From assembly GCA_039961735.1 (NCBI GenBank), contig JABRVX010000036.1:1-46687 (forward strand): 46,687 bases of DNA. Direction: 5' to 3'. The translations under genes and the position numbers were made by a program. Positions 1-46,687 of this stretch are shown piece by piece. The notes below the pieces were generated by a model. It saw only the letters and a list, made by a program, of their open reading frames with translations, was not told the origin of the DNA and did no database searches. Source of the stretch: Fimbriimonadia bacterium (GTDB lineage: Bacteria; Armatimonadota; Fimbriimonadia; Fimbriimonadales; JABRVX01). The number at the start of each line of letters is the position of its first letter. Within the stretch, counting starts at the first letter, position 1.

Positions 1-347
1 GTGCCTGGCCTCACGTCAGAGTTCGCGGCACGAGGCACGGGCGCGCCCTTCGTGAGGGAGCAATCCGGCAGGTACTGGCCGTCATGCCGGATTGGCTCGT
101 GTGCGCGGCCGGTGCAACCAGTACGAGTTCCGGGCTAACGTCTCACCGGCGCCAATGGCACGGCGAATGTGAGGCCATGCAGCGACACGATAGCTCGGCC
201 CTCGGCACCCACCCGGTCGCGCACGGTGAGCAGTAGCGTGCCGTCGGGCGTCGCCCAGCTCGCCGGCTTACGACAACTAGTGTCGGGTACCCCGGATTGG
301 CGCTCCATTGCCATTCCAAACGCTGAAGCAGAGTAGTCTGACGTAGA
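1..347. other. Intergenic/unassigned upstream region
   Basis: No convincing gene was found here. A short minus-strand frame of about 58 codons (roughly 135-311) has a plausible beta-strand-like C-terminus but no Shine-Dalgarno sequence and no recognisable motif, so it is not called. A TAGAAT hexamer at 344-349 overlaps the first possible ATG of copA. If it is a -10 box, translation would start at the ATG at 360 or 369 on a nearly leaderless transcript. Confidence 0.4.
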
Positions 348-2648
348 ATGGGTATAGAAATGCACGAGATGATTACTGTCTCCGGGGGGCTTCTGGCGGG
401 GCTGGGTATCGCCGTGTTTTTCTGGGGCGGTCGGCGTGCGGAGGAGCACGCGCGACCGGCGCAGGCCGAGGCCGTCCTGGACGTCGCCATCGAGGGGATG
501 ACGTGTGCCGCCTGCGTGGCCAGGGTGGAGAAGGCGCTCAGGCGTGTTCCGGGCGTCGCATCTGCCGAGGTGAGCCTGCCCACCGAACGGGGCCGCGTAT
601 GGTTCGATCCGGCAACGGCAGTCGTAGCGGATATCCTCGCGGCGGTGCGCAAGATCGGCTATGGGGCCGAGGACGCGAGCCGCGTCAGCCGAGCCGAATC
701 GGAACTGCGCAGGCATCGTGAGATGCTGGCGGAGCGCAACCGGTTCCTCGTCAGCCTGCTGTGTTTCCTGCCGCTGATGGGCGCCATGGTTCCCGGCATG
801 CCCCGGGCACACTGGGGAGTGGAGGCCGGATTGGCCGCCGTCGCAACCTTCGGCGCGGGGGCTTCGTTCCTCGGAAGAGCGTGGAAGGCACTGAAGGCTC
901 GCTCCGCCGACATGAGTGTGCTAATCAGCATCGGAGCGGTCTCGGCGTTCGCGTACAGTCTCTATCTGTGCCTAATCGGGCACTCGCGCCACACATTCTT
1001 CGAGACCGCCGCCGGACTCATCGCACTCGTGACCCTCGGGAGATACCTGGAGACGCGAGCGAGGGCGAAGGCGGGTGATGCGATGAAGGCCTTGATGGGT
1101 CTTCGCCCGAAGACCGCATCGCTGCTGACCGAGGAGGGCGAGCGCGAAGTCCTTGCCGAGGACCTAAAAGTGGGAGACCGGGTGCTGGTCCGTCCGGGAG
1201 AGAAGGTACCCGCCGACGGCGTGATTCTGGTGGGAACTTCGGAAGCCGACGAGTCGCTGCTGACCGGCGAGAGCGCACCGGTGCCGAAGAGCGCCGGCGA
1301 CAAGGTGTTCGCGGGTTCACTGAACGGTCACGGCGCGATCGAGGTGCGGGTGGACACCGGGCCGGGAGACAGCACGCTGATGCGTATCCTGAGGCTGGTG
1401 GACGCAGCGCAGGCTTCGCGCCCGCCCGTGCAGCGGCTGGCGGACCAGATCAGCGGCGTCTTCGTACCTGTCATTCTTTTGATCGCCATCGGGACATTCG
1501 TGTTGTGGTACGGGTTCTTGCCCTCGTTCGGGCTGGAGCGTGCGGTGATGAACGCGGTGACGGTGCTGATCATCGCGTGCCCATGCGCGCTGGGTCTCGC
1601 CACGCCTGCCAGCATCGTCGTCGGCATCGGTCGCGGGGCTTCGATGGGGGTGCTATTCCGGGATGCCGAGGCGTTGGAGAAGCTGGGTAGCGTGCGCGCC
1701 ATGTGCTTGGACAAAACGGGCACTCTGACGGAAGGCAAGCCCAAGGTAGTTGCGCTGTGCCCGGTGAACGGGGCGTCGCAGGACGAGTTGCTGGCGGTAG
1801 CGGCCGCCATCGAGGCAGGTTCGGAGCACCCGTTGGCACGCGCGGTGACGGCCGAAGCCGCGGAGCGCGGGCTCGCTTTCGAGCGACCGGACCGAACGAC
1901 TGCGGTTGCCGGGCTCGGGGTGCGCGCGGAGTGGCCGGACGGCAAGATTGGCGTGGTCGGGAGGCAGGCGTTGTTGGAGCAATCGGGGACGAAGGTGGAC
2001 GGCCACGAAATGGTGGACGAGGGGCACACGGTCGCGCTCGTCGGACTGGACCGGCGGTTCTTGGGCTCCGTGGCTCTGGGCGACCCGCTGCGACCCGAAG
2101 CCCCCGAAGCGCTGAGACGGCTGCGTGCTCTCGGAGTGAAGCTGCATATGCTGACCGGCGACAACGCCGCCACGGCCCAAGCGATTGCGCAGAAGCTGGG
2201 TCTTGAAGAGGTTCATGCCGAAGTAATGCCGGACGAGAAGGCTGCTTTGGTGCGTTCGATTCGGCAGGCTCGCGGGGCGACCGCGATGGTGGGCGACGGG
2301 GTGAACGATGCGCCGGCGTTAGCGGCAGCCGACGTCGGGATCGCCATGGGTTCGGGCTCGGAAGCCGCGATGGAGACTGCGGACGTGACCATCGTGAACA
2401 CGGGCCTTCAGGCGCTGCCGGATGCCGTCGAGCTGTCCCGCGCCACGCTGCGGAACATCCGCCAGAACCTGCTCTTCGCCTTCTTGTACAACTCGCTGTG
2501 CATCCCGTTGGCTGCGGGCGCGCTGTATCCTCTGACCGGGCACTTTCTGCCGCCGCTTGCGGCGGCTGCGGCGATGGCACTCTCCTCCGTGTCGGTCGTG
2601 ACCAACTCGCTGCGCCTTCGTCGCTGGCTCCCTAGGCGACCCACGTGA
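348..2648 (+). CDS. copA: Cu(I)-translocating P1B-1-type ATPase (CopA-like)
   Basis: ATP-driven exporter of Cu(I) across the inner membrane. An N-terminal membrane span (about residues 9-27) precedes one heavy-metal-associated domain with the ligand motif GMTCAAC (C53, C56). Further along are the TM6 metal site CPC (411-413), the phosphorylation site DKTGT (D455) and the hinge motif GDGVNDAP. YN in TM7 and MxxSS in TM8 are the class 1B-1 copper signature. The 766-aa length fits CopA with one HMA domain. The extra span before the HMA domain is unusual: it would put the N-terminus outside and the HMA domain in the cytoplasm. No good Shine-Dalgarno precedes 348, and ATGs at 360 and 369 are alternatives. 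No CueR or CsoR regulator lies beside it. The nearby caa3 oxidase genes make a role in copper homeostasis or oxidase assembly plausible. Confidence 0.93.
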   Translation: MGIEMHEMITVSGGLLAGLGIAVFFWGGRRAEEHARPAQAEAVLDVAIEGMTCAACVARVEKALRRVPGVASAEVSLPTERGRVWFDPATAVVADILAAVRKIGYGAEDASRVSRAESELRRHREMLAERNRFLVSLLCFLPLMGAMVPGMPRAHWGVEAGLAAVATFGAGASFLGRAWKALKARSADMSVLISIGAVSAFAYSLYLCLIGHSRHTFFETAAGLIALVTLGRYLETRARAKAGDAMKALMGLRPKTASLLTEEGEREVLAEDLKVGDRVLVRPGEKVPADGVILVGTSEADESLLTGESAPVPKSAGDKVFAGSLNGHGAIEVRVDTGPGDSTLMRILRLVDAAQASRPPVQRLADQISGVFVPVILLIAIGTFVLWYGFLPSFGLERAVMNAVTVLIIACPCALGLATPASIVVGIGRGASMGVLFRDAEALEKLGSVRAMCLDKTGTLTEGKPKVVALCPVNGASQDELLAVAAAIEAGSEHPLARAVTAEAAERGLAFERPDRTTAVAGLGVRAEWPDGKIGVVGRQALLEQSGTKVDGHEMVDEGHTVALVGLDRRFLGSVALGDPLRPEAPEALRRLRALGVKLHMLTGDNAATAQAIAQKLGLEEVHAEVMPDEKAALVRSIRQARGATAMVGDGVNDAPALAAADVGIAMGSGSEAAMETADVTIVNTGLQALPDAVELSRATLRNIRQNLLFAFLYNSLCIPLAAGALYPLTGHFLPPLAAAAAMALSSVSVVTNSLRLRRWLPRRPT

Positions 2649-2813
2649 TCGCCTGGGAGTGATCAATTCCCTTGCGAATCGGCGGAATCTGTGGAATCAT
2701 GCACAAGCAGGTTTCCGTTATTCAATTCCTCCGGCAGAAACCCGACCTGGGGGGCAATGCGCCCACCCCGTGCCGCGGGGCGTCGCGCTCCATCTAAAGG
2801 AGGAACAAACAGC

Positions 2814-3752
2814 ATGAGCGCCTCGAGGCTCTCGGCGCTGTTGATCGTTAGCGTATGCTTGCCGCTTGCAGCAAGCGCGCAATCCTCTTATCTTCCGCTC
2901 GTGCCCGACGTGTGCATGCCGCCCGCCGCTGCCGGTGGCTGGCCGGTCGTCGCGACACCCAACTGGTGCACCCCCACCGCCGGCGCCAATATCATCCTGT
3001 ATTGGGATGCAGGAGGCTACGCAGGGGTAGCGGGCAACCCCGCCATCCCCGGCAAGGCAGTGGCCTATGAGTTGGGCTGGTTCATGGACACGAACGATTG
3101 GGCTGTTGCCGACGACGGACACGCCGGCACGTTCCTTTCCGACCCAAACGCGAGCGGCTTCGACGCGGTCAATGGCATTCGCAACTTTGCCCGCTGGGAT
3201 GCCAACAACACCAAGTTCGGCGTAGGCCAGCTGGCCCCGCCAGGCCCCCGGCCCGCGGGCAAGGTGGGCTACGGCTGGGGCGTCAGCCTCATCCTCGCCA
3301 ATGGATACGCCAACGCCGTCGCTGAGATCAACGCGGGCAGACCGCTTCTCACGAGTTTCCAACATTGGGGCATCGTGAATACGGGCCAGTTCGCCAACAT
3401 CGGCGGCATCAACTATCCGGTTTACGACTTCGGAGCCAACCCGGGGCAAATCGGTGGGATTGACGAGTACGGCAATCCGTGGAACCAGGATTTCGGTCTG
3501 GGCCACACGGTTACCACCGTCGGTTACTTCTCCAACTTCATCCTGCAGGGCCAGAACGTCAATCTGCTCATCGTGCATGACGGCGTCCCGGCAATGGGTC
3601 AGGGTGTCGTGACCCCCGTGGACCTGGCAATCGTCTTCCGCGGCAACCTGTGGAACGGGAATATCAACATTGATCCCGTGCCGGAGCCTAACACGCTCGG
3701 AGTGATCCTGGTGGGAGGCATCGCGCTGGCTGCCGCACTGCGCAGGCGATAG
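2814..3752 (+). CDS. Secreted C39-like cysteine peptidase-fold protein with PEP-CTERM anchor
   Basis: The start at 2814 was chosen because AAAGGAGG lies about 10 nt upstream and the product (312 aa) then opens with a signal peptide (residues 1-22, ending ASAQ). The mature part has NWCTPTAGANIILYW, resembling the catalytic Cys region of C39/papain-fold proteins (C52), and later GHTVTTVGYF (H231) followed by VHDG, which fits a Cys-His-Asp/Asn arrangement. The C-terminus is a PEP-CTERM sorting signal: PEP at 290-292, a hydrophobic segment, then RRR. In PEP-CTERM systems this tag is cleaved by an exosortase, which is not in this window. The fold and catalysis are inferred from motif spacing only; it could be a non-catalytic member. 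A strong hairpin follows the gene. Confidence 0.72.
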   Translation: MSASRLSALLIVSVCLPLAASAQSSYLPLVPDVCMPPAAAGGWPVVATPNWCTPTAGANIILYWDAGGYAGVAGNPAIPGKAVAYELGWFMDTNDWAVADDGHAGTFLSDPNASGFDAVNGIRNFARWDANNTKFGVGQLAPPGPRPAGKVGYGWGVSLILANGYANAVAEINAGRPLLTSFQHWGIVNTGQFANIGGINYPVYDFGANPGQIGGIDEYGNPWNQDFGLGHTVTTVGYFSNFILQGQNVNLLIVHDGVPAMGQGVVTPVDLAIVFRGNLWNGNINIDPVPEPNTLGVILVGGIALAAALRRR

Positions 3753-3769
3753 TTCATCTCGGATAGGCA

Positions 3770-3799
3770 CGCGCCGGCGGCCCAGCGGCCGCCGGCGCG
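3770..3799 (+). terminator. Strong GC hairpin after the PEP-CTERM gene
   Basis: Perfect 13-bp arms (3770-3782 and 3787-3799, core GCGCCGGCGGCC) enclose a 4-nt CAGC loop. No U-tract follows, so this is either a terminator without a T-run or an RNA-stabilising stem. It separates the PEP-CTERM gene from the next gene, whose ribosome binding site begins about 20 nt later. Confidence 0.6.
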
Positions 3800-3835
3800 G
3801 TACCATTGCGGCACCTAACAAGGAGTGTCCCTGAG

Positions 3836-5053
3836 ATGATCCAGTTCCTGCTCCCTCTATTCGCCCTGTCCGTTACCGGGATGGCCTCTCCCTTCCAGAA
3901 GCAGGCCGAGCCGTCGTGGAAGGCTCTCCCCATCGTTCAGCCCGAAGGCCGTAAGCAGATGACAGGGTCTTACACCGTTCGAGACCGTGCTGCGGCTAAG
4001 TGGACGCGCCCGAAGTTCGTGTACAACGAGAAGGCAGCAACCGGCCGCAAGCTTGCAAAGGTGATCGTGCTCATCTACAACCCTACCATGCACAGTGCAG
4101 GCGGTAAGCGCCTTATCGAGTACTTGAATGCCAACGATCCCGTCGAGTACTCGCACATCCTCGCTAATGTCGTGCGTGAAGCGAGCTGGGGGTACATCAA
4201 CTACCAGATCGTGGACTTCATCGAGGTAGATGCGTTCCCGATCAAGACCGATGGATTTCGCTACACGGACGAGACCTATCTGGAGGCTCGCAAGACGGAG
4301 AAGTGGCAGCCTACCACGAGCAGTTATCGCATGTTCTTCGTAGAGAACGGCCTTCTCGAGCGATGCAAGAAGGAGCATATCACCGAGCTGTGGGTCTGGG
4401 GCGCTTCTGGGATGCACATGGACGAGTTCGCCGGTTACATTCCCAACCGCTACGCGAGGTTCGGGCCCACCGACAATCCGTGGTTCTATCGCCCTTACGA
4501 CATTCCGGAAGAGATAGGCCATACCATGTGGGTGATGGGGTTCAACTACGAGGTGGGACCGGACAACATGATCCACAGCTATGCACACCGCATCGAGAGC
4601 ATGGCGGCGCTCGCCATGGCGGACGGCATCTGGGACACGCACAACAAGCGGGACCCCTGGAACGTGTTCTCGTGGCTCGAGATGGATCATGTGGGTACGC
4701 CTTCCCACGTCGGCAACTGCCATGTCCCCCCGAACGGCCAGGGCGGGTACGACTATAACAACCCGCGGCGTGTGGAGTCCTGGGCCGACAACTGGACTCG
4801 GTACCCGGACCTGCGAGGCAAGCCGCGCTTAGTGTCCAGTCAGGAGTGGGGGAACAACCACTTCGGCTACATGAAGTGGCTGCTGGAGCGGGTGCCGAAG
4901 TTCCCCGGCTACACGCAGTATGGTTATAACAACTGGTGGCTGTATATCGCGAACGTGGACGAGGACCTGCCGGATCTCCCGATTCAGGACCTGACCCGCT
5001 TCCGCCTACCCTCCGACATGCCGCCGCCTGCGCCGAAGGAGACGGAGAAGTAG
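3836..5053 (+). CDS. Conserved secreted protein of unknown function
   Basis: I do not recognise this family by name. The ATG at 3836 is preferred because AAGGAG lies 9 nt upstream and the 405-aa product then opens with a hydrophobic export signal (residues 1-17, ending VTGMA). The mature protein is rich in Trp, Tyr, His and Asn, for example WVWGASGMHMDEF, NPWFYRPYD, NYEVGPDNMIHSYAHR and YGYNNWWLYI, which suggests a folded extracytoplasmic domain with an aromatic/polar pocket. The Pro-rich tail ends PPPAPKETEK. There is no membrane anchor or known catalytic signature. A stem-loop follows the stop, so it is probably monocistronic. Confidence 0.75.
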   Translation: MIQFLLPLFALSVTGMASPFQKQAEPSWKALPIVQPEGRKQMTGSYTVRDRAAAKWTRPKFVYNEKAATGRKLAKVIVLIYNPTMHSAGGKRLIEYLNANDPVEYSHILANVVREASWGYINYQIVDFIEVDAFPIKTDGFRYTDETYLEARKTEKWQPTTSSYRMFFVENGLLERCKKEHITELWVWGASGMHMDEFAGYIPNRYARFGPTDNPWFYRPYDIPEEIGHTMWVMGFNYEVGPDNMIHSYAHRIESMAALAMADGIWDTHNKRDPWNVFSWLEMDHVGTPSHVGNCHVPPNGQGGYDYNNPRRVESWADNWTRYPDLRGKPRLVSSQEWGNNHFGYMKWLLERVPKFPGYTQYGYNNWWLYIANVDEDLPDLPIQDLTRFRLPSDMPPPAPKETEK

Positions 5054-5068
5054 GGGGCTCTGTTTGCC

Positions 5069-5101
5069 CCATCCCTCCATCCGAGGGGGATGGAGGGATG
5101 G
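5069..5101 (+). terminator. Perfect 14-bp stem-loop downstream of the secreted protein gene
   Basis: Arms 5069-5082 (CCATCCCTCCATCC) and 5088-5101 are perfectly complementary around a 5-nt GAGGG loop. There is no clear T-run, so this is a probable terminator. A related sequence (TTCATCCGAGGGAGGATGG) recurs at about 5447-5465 near the end of the convergent respiratory cluster, so the two may form a bidirectional barrier. Confidence 0.55.
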
Positions 5102-5182
5102 TAAGTACCTTGGTTGGGCCGGATCCCGTCCACCCAACATCCTTTGCGCATGGACCTATGATCGACAGTGATGCACCTGCCC

Positions 5183-5362
5183 GTCATGCTGAGCTTGTCG
5201 AAGCTAACGTCATGCTGAGCCTGTCGAAGCATGCAACCGCGTGCAGCCCGGTGCCGTCATGCCGAGCCTGTCGAAGCATCTGATTGTGAGCCGCAGGAGG
5301 TAGTAGCGTCCGGCGTGAGGGTGGGAGTATGTGGCGTCATGCTTCGACAGGCTCGGCATGAC
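5183..5362. repeat. Cluster of four 22-bp dispersed repeats (GTCATGCTGAGC type)
   Basis: Three direct copies lie at 5183-5204, 5209-5230 and 5256-5277, and one inverted copy at 5341-5362. The core is GTCATGCYGAGCYTGTCGAA. The third and fourth copies form a perfect inverted pair with 26-bp arms (5254-5279 and 5339-5364). I have seen very similar repeats between genes in many unrelated bacterial genomes, where they behave as REP/MITE-like elements. They fill most of the 419-nt gap between two convergent genes, where no coding frame looks real. Confidence 0.8.
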
Positions 5363-5472
5363 GGTCGCCAGAGGTCCATCCTTCCGCTCCGATGCGTGGA
5401 GGCGAGCAAAACGGGTCGGCCGGGACACCAATGTTAGCACGATCCCTTCATCCGAGGGAGGATGGTATCGGA

Positions 5473-5769
5473 CTACGCGGGGGTCCAGCCTCTGGTCATG
5501 TAGTCAAGGATTGCGCCGAAGAGGATGATCAGCCACAGGAATCCTGCGGCGGCCCAGAGCCACACGAGCCGGCTACTGTACCGCACGCCCATGAAGTACA
5601 GAACAACGAGCAACGCTTTTACCGACGCGATCAGTAGCGCAACCAGATTGCTGAAGATGCCGAGGTGCAAGTACGACACCCCGACCGTCGCACCTAACAG
5701 GATCACCAGGAGCACATAGACGACGACGTAGGTGCTCACCGGGACCACATGATGCTGCTCTTCACTCAT
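5473..5769 (-). CDS. ctaF: caa3-type cytochrome c oxidase subunit IV (CtaF-like)
   Basis: A 98-aa integral membrane protein with three predicted spans (about residues 12-32, 37-57 and 65-89), matching the small subunit IV of bacterial caa3/aa3 oxidases (COX4_pro type). It stabilises the oxidase core and has no redox centre. It is the last gene of the cluster and starts 4 nt after the ctaE stop, so it should be co-translated with it. The short hydrophobic sequence has few diagnostic residues, so the call rests on size, topology and position. Confidence 0.85.
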   Translation of the reverse strand: MSEEQHHVVPVSTYVVVYVLLVILLGATVGVSYLHLGIFSNLVALLIASVKALLVVLYFMGVRYSSRLVWLWAAAGFLWLIILFGAILDYMTRGWTPA

Positions 5770-5773
5770 ACGA

Positions 5774-6547
5774 CTACCCCTGCGGTATCAGATAGAAAAG
5801 CGGGAACAGGAAAATCCACACGATGTCCACGAAGTGCCAGTACAAGCCGATCAATTCGATCGGCATGAAGTACTGGACCGACTTATGTCGCCTAGCCACC
5901 AGTAGCACCGCGAAGCCGATGACCAGGATTCCCACGATCACGTGCAGCGCATGCAGACCGGTCATCACGAAGTAGAGACCGAAGAACATCTGCACGCTCT
6001 GCGCCTGCATCTGGCCGGAGCCTAACCGCACTGCGCCGATCATCGGACCACCGGCGTCCAATCCTCGCTGCACGCCTGGAGTATCTACCAAACCCCTATC
6101 CGGCTGGGTAGGCAACTTGCCTTCGTACCGAAAGTTGGAGCCAGGTACTAAGTTATGCTCGAACTTATGGCTGTATTCCACGGCTTTGATTCCCAGGAAG
6201 CCGAAAGCGCATAGGAGTGTCAGCGACAGCCAGAGCAGCACGCCCTTTCTGTTGCCGAGCTGCGCCGCACGAACACCGAGTGCTACGAAGAGACTACTGG
6301 TAAGCAGCACGAACGTGTTGATCGCGCCTAGCGGGACGTCCAGCTCGCGGTGCGCGTCGAGGAACGTGTGTGGATAGGTGAAACGATAGATCATGTACGC
6401 TGTGAATAGCGCTCCGAAGAACATGATCTCCGTGACGAGGAAAGCCCACATGCCGACCAGGTACGCATCGTTCTGCTGTGGCATGTCCTCGAACTGGTGG
6501 GCGAGGTGCTCGTCGTGTGTGCCGTGCGCGGTTGCTTCCAGGCTCAT
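5774..6547 (-). CDS. ctaE: Cytochrome c oxidase subunit III
   Basis: A 257-aa multi-span membrane protein of the COX3 family. Typical features are [19 protein letters not shown] at residues 33-51 and the LHALHVIVG and [18 protein letters not shown] segments near the C-terminus. Subunit III supports proton uptake and turnover stability of subunit I and carries no metal. Its ATG overlaps the ctaD stop by 4 nt. About 50 residues between spans (including [13 protein letters not shown]) form a longer hydrophilic loop than in mitochondrial COX3. Confidence 0.95.
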
Positions 6548-8241
6548 CGCTTCGGTGCCTCTCCCGATCCCACTGCGAGCAGCTGATCCTCGTCATCCAG
6601 GTCCGGCAGGGGATCGTCCTCTTCGTTTTCAGGGTACTCGTAGGCCTCCCACGTTACGATAGGCGTCTTCTCGAAGTTGTAAGTGATGGGAGGCGAATCG
6701 GTCATCCACTCGAGCCCGGCGGCGCGCCACGGGTTGGGACCAGCCTTCTTGCCATACCACAACGACCACAGGAAGTAGGCCAGCGGAATGATGTATCCGA
6801 CTGCAAGAATGCTGGCACCCGCCGAGGACAAGACGTTGAGCGCCTGGAACTCCTCGGGGTAGTAGTGGTATCGCCGTGTCATTCCCTGCAGGCCCATGAT
6901 GAACTGCGGGAAGAACGTGAGGTTATAGCCCAAGAAGGTGATGCCAGCCGCCAGCTTCGCCCAAGATTCGGGGTACATGCGTCCCGTCATCTTCGGCCAC
7001 CAGAAGTGCAATCCACCCATGTAGCCCATGATCGCTCCGCCTACCATGATGTAGTGGAAGTGAGCGATCACGAAGTAGGTGTCGTGTAGGTGTACGTCGG
7101 TCGCCATCGCTGCCAGGAACAAGCCCGTTAGTCCGCCAATGGTGAACAGGCCGATGAATCCCAGGGCATACAGCATCGGCGCCGTGAACCAGATGCGGCC
7201 CTTATACATGGTAGCAGTCCAGTTGAATGTCTTGACTGCAGAAGGCACGGCCACCACGAAACTGAGCACGGAGAAGACGATGCCGAGGTAGACCGACTGG
7301 CCACTGACGAACATGTGGTGGCCCCAAACCAGAAAGCCGAACACGGCGATGGCCAAGCTGGAGAACGCGATGAAGTTGTAGCCGAACGGCTTTCGACGCG
7401 AGAAGCAGGTGATCATCTCGCTGACCACGCCCATCGAGGGCAGGATCATGATGTACACGGCCGGATGGGAATAGAACCAAAATAGGTGCTGGAACAACAC
7501 AGGATCGCCGCCCTGCGCCGGATCGAAAACGCCGATGTGGAAAAGTCGCTCGACCGCAACGAGTGCAAGAGTGATTGCCACCACTGGCGTTCCGAGCACG
7601 ATGATGATGCTGGTAGCATAGTGCGCCCACACGAACAGTGGGAGCCTGAACCACGTCAGACCCGGCGCCCGCATCTTGTGGATGGTAGCGATGAAGTTGA
7701 TGCCCGTCGCGATGGACGAAAAGCCGACAATGAACGCACCGCAGATAACGAGCACCACATTGCTGTTCGCATACACGCTGCTGTAGGGAACGTAGAAAGT
7801 CCAGCCCGTGTCTACACCGCCGGTGATCATCGCCACCACAGCGAGGATGGAACCTGCCATATATAAGTACCAACTCAGCAGGTTCAGTCGGGGGAACGCG
7901 AGGTCTTTCGCACCGATCATCATCGGTATCAGGAAGTTCCCCAACACTGCGGGAATGGACGGGATGAGGAACAAGAAGATCATTACGATGCCGTGCATCG
8001 AGAACATCTTGTTGTAGGTCTCGTGCTCCAGCATCACCCCGGTGGGCGATGTCAGTTCGATGCGGATCATCGCCGCCGCCGCACCGCCGATGAAAAAGGC
8101 GATCGTGATCGAGATCATGTATAGGATCGCGATGCGCTTGTGATCGGTGGTGAGCAGCCACGAAGCGATGGTATGCCCGGCGTTTAGGTAGTGCGTTCTC
8201 GGCTGCTCGGTAGCGCCGGGAGTGGCGGTCTGCACGCTCAT
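6544..8241 (-). CDS. ctaD: Cytochrome c oxidase subunit I, A2-type heme-copper oxidase
   Basis: Catalytic subunit that reduces O2 to water at the heme a3-CuB centre and pumps protons. It has 565 aa, 12 or more predicted spans and the usual heme and copper ligands: H83 (MHG) for low-spin heme, H259 and Y263 in the CuB/His-Tyr motif, the HH pair in [10 protein letters not shown], and HFHYIMVGG. The sequence at 257-263 is YSHPAVY instead of GHPEVY, so the D-channel glutamate is absent. YS just ahead of this site is the known hallmark of A2-type oxidases such as the caa3 enzymes of Thermus and Rhodothermus. It overlaps both ctaC and ctaE by 4 nt. Confidence 0.97.
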
Positions 8242-9233
8242 CTAGCACCACCCGCAGGCGAGTCTGCCTCCTTCTTAGGGATCGGCGCCTGCATGCCGCT
8301 CCTAAGGGACTTGATGAAGGCGATTAGCTGTAACAACTGGTCCTCGCTCAGTTGGTTTTTGTAAGACGGCATGATGGCTTGGTAGCCCTCGACGATCTTC
8401 AAGTCCGGTGCGACGATAGACTCCCTGATATAGGTTTCGTCCACGGTGACCGTGCGACCATCCACAAGCTTTGCTTTGGTTCCATAGAGGTCTATCAGAG
8501 ACGGTGCCCTCGCTGGGGCGAATCCATGGCATGACCCGCACTGAAGGCGGTCGTATATCTGCTGGCCGGCCTCGTCCATCGTGAGCTGTGTCATTCGGGT
8601 CTTGTCGCCGCCGCTGGCCAGCCAGGCTTGGTACTCCGCCGGCTCCATCACGTACACGAAGCCCGTCATCTCCGAATGCTGTGTGCCGCAGTACTGGCCG
8701 CAGTAGATGCGGTACTTGCCCGTCTTGGTAGCCTCGAACCATGCGTAGGTGTACTTGCCCGGAAGCACGTCCTGATGGATGCGAAAGGCAGGCACGTAAA
8801 GGTCATGAATAACGTCCTGCGAGATCATGACCAGCTTGATAGGTCGGCCGGCTGGCACGTGCAGCTCGTTGTTCTCTCGGACTCCATTGGGATGCTGCAT
8901 ATGCCACATCCACTGCTTTCCGATGACGAATATCTCGACGGCATCTTCCGGCACCGTGCGCACGTAACCGAACAGTTTGGCGGACCAGAAGAAGACGACG
9001 AGTCCGAGAATCAGCGGTATCGCCGTCCAGACGATCTCGAGCTTCACGTTATGGGAGGAAGCTCCTCGGCGACTTGCCTTGCTTCCTCGCCGATAGCGCA
9101 CGGCGAAGAAGATGACGAGGGTGAAGACTAGCACTATGAAGAAGAGGCTGAGCAGCACCATCACATAGAAGAGGGGGTCCATCTTCTCTGCGAAGGTCGA
9201 AGCCTGTTCGGGGAGCAACGTGAAATCCGGCAT
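8238..9233 (-). CDS. ctaC: Cytochrome c oxidase subunit II with fused cytochrome c domain (caa3 type)
   Basis: Accepts electrons at the CuA site and passes them to subunit I. The 331-aa protein has two N-terminal membrane spans (about 22-46 and 68-88), a cupredoxin domain, the CuA motif [12 protein letters not shown] (two Cys, His, Met) and a C-terminal class I cytochrome c domain with one heme site CGSCH (232-236) and a probable axial Met in AIMPSY. The fused heme domain defines the caa3 type, allowing direct electron transfer from alternative complex III or a cytochrome c. No lipobox is seen at the N-terminus. The usual Glu between the CuA cysteines is Gln here; its role is through the backbone carbonyl, so function should be kept. 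Confidence 0.96.
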
Positions 9234-9251
9234 CTGATACTCCTAACGCCT

Positions 9252-10085
9252 CTACGCAGTGTCGGGCGCTGGCTCCTCCCCTCCGTTCGATGGAACACGA
9301 GTCCTGTATCTTTTGGAAAGATAGAAGATGCTTCCGAACAACACTGCTACCGTGATACCACCGGTAATTTGGAGTATTCGCGTGATGGCCAAGTTATACT
9401 TCCCTGTGGTCAAGTCCACGTGGTAACAGGTGAGCAGCACTTTGTCCACTGGCGTACCGATTTTGCCACCCCCAGCCGATACGAGAGCGAGTCGCAAGTC
9501 GCGTGGGCGGAACTCCACTCCATAGAAGTAATGTGATACCTTACCCTGAGGCGTGAGCACGATGAGGCCCGCAGGATGCGCATATTGGTGTGTCTTTGCA
9601 TCGTACATAAAGCGGTATCCGACCGTGGATGCGAGCTTGGCAATCGACTCCTTGGTGCCTGTGAGGAAGTGCCAGCCCTCTTTGCCTTCGGGCTTGCCAT
9701 AGCGCTCGATGGCATCTTCCTGCTTGGCCTTCGCCAGTTCCGGGCCTTCTTCCGAGGCGATGCTGACGCTAAGCACCTTGTAGTCCTTCCCAATCTGGAA
9801 CGACTGCTCGCGGAAAGCGAGGATCATCCCCTCTTCGATAGCGATGCAGATGCCCGGGCACTTGTACCAGACGAGTGCAAGCACGATCGGCTTGTCACCG
9901 AAGTAGTCACCGATTCGCACCGCGTTACCGTTCTCGTCCACGAACGGGATGTCGGCTGGGACGACGTTTCCTAGCCTTTGATCGAGTGCAACCTCGCGCG
10001 TGATATCGTCTGCGCCTTGCGACCAGGAGATCGCGCAGGCCACACACAACAGCCAGAGCGCGGCGATTCTCGATACCACCTTCAT
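9252..10085 (-). CDS. Sco1/SenC/PrrC-family copper chaperone for CuA assembly
   Basis: A membrane-bound thioredoxin-fold protein that delivers copper to subunit II or reduces its cysteines. The ATG at 10085 was chosen because GAGGGAGG lies just upstream and a signal/anchor (residues 1-23) then begins the 277-aa protein. The copper motif is CPGIC (C76, C80), and a His in YAHPAG is the likely third ligand. A second hydrophobic segment near the C-terminus (ITGGITVAVLFGSIFYL) followed by RYR gives a C-terminal anchor, a form seen in Sco proteins next to alternative complex III genes. The ATG overlaps the stop of the preceding small gene (ATGA). It lies 18 nt ahead of ctaC, its presumed target. 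Confidence 0.92.
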   Translation of the reverse strand: MKVVSRIAALWLLCVACAISWSQGADDITREVALDQRLGNVVPADIPFVDENGNAVRIGDYFGDKPIVLALVWYKCPGICIAIEEGMILAFREQSFQIGKDYKVLSVSIASEEGPELAKAKQEDAIERYGKPEGKEGWHFLTGTKESIAKLASTVGYRFMYDAKTHQYAHPAGLIVLTPQGKVSHYFYGVEFRPRDLRLALVSAGGGKIGTPVDKVLLTCYHVDLTTGKYNLAITRILQITGGITVAVLFGSIFYLSKRYRTRVPSNGGEEPAPDTA

Positions 10086-10504
10086 TGGATGCCTCCCTCG
10101 GGGGCGGGAGTTGTGGACTGCCGAGTGGGCAATCCTTTCTCTGCGATCAGTTCCATCGCTCGCTCGACGGGGATGTGCGCAATTCCTCTTGCCTGATCCA
10201 CCCATCCGTAGCTGTGCAGCGTGCGGTCTTCCTCGATGCGGAACTTGCGCATATCCAGCGCGGGGTTCACCTGAAGAATCGGTGCATCCGGCATCGGCTG
10301 CACAGCGTTGATCGGGCCGGTCTTCTGTCGCATTTTCTCCGGCGGCGGCATCGTCAGGCTGTAGATGCCCAGCGAGACCATCAGCGAGGCTACGATGAAC
10401 ACCGCTAGGGCTATTGCCCACTTGAGCAGCGGTCCCGTCGAAACGTCTCGCGGTTCATAGCCTAGTTGAGTCAGCGGATCGGGTGTGGGGTGCTGGTCAG
10501 ACAT
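10082..10504 (-). CDS. Small single-span membrane protein of the alternative complex III/oxidase cluster
   Basis: A 140-aa protein starting MSDQHPTPDP, with one membrane span at about residues 28-50 and a C-terminal soluble part containing NPALDMRKFRIEED, HSYGWVD and PVERAMELIAEKGLP. The SYGWVD...IPxxRAMELxxxxGLP pattern is one I associate with small proteins encoded next to Sco genes in oxidase operons. It has no Cys or heme site. It overlaps the actF stop by 8 nt and the sco start by 4 nt. Its position matches that of ActG in some alternative complex III operons, but I cannot confirm homology; an oxidase assembly role is equally possible. Confidence 0.8.
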   Translation of the reverse strand: MSDQHPTPDPLTQLGYEPRDVSTGPLLKWAIALAVFIVASLMVSLGIYSLTMPPPEKMRQKTGPINAVQPMPDAPILQVNPALDMRKFRIEEDRTLHSYGWVDQARGIAHIPVERAMELIAEKGLPTRQSTTPAPEGGIQ

Positions 10505-11675
10505 GCTGCGGCACCTCCTCCGACAGGGTTTGGTGGCGGGCCACCAGCGGGTACCGACCCAGCCGATGCGCGTAAAGGAAAAGCCAGAGGCCTCCCATTG
10601 CGAGCAACGTAGAGGCCGAGCCCCAATAAGCCACTGCCGGTACCACGCCACCGTCGCTATAGAAGAACGGCGTGACGGTCCAGAATGTGTCCACGACTCG
10701 CATGAGCAGGATCCACACGGCGACCGAAACGATAAGGCTCGGGGTACGCTTCGTTCGCCCGGACAGCAACAAGACGAACGGTACGAAGAACTGGAAGACG
10801 ACCAGCCCCGTTCCGACGGCCCACCAGGTGCCCTGCAGGCGCGCTGTATAATAGGTGATCTCTTCGGGCAGGTTGCCCGAGTACATGATAACATACTGCG
10901 AGAATGCTATGTACGCCCATAGCATGGTGAACGTGAGCAGCATGTTGCCGAGATCGCGGGTCAGACGCGGGGTCAGCTCGTCCGACACCGGTTTTCGCCT
11001 ACCGAACAAGCCTAACATCACGGTCGCGAGCGCCAGCGCTGCGTATCCTTGGGCAACCACGAACATTACACCGTACACGGTGGAGTACCAGTGCGGGTCG
11101 AGAGACATCACCCAGTCGGTCGTGGCGAAGGTCACCGTCAGCACATACAGCACCAGGCCTGCGGCACCGAGGTTGGCGCGGCCCTGCGCAAGCGTAGCGT
11201 TGCCGCTGCTCTCCTGTGCCGCCGAGGACCGATTCAGGATCGAAGCAAGCCCGATCCACACGACGAAGTACCCGATGGCGAAAAGAACGAACCGCGTCGA
11301 GTTGAGGTACGGCGCCTTGAAACGTATCACCGCGTCGTGCGCGGCCGCGTCCGGAACAGCCCACGGATACAGGTCTGGCAGCCACAACAACACGGGGATG
11401 AACAGCACTAAGATGTAGGGCAACAGCGACGATCCTGCTTCAAAGAAACGCAGCACCGGCAGCGACCACCGCGCCTTGATCGCATGGTGCAACAAGCTGA
11501 CGCCCAGGCATCCGAGCGACACGTTGCACCAGAAGACGAACCCGAACAGGTAGCTTTGCTGGAACACTTTAACGTCCTGTCCGAAGGCCAGCGCGCACCC
11601 TATCAGACCTACCACTGCGGCTAGTACGCCGACGATCTGCAGGCGGGCGAGAACGGGTCGGCTTTCTACGTTCAC
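10497..11675 (-). CDS. actF: Alternative complex III quinol-binding-type membrane subunit ActF
   Basis: A 392-aa integral membrane protein with about ten predicted spans, few charged loops and no cofactor motifs. It matches ActF, the second large membrane subunit of alternative complex III and a distant relative of the NrfD-like ActC. Its known or proposed role is in the membrane arm, possibly proton conduction. The place between actE and the small membrane gene is the usual operon position, and it overlaps actE by 4 nt. Confidence 0.9.
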   Translation of the reverse strand: MNVESRPVLARLQIVGVLAAVVGLIGCALAFGQDVKVFQQSYLFGFVFWCNVSLGCLGVSLLHHAIKARWSLPVLRFFEAGSSLLPYILVLFIPVLLWLPDLYPWAVPDAAAHDAVIRFKAPYLNSTRFVLFAIGYFVVWIGLASILNRSSAAQESSGNATLAQGRANLGAAGLVLYVLTVTFATTDWVMSLDPHWYSTVYGVMFVVAQGYAALALATVMLGLFGRRKPVSDELTPRLTRDLGNMLLTFTMLWAYIAFSQYVIMYSGNLPEEITYYTARLQGTWWAVGTGLVVFQFFVPFVLLLSGRTKRTPSLIVSVAVWILLMRVVDTFWTVTPFFYSDGGVVPAVAYWGSASTLLAMGGLWLFLYAHRLGRYPLVARHQTLSEEVPQHV

Positions 11676-12340
11676 GGCCGCTCCCCTCCTGCTCGGACTG
11701 CTTCATTCAGCCGCTCCCGGTCCACCGCCGAAAGTTCAGATACCGGTGCGCCCTGCGCAAGCTGCAAGGCCCGGATGTAAGCCACGATCCGCCAACGGTC
11801 TTTCACTTCGATGCGGGAGGCGTACCCGTACATCACACCGTAGCCGTTCGTAATCACATCATAGAAGTGACCAATTGGCATCTGTCGCAAGCGGTCCGTG
11901 TGGTAGTTCGCCGGCTTTCGCTGCAGGTTGAACCCCCGCGCACCAATCATGCCGTTTCCATCCCCCGCGCGCCCGTGACAGGGGGAGCAGAAGGCGTCGA
12001 ACTGCGCCTGGCCTCTGAGGAGGTCCTGCCGTGTGATTGCAAAGGGGAACTTGTCTACATACGTTCCGCGGAAGATGCCCGTCTGAACGGGTGAACCCGA
12101 CCGGATGTCTATCGGAACGCGGGTACCACCGATGATGCCGGTGTACATCTCCCTGTCTGTGCGCAGCTCACCCTGCGGCACCGTGTACGGCACTCGCGGC
12201 CGAGAAGACTGCTTGTCCGCGAAGAAGGCACTCTTTTGGTAGGGTTTGTGCACCTTGTTCTGCACCCACATGTCGGTGTGGCAACCGGCGATGAATGCCA
12301 CCGCAAAAAGGGGACCTGTCCGCATTAACAGTCGCCTCAT
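11672..12340 (-). CDS. actE: Alternative complex III monoheme cytochrome c subunit ActE (lipoprotein)
   Basis: Periplasmic monoheme cytochrome c thought to relay electrons from ActA toward the oxidase. The N-terminus has a lipobox (FIAGC, C20), so the protein is probably lipid-anchored. The heme site is CSPCH (C118, C121, H122), and a Met in the GYGVMYGYAS region is a likely axial ligand. The 222-aa length fits ActE. Both ends overlap neighbours by 4 nt (actD and actF). Confidence 0.93.
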   Translation of the reverse strand: MRRLLMRTGPLFAVAFIAGCHTDMWVQNKVHKPYQKSAFFADKQSSRPRVPYTVPQGELRTDREMYTGIIGGTRVPIDIRSGSPVQTGIFRGTYVDKFPFAITRQDLLRGQAQFDAFCSPCHGRAGDGNGMIGARGFNLQRKPANYHTDRLRQMPIGHFYDVITNGYGVMYGYASRIEVKDRWRIVAYIRALQLAQGAPVSELSAVDRERLNEAVRAGGERP

Positions 12341-12867
12341 TCCGGCACCTCTTCCACTCCAGTCGGGTCGAGCGAGCGGAGGAACTGCATTGTTTCACTC
12401 GGGTCGAACTGTGGGTCATCGGCTTCGATGCACAGGAAGAACCGATCGTCCGTCGCCAGCTCGAAGCGGCTATGGTTGAAGATTGGGTGGTGGGGGTGCG
12501 GCAGCCCGTTCAGCGCAAGCATCCCTAACACCGCCGCGAACGCCGCCAGCAGCACGGCACTTTCGAACGTGACGGGGATATAGTGCGGCCAGCTATGAGT
12601 CGGCCTTCCTCCGACATTGAGCTGGTAGTTGATGGTCGTAATGTAGTACTGCAGGCCGTACCCGATAGCGGCCCCGAGCACGCCGAAGATAAAGATGATC
12701 CAAGGCACACGATTGTCCTTGAAGCCGATGGCCTCGGCCAGACCATGGATGGGGAACGGCGTGTAAGCGTCGAGCCGAGTGTAGCCGTTCTCCCGAGCCT
12801 TATGAACCGCTACCACCAGGTCCTCGGGATTGTCGAACTCCGCCACGATGCCATGCAGGCCGTTCAT
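12337..12867 (-). CDS. actD: Alternative complex III subunit ActD (DUF3341)
   Basis: A 176-aa protein beginning MNGLHGIVAEFDNPEDLVVA, typical of DUF3341/ActD: a soluble N-terminal domain facing the cytoplasm followed by two membrane spans (about 52-74 and 97-117). The YTRLDAYTPFPIHGLAEA stretch is the conserved family core. It carries no redox centre and is thought to stabilise the complex. It overlaps actC and actE by 4 nt each. Confidence 0.93.
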   Translation of the reverse strand: MNGLHGIVAEFDNPEDLVVAVHKARENGYTRLDAYTPFPIHGLAEAIGFKDNRVPWIIFIFGVLGAAIGYGLQYYITTINYQLNVGGRPTHSWPHYIPVTFESAVLLAAFAAVLGMLALNGLPHPHHPIFNHSRFELATDDRFFLCIEADDPQFDPSETMQFLRSLDPTGVEEVPE

Positions 12868-14270
12868 TGAGTCTCTCCACCCCCAGAGCCATGGTGCGCA
12901 ACGGCAGGCGCCGCATGACCGGGCTTCAACTTGTGCAGCAGGTCCTTCATCTCGAAGATGTTGATCATGGGCAGGTATCGGACGAACAGGAACATCAAGA
13001 ACGTGAACAGACCTATCGTACCGAGGAACAGACCCCAGTCCCAGATGGTGGGGTTATAGAAGCCCCAAGCGGAGGGCACGAAGTCTTCGTGCAGGCTGGT
13101 AACCACGATGATGAAGCGCTCGAGCCACATCCCTACGCTGACCACCAGACTGATGGTGAACAGCATCAGCGTGTTGCGGCGGACTTTCGGCCACCACAGG
13201 AGCTGGGGTACCAATCCGTTGCAGAAGATGAGGGACCAATACAGCAACGAGTAGGTACCGGTCATGCGGTTGTTCCATATCATGTGCCACTCGAACTCGT
13301 TGGCGCTGTACCAACCGTAGAACGCCTCGGCGATGTAGCCGTAGAAGACGATCAACCCCGTCGCCAGCATGATCTTCGCCATCCAGTCTATGTGGTGCAT
13401 CGTGATCATGTGCTCGAGGCCGTACCACTTGCGGATAGGTATGGTGAGCAGTAGCACCATCGCGAAGCCTGCGTAGATGGCTCCGGCGACGAAGTAGGGC
13501 GGGAAGATGGTAGCATGCCAACCCGGGATGATCGAGACGGCAAAGTCCAAACTGACCACGCTGTGCACCGAGAGAACCAGCGGGGTAGAGAGGCCGGCGA
13601 GGATCAGGTAGGCCGTCTCATACCGGAACCAGTGCTTTACCGAGCCACGCCACCCGAACGACGCCATGCCGAACACACGTTTCAGGATCAGGTTCTTGGC
13701 CTTGTCGCGCAGGGTGGCGAAGTCGGGTATGAGGCCGACGAACCAGAACAGCGCCGAAACGGTGATATAGGTGGTGACGGCAAACACGTCCCAGATCAGG
13801 GGGCTCTGGAACTGCGGCCAAGCGCCTAGGATGTTTGGGTACGGCAACATCCAATAGGCAGCCCACGGGCGTCCTGTGTGCAGGAGCGGGAAGAGGCCCG
13901 CGCACATGACGGCGAAGATGGTCATCGCTTCGGCGAAGCGGTTGATCGAGTTACGCCAATTCTGCCGTGTCAGCAACAGAATAGCCGAGATGAGCGTACC
14001 CGCGTGGCCGATACCGATCCACCACACGAAGTTGATAATTGCGAACCCCCAACCGACGGGAACGTTCACACCCCACACACCGATGCCCATATATAGCAGC
14101 CACGCGAGCGAGAGCAGCATCACGTTGAGCAGCAGGAAACCGAGCGCGAAACCGCCATACCAGGGCAGCTTATGCGAGCGCTGGTCCAGCACGATGGAGC
14201 CGATCTGGTCGCCCAGCGAGCTGTAGCTGTTCCTTCCGGTCAGGACCCGAGTGTCCACTGCGTCGCTCAC
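12864..14270 (-). CDS. actC: Alternative complex III NrfD/PsrC-like quinol-binding subunit ActC
   Basis: A 468-aa membrane protein of the NrfD/polysulfide reductase membrane family with about ten spans. Typical ActC stretches are WWIGIGHAGTLISAILLL, the GRPWAAYWMLPYPN loop and the HSVVSLDFAVSIIPGWHAT segment. In alternative complex III this subunit holds the quinol oxidation site near the periplasmic side and passes electrons to the iron-sulfur clusters of ActB. The His-rich C-terminal tail is periplasmic or cytoplasmic depending on span count. It overlaps actB and actD by 4 nt. Confidence 0.95.
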   Translation of the reverse strand: MSDAVDTRVLTGRNSYSSLGDQIGSIVLDQRSHKLPWYGGFALGFLLLNVMLLSLAWLLYMGIGVWGVNVPVGWGFAIINFVWWIGIGHAGTLISAILLLTRQNWRNSINRFAEAMTIFAVMCAGLFPLLHTGRPWAAYWMLPYPNILGAWPQFQSPLIWDVFAVTTYITVSALFWFVGLIPDFATLRDKAKNLILKRVFGMASFGWRGSVKHWFRYETAYLILAGLSTPLVLSVHSVVSLDFAVSIIPGWHATIFPPYFVAGAIYAGFAMVLLLTIPIRKWYGLEHMITMHHIDWMAKIMLATGLIVFYGYIAEAFYGWYSANEFEWHMIWNNRMTGTYSLLYWSLIFCNGLVPQLLWWPKVRRNTLMLFTISLVVSVGMWLERFIIVVTSLHEDFVPSAWGFYNPTIWDWGLFLGTIGLFTFLMFLFVRYLPMINIFEMKDLLHKLKPGHAAPAVAHHGSGGGETQ

Positions 14271-17200
14271 GCCTGTTCCTCACTAAGCTGCGGATTGAGG
14301 TTCTTGATTCTTGCCAGGTAGGTGGTGCGCGGTCGAGTGTTGAGCTCCGTCAACAAGCCGTAGTCGTGCGGCTCCGACTTCAGCTTGGAAACTCTGCTAC
14401 CGGCGTCGGCTACGTCTCCGAACACTATGGCACCGGTGGGGCACGTCTGTACGCACGCAGGCACCACTTCCCCATCCGCGATGGGCCTGCGCTCCTGCTT
14501 CGCCTTGATCCGGGCGGCGTTGATTCGCTGGACGCAGTAGGTGCACTTCTCCATCACGCCTCGCCCACGGATGGTGACATCCGGGTTTGCGAGCAATTTC
14601 AGGGTGGGGTGATCATAGTTTCCGGGGGCCATGTTCGGCTGGCCCGCCGAATACTTGTAGAAGTTGAAACGTCGTACCTTGTAGGGGCAGTTGTTGGAGC
14701 AGTAGCGTGTGCCGATGCAGCGGTTGTACACCATCTGGTTCAACCCTTCGTGGCTGTGAGTGGTTGCAGCGACGGGGCATACGGGCTCGCACGGCGCCTT
14801 CTCGCAATGCATACACGGCACAGGCTGGAAGTGCACGTCGGGGTCGTCCAGCCCTCGCTCGAAGTAACGGTCTATGCGGATCCAGTGCATCTCTCGGCCA
14901 CGGCGGACCTGGTCCTTTCCCACGACGGGGATGTTGTTCTCTGCCTGACACGCAACCACACAGGCGTTGCAGCCGATGCAGGCGGAGAGGTCTATGGACA
15001 TGCCCCAACGATGGCCTTCGTAATCGCGGAAGGATTTAGGGGGATCGTAAAGCGTTAGGTCCTCTGCATGCCCGTCATGACCGCCGTGACCCAGTGAAGG
15101 ATCGCGAACGAACTCCTCCAGAGTGCCAACGCGCAGTAGATCGCGTCCATGCTGGGTGACACTGCCATGCAGAGTGTGATGGTTCTGGGTGGCAGCGAGT
15201 GTGTGCTTCTTGCCCGTCTTGCGGATCTCCGCACCCGATGCGTAGTCGTGCCCGGATACGGTGCGAAGACGGTATGTGTCGAAACCGACTCCGGTGCCGA
15301 GCTTGCCTGCCTGGGCTCGGCCACCACCGAGGTAGGCGGTCAAGGTGTCATCGGGGTGCCCGGGCTGAACCCATGCAGCCCCTTCGAGTTCCTGACCCGC
15401 CAAACGGATCGCTATCACGTCCTGCGTCTCCACGCCCAAGCGCTCGGCGAGGGCCGGCGACATCAGCACCGGGTTGTCCCACGTGACGGTGGTCAGAGGC
15501 TTCGGCAGCTCCTGAAGCCACCCGTTGTTCGCATCGCGGCCATCCCCCACCGTCGGATCCGGGCGGAACGTCAATTCGATCCCCTCGGTCCGTCGTGGAG
15601 CCCCGAGAGTCGAAGCGAGGTCGGGGCGCAGAGTCACTGGGGCCGGCGGCAGCGCGCTGTTAGTGATGAAGCCGTCATGCTTGACACGTTCCCACCAATC
15701 GTCGAAGTCTGGTTGCGCGTGAGCGGATCGCCAGTAGTCGGTCAGGATGTCGTACCCGCGGCGTGGCTCACCCTCTAGAAGCTGAAACACTTCCACGAGG
15801 GATCGGCTGCGGTAGAGCGGCTCGATGAGTGGTTGGGTGATAGACACGGTTCCATCGTAGGCACGAGCATCTTCCCAGCGCTCTAGGAAGTGCGACTCTG
15901 GTACATGCCAATCCGACAGCACCGCTGTTTCGTCCACATGCGAGCCCACGTGGATCTTCAGGCCAGCCTTCGCGTACGCAGCAGCGAAGTCGAGGTCGGT
16001 CGGCGCGTAGTACGCCGGGTTTCCCCCGAGGATCAACAATGTCTGCACCTTGCCTGCGTGTAGGTCGGCACCGAGTGCACGCAGCGACGCTCTCTGCGAG
16101 CCGTGCACGGGACGTGGGGGCGCCTGGACATAGGTGACTGTCTGACCCACGTTACCCAGTACGGCGTTCATGGCATGAGCCAGCGCATGAACCTCGGCAG
16201 GCTGCTCATCACCCACGATGACGACGCTGCGACCGCTGTGCTCGCGCAGGTCCTCGGCCAGGGCGTTCAGCCACGCATCAGGCACCGGCGAAGAAGCATT
16301 ACCGACAGCCACCCCGAGCCGTGCAGCCAAGGAGCGCGCGGCGTGCTCCACCGCACTCGGCTTCACGGCGACCCGATGATCCGCGTTGGCCCCCGTCACG
16401 GACACCGAGGACTCGATGACATACAAACGGTTCGCCTCGGTGACCCCTTTACGCACCTTGCGCCCAAAAGCGAAGTCGTGGGCATACCGAACGCTGCCTG
16501 GCATCGAGCAGAGGAAGTCGGCATCCAGTGAGAGGATTCGGTCCGCGCGGTCGAGGTGATAGACCGGGTCCACCACGGTGCCGAAGGCCAGTCGGGCGCC
16601 CTCCCATACGTTGTCGCGGTTCACTGGCTCGTAGGCGTGCCAAACCATTTGCGGATAGCGCTGCTGCAGGCGATTGAGCAGCGCGAGCATTGAGGGCGAG
16701 GTGACCGTCTCGGTCAGCACTCGCAGCCCTGCGCCTCCATCCGCCGCATGCTGCCGACGAACGTCCCGCATCATGCTGACGAATGCGTCCCAAAGCGCGG
16801 GCTCGCCCCTGAAGAGCACGTCCGTAGAGCGGTCTGGATCGTACAGACCGAGGATGGACGCCTGCGCGATCGCATCGGCCGCCCCCAGGCTAGCGGGGTG
16901 CTTGGGGTTGCCCTCGAGCTTGGTCGGTCTGCCCTCGTGGCTCGTGGCTATCAGCCCGGTTGCATAGCCATGACGGGTCATTGCCGTCGCGAAGTACATC
17001 GGCTTGCCCGGAATTGCGTCCTCGGGCGCCTTCACGAAGGGCACGATCTTTTCCTGAGGCAGGAAGCGGCAGCCCGAAACGAGGCCCGCAAGCGCCAGCG
17101 AGGCGCCAGCGAATTTCAGGAATTGTCGTCGGTCCATCTCGACGGCCCAGCTTCGTGCCTGCTGTGGAAACTCGTCCAGCAGGAACTCGTGGAATTCCGG

Positions 17201-17323
17201 GGTATCCGCTAGCTCGTCCAGGCTGCGCCAGTAAGCACGGCCCGTCTTGCCCTCGAGTCGCAGGCGGATCTCCGCAAGGGTCAGCTTCCCATTCCTATTG
17301 TCGTTTCCGTTCTCGCTTCCCAT
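14267..17323 (-). CDS. actB: Alternative complex III iron-sulfur subunit ActB (molybdopterin-oxidoreductase-like fusion)
   Basis: A 1018-aa fusion of an N-terminal molybdopterin-oxidoreductase-like domain and a C-terminal ferredoxin domain. The N-terminal domain lacks the Fe-S and Mo-ligand motifs, as in known ActB proteins that bind no molybdenum. A Tat-type signal (DRRQFLKFAG, RR at 65-66) ends in a lipobox (LVSGC, C85), so the subunit is probably exported folded and lipid-anchored. The ferredoxin part has four Cys clusters, starting CIGCNACVVAC, CMHCEKAPCEPVC, CIGTRYCSNNC and CTYC...CVQTC, matching the expected three [4Fe-4S] and one [3Fe-4S]. It starts 10 nt after the actA stop. Confidence 0.95.
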   Translation of the reverse strand: MGSENGNDNRNGKLTLAEIRLRLEGKTGRAYWRSLDELADTPEFHEFLLDEFPQQARSWAVEMDRRQFLKFAGASLALAGLVSGCRFLPQEKIVPFVKAPEDAIPGKPMYFATAMTRHGYATGLIATSHEGRPTKLEGNPKHPASLGAADAIAQASILGLYDPDRSTDVLFRGEPALWDAFVSMMRDVRRQHAADGGAGLRVLTETVTSPSMLALLNRLQQRYPQMVWHAYEPVNRDNVWEGARLAFGTVVDPVYHLDRADRILSLDADFLCSMPGSVRYAHDFAFGRKVRKGVTEANRLYVIESSVSVTGANADHRVAVKPSAVEHAARSLAARLGVAVGNASSPVPDAWLNALAEDLREHSGRSVVIVGDEQPAEVHALAHAMNAVLGNVGQTVTYVQAPPRPVHGSQRASLRALGADLHAGKVQTLLILGGNPAYYAPTDLDFAAAYAKAGLKIHVGSHVDETAVLSDWHVPESHFLERWEDARAYDGTVSITQPLIEPLYRSRSLVEVFQLLEGEPRRGYDILTDYWRSAHAQPDFDDWWERVKHDGFITNSALPPAPVTLRPDLASTLGAPRRTEGIELTFRPDPTVGDGRDANNGWLQELPKPLTTVTWDNPVLMSPALAERLGVETQDVIAIRLAGQELEGAAWVQPGHPDDTLTAYLGGGRAQAGKLGTGVGFDTYRLRTVSGHDYASGAEIRKTGKKHTLAATQNHHTLHGSVTQHGRDLLRVGTLEEFVRDPSLGHGGHDGHAEDLTLYDPPKSFRDYEGHRWGMSIDLSACIGCNACVVACQAENNIPVVGKDQVRRGREMHWIRIDRYFERGLDDPDVHFQPVPCMHCEKAPCEPVCPVAATTHSHEGLNQMVYNRCIGTRYCSNNCPYKVRRFNFYKYSAGQPNMAPGNYDHPTLKLLANPDVTIRGRGVMEKCTYCVQRINAARIKAKQERRPIADGEVVPACVQTCPTGAIVFGDVADAGSRVSKLKSEPHDYGLLTELNTRPRTTYLARIKNLNPQLSEEQA

Positions 17324-17333
17324 GCACTCGTCG

Positions 17334-18080
17334 TTAGCGATGGCAGATCGAGCAGTCGGTCAACTGCTCCTTATCCACCTTGTACTCCTTCATCAACTTC
17401 TTGCCTTCGGTGATCTCGGCGGGCGTCGGGTTATAGGTAATGCCGCGCAGGATGGCCTGCTCACGCTGCGACAAGGGCTCTCCCCGCTGCGGCTTGAGAT
17501 AGAGCTGGAAGATCTGCTCAGAAGGGGTCCGCTCCGGATGCGATTCGTCCTTGTACAGGTGCTTCTCGACGTTCCGGTGACAGTCGAGGCACCACACCAT
17601 GGTAAAGGCCTTCGCCTTGTAGGTGAGGTCCATGGCCTGAACCGGCCCGTGGCACTCGTTGCAGTGAATGCCTCGGTCAACGTGTATAGCGTGGTTGAAG
17701 TAGACGAACTCGGGCAGCTTGTTCACGCGGTTCCACTCGATGGGCACGTCGTCTTTGAAGCTGTCGCGCACTACGGCCAGCAGCGGGCTGTTGGTCCACA
17801 CTTGCGAGTGGCAGGACATGCAGGTGTGGGTCGGCGGGATGCCCGCGAAGGACGATTTTTCGACCGAAGAATGGCAGTACCGGCAGTCGATGCCGAGCTG
17901 GTTCACGTGGTGCTTGTGGCTGAAGGGTGCCGGCTGATCCAGCGCGACGTCTACGTTGGTCTGGTAGGGCGAGCGGGTGATGGCCGAGAGCGTGAAGATG
18001 AGGCCAAGGGGCGCGATTGCGAGCAAAGTCACGCTCACCTTCGCGAGAGTATTGGCATAGGGCGGAAAGATCTGTGCCAT
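17334..18080 (-). CDS. actA: Alternative complex III pentaheme cytochrome c subunit ActA
   Basis: A 248-aa membrane-anchored multiheme cytochrome. One N-terminal span (about residues 13-33) is followed by a periplasmic domain with five CxxCH sites: CRYCH, CMSCH, CNECH, CLDCH and CSICH. Spare His residues could serve as distal ligands. Five hemes is the usual number for ActA, which takes electrons from ActB and hands them to ActE or directly to the oxidase. It is the first gene of the act series, about 430 nt downstream of the ctaA-ctaB fusion on the same strand. Confidence 0.95.
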   Translation of the reverse strand: MAQIFPPYANTLAKVSVTLLAIAPLGLIFTLSAITRSPYQTNVDVALDQPAPFSHKHHVNQLGIDCRYCHSSVEKSSFAGIPPTHTCMSCHSQVWTNSPLLAVVRDSFKDDVPIEWNRVNKLPEFVYFNHAIHVDRGIHCNECHGPVQAMDLTYKAKAFTMVWCLDCHRNVEKHLYKDESHPERTPSEQIFQLYLKPQRGEPLSQREQAILRGITYNPTPAEITEGKKLMKEYKVDKEQLTDCSICHR

Positions 18081-18511
18081 CGCTCCAACCTAGAACAGCC
18101 CGCTCACGTGCAAGCGAGCAGTACCCCCTGCAATCCTTTCCAGATTCCGACTTCGATCCGACAGCATTCGGTTGCCGAGCGAGCACCCCAACGTACCCGT
18201 TCTCCTTCCCCCGCGTCGCGACGCGCTGGCCCCGGAGGTCTGCTCCCCGGTCGCGTCGCAGCATTGGTCCTGCCTCGACGTGTCCCAGAAAAAGGAAACC
18301 CCGCCGAGGGCTTCCGCGTGGGACCATACCCGATGCCCCAATCCTTATGCAAACGAAATATCCGCAAATCGCGCCAAAACCCGCAAACTGGGTACCTAAG
18401 TATGCTGGACCGCGGAGAGCGACGATTTTGTCTAGCAATGTGCCTGCTTCCTGGGGCCCGAATTCTTGCGCTGATGGCGCGGAGAGACTATCGCGCCGAG
18501 GAACTGGACGG
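18081..18511. other. 431-nt gap between ctaA-ctaB and actA
   Basis: No convincing coding frame; the overlapping reading frames here are short and compositionally random. The act-cta cluster is transcribed leftward, so its own promoter may lie here, but I see no clean -35/-10 pair on the minus strand. A relatively A+T-rich stretch at about 18340-18410 is the best candidate region. Confidence 0.4.
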
Positions 18512-20347
18512 TCAGAGGGAGCGGTCTATTGCCAGAGTGAGGAACAGCAGGGCGAGGTAGAGCATCGAGTACTTGTACAGCGACAGGGCGTGGGGGCGGT
18601 CGGGAGTGCGCAGCAGAAGCGCAGAGCGCAAGATCAGCACGAGGTTCAGTGCGATGACCACCCCGAGATACACCAGACCGGTGTGTCGCTGCACCAGCGG
18701 CAGAAGCGAGATGATAGAAGTGAGTAAAGCGTACAACCCGATTTGCACCACCGTCAGGCGCTCGCCGAGAACCACCGGGGCCATCGGGATGCCTGCCCGC
18801 GCGTAGTCATCGCGGATAAGCAGCGAAAGGGCCCAGAAGTGCACCGGTGTCCAGGCGAATACGATAGCGAACAGCAGCCATGCGAGCGGGCTCAGGCTCC
18901 CCGTGACCGCAGCCCATCCGACCAGTGGAGGGAACGAGCCCGCAGCGCCACCGATGACGATGTTGTGCCACGTCCGCCGCTTCAGCACCAGCGTGTACAC
19001 GATCACATAGAACACGAGCCCGGCAAGGGCAAGCATCGCAGCTAGGAGGTTGGCCGCCCAGGTGAGAATGATGAACGACAGGAGCGCGAGCACCAGGCCG
19101 AAGATGAGCGCGCTGGTCGGCGGGACCTCGCGCGTGACGGTGGGACGTTTGGACGTGCGGCCCATCCGAGCGTCCACGTCAACGTCAATGGCCATGTTGA
19201 TCGCGTTGGCTGCGCCTGCTGCCATGTAGCCACCGACGAGCACAGCGAGGAGCAAGCCGCTCCCGGGCCAGCCCTGCGCCGCCGCGAACATCGCGGCAAC
19301 CGTCGTGAACAGCAGCAGGCTGATCACACGCGGCTTGGTGAGCAGCAGGTAGCTACGCCATGTCGCCCTACTCGCTGTAGGGGTCTCGGGAGCAGGCGGC
19401 ACGTCCGTGGAGTGCTCTGTGCGAGGAACGTGCTCCAGCATGGCGGATGCCGAGAACAGCAGCAGCACGATCCACATCGCGTCTGCAACGACCAGGTGCA
19501 CCATCTGAAGCCAGTGCGGCGTGAACAGCGCGATGTTCGCTAGGCCGATGACGCTCTGCGCCAGCACCAGCCCTACCAGTGCACGACTCCAGGCACGCAC
19601 TTCGTCGGCCGGTCGCAAGTAAGCGACGAGGCCGGCGACGAGGATCAGGTATAGCCCCACCGAGACTGCAAGGAGCGGGTGGACACCCCGGACCTGCATG
19701 AGGAAGTGGGAGGTCGCGGGGACGCTCTGCTCCATCACCTGAGCCATGGTCGCAGGCGGGAAGAGCGTGTCGGCAAGGGCGGTAAGCGCACCGCTCACTC
19801 CTAGCAGCAGAGTTGCGATGATGCCGATCCACAGTCCCCAACCGACCGCGCCTTGCCCCCGCACGACGACCTTGCGTTCTGCACCGCCGTGCCAAGCCGC
19901 CATGGCCACGAGTGCGATGAGCAGGAAGGTGTTGGCGAGGTGCAGCGAGACCGCAAAAGCACGGAAAGCCGAGGCGTTGTCTTCGACCAGATCGAACTTG
20001 ACCAGGCCCGCGCCGAGCAGCACTTCGATCACCATCACGATGAGCGCAAGCCCCGCATAGCGCCTGCCGGCATGACGAGGAGCGAAGCGCCGCCGTGACC
20101 ACATGGCCAGAGCCATTACCATGAAGAAGGAAAGCGCGCTGGTGAGGCGGTGGGTCAGCTCCACGAAGAAGTGGAATGCCTTGTCCGGGTCAATCCCTTC
20201 ATTGCTCCAGAAGGGCCACTGGTTACCCAGGCCCGCCCCCGAGCCGCTGGAACGGACGTACGCCCCCCAAGCGATGACGCCAAGGAGAACCGCGAGCGTC
20301 AGCCACGCAAAGTGGTGGAACTGGACCCTTCTCATTGAACCCCGCAT
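18512..20347 (-). CDS. ctaA-ctaB: Fused heme A synthase (CtaA/COX15) - heme O synthase (CtaB/COX10)
   Basis: A single 611-aa protein carries both steps that turn heme B into heme A. Residues 1-308 are COX15/CtaA-like, with about eight spans and the conserved His set H76, H146, H233 and H294 that binds heme. A hydrophilic linker (309-337, Pro/Thr-rich) joins it to a CtaB/UbiA-type prenyltransferase (338-611) with the Asp-rich motif NMAIDVDVDARMGRT, which transfers farnesyl to heme B. In the reaction order the CtaB step comes first, although its domain is C-terminal. The enzymes normally come from separate adjacent genes; fused forms are known in some lineages. It lies upstream of the act-cta genes and supplies their heme A. 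The ATG at 20335 (residue 5) is an alternative start. Confidence 0.93.
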   Translation of the reverse strand: MRGSMRRVQFHHFAWLTLAVLLGVIAWGAYVRSSGSGAGLGNQWPFWSNEGIDPDKAFHFFVELTHRLTSALSFFMVMALAMWSRRRFAPRHAGRRYAGLALIVMVIEVLLGAGLVKFDLVEDNASAFRAFAVSLHLANTFLLIALVAMAAWHGGAERKVVVRGQGAVGWGLWIGIIATLLLGVSGALTALADTLFPPATMAQVMEQSVPATSHFLMQVRGVHPLLAVSVGLYLILVAGLVAYLRPADEVRAWSRALVGLVLAQSVIGLANIALFTPHWLQMVHLVVADAMWIVLLLFSASAMLEHVPRTEHSTDVPPAPETPTASRATWRSYLLLTKPRVISLLLFTTVAAMFAAAQGWPGSGLLLAVLVGGYMAAGAANAINMAIDVDVDARMGRTSKRPTVTREVPPTSALIFGLVLALLSFIILTWAANLLAAMLALAGLVFYVIVYTLVLKRRTWHNIVIGGAAGSFPPLVGWAAVTGSLSPLAWLLFAIVFAWTPVHFWALSLLIRDDYARAGIPMAPVVLGERLTVVQIGLYALLTSIISLLPLVQRHTGLVYLGVVIALNLVLILRSALLLRTPDRPHALSLYKYSMLYLALLFLTLAIDRSL

Positions 20348-20498
20348 CGTCCTCGGACTGCGGACGACTGGAACAGACGGCTAAGCCCCCGCCGACCGAA
20401 GCGAACCGAGGAAGGTTACCTATCGAGTTCGGCGCCGCGCAAGCCGGACCCAGTGGTGCCACAATCCACAACGACCCGCTGGGTCGAGGAGGCAGGAC

Positions 20499-22199
20499 AT
20501 GAACCTCGCGTGTATGGCGCTCGTTGCGGCGCTAGTAGCTCAGGCTCCGCTCTCGGAAACCCGAGAGCAATTCGACAAGCGGATGGCTTGGTGGCGAGAA
20601 GCGCGCTTCGGCATGTTCATCCACTGGGGCCTGTACGCCGTGCCTGCCGGCGTGTGGAACGGTGAACAGGTTCCTGGCGCGGGTGAGTGGATCATGTACA
20701 CGAAGCGCATCCCGCGCGAGGAGTACGAGCCCTTGCTGACCCAGTTCAACCCGGTCAAGTACGACCCCGACACATGGGTTCGGCTGGCCAAAGAAGCAGG
20801 CATGAAGTACATCGTCATCACCTCCAAGCACCACGACGGCTTCTGTCTTTGGGACAGCAAGCACACCGAGTACGACGTGATGTCCACGCCCTACGGCCGC
20901 GATCTGCTGAAGCCGCTGGCCGAGGCGTGTCGAAGACACGGAGTTCGCCTCTGTTTCTACCACTCCATCATGGACTGGCACCACCCGGATGCCAACAAGG
21001 ATCGGTGGCAGGAGTATGTGGCCGTTATGAAAGCTCAGCTTCGCGAGCTTATCGAGAACTACGGACCGCTCGGCGTGCTGTGGTTCGATGGCGAGTGGGT
21101 TGCCGAGTGGACGCCGGAGCAGGGCGCCGAGCTCTACGCCGAGCTTCGCCGCCTGCAGCCGGACCTGATCATCAACAACCGCATCGGAAAGAGCCGGATG
21201 ATGCCGGGTGCCGGTGGCGTGGGGGATTTCGACACGCCGGAGCAATACATCCCCGGCACGGGCCTTCCCTTCGACTGGGAGTCGTGCATGACGATGAACG
21301 ACACCTGGGGCTTCAAGCTGCACGATCACAACTGGAAGTCCACCGAGACGCTCATCCGCATGTTGGCGGACACTGCTTCCAAGGGTGGGAACTTCCTGCT
21401 GAACGTGGGCCCCACTGCCGAAGGCCTAATCCCCGAGCCGAGCGTGGAGAGGCTGCGTGCCATGGGCGCGTGGTTGCGGCGGAACGGCGAGGCCATATAC
21501 GGCACTGGCCCTAGCCCCTTCCGCTCGCTGCCTTGGGGCCGCTGCACCACGAAGCCCGGGAAACTGTATCTGCACGTTTTCGACTGGCCGTCCAGCGGCC
21601 GCCTGACGGTTCCCGGGTTGAAGACACCGGTGGCCCGGGCGAGGTTGCTCGCGAACGGCGTGCCCATACCAGTGACGGCCCACACTAGCGGGGTTGATCT
21701 CCTCCTGCCGTCCGCCGCGCCGGACCCGGTGAACAGCGTGATCGTGTTGGAACTGGCAGGGCGGGTGGTCGTAGAAGCCGTGCCGATCCTGCAGAGGCCG
21801 AGCGGAGTAGTGACTCTGCGAGCTGCGGAAGCAGAGATCCTCGGTGAAAGCGCACGATACGAGAAAGGCGATGGCAAGGACAACATCGGCTTCTGGACAT
21901 CGCAGAAGGATAGGGTGCAGTGGCTGTTCGAGCTTCGGCGTCCGGGCCGCTATACGGTGGAGGTAGTGTATGCGTGCGAAGACGGCTCGGCAGGTTCCGA
22001 GTACGAGGTGCGCGTGGGCGAAGCGACGGTGCGCGGTCGAGTGGGCGGCACCGGCGGTTGGGCGGCGTTTCGGACGGTCACGCTGGGCGCAATCGATCTC
22101 CGGACGCCGGGCACGATGACGCTGGAGGTCCGCCCGCTGAGCAAGCCGGGGAACGCGGTGATGAACCTTCAGCTCGTCAGGTTGTCACCCGCAGACTGA
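20499..22199 (+). CDS. Secreted alpha-L-fucosidase, GH29 family
   Basis: Hydrolyses alpha-L-fucosyl residues from glycans. AGGAGG lies 6-7 nt ahead of the ATG, and residues 1-15 form a short export signal. The GH29 core includes WWREARFGMFIHWGLYA near residue 30, YIVITSKHHDGFCLW and the nucleophile motif VLWFDGEW with D197. NFLLNVGPTAEG is also typical. The C-terminal part (about 380-566) is beta-rich and ends in a carbohydrate-binding-like domain (RPGRYTVEVVYAC, TMTLEVRPL). It diverges from ctaA-ctaB across 150 nt and ends 4 nt before the convergent methyltransferase gene. No other fucose genes lie nearby. Confidence 0.93.
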   Translation: MNLACMALVAALVAQAPLSETREQFDKRMAWWREARFGMFIHWGLYAVPAGVWNGEQVPGAGEWIMYTKRIPREEYEPLLTQFNPVKYDPDTWVRLAKEAGMKYIVITSKHHDGFCLWDSKHTEYDVMSTPYGRDLLKPLAEACRRHGVRLCFYHSIMDWHHPDANKDRWQEYVAVMKAQLRELIENYGPLGVLWFDGEWVAEWTPEQGAELYAELRRLQPDLIINNRIGKSRMMPGAGGVGDFDTPEQYIPGTGLPFDWESCMTMNDTWGFKLHDHNWKSTETLIRMLADTASKGGNFLLNVGPTAEGLIPEPSVERLRAMGAWLRRNGEAIYGTGPSPFRSLPWGRCTTKPGKLYLHVFDWPSSGRLTVPGLKTPVARARLLANGVPIPVTAHTSGVDLLLPSAAPDPVNSVIVLELAGRVVVEAVPILQRPSGVVTLRAAEAEILGESARYEKGDGKDNIGFWTSQKDRVQWLFELRRPGRYTVEVVYACEDGSAGSEYEVRVGEATVRGRVGGTGGWAAFRTVTLGAIDLRTPGTMTLEVRPLSKPGNAVMNLQLVRLSPAD

Positions 22200-22203
22200 G
22201 GGG

Positions 22204-23034
22204 CTAGGACCGCCGTGCGGCATGAACCCATGCGAGTCCGGTTAGGCCTCCCGACGGAACCTCGGCCAGTGCACTGAGAATCCGCTGCCGGAGTGCAGGC
22301 CTCTCGTCCTCCGGTGTGCGCTCGAAGAGCGCCCCGATGGGTCCGGCCGTGGCGCGAAGGCGCTCCCAGGTCTGTTCGGGACCGCCGTCTTCCCAACCCG
22401 GGACGAGCACCGGCTCTTGTGCATAGGTGCGCCAACCTGCCTCCCTGAGCGCAGCCCGAACGGCGTCCGGGTCGGCCATGTGGAAGGCGCTGGGGTCGTC
22501 TGGCCCGGGTGGGTTGAGACCCTGATGCTCGATGAGGATTCGCGAAGGGACCTCGGACCACTGGTTCTGGCTAGCGGGTCCCCAGACTGCGATGCATAGC
22601 GTCCCCTCGGGCTGCACGACTTCTGCGATTCGCTGCAAGGCCAGCCCGACATCGGCGCAGAACATGATGCCCAGCCTGGAGTAGACCGCGTTGAAAGGTC
22701 GGGGCGTGTCCACGGGGTCCTCCGCACCGATGGCCTCGAACGCGACGTTGTGTAGGTCCTCACAGGCTCGCTCTGCTGCGGCAACCATTTCCGGCGCTAG
22801 GTCCGTGCCGACGACGTAGGCTGCGTGTGCTGCGAGTACTCTGGTCAGGCCGCCCGTGCCACAAGCGACATCGAGAATGCGGCCGCCCTGGGGTGGCGGA
22901 GCCAGACGCAGCATGGTAGAGGTGATGGGCTTGTAATGGTGTTCTAGCCAATCGGCGAGTTCGAGGCAGCCGGAAGCGGCGAAGTCCCAACAGCGGCGCT
23001 GGCGCTCCAGCCATTTTTCACGAGTCGCTCTCAC
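22204..23034 (-). CDS. Class I SAM-dependent methyltransferase
   Basis: A 276-aa Rossmann-fold methyltransferase with motif I ILDVACGTGGLTRVLA at about residues 53-68, an acidic residue after strand beta2 (VVGTDLAPEMV), and a motif IV-like stretch (FNAVYSRLGIMFCAD). It resembles UbiE/Methyltransf_11/25 proteins; the substrate is unknown. The start is GTG at 23034, within the last codons of a 31-residue ORF that overlaps it by 17 nt, so translation may be coupled. It converges on the fucosidase gene. Confidence 0.88.
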   Translation of the reverse strand: MRATREKWLERQRRCWDFAASGCLELADWLEHHYKPITSTMLRLAPPPQGGRILDVACGTGGLTRVLAAHAAYVVGTDLAPEMVAAAERACEDLHNVAFEAIGAEDPVDTPRPFNAVYSRLGIMFCADVGLALQRIAEVVQPEGTLCIAVWGPASQNQWSEVPSRILIEHQGLNPPGPDDPSAFHMADPDAVRAALREAGWRTYAQEPVLVPGWEDGGPEQTWERLRATAGPIGALFERTPEDERPALRQRILSALAEVPSGGLTGLAWVHAARRS

Positions 23035-23113
23035 CGCTATTCTCTTCCTCGTCTTCCTGCCAGTAGTAGATGATGATCCGGCCGTCGGGCATCTGCTGCA
23101 CTTCTTTGCGCAT
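23018..23113 (-). CDS. 31-residue ORF upstream of the methyltransferase
   Basis: ATG at 23113 and stop at 23018. AAGAGGAAACCAG directly precedes the ATG, a good ribosome binding site. The peptide runs MRKEVQQMPDGRIIIYYWQ and then a very acidic tail (EDEEENSGESDS). The first half would form a beta hairpin around PDGR. It overlaps the methyltransferase GTG by 17 nt and lies 25 nt after the upstream gene, filling that gap exactly. It may be a real microprotein or a leader for translational coupling; no function is known to me. Confidence 0.55.
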   Translation of the reverse strand: MRKEVQQMPDGRIIIYYWQEDEEENSGESDS

Positions 23114-23138
23114 CTGGTTTCCTCTTGCCTGGCGAGCG

Positions 23139-24260
23139 CTACTCCGCGATGATTTCCACGTTGGCGCGTGGGACAACCACTTCCTCGCCGTTTTGATTCA
23201 GCTTGGCGTACAGCACACGAACGTGGGCTCCGGACTCGATCTCGCGCAGCTCCGGCGGGAGCTGTGTGACCGTTGCGAGAGCGCCGAAATACGGCTCGCG
23301 GATGATGCGAATCGGCTTGCCGATTTCCAAGGTTTGGTCCTCTACGACCTCAGCGGCTCCACGCGGCTCGGACAACGGCACGATAATCTCCGGTCGGATG
23401 ACGCCGGCGCGAATCTGCGTAGCCCCATTGATTGCCGCATCGCGGCCTTCGAGCGACTTCAGCAACCGGAAGGTGCGATCGGCCATACGCAGCATTCCGA
23501 AGCCTTCAGTGATGATGAGCGTCAGGGGGATTTTCTCTTGACCCGTGATGGCGACACCGATGTCGAAGCCGAGGTACTCGATCAGGTCGGAGTCCTTAAC
23601 GCCCCCGCACACGATGCCCAACGCGCCGACCTCGACCGCCCGCTTGATGCCATCGGCAAGCACGCCTGCGCCGCCCACCAGCACCTTTCCTCTGTGTTCC
23701 TCGGAGATGTGACGTGGCTCGAGGATCGTATCCGGTCCCTCGACTGGCACCGCTAGCAATCCGTGCCTTTCGCCCCCGACTCCGAAAATTCCCTGTACGA
23801 ATGCTCCTTCAGTCTCGATAACAGCGCCTTCGCCCTCCATCACCTCCACGACACGGCCCATGATGTAGGCCGTCTTCTCGATGGGAATGGGCGGCTCGCG
23901 GAGCGCCATATGACCGGATGCCTTGAACAGCGACTCGAATGTACCGTCACACGGAGCGGTTACACTGGCTTTGAACAGACCGAAGAAGCCCTTCGTCTCC
24001 GCGAGAAGCTGCCCCTTGGTAACTTTGTCCCCTTCCTTGACCAGAAGGTAGTTGTGGACCTCCTTGGACTCGACGCCGAGCAGTTCGGCCAACTTCACCG
24101 TCTGGATGATGCCGGGCAACTCTGCACGGGCCACGATCTGGTCGGGCTGGACTTGGTCGCCGACCTTAACCAGCACCTGGCCCTTGATGGGAAGAAGACG
24201 GGTCTTGCGGATTACGGCCTGACCGCTGACGGTCAGGCCCGGGGTATATGCGGTTCCCAA
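23139..24260 (-). CDS. Conserved protein with barrel-sandwich-like N-terminus, function unknown
   Basis: I do not recognise a named family. A perfect AGGAGG 5 nt upstream points to TTG at 24260 as the start, giving 373 aa; the reading frame is open further upstream but that part looks non-coding. The N-terminal 130 residues contain repeated beta segments such as PIKGQVLVKVGDQVQPDQIV, LVKEGDKVTKGQLLAET and ASVTAPCDGTFES, like lipoyl/RnfC-type barrel-sandwich domains but without the lipoyl-Lys signature. A middle region (about 190-260) has GKVLVGGAGVLADGIKRAV and GALGIVCGGVKDSDL. The end has SGAHVRVLYAKLNQNGEEVVVPRANVEII, resembling a KOW/SH3 barrel. No signal peptide or spans. It precedes the 31-residue ORF and the methyltransferase on the same strand. 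Confidence 0.85.
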   Translation of the reverse strand: MGTAYTPGLTVSGQAVIRKTRLLPIKGQVLVKVGDQVQPDQIVARAELPGIIQTVKLAELLGVESKEVHNYLLVKEGDKVTKGQLLAETKGFFGLFKASVTAPCDGTFESLFKASGHMALREPPIPIEKTAYIMGRVVEVMEGEGAVIETEGAFVQGIFGVGGERHGLLAVPVEGPDTILEPRHISEEHRGKVLVGGAGVLADGIKRAVEVGALGIVCGGVKDSDLIEYLGFDIGVAITGQEKIPLTLIITEGFGMLRMADRTFRLLKSLEGRDAAINGATQIRAGVIRPEIIVPLSEPRGAAEVVEDQTLEIGKPIRIIREPYFGALATVTQLPPELREIESGAHVRVLYAKLNQNGEEVVVPRANVEIIAE

Positions 24261-24378
24261 CGGATCCTCCTGACTTCCCTGGGGTGTCGCGGCACGATGC
24301 CTTCGCACCGCCCTGCGCAAGTGGGGCACCCGAAACGCCGCCGGGGCGAAGAGTGTAGCACGGGCGAAGACACCGAAG

Positions 24379-24588
24379 TCAAACCAGGGCTCTCCGGGCC
24401 GATGCCGTGTTATAATGCCATCGTCTCTTCTTTTGCCGCGTAGTCCCGTGCGAGCCCTGCATCACTTTCTCAGTCGGTCGGTGGTAACGGGCCCACTCGG
24501 TGAACTGCATGGCAGAGGATGCGACACTCTCGGAGTGGAGAAATGCGTCCGCATCGTGGATCCCAATGAGGTCTTCGAGCGGACGCAT
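24379..24588 (-). CDS. Possible 69-aa protein, low confidence
   Basis: The frame opens at ATG 24588 (MRPLEDLIGIHDADAF) and ends with a basic stretch (TTRQKKRRWHYNTA). The sequence looks protein-like, with a mixed composition and no low-complexity runs. However, no Shine-Dalgarno sequence lies ahead of the ATG, and a strong plus-strand -10 box sits inside it. It lies between the VanW gene and the conserved gene downstream on the same strand. I found no motif. Confidence 0.3.
   Translation of the reverse strand: MRPLEDLIGIHDADAFLHSESVASSAMQFTEWARYHRPTEKVMQGSHGTTRQKKRRWHYNTASARRALV
24408..24416 (+). promoter_or_regulatory. Extended -10 promoter element
   Basis: TGTTATAAT matches the extended -10 consensus TGnTATAAT exactly. 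No good -35 lies 17 nt upstream, as is common for extended -10 promoters. It would start rightward transcription near 24423, into a structured stretch with no plus-strand gene and then against the 3' end of the VanW gene. Confidence 0.55.
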
Positions 24589-24622
24589 CACGTTGTGGGT
24601 CTGTAGTTGCGGGAGGTCCCGG

Positions 24623-26020
24623 CTAGTTGCTGGGCTCCGCTGCCTGGGACACGACGGGCTCGGGGGTGACCTTCTCCGGTTCAACCTGCACCGGCGTCGT
24701 GGGAGCCGCTTGGCGGGGGCCGACGTGCACGATCCGAGTCGAGGGGTTGTACCGGCTGCGCCCGAGAAAGTCCTTTCGCACCAGCTTGTCCCCATCGTAG
24801 ACGTAGCGCCATGCCGCGCAGCGGAATCCTGCGCCGCCCTTCTCTACGACCTTCTGCTGGCCTGGAGCGAGCGACGGATCGGGGATCGTCTTGGTCGTGT
24901 AGCCAGAGGATATCTTGTCGGTCACCACCAGCTTGTAGGTAAGTCCGCTCGGTGGCTTCGAGCCCAGCACGCGCACCGTGAGCCGTCCTGGCTTGTACTC
25001 GGTTACGAGTGCGATGGGCCCGCCGGTATCGTTCTCGAACTTCAGGTCTTTGTTCCCGAAGTCGACGGTCGCATCGAGTCCGACGGGGACATAGCCGACG
25101 ACCATCTGGTGGTTGTGGCGCTCTCGAATCTTCAGGCCGGCAAGCAGCGCCGCATTGTAGGCGGTTGAAGACACCTGACATACGCCCCCGCCGATCCCCG
25201 GCACATGGCGCCCGTTGGCAAAGATGGGGGCAATCCGGAAGCCTCGTGAGGCAGAGCGCTTGCCAACGACGGTGTTGTACGAGAAAACTTCTCCCGGCAG
25301 AAGCACCACGCCGTTGATCTCCTCTGCCGCCAGCTTGATGTTGTGGCTCCGGGAGGTCTGTCCTGCGCGAAAGCTCGTGGTCTTGCTTGCCAGTTCGTAG
25401 CGGATGGAAGCAAGCGCCTTGTCCCGTTCATTCGGTTCGGGCGGCGCGAACGGTGCCTCGACGATACGCGCACGCGTGTAGACAGCCTGTTCGAGCCGCC
25501 TTAGCGCTTCCTCTGGGTCGAATGCGCGGCCCGGGTCGCCGTGCACGACCGAAATGGCGCCATCCACGTACAGGATGCGCGGTTTGCCGCGCGGGCGGTC
25601 ATAGCGCGACATTTTCTTGACGAAATCGGCAAACGGCTGGTCCTCGACCACCCAGCGCAAACACTCCTCGGCAGAGATGGTCTTGCCAGGCCGGTTGGCC
25701 GGTACCCGGAACATCTTCACTCGCCGGGTCGCTGCGTCCAGGGAGGCTCTTGCGTCGACTCGAAGGCCAACCTCGTATGGAGAAACGGAGATAGTCGGCG
25801 TTGTGACGTCCGGCACCGACACTCGTATGCTCTCACGAAGCCTGGACTCCCAGTGGCGAAGGAGTTCGGTCTCGGCTTGGTCGCGGGTCAGGCCACCCAC
25901 CGGAACGTCCGCTATGACGGTGCTGCTGGGGAAGCGCGGAGCCACCAGGGCCAGCCCAGCAGCACCGCCCACGGCGCCACAGGCCACGCACAACAGACCC
26001 CACAGCAGATATCGCTTCAC
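24623..26020 (-). CDS. VanW-family protein with N-terminal membrane anchor (YoaR-like)
   Basis: A 465-aa extracytoplasmic protein. Residues 1-26 form a signal anchor. Residues of about 30-200 resemble the putative peptidoglycan-binding domains found before VanW (VPVGGLTRDQAETELL). The VanW domain follows with LPGEVFSYNTVVGKRS, GGGVCQVSSTAYNAALLAG, HNHQMVVGYVPVGLDATVDF and FENDTGGPIALV. A short basic/Pro-rich tail closes the protein. VanW proteins sit near cell-wall genes, but their biochemical role is unsettled. It starts 26 nt after the cysS stop on the same strand and may be read through from it. Confidence 0.9.
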   Translation of the reverse strand: MKRYLLWGLLCVACGAVGGAAGLALVAPRFPSSTVIADVPVGGLTRDQAETELLRHWESRLRESIRVSVPDVTTPTISVSPYEVGLRVDARASLDAATRRVKMFRVPANRPGKTISAEECLRWVVEDQPFADFVKKMSRYDRPRGKPRILYVDGAISVVHGDPGRAFDPEEALRRLEQAVYTRARIVEAPFAPPEPNERDKALASIRYELASKTTSFRAGQTSRSHNIKLAAEEINGVVLLPGEVFSYNTVVGKRSASRGFRIAPIFANGRHVPGIGGGVCQVSSTAYNAALLAGLKIRERHNHQMVVGYVPVGLDATVDFGNKDLKFENDTGGPIALVTEYKPGRLTVRVLGSKPPSGLTYKLVVTDKISSGYTTKTIPDPSLAPGQQKVVEKGGAGFRCAAWRYVYDGDKLVRKDFLGRSRYNPSTRIVHVGPRQAAPTTPVQVEPEKVTPEPVVSQAAEPSN

Positions 26021-26046
26021 GACTGTTCCACTCTACCTAGCTTCGC

Positions 26047-27455
<1,409 letters not shown>

Positions 27456-27468
<13 letters not shown>

Positions 27469-28139
27469 AACCTCGGACGGCGGCCGTTCGTTTCGGCAAC
27501 GTCCTCGAGTCTCTGCTCGAGTTGCCTGATCCGCTCCGCGAGTTCGAGAATGGTCTCGTCCTCGGGGTCCAAGCGGTTCAGGACGTTGTCCATCACCGGC
27601 TCCTCCTGCGGAACCTTTCCGCCGTCGCGGATTATGACGCGTCCCGGTACTCCGACCACGGTGCAGTTCGGCGGCACGTCCTTGTTCACGACAGCGTTCG
27701 CACCGATTCTACAATGGTCGCCAATCGTAACGGGTCCTATGATCTTCGCGCCCATGCCGATCAGGACGCTGTTCCCAATGGTGGGGTGGCGCTTGGTTTT
27801 CTCCAGCGAGGTCCCGCCCAGGGTGACGCTGTGGTAGATGAGGCAGTCGTCGCCCACTTCGGCCGTCTCGCCGATGACGATTCCCATGCCGTGATCGATG
27901 AACACCCGTCGCCCGATCTTGGCCGCGGGATGGATCTCCACGCCGGTAAGGCTGCGGGATATGTTGGAGTACATTCTTGCCAGTGTCTTCAGACCGAGGC
28001 GCCATAGCGCGTGGGCCGTTCGGTAGTGCCAGATGGCCCAAAGACCAGGATATGTGAGCACCTCGAGGAGGTTCCGCGCCGCCGGGTCCTTGCGGAATAC
28101 GGTTCGGATGTCTTCGGCCGCCATGCGGAAGATGTTCAT
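27456..28139 (-). CDS. cysE: Serine O-acetyltransferase
   Basis: Makes O-acetylserine from serine and acetyl-CoA, the first step of cysteine synthesis. The 227-aa protein has the short N-terminal helical domain and a left-handed beta helix of hexapeptide repeats: [17 protein letters not shown] with the catalytic His, HSVTLGGTS, and [20 protein letters not shown]. The tail after about residue 185 is helical ([17 protein letters not shown]), a likely coiled coil. It is upstream of cysS and overlaps it. The divergent DUF2089 gene begins 253 nt away. Confidence 0.95.
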
Positions 28140-28342
28140 TCGCTAGCCTCTGAGAAGGCAGGAAGTATACCAATCGAAACGTGCTTGGCCCTGCTTCCGG
28201 TAGCACGCGTCCCGGGACCTGCTGCCCACCCACCGGTCCTTCTCGGCCGCCCGGAACGAACCCTCGCCCTTGCGAAGGAGGGGAGGGAATGCATAATCTC
28301 AACCCAAAGTCCACAAATCTTCAGGAATAGACTGCAACCAGA

Positions 28343-28371
28343 TTGACTTTTCGCATGTATCGATCTATGAT
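28343..28371 (+). promoter_or_regulatory. Near-consensus sigma70-type promoter for the DUF2089-DUF4097 pair
   Basis: TTGACT (28343-28348) and TATGAT (28366-28371) are separated by exactly 17 nt. Transcription would begin near 28378, giving a 5' leader of about 15 nt with the GAGG ribosome binding site just before ATG 28393. This is the best -35/-10 match seen in the window. Confidence 0.75.
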
Positions 28372-28392
28372 TGTGCAGAGGAGGGTTGAGAG

Positions 28393-28785
28393 ATGCACAA
28401 GCAACCCAGCAAGTGCCCGGTGTGCGACGGGGCCTTTCATATTTCGGAACTGACATGTGACGTCTGCCACTCCGTGCTGCGAGGCGAGTTCGCGCCGTCT
28501 CGATTCGAGCGACTGGACAAGGACCAGGCCAACTTTTTGGAGGTGTTCCTTCGCTGCCGAGGCGTGCTGAACAGCGTCGAGCGAGAACTCGGGATTTCCT
28601 ATCCCACCGTGCGCTCGCGTCTGGACGCCCTACTCGAGGCGTTGGGTCTGACGCCCGCGTCTGCACAGGAATCCGATGTGCGCCCCGCCGAGAAGGCCAA
28701 AGCTCGGCTGGAGATCCTCGACAAGTTGGAAAAGGGCGAGATCGCCCCGGACGAAGCAGCGGCCGCGCTGCGCAACCTGAAATAG
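28393..28785 (+). CDS. DUF2089-family zinc-ribbon/HTH protein
   Basis: A 130-aa protein with an N-terminal zinc ribbon (C8, C11, C22, C25) and a helix-turn-helix-like core, GVLNSVERELGISYPTVRSRLDALLEALG. This is the DUF2089 architecture and suggests a DNA-binding regulator. The C-terminal 35 residues (LEKGEIAPDEAAAALRNLK) resemble a SHOCT-like short helical motif. GAGGAGGG precedes the ATG. It is followed 12 nt later by the DUF4097 gene; this pairing is common, and the regulator may control its partner. Confidence 0.9.
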   Translation: MHKQPSKCPVCDGAFHISELTCDVCHSVLRGEFAPSRFERLDKDQANFLEVFLRCRGVLNSVERELGISYPTVRSRLDALLEALGLTPASAQESDVRPAEKAKARLEILDKLEKGEIAPDEAAAALRNLK

Positions 28786-28797
28786 GGAGAGAGAACG

Positions 28798-29976
28798 ATG
28801 CGTGAAGAGATACAGCGTATCACGCAGATGGTCCAAGATGGCAAGCTGACCCCCGAAGAGGCGAGCGACCTCATTGAGGCCATCACCGCCGGCTCACGAA
28901 CCGAGCGCGCCGAAGGAGAAGAGCGAGAGGAAGGGGCTCGCCGCGACACGTTCGACGAACTGTTCAAAGCCGTGGATCGCGTGACCCGTGACGCGATGGA
29001 GAGGGTCAACTGGCCCGAAATCGCTGAGAAGATCCGCAGCGCCACGCGTACCGGTTGGGACCGCATCAAGACGGACCTGGAGCAAGTGGGCCGCGGCGAC
29101 TGGAAGAACCTCTTCGGCCGCCACACCGAGGAGAAGAAGCAGGAACTGGAACTGGACATAGAGCCCGGCGCCACCCTGCGCTTCGATCTGCCAAACGGCG
29201 ACGTGAAGGTGATCGGAGGCTCCTCCGATCCGAAGGTGGTTGCGCGCGCCGAGATCCGCGGCAAAGACGAAGAGGAAACGCGCAGGCGGGCCGATGCTTG
29301 GACACTGCTGTTGGAGCAGACCGGCGACGAAGCCGTGCTGAAAATCCCCGGACAGGGTTCCGGCACCGTGCACACCGATCTCGAGGTGTATGTGCCCGCG
29401 GGCGTCAAGCTAGACGTGAAGACTGCCTCGGGCGATGTCGAAATCCGCAACACGCGTGCCGCCGTGAAGCTCACCACACACAGTGGAAATTGCTCCATCA
29501 GTGGCGCAGCTGATAGGCTGACTGTGGTCGCCACCTCGGGCGATGTGTCCGTCAAAGAGTTCGATGGCACGCAGATGACGGTGGAGACGCGCTCGGGCGA
29601 TATCAGCCTGAACGAAGTGCACGCCAACATCAATGTGCGCACGGCCAGCGGCGACCTTTCGCTGAACAAGGTGACGGGCGATGCAATCTCGGCGGAGGCG
29701 ATCAGCGGCGACGTGGACGTGGTGTTCGCAGAACCGTTCGACGGCGCGTGCAACCTGCGGGCCGTGAACGGGGACATTCACATCGCTGCGCCCGATGGGT
29801 CGTCCTGCCGGGTGATTCTGTCTTCTATCAGCGGCGAGGTATCCAGCGGCGTGTCGCTGCGGGACGAGATTCGGTCCGAGAAACGCCTGACCGGCACGCT
29901 GGGCGACGGCGACGGCTCACTGGACGCCAGCGCCATTAGCGGCGACGTCTCGCTGGAGATGAAGTCGTCGGCGTAG
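28798..29976 (+). CDS. DUF4097 beta-repeat protein with N-terminal SHOCT-like segment
   Basis: A 392-aa protein. Residues 1-35 (RITQMVQDGKLTPEEASDLIEAI) resemble the end of the preceding DUF2089 protein. An acidic helical linker leads to a DUF4097 putative-adhesin domain from about residue 115 onward, made of nine or so short repeats of the form SGDVxI: TASGDVEI, THSGNCSI, ATSGDVSV, TRSGDISL, TASGDLSL, AISGDVDV and so on, likely a beta-helix. No signal peptide or span is seen, so it is probably cytoplasmic. A GGGAGAGAG site precedes the ATG. Such proteins are often paired with regulators, but their role is unknown. Confidence 0.9.
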   Translation: MREEIQRITQMVQDGKLTPEEASDLIEAITAGSRTERAEGEEREEGARRDTFDELFKAVDRVTRDAMERVNWPEIAEKIRSATRTGWDRIKTDLEQVGRGDWKNLFGRHTEEKKQELELDIEPGATLRFDLPNGDVKVIGGSSDPKVVARAEIRGKDEEETRRRADAWTLLLEQTGDEAVLKIPGQGSGTVHTDLEVYVPAGVKLDVKTASGDVEIRNTRAAVKLTTHSGNCSISGAADRLTVVATSGDVSVKEFDGTQMTVETRSGDISLNEVHANINVRTASGDLSLNKVTGDAISAEAISGDVDVVFAEPFDGACNLRAVNGDIHIAAPDGSSCRVILSSISGEVSSGVSLRDEIRSEKRLTGTLGDGDGSLDASAISGDVSLEMKSSA

Positions 29977-30066
29977 CAGTGCTGGAGTTGGTGGCCGGGG
30001 TGCAGTACATGTCGGCGTAATGTTCGCTGGAAACAGTGCCCTCGGTGCTGCAAGCCATCTAAGATC

Positions 30067-30095
30067 GGCCGGCGGGGGGTGAACTCCCGCCGGCC
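30067..30095. terminator. Hairpin between convergent DUF4097 and tdh genes
   Basis: Arms 30067-30076 (GGCCGGCGGG) and 30086-30095 are perfectly complementary across a 9-nt loop. No T-run follows on either strand. Its place between two convergent genes fits a bidirectional terminator. Confidence 0.6.
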
Positions 30096-30145
30096 GCCAC
30101 GTCTGTACCGCCCACCATCTCGAGTGGGACGCCCCGGTATAGTGG

Positions 30146-31174
30146 TTAGTCAACGGTGAAGACGACCTTGCCGCACTCGCCCTTCGTGATGAGCTCCATC
30201 GCTTTGTCGAACTCGGTGTAGTGCAGGTGGTGAGTGATCACCGAGCGGATATCGAGCCTGCCCGATGATAGAAGCTCGCCCATTTGGTCCCAAGTCTCCC
30301 ACAGCCTGCGCCCCACGATACCTTGCAGTTCCAACCCCTTGAAGATCACCTTGTCCATGTCCACTGTCAGGTTCATGGGGAAGATGCCGAGCATGCTGAT
30401 GCGGCCGCCCGCACGCGTACACTCCACCGCCTGCTCGAATGCCTGCGGGTGCCCCGACATCTCCAGTGCGACGTCCACGCCGACGCCGCCCGTGGCATCG
30501 TACACCTGCTTCACTACGTCATCTCTTGTTGGGTTCAGGAGCAGGTCAGCACCCACTGCTTCTGCCATCGCTAGCCGATAGTCACTAACTTCCGTGACGA
30601 TGACCTTACCGCTGCCACAGGCTTTAGCAATCGCCACGGAGAAGAGGCCGATGGGTCCCATGCCGAGAACGAGCACGCTGCGTCCTTCGATCGGTCCAGC
30701 CAGAGTGGTATGCACCGCGTTGCCGAGAGGGTCCTGCACGGTAGCCACCTCGGGTGGCACGGTGGTATCGGTAACCCGCGCGTTGGCCTCCGGCACTACC
30801 AGCCAGGGCGCGAAGCACCCATCGATGTCCACCCCGATGATGCGCGTGTTAGCGCACACGTGCCCTTGCCCCGCCCGACACTGCACGCACTCACCACACA
30901 CGATGTGCGACTCTCCCGCAACGAAGTCGCCTACGCGAACGCGCTCCACACCCTCGCCGACCTCCTCGACGATGCCACACCACTCGTGGCCGATTACGCG
31001 TGGAGGGCGGATGCGACCGGCGGCCCAGGGGTCCCACTTCCAGATGTGATAGTCGGTCCCGCAGATGCTCGTTCTCTGAACTCGGACCTTGACTGTGCCA
31101 GGGGTGACGGAGGGCTCGGGGACATCAATAAGGTCGCAGCCGGGGGCGGGCTGCGTTTTGGCAATGGCTTTCAC
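30146..31174 (-). CDS. tdh: L-threonine 3-dehydrogenase-like zinc alcohol dehydrogenase
   Basis: Oxidises L-threonine to 2-amino-3-ketobutyrate with NAD+. GTG 31174 was chosen because AAGGAG lies upstream and the product then begins MKAIAK and is 342 aa long, nearly the length of E. coli Tdh (341). It has catalytic zinc ligands C38 and H63-E64 in GHEWCG, a structural zinc set C93, C96, C99 and C107, and the nucleotide-binding fold VLVLGMGPIGLFSVAIAKA. ALEMSGHPQAF and VIFKGLELQGIVGR match threonine dehydrogenase closely. ATG 31201 is an alternative start. The partner gene kbl is not adjacent, so another polyol/alcohol dehydrogenase activity cannot be excluded. Confidence 0.85.
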   Translation of the reverse strand: MKAIAKTQPAPGCDLIDVPEPSVTPGTVKVRVQRTSICGTDYHIWKWDPWAAGRIRPPRVIGHEWCGIVEEVGEGVERVRVGDFVAGESHIVCGECVQCRAGQGHVCANTRIIGVDIDGCFAPWLVVPEANARVTDTTVPPEVATVQDPLGNAVHTTLAGPIEGRSVLVLGMGPIGLFSVAIAKACGSGKVIVTEVSDYRLAMAEAVGADLLLNPTRDDVVKQVYDATGGVGVDVALEMSGHPQAFEQAVECTRAGGRISMLGIFPMNLTVDMDKVIFKGLELQGIVGRRLWETWDQMGELLSSGRLDIRSVITHHLHYTEFDKAMELITKGECGKVVFTVD

Positions 31175-31272
31175 GCGGATCGGTTCTCCTTCTGCACCCA
31201 TTGTACTCGCCGTCGCTGAACCGCGGCGGCACGGGCCCGGGAAGGACACCCGAATGCTGTAAGATGTGATCT

Positions 31273-32664
31273 GTGGAGCGACGACGGCAGCTTCTGCCCA
31301 ACCATGACTTTCGCGAGGCCCTGAACGGCTGGGAGACGATGGGTAAGGGTGCCACACTGGTGCGTTCGGGAGGCGCCCGGCTTCTCGTGCTGTTGAGTGA
31401 CGAAGCGGAGCCTGCGGTCATCACGTCCAGCCCCATCGAGGTGGTACCCGGTGCGACCTACCGGCTCGGTGCTCATGCCGAGCGCCTGGAAGGAAGCGCA
31501 GCCTTGCGGGTAGCCTGGATCGGTGAACGAGCCTCTGATACCGCAGGATCGGCCATACCATTAGTCTCTTTGCATTGCGTGCAGGAAGTGGACGCTCCTC
31601 GATGGGCCAGATACGCCATCGTCGGCGTCGGCACGCTGGCTGGCTCGTTAGCCCTCCGCTCGATCAGCTTTGAAGCGGTCGGGCCGAGACTGGCGGTCTC
31701 CGAGTTCGATACCCCACAGCCGGTGGTACAGGTCGGACGGGTGGCGGGGCTCCGGTGCGTGGTGACCAACACGGGGAGCGAGGCCCTGGAGCATCCGGTC
31801 GCCGAGTTGCGCGCAGGCCGCGAGCTACTTGCCCCCGGCGTGGAACCAGAGAAAACGCTGCCAAACCTGCTTCCTGGAGAGAGTGCGGTCGCGGAGTGGG
31901 GAATCGCACCATACGAGCCGGGGCTATTCGGCGCGGTTGTTCGCGTCCGTGGGGGAGGCATCGCGGTCGAGTGCGGTACCGACGTGGTTGCTAGCAATCC
32001 GCCGATCCGGTCAGAGCCTCGACATCGAGGCGTATGGACTCGGCGCTCGATCATTTCGGTGGCTACGGCCAGCTTCCGCGTGGTTCTTCCTCGGTCCGAA
32101 CTGGGGTTTGGAGCCGGGCAGTTCGAGCTGGGTGATCCGTTGCACTTCGCGGGATGGGTCAGGTCCCTGGCGACGGCGGTGGGCGAGCCAGGGGAACCGC
32201 CGCGCGCGCTCTACGGCAAGCGCTCACGGGTCGAAGGCACGTCGCTCACGATGAGCAATCACGACCAGTGGGCGGCATGGGTCATTTCAGCCACTCCCAG
32301 GCCGGAGCGCTCGCGACTGGCGCTGTTTTGCCGATACGAAGCCAAAGAGGCACACCGGCTGACCGGATTACAAGGCCCGAGCATCTGCCTGCCGGATGGT
32401 GCTGAGCCGGCCGACTACGCCGAGTCGGAGACCGGCTGCGCAATGACATTGAAGCTGGGCCGTACTCACTATGGGATTGCCGTCCACTGGCCCAAGCACG
32501 ACGCCTCGGACGGTAGAGTCGTGGTGTCACGAGGGCGAAACGGGCGCCTGCACGGCATGCTGGTCCTCGCCCGCCAAACGCTGCGGCCCGGAGTGGACCT
32601 GACACTCGCTCAGGAACTATGGATGGGTCGAGCCCAGAGCGCGCAAGAGGCCCTGGAACGCTGA
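31273..32664 (+). CDS. Multidomain beta-sandwich protein, carbohydrate-binding-like, function unknown
   Basis: 463 aa from GTG 31273; no clear ribosome binding site and no signal peptide, so the start is uncertain. The N-terminus LLPNHDFREALNGWE and the following beta-strands (about 1-140) resemble CBM4/9-type modules, which often open with a 'xNGDFExGxxGW' pattern. Residues of about 150-245 contain CVVTNTGSEALEHPVAELRAG and LLPGESAVAEWGI, like CARDB or NPCBM-associated Ig-like domains. The C-terminal half (about 250-463) has no motif I can name. It diverges from tdh across 98 nt and converges on the next gene with 13 nt between stops. Confidence 0.72.
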   Translation: MERRRQLLPNHDFREALNGWETMGKGATLVRSGGARLLVLLSDEAEPAVITSSPIEVVPGATYRLGAHAERLEGSAALRVAWIGERASDTAGSAIPLVSLHCVQEVDAPRWARYAIVGVGTLAGSLALRSISFEAVGPRLAVSEFDTPQPVVQVGRVAGLRCVVTNTGSEALEHPVAELRAGRELLAPGVEPEKTLPNLLPGESAVAEWGIAPYEPGLFGAVVRVRGGGIAVECGTDVVASNPPIRSEPRHRGVWTRRSIISVATASFRVVLPRSELGFGAGQFELGDPLHFAGWVRSLATAVGEPGEPPRALYGKRSRVEGTSLTMSNHDQWAAWVISATPRPERSRLALFCRYEAKEAHRLTGLQGPSICLPDGAEPADYAESETGCAMTLKLGRTHYGIAVHWPKHDASDGRVVVSRGRNGRLHGMLVLARQTLRPGVDLTLAQELWMGRAQSAQEALER

Positions 32665-32677
32665 GTCACTAGGACGC

Positions 32678-33235
32678 TTACGGCCCGAGCAAACCGGTAT
32701 TGTCCTTTACCGCGGGCGGTTTCGAGGTCGCCTTCTCCTCGGTGCCCGACTTCGCGGGGACCAGGATGGGTCCGCTAAAGGTACTGACCGCGCCGTTCAC
32801 GTAGGTGAGGACGAGCCGGTAGTATGCTGCTTCCTTCGGCGGCTCCTTGCTGAACGAAATCGGCAGCTTCTCGAAACGGTGCCGAAGCACTTCCTTCTTG
32901 CTCTTGTCCAGAAGCACAACGTAGGCCCCACTGAGGAACTCGCTGCGCCCGTCCCACACGATGGACAGCTTGCCATCCGCTGCGACTTCGACATCCAGAG
33001 TCTCGGACATCCTGGGCACGATGTTCCGCAGGTAGGGGTCGGACAGCCAGCCGGCAGCAATCGCCCGCCGATTCGCCTCTTCCAAATCAAACGGGCCGGG
33101 CACTATGTCCACGGTATACGGGCCCCAGCGGTTGTCCTGAATGATCGTGTTGGGACCGACCGGCTCGAACGCCTGACCATGAGCCACCATGAGACCGATG
33201 AGCAGTAAGCCGACCCCTGCGATGCCTCGTCTCAC
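32678..33235 (-). CDS. Small exported protein of unknown function
   Basis: GTG 33235 is the likely start: GGGAGG lies 6 nt upstream and the product (185 aa) then opens with a signal peptide, VRRGIAGVGLLLIGLMVAHG. The mature part has FEPVGPNTIIQDNRWGPY and several beta-strand segments (KLSIVWDGRSEFLSGAYVVL, YYRLVLTYVNGAVSTFSGPI), suggesting an Ig-like or fibronectin-type fold. The tail is Lys/Pro-rich. I do not recognise the family. Confidence 0.72.
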   Translation of the reverse strand: MRRGIAGVGLLLIGLMVAHGQAFEPVGPNTIIQDNRWGPYTVDIVPGPFDLEEANRRAIAAGWLSDPYLRNIVPRMSETLDVEVAADGKLSIVWDGRSEFLSGAYVVLLDKSKKEVLRHRFEKLPISFSKEPPKEAAYYRLVLTYVNGAVSTFSGPILVPAKSGTEEKATSKPPAVKDNTGLLGP

Positions 33236-33481
33236 TTCGCACCTCCCGGAGATTGCGGTAATGCTGTATCCATTGTAATTGGACGCGAAAGCCGATCTTC
33301 GGTTCCGCGAAGGCCGGAGATGCGTCATTGTCGGTGCCACCGAGCCTCGACGAAGAAATCGTAGGATAAGCAGGAATCTTTGGCATGACTAGATAATTAT
33401 ATTTTTCACATACTAGGGTGCTCGGGCAGGACCCACGAAGACCTGACTGCCGGTGAACCCCCCATTACAGGAGCAAAGGTC

Positions 33482-34642
33482 ATGCGAAGTAAGAGACAGG
33501 CGAGCACGGGCGTTTCGCTCGCGCTGCTCGCCTTGAGCATTTGCACCGCAGCGGCGGCGCAAGATCGTGGCAGCACGGATCGTTCTGTCCCGGACTGGGT
33601 CAACCGGATCTCGATCTCAGGACGCGCGTTCCTTCGGTACAGCTACGAGCTGGACTCTTCCAAGGACGACTTCAACGAGTTCTCCGTGGACCGGGTGTAC
33701 TTGACGTTCAGGTCCAAAGTCTCGGAGAAGAGCACGGTGCAATACACGCTCGAGGGCGGCGAGATCCGTGATGCTGATTATCGTCTGTCCGACGGCAACC
33801 TCGAGAAGGTCTCGACTTCGATGGACGTTCAGACGAAGTATTTCTTCTTCGAGGTCACGGATGCGCTCTATCGCACGGGCTTCGTGCGCGTTGGGCAGGC
33901 ACCGCAGCCCTGGGTACCGTTCCAGGAAGACCTCTGGGGCTATCGCGTGCAGGGCACGGTGTTTTCGGACCGCTCCGGCTACTTGAGCTCCACGGACCTC
34001 GGACTTAGCTTCGGCGGGACGATCCCAGACGGCTACGGCAGTTGGCACGGGGCGTTCGTGAACGGAGAAGGCTGGAAGAGCCCAGAGCGCGGCAAGCACA
34101 AGGACTTCCACTTTCGGGCTACGGTGTACCCATTCGCGAAGAGCCCTGAGGCGGTCAAGAACCTTTTCGTGTCTGGATTTTTTTCGACCGGTGCGTACGA
34201 CGACGTAAGCGCAGGGCCGCGCGATCGCGAGCGCGCAATCGGGCAGATCGGCTATCGGAAGGCGGGCTCGGTCTACCTTGGGGCGGAGTACCTGTGGGCG
34301 TCCGACCCCGCAGACAAGATGAAAGCTCGATACCCGAGCCTCGCAGCGCGATCCGGTCAGATTTCCGATGCACGGGGCTACTCGGTATATGGTGTCTTGA
34401 ATGTAGGCGTGTTAGGCAGAGGGGCCGACGCGGCGAAGTGGGACATCTTAGCGCGCTTCGACAACCTAGACCCCGACAACGAGATAGCAGACAACGACGT
34501 CGAGCGCTGGATTGTCGGTGTCAGTCACCGGTTCAGCTCGAATGTGCTCGCCCTACTGGATTACGAGACCGTGGAGTATGCAAGCGGAGCGGGCAAGCCC
34601 GACGAGCGACGCATTTCGTTGCGGGCCGACATAAAGTTCTAA
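33482..34642 (+). CDS. Outer-membrane beta-barrel porin (phosphate-selective porin-like)
   Basis: A 386-aa protein with a signal peptide (residues 1-27, ending TAAAAQ) and alternating beta-strands through to a C-terminal Phe (LRADIKF), the usual outer-membrane insertion signature. YLTFRSKVSEKSTVQYTLEGG, RVGQAPQPWVPFQEDLWGYR and DILARFDNLDPDNE resemble the OprO/OprP-like porin group. An AGGAG site precedes the ATG. It is the first gene of a three-gene set with the ferredoxin and the molybdoenzyme, 9 nt ahead of the former, so it probably admits that enzyme's substrate, likely an oxyanion. An A+T-rich stretch at about 33385-33415 may hold the promoter. Confidence 0.85.
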   Translation: MRSKRQASTGVSLALLALSICTAAAAQDRGSTDRSVPDWVNRISISGRAFLRYSYELDSSKDDFNEFSVDRVYLTFRSKVSEKSTVQYTLEGGEIRDADYRLSDGNLEKVSTSMDVQTKYFFFEVTDALYRTGFVRVGQAPQPWVPFQEDLWGYRVQGTVFSDRSGYLSSTDLGLSFGGTIPDGYGSWHGAFVNGEGWKSPERGKHKDFHFRATVYPFAKSPEAVKNLFVSGFFSTGAYDDVSAGPRDRERAIGQIGYRKAGSVYLGAEYLWASDPADKMKARYPSLAARSGQISDARGYSVYGVLNVGVLGRGADAAKWDILARFDNLDPDNEIADNDVERWIVGVSHRFSSNVLALLDYETVEYASGAGKPDERRISLRADIKF

Positions 34643-34651
34643 AGGAGACGG

Positions 34652-35530
34652 ATGATGGATAAGCACTCTTCCACTGCGGCCCCTGAGAGCCGCGCACGAG
34701 GGGGTCCTCGTTCGCGGGACACCGTCATGACACGTCGTGAGATGAACCGCACTCTGCTGAAGATGGGAGCCGGAGCCCTTGCGGCGGCGCTCGGCGCGAC
34801 CTCTGTCGTCAAGGCTGCTTCTAGCATCACCAACACTGCGTCATCCGTTCGCACGAAGCGACGCTACGGCATGGTGATAGATGTGCTTCGTTGCGTGGGG
34901 TGTCGGTCTTGTGTCGCGGCGTGCAAGATGGAAAACAGGACGCCACCTGGTGTGGCATACAACAAGGTGACGGAGACTTACTTGGGCAAGATGCGTAATG
35001 ACAGGCCTGTCTTCCTGACGCAGCCGTGCTTTCACTGTGAGAAGCCGGCGTGCTTGCCGGTGTGCCCCGTAAAACCCAAGGCTGCCACGTACAAGCGGGC
35101 GGTGGACGGGATCGTGGTCGTGGACTACGATCTATGTATCGGCTGTCAGGCGTGCGTGGAAGCATGCCCGTATGGGGCGAGGTCGTTCGACGAAGGCGAC
35201 AACTACATCGTTTTCGAGTCGAGCGAGGTGTTCGCACGCGTGCCTTCACCCGAGTACGATCAGTATCGGCTGCGCAAGGAAGACGAGCCACCGATCTACA
35301 CTGCGCGCAAGTGCACGTTCTGCTTGCATCTTCAGGATGAGAACGGCATGTACTCCAAGAAGGAAGGGCGGTGGCCGGCTTGTGCCAAGACCTGCACCGG
35401 TCACGCCATCCACTTCGGCGATTTCAACGATCCGGACAGCGAGGTATCGAGGCTCCTCATGTCCGGCCGAAAGAGGGTGCGACTCCATGAGTCACTCGGT
35501 CTCGAGCCGAATGTCTACTACCTGCTGTAA
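34652..35530 (+). CDS. Four-cluster ferredoxin-type electron-transfer subunit (DmsB/NrfC/PsrB-like)
   Basis: A 292-aa iron-sulfur protein with four Cys clusters: CVGCRSCVAACK, CFHCEKPACLPVCPVK, CIGCQACVEACPYG and CTFC...CAKTC, expected to bind four [4Fe-4S] centres. The N-terminal 56 residues look like an export signal with RR at 28-29 (TRREMNRTLLK) followed by a hydrophobic stretch, a poor match to the Tat consensus. It may instead travel with the Tat-exported catalytic subunit. AAGGAG precedes the ATG. It is the partner of the next gene, 42 nt downstream. Confidence 0.92.
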   Translation: MMDKHSSTAAPESRARGGPRSRDTVMTRREMNRTLLKMGAGALAAALGATSVVKAASSITNTASSVRTKRRYGMVIDVLRCVGCRSCVAACKMENRTPPGVAYNKVTETYLGKMRNDRPVFLTQPCFHCEKPACLPVCPVKPKAATYKRAVDGIVVVDYDLCIGCQACVEACPYGARSFDEGDNYIVFESSEVFARVPSPEYDQYRLRKEDEPPIYTARKCTFCLHLQDENGMYSKKEGRWPACAKTCTGHAIHFGDFNDPDSEVSRLLMSGRKRVRLHESLGLEPNVYYLL

Positions 35531-35572
35531 CGACAAACGCGCGACCTCATAGTGAGAGGGGAGGAAACCACG

Positions 35573-38086
35573 ATGTACGTATATGATGAGAAGATCGGTC
35601 GCAGGATGTTTTTGAAGACCGCGACCGCTGCTGCCACACTGGGAGCCGTGGCAGGACGAACCCAAGACCCTGTTCTGCCCGAGAACCGATCGCACTCCCG
35701 CAATGCGGAGGGACGGCGACAGTGGGGGCGTGAGGCCGGGGAGTGGATCCCCACTTGCTGCAACATGTGCGGGGGACAGTCCGGCATACTGGTCCAGGTG
35801 ATAGACGGGATCGTGACCAAGATCGAACCCAACCACTGGAACCCTAACAACTACTCGAACATCTCTACGGACTTCTTCGAAGGGTACACGGAGCAGTACG
35901 GGTGTTCGGAAGGTGCCTCTATCTGTGCGAAGGGGCACGCCGGCATCATGCAGCTCTACGACCCAGACCGCGTGAAAACGCCGCTGAAACGTGGCAATCC
36001 GGACAAGTTCCCGGGCGCTGACCCGAAGTGGCAGGAGATCAGCTGGGACCAGGCGCTTTCGGAGATCGCTGCGAAGATGAAAGGCTTGCGTGATGCCGGC
36101 GAAGCGCATAAGTTGTTATGGATCAGTGAAGACCACTCCTTCACCCACATCCAGCAAGACTTCTGCAAGCTATACGGTACACCGAACTACGGTATGCACT
36201 CTAACCTGTGCGACGTAGCTCGAAAGGCATCTTTCAAGTCGGTGATGGGACACGACAGACCGATCGCGGACTTCATTCAGTCGAAGTACATTCTGCTGTT
36301 CGGCTGGAACCCGACCAGCGCAATCAAGTGGGTGTATTTGCCTCGCATCCTCACCCGAGGCATCGAGCGGGGTGCGAAATTGGTCGTGGTGGACCCGTAC
36401 CTGTCCGACACTGCAGCAAAGGCGCACGAGTGGGTTGCGATTCGCCCCGGCACTGACGGTGCGTTGGCACTCGCGATGTGTCATGTTATCATCGCTGAGC
36501 GGCTCTACGACGAGCAGTTTGTGAAGACCTGGACCACGGGCTTCGATCAGTTCGCTACGCACGTTCGTGACAAGTCGCCTGGCTGGGCGGCAGAGATCAC
36601 AGGCATCCCGGCGGACACGATTGAGCGACTGGCACGCGAGGTTGCGACAACGAAGCCAGCATGCGTAGACGTTTGGAGCGGGCCGGGCCAGCACAGCAAC
36701 GGGGTCCAAGGCGGACGAGCCATTGCGGCACTGGCCGCACTCATCGGCGGCTACGACCGGCCAGGCACAATGATCATTCCGGACAAGCAGGGCAACAAGC
36801 ACGTAGAAGTCGTGCCCGACGAGGTGGCAAAGAGCACCCTGTCTCAGCCGAGGTTCGACGAGTTGAGCCAGTATCCCTTGGGCCATAGCTCCGGTGTGTA
36901 CTGCAAGCTCTTCGAGAACCTAGCGGAGGACAAGGGTCCCTACAAGCCCAAGATGCTGATGTGCATCTTCCAGAACCCCATGATGGCGGTACCGGGGAGT
37001 CAGGTAGTTACCAAGGCTCTTGCTAAACTGGAGACGCTCGTTGTCGTTGACACCATGATGAGCGAGACGGCGCTATTCGCAGATTACGTGCTGCCAGGAA
37101 CTACCTATTTGGAGCGATACGATCTGAACACCCACTGGGTCACCTGGCCAGTGCTGGGTCTACGACAGCCCGTTGTGAAGCCCATTTTCGGCCAACTCGC
37201 AGAGTACGAGACCGTCGTTGCACTCGGTCGAAGAATCGGGCTCCGTGACGGTGGAGGCAAGGATTTCTTCACGATTGGGCCAACGACGAAGCAACCGATC
37301 AGCGATTTAACAGCATGGTACGAGGATTACCTCTCCAACGAGCTGCTCCAGGGGGCCCCGAAGATCAGCCTTTCGCAGCTAAAGGAGCTTGCAGGTGCCG
37401 TGTGGGTCTCGCCGAAGGGCACTGCATACGAAAAGTACGGTGCGCCGTTGTCCGATGCGCAGCTCGAGAATGCCTGGTTCGACGGCGAGCGCAACAGTGA
37501 GGGAACCGCAATATACGATAAGCCCAAAGACAGCGGTGGGAAGCGGATCGGAACAGTCGTTGGTAGTCGTGCAGTGAAGGGCTTCGGAACCCCGAGTGGG
37601 AAAATCGAGTTCTTCTCCAAGAGCCTCGACGGCAAAGTAGATGCCACGGGCAAGCCGATCAACCCTCTGCCCGCGTACGAGCCAAGAGATTGGCAACCTT
37701 CCGCGGATTATCCCTACTACCTTATCAACTGGAAGGAAGCGAGCCATACGCACTCACGCACCCAAAACAACCAACTGCTACTCGAGATTAAGCCGAGCAA
37801 TCCGCTGGTAGTCCATCCGAGTACCGCGGCCAAGCACGGCCTGAAGACGGGTGATGCAGTGATGGTGATTTCACCACACGGTCGCACCAAGGCAACCGTA
37901 CTCGTTTCCGAACGTATCCACCCAGAGGTCGTAGGTCTACAACACGGCTTCGGACATACTGCGCTAGGAAGAAACGCCAAGGGGCGCGGAACCTCGGACT
38001 CCTACCTGCGTCCGGCGAAGGCCGACCCTTTGTCGGGACAGGCACTCCACAAGGAAGCATGCGTTAAGCTAGTGAAGATACCGTAG
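35573..38086 (+). CDS. Tat-exported molybdopterin oxidoreductase catalytic subunit (DMSO reductase family)
   Basis: The ATG at 35573 is favoured over an upstream GTG (35552), as GAGGGGAGG lies about 8 nt before it. The 837-aa protein opens with a twin-arginine signal, GRRMFLKTATAAA (R10-R11). The N-terminal Fe-S region is TCCNMCGGQSG: C62/C63 and C66, but Ser70 where a third Cys is usual, then C111 and C118 (ICAKG). YGMHSNLCDVARK offers C213 as a probable Mo ligand, as in the Psr/Phs/Arr/Ttr group. C-terminal molybdopterin dinucleotide-binding motifs include LEIKPSNPLVVHPSTAAKHG. The substrate is unknown; a sulfur, arsenic or selenium oxyanion fits the family and the porin. No NrfD or cytochrome b anchor gene follows, so electrons must come from elsewhere. 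Confidence 0.92.
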   Translation: MYVYDEKIGRRMFLKTATAAATLGAVAGRTQDPVLPENRSHSRNAEGRRQWGREAGEWIPTCCNMCGGQSGILVQVIDGIVTKIEPNHWNPNNYSNISTDFFEGYTEQYGCSEGASICAKGHAGIMQLYDPDRVKTPLKRGNPDKFPGADPKWQEISWDQALSEIAAKMKGLRDAGEAHKLLWISEDHSFTHIQQDFCKLYGTPNYGMHSNLCDVARKASFKSVMGHDRPIADFIQSKYILLFGWNPTSAIKWVYLPRILTRGIERGAKLVVVDPYLSDTAAKAHEWVAIRPGTDGALALAMCHVIIAERLYDEQFVKTWTTGFDQFATHVRDKSPGWAAEITGIPADTIERLAREVATTKPACVDVWSGPGQHSNGVQGGRAIAALAALIGGYDRPGTMIIPDKQGNKHVEVVPDEVAKSTLSQPRFDELSQYPLGHSSGVYCKLFENLAEDKGPYKPKMLMCIFQNPMMAVPGSQVVTKALAKLETLVVVDTMMSETALFADYVLPGTTYLERYDLNTHWVTWPVLGLRQPVVKPIFGQLAEYETVVALGRRIGLRDGGGKDFFTIGPTTKQPISDLTAWYEDYLSNELLQGAPKISLSQLKELAGAVWVSPKGTAYEKYGAPLSDAQLENAWFDGERNSEGTAIYDKPKDSGGKRIGTVVGSRAVKGFGTPSGKIEFFSKSLDGKVDATGKPINPLPAYEPRDWQPSADYPYYLINWKEASHTHSRTQNNQLLLEIKPSNPLVVHPSTAAKHGLKTGDAVMVISPHGRTKATVLVSERIHPEVVGLQHGFGHTALGRNAKGRGTSDSYLRPAKADPLSGQALHKEACVKLVKIP

Positions 38087-38745
38087 TACCGCGGCCCACG
38101 CGCCGGGGTGTTGCGTAAGTGCACGTGATACCCCGGGTGTCGGTCCTGGCAGTTGCGGCTGCAGATAGACGCCGACGCCTGCCCCAAGTCCGCCGCGAAG
38201 CGGTACGGAGGGGCGGGGCAAGCCGCATTCGGTGCTCCAAACCGTGCCGACGCTGCCGAGTAGACGCGCTGCACAACCACGTCTGCCCTTCGTTGCCTCG
38301 GTCGATCATTCTTCGGGTGGCCGGTGGAGGTCGCGCCTTTGCACGCGAAAGCGTGCTGCTCGGTGCGAGTCGCGAACGGACGGCTGACGCAGCAGCGGGT
38401 CGGGGGCGGCGGTGTGTCGAACCTGCCTCGCTAACCAGCATGCGGGACCAGTCACGTGGCGCACGTGGCCAGCCCGTCCACTGATTCCGGCGGCTGTCTT
38501 TGGCGCCCGGCCTAATGTTGCCACAGGGTGATTGCTGCGGGGTAGAATCGGCGGGCTTCGGGGCCTCCTCTGCCTCGCACCACACCACCTAGAAGTGGCG
38601 GCAGCGAATTGACTGCTTGGCGGGCCAGCGTGAGGTCGGACGCGGTCTTCGACCCACCCCCCGTGGGCGTGTCGGAAGGACGAGGCTCCGGGTTCCTGTT
38701 GCTGCGAATTGCCTGACGTCGAGCGGCGAGAAGTGCAGCGTTGAT
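38087..38745. other. 659-nt gap between the molybdoenzyme gene and tRNA-His
   Basis: G+C-rich and without a convincing gene: frames on both strands are Arg-rich and lack ribosome binding sites. One perfect 6-bp hairpin with a GAAA tetraloop lies at 38341-38356 (GCACGCGAAAGCGTGC). A TAGAAT box near 38550 has a TTGCCA 19 nt upstream, too wide for a confident promoter. No RNase P, SRP or tmRNA signature was found. Confidence 0.4.
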
Positions 38746-38821
38746 GGCGGCGGTAGCTCAGTGGTAGAGCACCTGACTGTGGCTCAGGGGGTCGCGGGTT
38801 CGAGACCCGTTCGCCGCCCCA
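38746..38821 (+). tRNA. tRNA-His(GTG)
   Basis: Complete cloverleaf: acceptor arms GCGGCGG (38747-38753) and TCGCCGC (38811-38817), D arm GCTC...GAGC, anticodon stem CCTGA/TCAGG with loop CTGTGGC (anticodon GTG), T arm GCGGG...CCCGT with TTCGAGA, and an encoded CCA (38819-38821). The extra 5' G at 38746 opposite discriminator C38818 is the G(-1):C73 pair that marks tRNA-His. The tyrosine integrase gene downstream suggests that its 3' end served as the attachment site of the element. Confidence 0.97.
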
Positions 38822-38879
38822 AGATTCAGGTTCAAATGTGAGCTTCCAGCTGCTCTTTGGCGACCCATTCCTGCCCTCC

Positions 38880-38902
38880 TGACAGCCAAGTTGACAGCCA
38901 AG
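38880..38902. repeat. 11-bp tandem repeat next to tRNA-His, candidate integrase arm sites
   Basis: TGACAGCCAAG occurs at 38880-38890 and again at 38892-38902, a 12-bp period, 59 nt after the tRNA CCA end. Short direct repeats this close to a tyrosine-integrase core site are the usual form of arm-type binding sites. No binding data are available, so this is an inference from place and form. Confidence 0.45.
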
Positions 38903-39005
38903 CCGAAAGCACTCTGTGGAATGCGCAGTACAGGGTGGACAAACCAGGGGATCAGTGGGGTGTGCGGTAGGTTCGGTAACAAGGGGCTAACCCCCTGAGC
39001 CCGCG

Positions 39006-40148
39006 CTATGCGCCGGTGCGGGAGACTGCCGGTCGCAGCACTCTGTCCATTGAGGCGGCCGCCTCGCGTTGCACCTCAGGCATCACGTGGCTGTAGAGGT
39101 CCATGGTCATCGAGATGTTGTTGTGGCCGAGAATCTCCATGACGACCCTTGGGTGGACGTGTTGCGCAAGCATCAGGCTAGCGCAGGCGTGCCGCAAGTC
39201 GTGGAACCGAATGCGCGGAAGTCCTGCCCGCTCCAGGAGTTCGTGGAAGGCCTTTCGGGCGTTGCGCGGCTCCAGCGGTGTTCCCTTCCTTGTCGTGAAG
39301 ATGAGCCCTGTGTCCACCCAACCGTCGGCGGCCAGTAGACGCTCCTCATACTGCCGCACCTTCCGCTCGCGCAGTGCCTCGACTGCCACTTCCGGCAGGG
39401 CGATCGTGCGCCTCGAGCGCTTCGTCTTCGGCTCGACTAACACCACCTTGCCGCCGATCCGCTGTACCTGCTGCCTCACCGTGATGGTACCCTTCTCAAA
39501 CTCCACGTCAGACCACGAGAGACCGAGCCCTTCACCCAATCTCAGCCCTACTGCGAGCGCGGCAGTGAACAACGCTTCAAGCCGATCGCCCTTGACCGCC
39601 TCGAGCAGCTTCTGTGCGTCGTCAGGCGATAGGGGCCGGACCTCATGGCGCTCCACTCTTGGCGCCGGCACCAGTAGCGCGACGTTTCTTGGCACCAAGC
39701 CCCAGCGCACCGCGACGTTGAGCGCAATCACTAACACGGTGCGGATGTACTCCACCGTCCTAGGGGACAACCCGCTCTGCAGCTTCCGGTTGAGTAGTGC
39801 CTGCACGCGCTGCGGCGAGAGGTCTCCGAGTTTGGTGCGACCAAAGTCGGGCACGAGGTGCTTCCTAACTACTAGCTCGTAGCTTTCGAAGGTACGAGCC
39901 CGGACGGTTGGCCTCGCCGTCTCCCACACCCAACTTGTTAGGTACTGCTCGACCGTCTGGCAACTTGGCGCTGCCGGAAGGCCCTGCTGGTAGTTCCTGA
40001 GCGCCTCGGTTAGCTTCTCTTGGACTTCCTTGCGGGTGCGACCTAGGAAGAAGTGCTTCCGCTTCCGCTTCCGTTTCCCACCTTGCCAGCCAAGGTTGAT
40101 GGACGCGCACCACGGTTCGCTGGTGGATGCTGCCTTCTCCGTGACCAC
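39006..40148 (-). CDS. int: Tyrosine recombinase / phage-type integrase
   Basis: A 380-aa site-specific recombinase. The basic N-terminus (WQGGKRKRKRKHFFLG) is an AP2-like/arm-binding region, followed by a core-binding SAM-like domain (about 64-150) and the catalytic domain with R203, H316-D-L-R319, H342 and Tyr352 (DLYSHV), which makes the covalent link to DNA. The start is GTG 40148 behind AGGTGA. It points toward the tRNA-His gene, as expected for an element integrated there. It lies 10 nt after the upstream hypothetical gene, so both probably share the promoter near 41344. Confidence 0.96.
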   Translation of the reverse strand: MVTEKAASTSEPWCASINLGWQGGKRKRKRKHFFLGRTRKEVQEKLTEALRNYQQGLPAAPSCQTVEQYLTSWVWETARPTVRARTFESYELVVRKHLVPDFGRTKLGDLSPQRVQALLNRKLQSGLSPRTVEYIRTVLVIALNVAVRWGLVPRNVALLVPAPRVERHEVRPLSPDDAQKLLEAVKGDRLEALFTAALAVGLRLGEGLGLSWSDVEFEKGTITVRQQVQRIGGKVVLVEPKTKRSRRTIALPEVAVEALRERKVRQYEERLLAADGWVDTGLIFTTRKGTPLEPRNARKAFHELLERAGLPRIRFHDLRHACASLMLAQHVHPRVVMEILGHNNISMTMDLYSHVMPEVQREAAASMDRVLRPAVSRTGA

Positions 40149-40158
40149 GTCTGCTCAC

Positions 40159-41283
40159 CTAACCTGCCTCCTCCGTCGCGTGCCTATAAGGTGGGAACAG
40201 CAGGCGCCGCTTGGCTCTGTGGAAGTCCCTGCGGAAGTTGCTCTCCTGCCCGTACTTCCAGCCCTTCGTTGCCCCGTACTCGGCGTTCCAGGCGAGCATT
40301 CGCTCTCCCAACGGCTCATCGGACGGGCGACCAAGGACGAACGCCACCAGCGTCAGGTGTTTCGCGCTCAGCGGCCTGTAGCGCTTGCCCAGCACCTTGC
40401 TGCGCCAAGAGGCGTAAAGCGCAGCCACCTCGGAAGGGCTGAGTGTCGGGTCAAGCTCCAGCTTGATACGCGTCCTGGTGACAGTTAGTGCCACGCCTGC
40501 CAGCTCACCCATCAGCGCCGCTGTGTGCGTTTTGAGACGAGTGGTGTCGCCCGTTCCGAAGCCGAAGGTGCGAGTGACACTGGCGCTCGAGTAGTAGGGA
40601 GCGAACCCGGTCAGCACGAAGGTTGCTGCAGTGCTCTTTGCCCACCCATAGTCCTTAGAGAGCTCCTCCGAGAGCTGGCGGAGCCTGTCCAGAACGCCCC
40701 CTGCCTCGACCGCGTGACGGTAGATCTCAAAGTCCGGCGGGCAAGCTACCTCCAGAAAGGCAACGTGAGTCCTATGAGCACCATGCCCGGGGCCTAGCTC
40801 AAGCGGCGGCTCCACATACCAGCCAGCCTTCCCATGCATCACGTCGGCATCTTGAGGAACCGGAATCGAGTCGAGCCAGATTGTCGGTGGCCCTTCTTCA
40901 CGGCCACGCTCACGGACCCAGTCTACGGCCTTCTCGGGCGCCAGCAGTTCGCCATTGAGGACCTCGCTACGAAAGCTCTGGACCTCAGTCTCAGCCTCCG
41001 CGATCTGAGCAAGCAGAAGGCGAAGCGCGTCTCCGCGAAGACCCCGTAGGTCGGCTGACTTTCCCTCCCTTCGCAGTTCCCCCGTGCCCTGGGCGTCGCG
41101 AGCGCGGCCAGCATAGACCTCGCGCGTCCTCCGAATCCAATTGACAAGTTCGTTCACGTTCTTCATTCCGTGCCGACACTCGAGGGCCAGGTCAGAGTCG
41201 TCTACCCATGCCCATTCCTCGTCGGGCACGCTAGAGCCCAGGAGGAGCTCGACCTGGTCTCGAAACGAATCTCGCTGCTTCAT
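40159..41283 (-). CDS. Hypothetical protein of the integrated element
   Basis: A 374-aa protein from ATG 41283; I do not recognise it. It is mostly soluble with an acidic N-terminus (EEWAWVDDSDLALECRHG), a helical segment at about 60-130 (LRLLLAQIAEAETEVQSFRSE), a middle part containing THVAFLEVACPPDFEIYRH, and a C-terminal helical part with LSPSEVAALYASWRSKVLGK and RRDFHRAKRRLLFPP. The TLSPSEVAALY...RRLLFP layout resembles a small DNA-binding module, but this is weak. It precedes the integrase gene and is probably co-transcribed. Confidence 0.78.
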   Translation of the reverse strand: MKQRDSFRDQVELLLGSSVPDEEWAWVDDSDLALECRHGMKNVNELVNWIRRTREVYAGRARDAQGTGELRREGKSADLRGLRGDALRLLLAQIAEAETEVQSFRSEVLNGELLAPEKAVDWVRERGREEGPPTIWLDSIPVPQDADVMHGKAGWYVEPPLELGPGHGAHRTHVAFLEVACPPDFEIYRHAVEAGGVLDRLRQLSEELSKDYGWAKSTAATFVLTGFAPYYSSASVTRTFGFGTGDTTRLKTHTAALMGELAGVALTVTRTRIKLELDPTLSPSEVAALYASWRSKVLGKRYRPLSAKHLTLVAFVLGRPSDEPLGERMLAWNAEYGATKGWKYGQESNFRRDFHRAKRRLLFPPYRHATEEAG

Positions 41284-41299
41284 TTTATGACCTCAGTAA

Positions 41300-41371
41300 A
41301 CGTGTCTGATACAATCCAAGCGTCAGTCGAGTGCTAAGCCATTATACACGACGGAAGACGTGTTTGATCCA
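41300..41371. repeat. Operator-like direct repeats in the int/xis divergent region
   Basis: ACGTGTCTGATACA (41300-41313) and ACGTGTTTGATCCA (41358-41371) match at 12 of 14 positions with a 58-nt period. The second also forms an inverted repeat ACACG/CGTGT (41346-41350 and 41359-41363). Both repeats overlap or flank likely promoters, so they are candidate binding sites for a regulator of the element. Confidence 0.5.
41341..41346 (-). promoter_or_regulatory. Candidate -10 box for the hypothetical-integrase genes
   Basis: Read leftward, the hexamer is TATAAT, a perfect -10. The -35 region 17 nt upstream (GATCAA) is poor. Transcription would start about 50 nt before ATG 41283. A TACAAT at 41310-41315 on the opposite strand may serve the excisionase-like gene, so the two promoters would face each other. 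Confidence 0.45.
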
Positions 41372-41402
41372 TTCAGTACTGGCTCAAACTCAGGAGGTGA
41401 CC

Positions 41403-41654
41403 ATGGACAAACTTCTTCTCAGGGTTTGCGAGGCCGCGGAAGTCGCGAGTGTCTGCCGCTCGAAGGCCTACGAGTTGGCCGCGTCGGGCGAGTGGCCGAC
41501 GGTTCGAATTGGTCGCTCGGTGCGGGTCCACGGCCCTGAGCTTCTCGCGTGGATAGATGCGAGAGTCCGCTCGGAGGGCTTGGAGTGCGGGGCTGCCGGC
41601 GAGCGATCCGCTGGCATGGAGGCGCATCAGCGTGGGAACTCCTCAGCAAGTTGA
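41403..41654 (+). CDS. Excisionase-family helix-turn-helix protein
   Basis: An 83-aa protein from ATG 41403, behind AGGAGGTGA, an excellent ribosome binding site. It has the winged-helix 'excisionase/MerR-like' pattern: LLRVCEAAEVASVCRSKAYELAASGEWPTVRIGRSVRV followed by a short helix LLAWIDARV. Such proteins direct integrase toward excision or act as repressors. It is divergent from the integrase genes and overlaps the next gene by 23 nt. Confidence 0.85.
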   Translation: MDKLLLRVCEAAEVASVCRSKAYELAASGEWPTVRIGRSVRVHGPELLAWIDARVRSEGLECGAAGERSAGMEAHQRGNSSAS

Positions 41655-41967
41655 GACCTCGACGCTCCAACGCGTCCTCGAAGCAGCGGAGGCGCACGGC
41701 AGGTCACCGCGTAGATTCGGTGAACGCTACATGGCCTTCTCTCCGCTTCGCGATGAGAAGCGCAGGTCGGTGTCGATCGGTCTGGGCGATGGCGGCAAGG
41801 TGCTCATCCACGACTTCGGTGGCGGTGACACGGAGGCGACCGTCCAGACCTGGGGTCTGACGATGAGCGATCTCTTCCCGCAGAGTAACGATGGTGCTCG
41901 CAGGAGGGTGGGGGGGCGCCTGTCCCCTCCGAAACGCGCGCAACGGTGCAACACCCCCTTGGGTTGA
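41632..41967 (+). CDS. Primase-like N-terminal domain with degenerate CHC2 zinc ribbon
   Basis: GTG 41632 is favoured because GGAGG lies 9 nt upstream; the product is 111 aa. The core YMAFSPLRDEKRRSVSI...KVLIHDFGGGDTEATVQTWGLTMSDLF lines up well with CHC2-type primase zinc ribbons, in which the sequence is like CPAHDDRxPSLSI...LLHCxAGC. Here each expected Cys or His is replaced (by Ala/Phe-type residues at the first, Asp-Phe at HC, Gly at GC), so it should not bind zinc. The C-terminus ends QRCNTPLG, and the next gene in the -1 frame continues the primase. It is either a separate protein or part one of a frameshifted gene. Confidence 0.65.
   Translation: MGTPQQVETSTLQRVLEAAEAHGRSPRRFGERYMAFSPLRDEKRRSVSIGLGDGGKVLIHDFGGGDTEATVQTWGLTMSDLFPQSNDGARRRVGGRLSPPKRAQRCNTPLG
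41940..41957. repeat. GCAAC-type repeat at the primase split junction
   Basis: GCAACGGTGCAACACCCC holds two GCAAC units 8 nt apart and matches 17 of 18 bases of a copy at 43772-43789 at the far end of the Toprim/ATPase gene. It overlaps the frame-2 GTG start and the C-run where a frame change would fuse the two frames. Confidence 0.6.
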
Positions 41968-43808
41968 CGCTCGAGCAGTACGCCGAGGCGAAAGGGCTGC
42001 CGCAGGAGTTCCTGTGCAAGATCGGTCTCTGCACCGCGAGGCACCAGAAGCAGCCCGCCGTCGAGATGCCCTACACGGATGAGGAGGGGACGGTCGTCGC
42101 TAAACGGTACAGGACCTCTCTCGAACGCGGAGAGGACATCGACAACCGGTTTCGGTGGCGGCGGGGAGACAAGCCGCGCCTGTATGGACTTGGCCGACTG
42201 GAGACAGCTCGACAGGCGGGCTTTATTGTCTTGGTCGAAGGCGAAAGCGACTGCCACACGCTGTGGTTCGCAGGGTTACCGGCTCTCGGTGTTCCAGGCG
42301 CAACGATGTGGCGCGACGAGTGGGCGACGTGCTTCGGCGGAATCCGAAAGGTGTATCTCGTTGTCGAGCCGGACGAGGGTGGCCACAAACTCCGTGCTGA
42401 CGTATCGGCTTCGGCACTCAGAGACCGCCTGTACCTGGTTCACCTGCCAGGCTGCAAGGACCCATCAGAGCTCCATCTCGCCGACCCGCAGGGCTTCCGT
42501 GAGAGGTTCCGCGTCGTGCTTGAGCAGGCAACGCCACTCCGGCACGAGCTAGAGGCGGAAGCGAAGTCGCACTGGGAGGCTGCGTGGGAGCAGTGCCAGC
42601 TTCTGGCTGCGCACCCAGACATCCTTGAGCGCTTCGCCCAGGATCTCAAGGCATCAGGTTTCGCAGGCGACACGAACGTGGCAAAACTGCTCTTCCTCGT
42701 GCTCATCACGCGACTGCTTGACCGACCCGTCTCGGCGGCGATCAAGGGCCCTAGTTCAGCCGGCAAGAGCTTCGTCATCGAACAGGTTCTCAAGTTCTTC
42801 CCCACCAGCACTCACTACACACTCACCGCGATGTCTGAGAGAGCGCTTGCGTACTCCAAGGAGCCATTGGCGCACCGCTTCCTGGTGATCATCGAGGCGA
42901 CGGGCATGTCCGGTGACATGCAGAGCTACCTAGTGCGCTCCCTACTCAGCGAAGGCCGTCTTCGCTATGAAACGGTTGAGAAGACAGGCAAAGGACTCCA
43001 GCCTCGCGTCATCGAGCGGGAGGGCCCAACCGGCTTGATCGTCACCACGACGGCCGTGAAGTTGCATCCGGAGAACGAGACACGGTTCTTCTCCTTAACC
43101 GTGACCGACACGACCGAGCAGACCCGGCTGGTGTTGCTTGCACAAGCGCAGGAACCTGGGAGCGCGATCGTGGATCACGCACCTTGGCATGCTCTTCAGG
43201 AGTGGTTGGACAGCGCCGAACGCACGGCGATCATCCCGTACGCCAGCGCAATAGCGCGTCTCCTACCAACACATGCAGTTCGCCTGCGAAGGGACTTCCC
43301 GGCTCTGCTGAGCCTTATCCGAGCACATGCGTTGTTGCACCAAGCAGGTCGAGAGAAGGACACACAGGGCGCGGTCATCGCGGCGCTCAGTGACTACGAC
43401 ATGGTACGAGCGCTAGTCAAGGAGGCCTTCTCAGAGGGCATAGAGGCGGCCGTTCCCAAGGCCGTGCGGGAGACGGTAGAGGCGCTAGAGGAACTGACGG
43501 ACGAGGAGGGTGGTGCAGAGGGGACAGTGAGTGTGTCACGCCTAGCCCAGCATCTCGGCCTCGACAAGACCACAGTCAGCCGCCGCGTCAAGAGGGCCAC
43601 CGACCTCGGTTTCGTGGTGAACGATGAGGAGCAGAAGGGGAAGCCGGCAAAGCTGCATCCTGCGGAGCCGATGCCCGCCGACCGCGATGTCCTGCCAACG
43701 GCAGGCGAGGTCGAGGAGGAGTGTTGCACTGTTGCATGGAACACCAGGCGGTTATCCCTGCCGATTGCCATGCAACAGTGCAACACCCCTCGCCGGGCCC
43801 CGACGTAG
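41946..43808 (+). CDS. Toprim/P-loop ATPase primase-helicase-like protein (C-terminal part of split gene)
   Basis: A 620-aa frame from GTG 41946 with no Shine-Dalgarno sequence. N-terminal residues LTLEQYAEAKGLPQEFL lead into a Toprim-like domain (FIVLVEGESDCHTLW, LYLVVEPDEGG-like strand) of the kind found in primases. A P-loop ATPase domain follows (IKGPSSAGKSFVIEQVL, and LVIIEATGMSGD as a Walker B-like strand), then a C-terminal winged helix (VSVSRLAQHLGLDKTTVSRRVKRATDLGFV). This suits replication initiation of the element. It overlaps the preceding frame by 22 nt, and a -1 shift at the ACCCCCTT run would fuse the two. An inverted repeat lies across its 3' end. Confidence 0.85.
   Translation: MQHPLGLTLEQYAEAKGLPQEFLCKIGLCTARHQKQPAVEMPYTDEEGTVVAKRYRTSLERGEDIDNRFRWRRGDKPRLYGLGRLETARQAGFIVLVEGESDCHTLWFAGLPALGVPGATMWRDEWATCFGGIRKVYLVVEPDEGGHKLRADVSASALRDRLYLVHLPGCKDPSELHLADPQGFRERFRVVLEQATPLRHELEAEAKSHWEAAWEQCQLLAAHPDILERFAQDLKASGFAGDTNVAKLLFLVLITRLLDRPVSAAIKGPSSAGKSFVIEQVLKFFPTSTHYTLTAMSERALAYSKEPLAHRFLVIIEATGMSGDMQSYLVRSLLSEGRLRYETVEKTGKGLQPRVIEREGPTGLIVTTTAVKLHPENETRFFSLTVTDTTEQTRLVLLAQAQEPGSAIVDHAPWHALQEWLDSAERTAIIPYASAIARLLPTHAVRLRRDFPALLSLIRAHALLHQAGREKDTQGAVIAALSDYDMVRALVKEAFSEGIEAAVPKAVRETVEALEELTDEEGGAEGTVSVSRLAQHLGLDKTTVSRRVKRATDLGFVVNDEEQKGKPAKLHPAEPMPADRDVLPTAGEVEEECCTVAWNTRRLSLPIAMQQCNTPRRAPT
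43721..43786. repeat. Perfect 19-bp inverted repeat at the end of the primase-like gene
   Basis: GTGTTGCACTGTTGCATGG (43721-43739) is the exact reverse complement of 43768-43786, with a 28-nt spacer. The right arm shares its sequence with the GCAAC repeat at 41940-41957. It lies inside the last codons of the primase gene and at the start of the next frame, so it could be a replication origin or operator, or an RNA stem-loop. Confidence 0.8.
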
Positions 43809-44029
43809 GGAAGCCGAAACCCTACATCACAGAGAATGGCGAGCTAAGGATCCCCTTCACTTCGGACCGCAGGTACTGGTGGTGGGCGGGTGGTCAGAGC
43901 GTTCGGGAGACGCTGGTGGAGCTGGGTGCCTCCCCCGAGGTCTGGCGGAACTACACCTCCGACCCCTATCCCGAATCGCTGAACGGGCACGATGCAAAGC
44001 AAGGTGGCAAGAATGGCAGAGACGACTGA
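43736..44029 (+). CDS. Small conserved protein of the element, unknown function
   Basis: 97 aa from ATG 43736, or 102 aa from GTG 43721, both close behind a GAGGAGGA site; the start is uncertain. The core reads KPYITENGELRIPFTSDRRYWWW then SVRETLVELGASPEVWRNY. I have seen small proteins of this pattern (LRIPFxSDxRYxWW...TLxxLGA) next to primase genes in mobile elements, but they have no known role. It overlaps the primase 3' end and its ParB-methyltransferase neighbour. Confidence 0.7.
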   Translation: MEHQAVIPADCHATVQHPSPGPDVGKPKPYITENGELRIPFTSDRRYWWWAGGQSVRETLVELGASPEVWRNYTSDPYPESLNGHDAKQGGKNGRDD

Positions 44030-45326
44030 AGCACCCGGATGCCGGGTCATCAACGACAAGCTGGAGATGGTAGCGGTTGCTGACCTGAAGCTTCATCCGC
44101 GCAATCCACGCCGGGGCGACGTGGGGGCCATTCAGGAGAGCATCGAGGAGAACGGCTTCTACGGCGCCGTCGTGGCGCAGCGCTCAACCGCCTACGTGCT
44201 TGCGGGCAACCACAGGCTGAAGGCAGCGATCGAGGCAGGCATGGAACACGTGCCCGTGTTCTGGGTGGATGTTGACGACGACAGGGCGCTTCGCATCCTC
44301 CTAGCCGACAACAGAACGAACGACTTAGCGGGCTACGACGACGAGACGCTGGCCAGGCTCCTCAAGGAACTGCAGGAGGGCGAGATCGGCTTTTTGGGAA
44401 CCGGGTACGACACTAATGCTCTCGACGAGTTGCTCAAGGAGTTGGGCGAGCCCGATCTGCCATTGAAGGAAGACCCGGGCGCAGAGCTCGCCAAGGCGGA
44501 GGAACTTCAAATCAAGTGGAAGACGGAGCGAGGCCAGTTGTGGCTCATCGGGGAGCACCGACTGCTATGTGGCGACTCGACGAACGAGGGCGATGTCCGA
44601 AGGCTGATGGACGGAAAGCGCGCCCAGTTGTTTGCGACCGACCCACCGTATTTGGTGGACTACGACGGCACCAACCATCCCTCCAGCTGGGAAGACAAGA
44701 AGCTGGTGAAAGCCGGGAGGAAGAAGGACAAGAACAAGGACTGGTCGGACAGCTATGGCAAGACCTGGGATGATGCGACCCAGGGCGAAGGGCTCTACGA
44801 CGGCTTTGTCAGGGTAGCCGTGGAGCTAGCGATCGACGACAACGCTGCCTGGTACTGCTGGCATGCTCAGCGCAACCAGGCGATGCTGGAGAGGGTCTGG
44901 CTTCGGCACGGCGCCTTCTGGCACCAGACCATTGTGTGGGTCAAGACCTGCCCCGTCCTCGGCTACTCCTATTACATGAACAAGTCTGAAAGCTGCGCAT
45001 TCGGATGGGTGCGAGGGCATGAGCCTCCCCGCGTAGCAAGCGACTTCCCGCCGAACGTCTGGGAGTTCCCGAATCGCGGCGAGGGCCACGACGACGTCGA
45101 GCACCCGACCGTCAAGCCGGCGGGCGTGTTTACGATCCCGATGCTTCAGCATACCAAGCCCGGCGATCTGTGCTACGAGCCGTTCGCAGGCAGCGGGACC
45201 CAGCTTGTCGCGGCAGAGCAGCTTGGGAGGGTGTGCTGCGCGATGGAGATCGAGCCGAAGTACGTCGCCGTGGCGCTAGAGAGGCTCTCAGGTATGGGTC
45301 TAGACCCGAAGCTGGCAGGACCCTAG
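44013..45326 (+). CDS. ParB-like domain fused to a beta-class DNA methyltransferase
   Basis: ATG 44013 follows AAGGTGG and is preferred over ATG 43992. The 437-aa protein begins with a ParB/Srx-fold domain (about 20-130) holding AGNHRLKAA (GNHR at 65-68). The C-terminal half is an N4/N6 amino-methyltransferase with motif IV DPPY (210-213) before motif I FAGSGT (391-396), the beta-class order. HPTVKPAGVFTIPML is a typical pre-motif segment. The substrate base is unknown (adenine N6 or cytosine N4). ParB-methyltransferase fusions are common in phages. No restriction endonuclease is nearby, so this is probably an orphan methylase that protects or marks the element DNA. Confidence 0.92.
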   Translation: MAETTEAPGCRVINDKLEMVAVADLKLHPRNPRRGDVGAIQESIEENGFYGAVVAQRSTAYVLAGNHRLKAAIEAGMEHVPVFWVDVDDDRALRILLADNRTNDLAGYDDETLARLLKELQEGEIGFLGTGYDTNALDELLKELGEPDLPLKEDPGAELAKAEELQIKWKTERGQLWLIGEHRLLCGDSTNEGDVRRLMDGKRAQLFATDPPYLVDYDGTNHPSSWEDKKLVKAGRKKDKNKDWSDSYGKTWDDATQGEGLYDGFVRVAVELAIDDNAAWYCWHAQRNQAMLERVWLRHGAFWHQTIVWVKTCPVLGYSYYMNKSESCAFGWVRGHEPPRVASDFPPNVWEFPNRGEGHDDVEHPTVKPAGVFTIPMLQHTKPGDLCYEPFAGSGTQLVAAEQLGRVCCAMEIEPKYVAVALERLSGMGLDPKLAGP

Positions 45327-45338
45327 AGGTGCATTGAA

Positions 45339-45737
45339 ATGCGCGAGAATGCACAGCAGAGGGGCAGGAAGGGCGACGCCGAGATGATCGCCGCCCTCGC
45401 GATCGGCAGGACCGCGCGCGATGCCGCCGCTCTTGCCAGCGTGAATGAAGCCACCGTGCATCGGCGTATGAAGGACCCGGAGTTCATGCGGCAAGTGTCG
45501 GACTTGCGCGACCAGATGTTCCGGGAGACTGCCGGCTCGCTCGCACGATCTACGGGCGCAGCAGTCGTCACCTTGGTCGGTCTCATGAAGGACGGCACTC
45601 CCAACGTGAAGCTTGGGGCGGCACGCACGATCCTCGAGTACTCCACACGCTTTGCCGAGACGCTAGAGCTCGCAGAGCGGATCGCAAGCGTCGAGGAGCG
45701 GCTTGCGGCGCGAGGTGATCGGAATGGTAAGGGCTAG
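45339..45737 (+). CDS. Terminase-small-subunit-like helix-turn-helix protein
   Basis: A 132-aa helical protein. The N-terminal part GRTARDAAALASVNEATVHRRMKDPEFMRQV is a helix-turn-helix like those in phage terminase small subunits and in Hin-type DNA-binding domains. The rest (TGAAVVTLVGLMKDGTPNVKLGAARTILEYS) is a helical hairpin typical of terminase small subunit-like proteins, ending in a coiled coil (LELAERIASVEERLAA). AGAGGTG precedes the ATG. If it is a terminase subunit, the large subunit should lie beyond the window edge. Confidence 0.75.
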   Translation: MRENAQQRGRKGDAEMIAALAIGRTARDAAALASVNEATVHRRMKDPEFMRQVSDLRDQMFRETAGSLARSTGAAVVTLVGLMKDGTPNVKLGAARTILEYSTRFAETLELAERIASVEERLAARGDRNGKG

Positions 45738-46386
45738 CTCTGCGCTGAAGAAGAGGCTTGAGGGTCTGGAGCAGCGGCTGCCCGCACCGAGAGTCGAGAA
45801 GCCGCAGCCTATGCATCCTACGTATGCTGCGCACCTCTTCGCCGCGACGGCCTGCATGAGGCCGTGGGGTGACTTCGACGACCCGACTCCATGCAATCGC
45901 TGCAGCTATCCCGATGAGCGGGCGGCGTGCGTCGCGTTCTGGAGCGGATATCACGTCAACCCGGTGGGTGAGAGGACCGGACCCGCAACCGACCGAGCCA
46001 CGGCAGAGCGCATGGCGGACCTCGCATGGGACCTGCTCCCGGAGGTAGCCGAGGCGCATCATCCCCTCAGCGAGCACCGCGAGTCGTACCTCGCAACGCA
46101 CTGGGGCGATTGCCCTCGAGACGACGAGTACATCCGCCACTCGTGGCTCACCTCCTACGGCGAGCGCGGACTAGCGAATGTGCTGAGCGAGGCGATCACC
46201 TGCAGGCTCGAGAAGAGGCCTGTAGCGGATCCCAGGCTCGATGAGCTCACCCATCTGGTGATGATGGTGATGGGGCCGATCAGCCTCGGCGGCTACAAGG
46301 GCCTCGCTGAGCGATGGGGACTTGCTAACCCAGAGCCAACCGATATACACAGACCGAGGCCCTCGGAGGAGCATGCGACGGAGTGA
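45724..46386 (+). CDS. Hypothetical protein of the element with a CxxC motif
   Basis: ATG 45724 follows GAGGTGA and gives 220 aa; it overlaps the previous gene by 14 nt. After a helical N-terminus (SSALKKRLEGLEQRLPAP), residues of about 60-80 hold PCNRCSYPDERAACVAFW, a possible zinc or structural Cys set. The middle and end are helix-rich (LADLAW-type segments, LAERWGLANPEPTDIH). No family is recognised. It is followed by a hairpin. Confidence 0.72.
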   Translation: MVRASSALKKRLEGLEQRLPAPRVEKPQPMHPTYAAHLFAATACMRPWGDFDDPTPCNRCSYPDERAACVAFWSGYHVNPVGERTGPATDRATAERMADLAWDLLPEVAEAHHPLSEHRESYLATHWGDCPRDDEYIRHSWLTSYGERGLANVLSEAITCRLEKRPVADPRLDELTHLVMMVMGPISLGGYKGLAERWGLANPEPTDIHRPRPSEEHATE

Positions 46387-46393
46387 CCTGCGC

Positions 46394-46425
46394 TTGGTCA
46401 CGATAATGGACGTTCCCGTGACCAA
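46394..46425 (+). terminator. Inverted repeat downstream of the CxxC protein gene
   Basis: TTGGTCACG (46394-46402) and its complement at 46417-46425 form 9-bp arms around a 14-nt loop, directly after the stop codon and 25 nt before the next start. It could be a weak terminator or an operator for the next gene. Confidence 0.45.
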
Positions 46426-46449
46426 AGGGGTTGTGCCAAGGAGGCAGCA

Positions 46450-46687
46450 ATGGTCCGTTTGAGCAAGGAACTGGTTCGGCGCGTTCAAGCGATCGAGTCC
46501 AAGATGCCCACGCCTATGACCGTCGTCCTGACACCCACTCAGAGGCAGAACATAGAGGCGACTATTGGGCTGGCAGTGTGGGACAACCTCTCTCGCGGCT
46601 TGCTCCAGGTTGCCGTTCTCGACGGCGAGAGAGGTTGTCCCACACTGCCAGCCCAATAGTCGCCTCTATGTTCTGCCTCTGAGTGGG
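46450..46687 (+). CDS. Truncated hypothetical protein at contig end
   Basis: ATG 46450 follows AAGGAGG. The first ~45 residues (SKELVRRVQAIESKMPTPMTV, then TPTQRQNIEATIGLAVW) look like a genuine small helical protein of the element. From about residue 48 onward the reading enters the fold-back copy of upstream DNA, so the stop at 46659 is probably artificial and the true C-terminus is not in this window. Confidence 0.5.
46534..46687. repeat. 63-bp perfect inverted repeat reaching the end of the window
   Basis: 46534-46596 and 46625-46687 are exact reverse complements with a 28-nt loop, and the second arm runs to the last base. The first arm reads as normal protein code. A long perfect hairpin ending exactly at the sequence end is the classic form of an assembly or library fold-back artefact, not a biological element. 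Confidence 0.85.

Follow-up and report, generated by a model that had tools for sequence, protein, structure and literature searches.

The SaPI Rep helicase recognises, through its C-terminal domain, iterons located directly downstream of its own gene (PMC7581432). PICI origins similarly lie immediately 3′ of rep and contain two iteron sets (PMC6092414), and the structure of Cch, which is related to SaPI Rep, resembles that of MCM (PMC6851490). Here we describe a primase-helicase gene with repeated words of its own, found in a window that is the whole stretch of 46,687 bases of DNA that was analysed. The predicted protein shares with SaPI Rep and SCCmec Cch, for which an iteron origin directly downstream has been described (PMC7581432, PMC6851490), an MCM-like AAA+ ring followed by a C-terminal DNA-binding domain, and its gene shares with theirs short, element-specific repeated words at the 3′ end. 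In contrast with those systems, the window protein includes a fused primase of the DnaG/Toprim kind, the words are inside the coding sequence, and a second block of words is present in an interdomain linker, 1.8 kb away. Two separate cis sites are also found in phage P4, where crr is the second site beside ori; the P4 alpha protein is likewise a primase-helicase, but it belongs to a different family and has no MCM-like ring. Lambda O has its iterons inside its own gene, as proposed here, but it represents yet another protein family and has one block only.

We favour the view, with a probability of about 0.65, that the window holds a single, broken or mis-read primase gene of a mobile element with in-gene iterons. 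The split itself is ordinary and of low interest; what deserves attention is the system of element-specific repeats inside the gene.

The locus and its predicted protein

The primase-helicase gene belongs to an integrated mobile element, the features of which are collected in Table 1. ORF1 is preceded by a GGAGG sequence (41618-41622) and runs from a GTG at 41632 to a TGA at 41965-41967. A sequence-only reading of this DNA had described two frames, the second of them in the -1 frame and without a Shine-Dalgarno sequence. The ORF coordinates (41632-41967 and 41946-43808) bear out the former, and the absence of a Shine-Dalgarno sequence at the ORF2 GTG at 41946 agrees with the latter. Its 22-nt overlap holds if counted from that GTG, whereas the open frames as such coexist over 79 nt. 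The description of the N-terminal domain as zinc-ribbon-like did not stand, since the four zinc ligands kept in the relatives are all replaced in ORF1 (CPAH to SPLR and CFAGC to DFGGG), which therefore has no CHC2 ligand set. The loss of all four indicates that this domain changed before, or apart from, the frame break.

Table 1. Coordinates of the mobile element, the two reading frames and the repeat words in the window
Feature	Position	Strand	Remarks
tRNA-His adjoining the integrase gene	38747..38821	+	likely attachment site
Tyrosine integrase of the element	39006..40148	-	intact
Small HTH_17 protein	41400..41654	+	excisionase-like
ORF1, N-terminal part of the primase	41632..41967	+	111 aa; CHC2-like domain without zinc ligands; aligned to the N-terminal domain of relatives and to PHROG 6088
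ORF2, Toprim primase, MCM-like AAA+ helicase and winged helix	41889..43808	+	first GTG 41946; -1 frame; 620 aa
Both frames open	41889..41967	+	79 nt; holds the frame change, most likely upstream of 41939
Repeat motif copy in the linker	41902..41957	+	G-rich part, CCCCTCCGAAA and word pair
G7 run, G_GGG_GGG in the ORF1 frame	41910..41916	+	G-run of the repeat motif; likely slip site
Linker word pair CGCAACGGTGCAAC	41939..41952	+	one mismatch to TGCAAC NN TGCAAC
TTGA, with TTG 41964-41966 overlapping the ORF1 stop TGA 41965-41967	41964..41967	+	possible re-initiation start just before TLEQYAEAKG
24-bp inverted repeat, arms 43716-43739 and 43768-43791	43716..43791	.	proposed 3′ iteron block
3′ inverted word pair, exact	43723..43736	-	GTTGCACTGTTGCA on the + strand
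3′ direct word pair TGCAACAGTGCAAC	43771..43784	+	exact
ParB-DNA methyltransferase fusion of the element	43992..45326	+	
Terminase small subunit-like protein	45339..45737	+	

The AlphaFold2 model of ORF2, computed with 20 aligned sequences, has a mean pLDDT of 85. Its Toprim part has the fold expected of a DnaG-type primase, with profile matches to 2au3 and 1nui and to PHROG 239 and 849, and Foldseek matches to the DnaG core and T7 gp4. Residues 205-505, or up to 585 with the winged helix included, match MCM helicases with Z of about 22. An MCM-type AAA+ fold is thus followed by a winged helix, which Pfam places at residues 513-558, as in an MCM-like AAA+ helicase. The well-modelled part begins at about residue 9, downstream of the repeat copy in the linker, and the last 24 residues, including the direct 3′ repeat copy, have low model confidence. 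P0002 gave no Pfam match to DUF927, the Cch/SaPIbov1 Rep family, at E values up to 1. The listed fold matches included neither a Cch nor a SaPI Rep structure, which excludes nothing.

Repeat words in the linker and at the 3′ end

The repeat motif is built from a G-rich stretch, CCCCTCCGAAA and a word repeated in tandem with a period of 8. Two copies form the inverted pair near the 3′ end of the gene, and the same motif appears in degenerate form in the linker DNA. That the junction DNA belongs to a repeat found again at 43716-43791 was not mentioned in the sequence-only reading. With up to one mismatch allowed, the TGCAAC pair is found three times in the 46.7-kb window, always inside the primase gene. 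No AT-rich spacer like that between the iteron sets of PICI origins was seen, the 28-nt spacer at 43740-43767 not being AT-rich. The bare 15-mer word pair matched 63 viral contigs, none of them with a related primase, and is thus not diagnostic alone; the longer repeat motif matched no viral contig.

Relatives of the gene have repeats in the same two places, the linker and the 3′ end, built on the words TGCACG, TGCAAC or GTCAAC, and their repeat copies can be aligned over about 50 nt almost without gaps. In L020 and L021, TGCACG pairs are confined to the primase gene. All three reading phases occur among the 3′ copies, so that the constraint at that place is on the DNA and not on the protein. 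The fused primases from the class of Rubrobacter (L020, L021, L031, L032 and L037-L040), at 46-56% identity, resemble the window gene in their domains and in the layout of their linker and 3′ repeats, but they have a single open frame, have kept the zinc ligands and, in most cases, use other words.

Genes from relatives of the same order match ORF2 in the Toprim part only, and their helicase is of another type, as judged by inspection. They too have arrays in the linker, here between Toprim and helicase, and close to the 3′ end. These arrays are inverted and made of yet other words, among them CTGGCAAT (L016), GAAACTCG (L015), GCAACTCT (L017) and CAAATTGCA (L018). These repeats are far above those of codon-shuffled versions of the same genes. 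In two sets of 13 genes, words of the linker recur more often in the 3′ end of the same gene than in the 3′ ends of the other genes (169 and 203 shared 8-mers). Such agreement within genes was reached in none of 20,000 permutations for either set, a test limited by the choice of the block regions after the peaks had been seen. Three of the same-order genes (L003, L004 and L010) show no word sharing above the cross-gene level.

Arrays are found at the corresponding place in more remote elements, with GGTAACCGA just after the primase stop codon in phage THSA-485A and GGTCGG repeats within the 3′ end of the primase gene of a Paraburkholderia plasmid. The primase gene of L029, at 36-38% identity, has eight GATCCAC words on both strands at its 3′ end, preceded by an ATCCCC..AAAA stretch that resembles the one in the Rubrobacter-type motif. 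In three others (L032, L034 and L035) the linker word is TGCAAC but the 3′ word is TGCACG, a mosaic appearance suggestive of recombination between elements that belong to different word classes. When winged-helix similarity was compared with word class, identity was higher within word classes in every domain and could not be separated from general relatedness.

Repeated, element-specific words at the 3′ end of an initiator gene or just past it are a feature of SaPI/PICI-type origins that this gene shares. On balance we lean, by analogy with SaPI Rep, toward the words being iterons, specific to each element, of a SaPI-like origin that lies within the initiator gene. The C-terminal winged helix would recognise the words, the MCM-like AAA+ ring would assemble at them and the Toprim part would prime, and the gene would thus contain its own origin. 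The linker block would represent a second site, as crr does for P4, possibly with looping between the two blocks.

The repeats might instead serve regulation or recombination, as autoregulation sites, as sites for swapping domains between elements or as structured RNA. The blocks are in coding DNA and hence transcribed, and both the mosaic genes and L055, in which a truncated primase is followed by another one, would fit such roles. Nevertheless, we regard this as rather improbable given that the 3′ block sits where SaPI/PICI origins lie, that similar arrays occupy that place in other phyla, in one phage and one plasmid, and that the protein ends in a winged helix, SaPI Rep-type initiators using their C-terminal domain.

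If the words are indeed iterons, the window gene may, more tentatively, belong to a large family of Toprim primase-helicases that crosses phyla and carries a bipartite in-gene origin. The winged helix of each protein would read both blocks of element-specific words, the one in the linker and the one at the 3′ end, and the blocks would diversify together with it. Each element would then have a private replication code. About 25 related genes have the same design with different words, and their pairs of initiators and words make a ready set for learning how such initiators choose their origins. The words would mark likely origins from the gene alone and predict which elements can share a cell.

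One gene or two, and where the frame changes

In eleven relatives from the class of Rubrobacter, which share 46-56% identity with the window gene, a single open frame runs through the junction. In a whole-genome search of 39 genomes from the class to which Rubrobacter marinus (L021) belongs, 12 contained a match with E < 1e-60, at 48-59% identity over most of ORF2, and further, more distant relatives were found in other groups. In addition, the DNA primase family PHROG 6088 matches both halves, ORF1 at profile positions 19-79 and ORF2 at 166-310. Together, the one-frame relatives and this shared profile indicate that the fused primase-helicase is the norm among relatives. The proposal that one primase-helicase had been split in two, for which full-length fused homologues were to be sought, is thus supported: such homologues exist, and all the relatives that span the junction have one open frame, none of them being split at the same place.

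Broken copies exist elsewhere. An in-frame TAG is found inside the N-terminal domain in L051/L033, and L045 and L055 are fragments of the primase gene. At 1336-3137 of L055, a truncated N-terminal part of a primase precedes the start of a second, different primase in another frame. Separate ORF1-like ORFs in L045, L055, L128 and L131 were considered as a natural two-chain form and rejected, as they are fragments or distant primase-like genes. No close relatives of P0001 or P0002 were found in IMG/VR.

Since the -1 frame is free of stop codons from 41889 onward, the switch might occur anywhere in the 79 nt that it shares with ORF1. This stretch contains both the G7 run and a C5 run (41952-41956), at which the sequence-only reading had placed the frame change. 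The comparison with relatives points elsewhere. Their linkers align with the window -1 frame (GGAPVPSETRATVQHPLGLTLEQY versus, for example, GGSYIPPETGSTDQPATLQNY and AGSSTPSKTRATGQHP..GVTLATY). In nine of nine relatives with TGCAAC or GTCAAC in the linker, three of them near-identical, the first word is at codon phase 2, which is its phase in the window -1 frame and not in the ORF1 frame. The phase is not fixed in the whole family, as the three TGCACG relatives have their linker word in phase 1, and the argument thus rests on the nearer word classes, TGCAAC and GTCAAC. A codon-usage score agrees weakly with it. The nine relatives therefore place the frame change probably upstream of 41939, within 41889-41938, and the reading phase of the linker word together with the alignment speaks against a slip at the C-run. 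A better candidate is the G7 run, which lies 40 nt further upstream and is one of the two homopolymers of at least seven bases in the 46,687-base window, the other being a T7 at 34178.

We conclude that the two ORFs very probably represent one broken or mis-read gene. A single frame break, probably by slippage at G7, would have arisen in the linker that joins the N-terminal domain to the Toprim domain, either in the cell or in the sequence record, and the retention of a G-rich DNA element within the coding sequence would also account for the position of the break. Among the four causes offered earlier (programmed frameshifting, translational coupling, decay and a homopolymer error), decay by ordinary mutation or a sequence error fits best. 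Both are likelier than programmed frameshifting, which is without conservation, no relative being split here.

Two chains by design, with ORF1 ending and ORF2 starting by termination-reinitiation at the TTGA, are unlikely. The TTG overlaps the stop codon directly before TLEQYAEAKG, where the folded part begins in the model, and ORF1, having lost its zinc ligands, may be dispensable. However, no relative encodes two chains, the -1 frame matches the relatives well upstream of the TTG, and such overlaps are frequent by chance for TGA stops. Re-initiation at this site is nonetheless a possible route to the expression of ORF2 from the broken gene. Least probable of all is a programmed -1 slip of the ribosome that would yield the full-length protein and ORF1 alone: the slippery heptamer is in the right frame with a Shine-Dalgarno-like AGGAGG (41902-41907) just upstream to help, but the distance from this AGGAGG to the heptamer is 2 nt, compared with about 10 nt in dnaX, the G-run and its G-rich surroundings belong to a repeat motif that is also present at the ends of genes, where a shift would serve no purpose, and the relatives spanning the junction, all in one frame, need none either.

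The locus also serves as a warning that the interdomain linkers of such genes can be DNA sites and that their G-runs are prone to frame errors.

Surroundings of the element

A PICI-like satellite has an integrase gene, an HTH regulator, pri-rep, an origin and sometimes terS, and no capsid genes. The first genes of the element fit this layout, and the view ends with the contig at 46687. Between the integrase and HTH genes, a 374-residue protein encoded on the minus strand (40159-41283) has no Pfam or PHROG match. The end of the contig, which is also that of the window, is a perfect 63-bp inverted repeat (46534-46596 and 46625-46687). This terminal fold-back is probably an artefact of the assembly.

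Another contig of the same genome (L123, G000:C42, 11694-11740) contains a 47-nt stretch, 96% identical to the 3′ half of the tRNA-His gene that adjoins the integrase, next to an apparent CRISPR array and apparent cas genes of type I. This stretch could be the second attachment site of the element, or that of another element.
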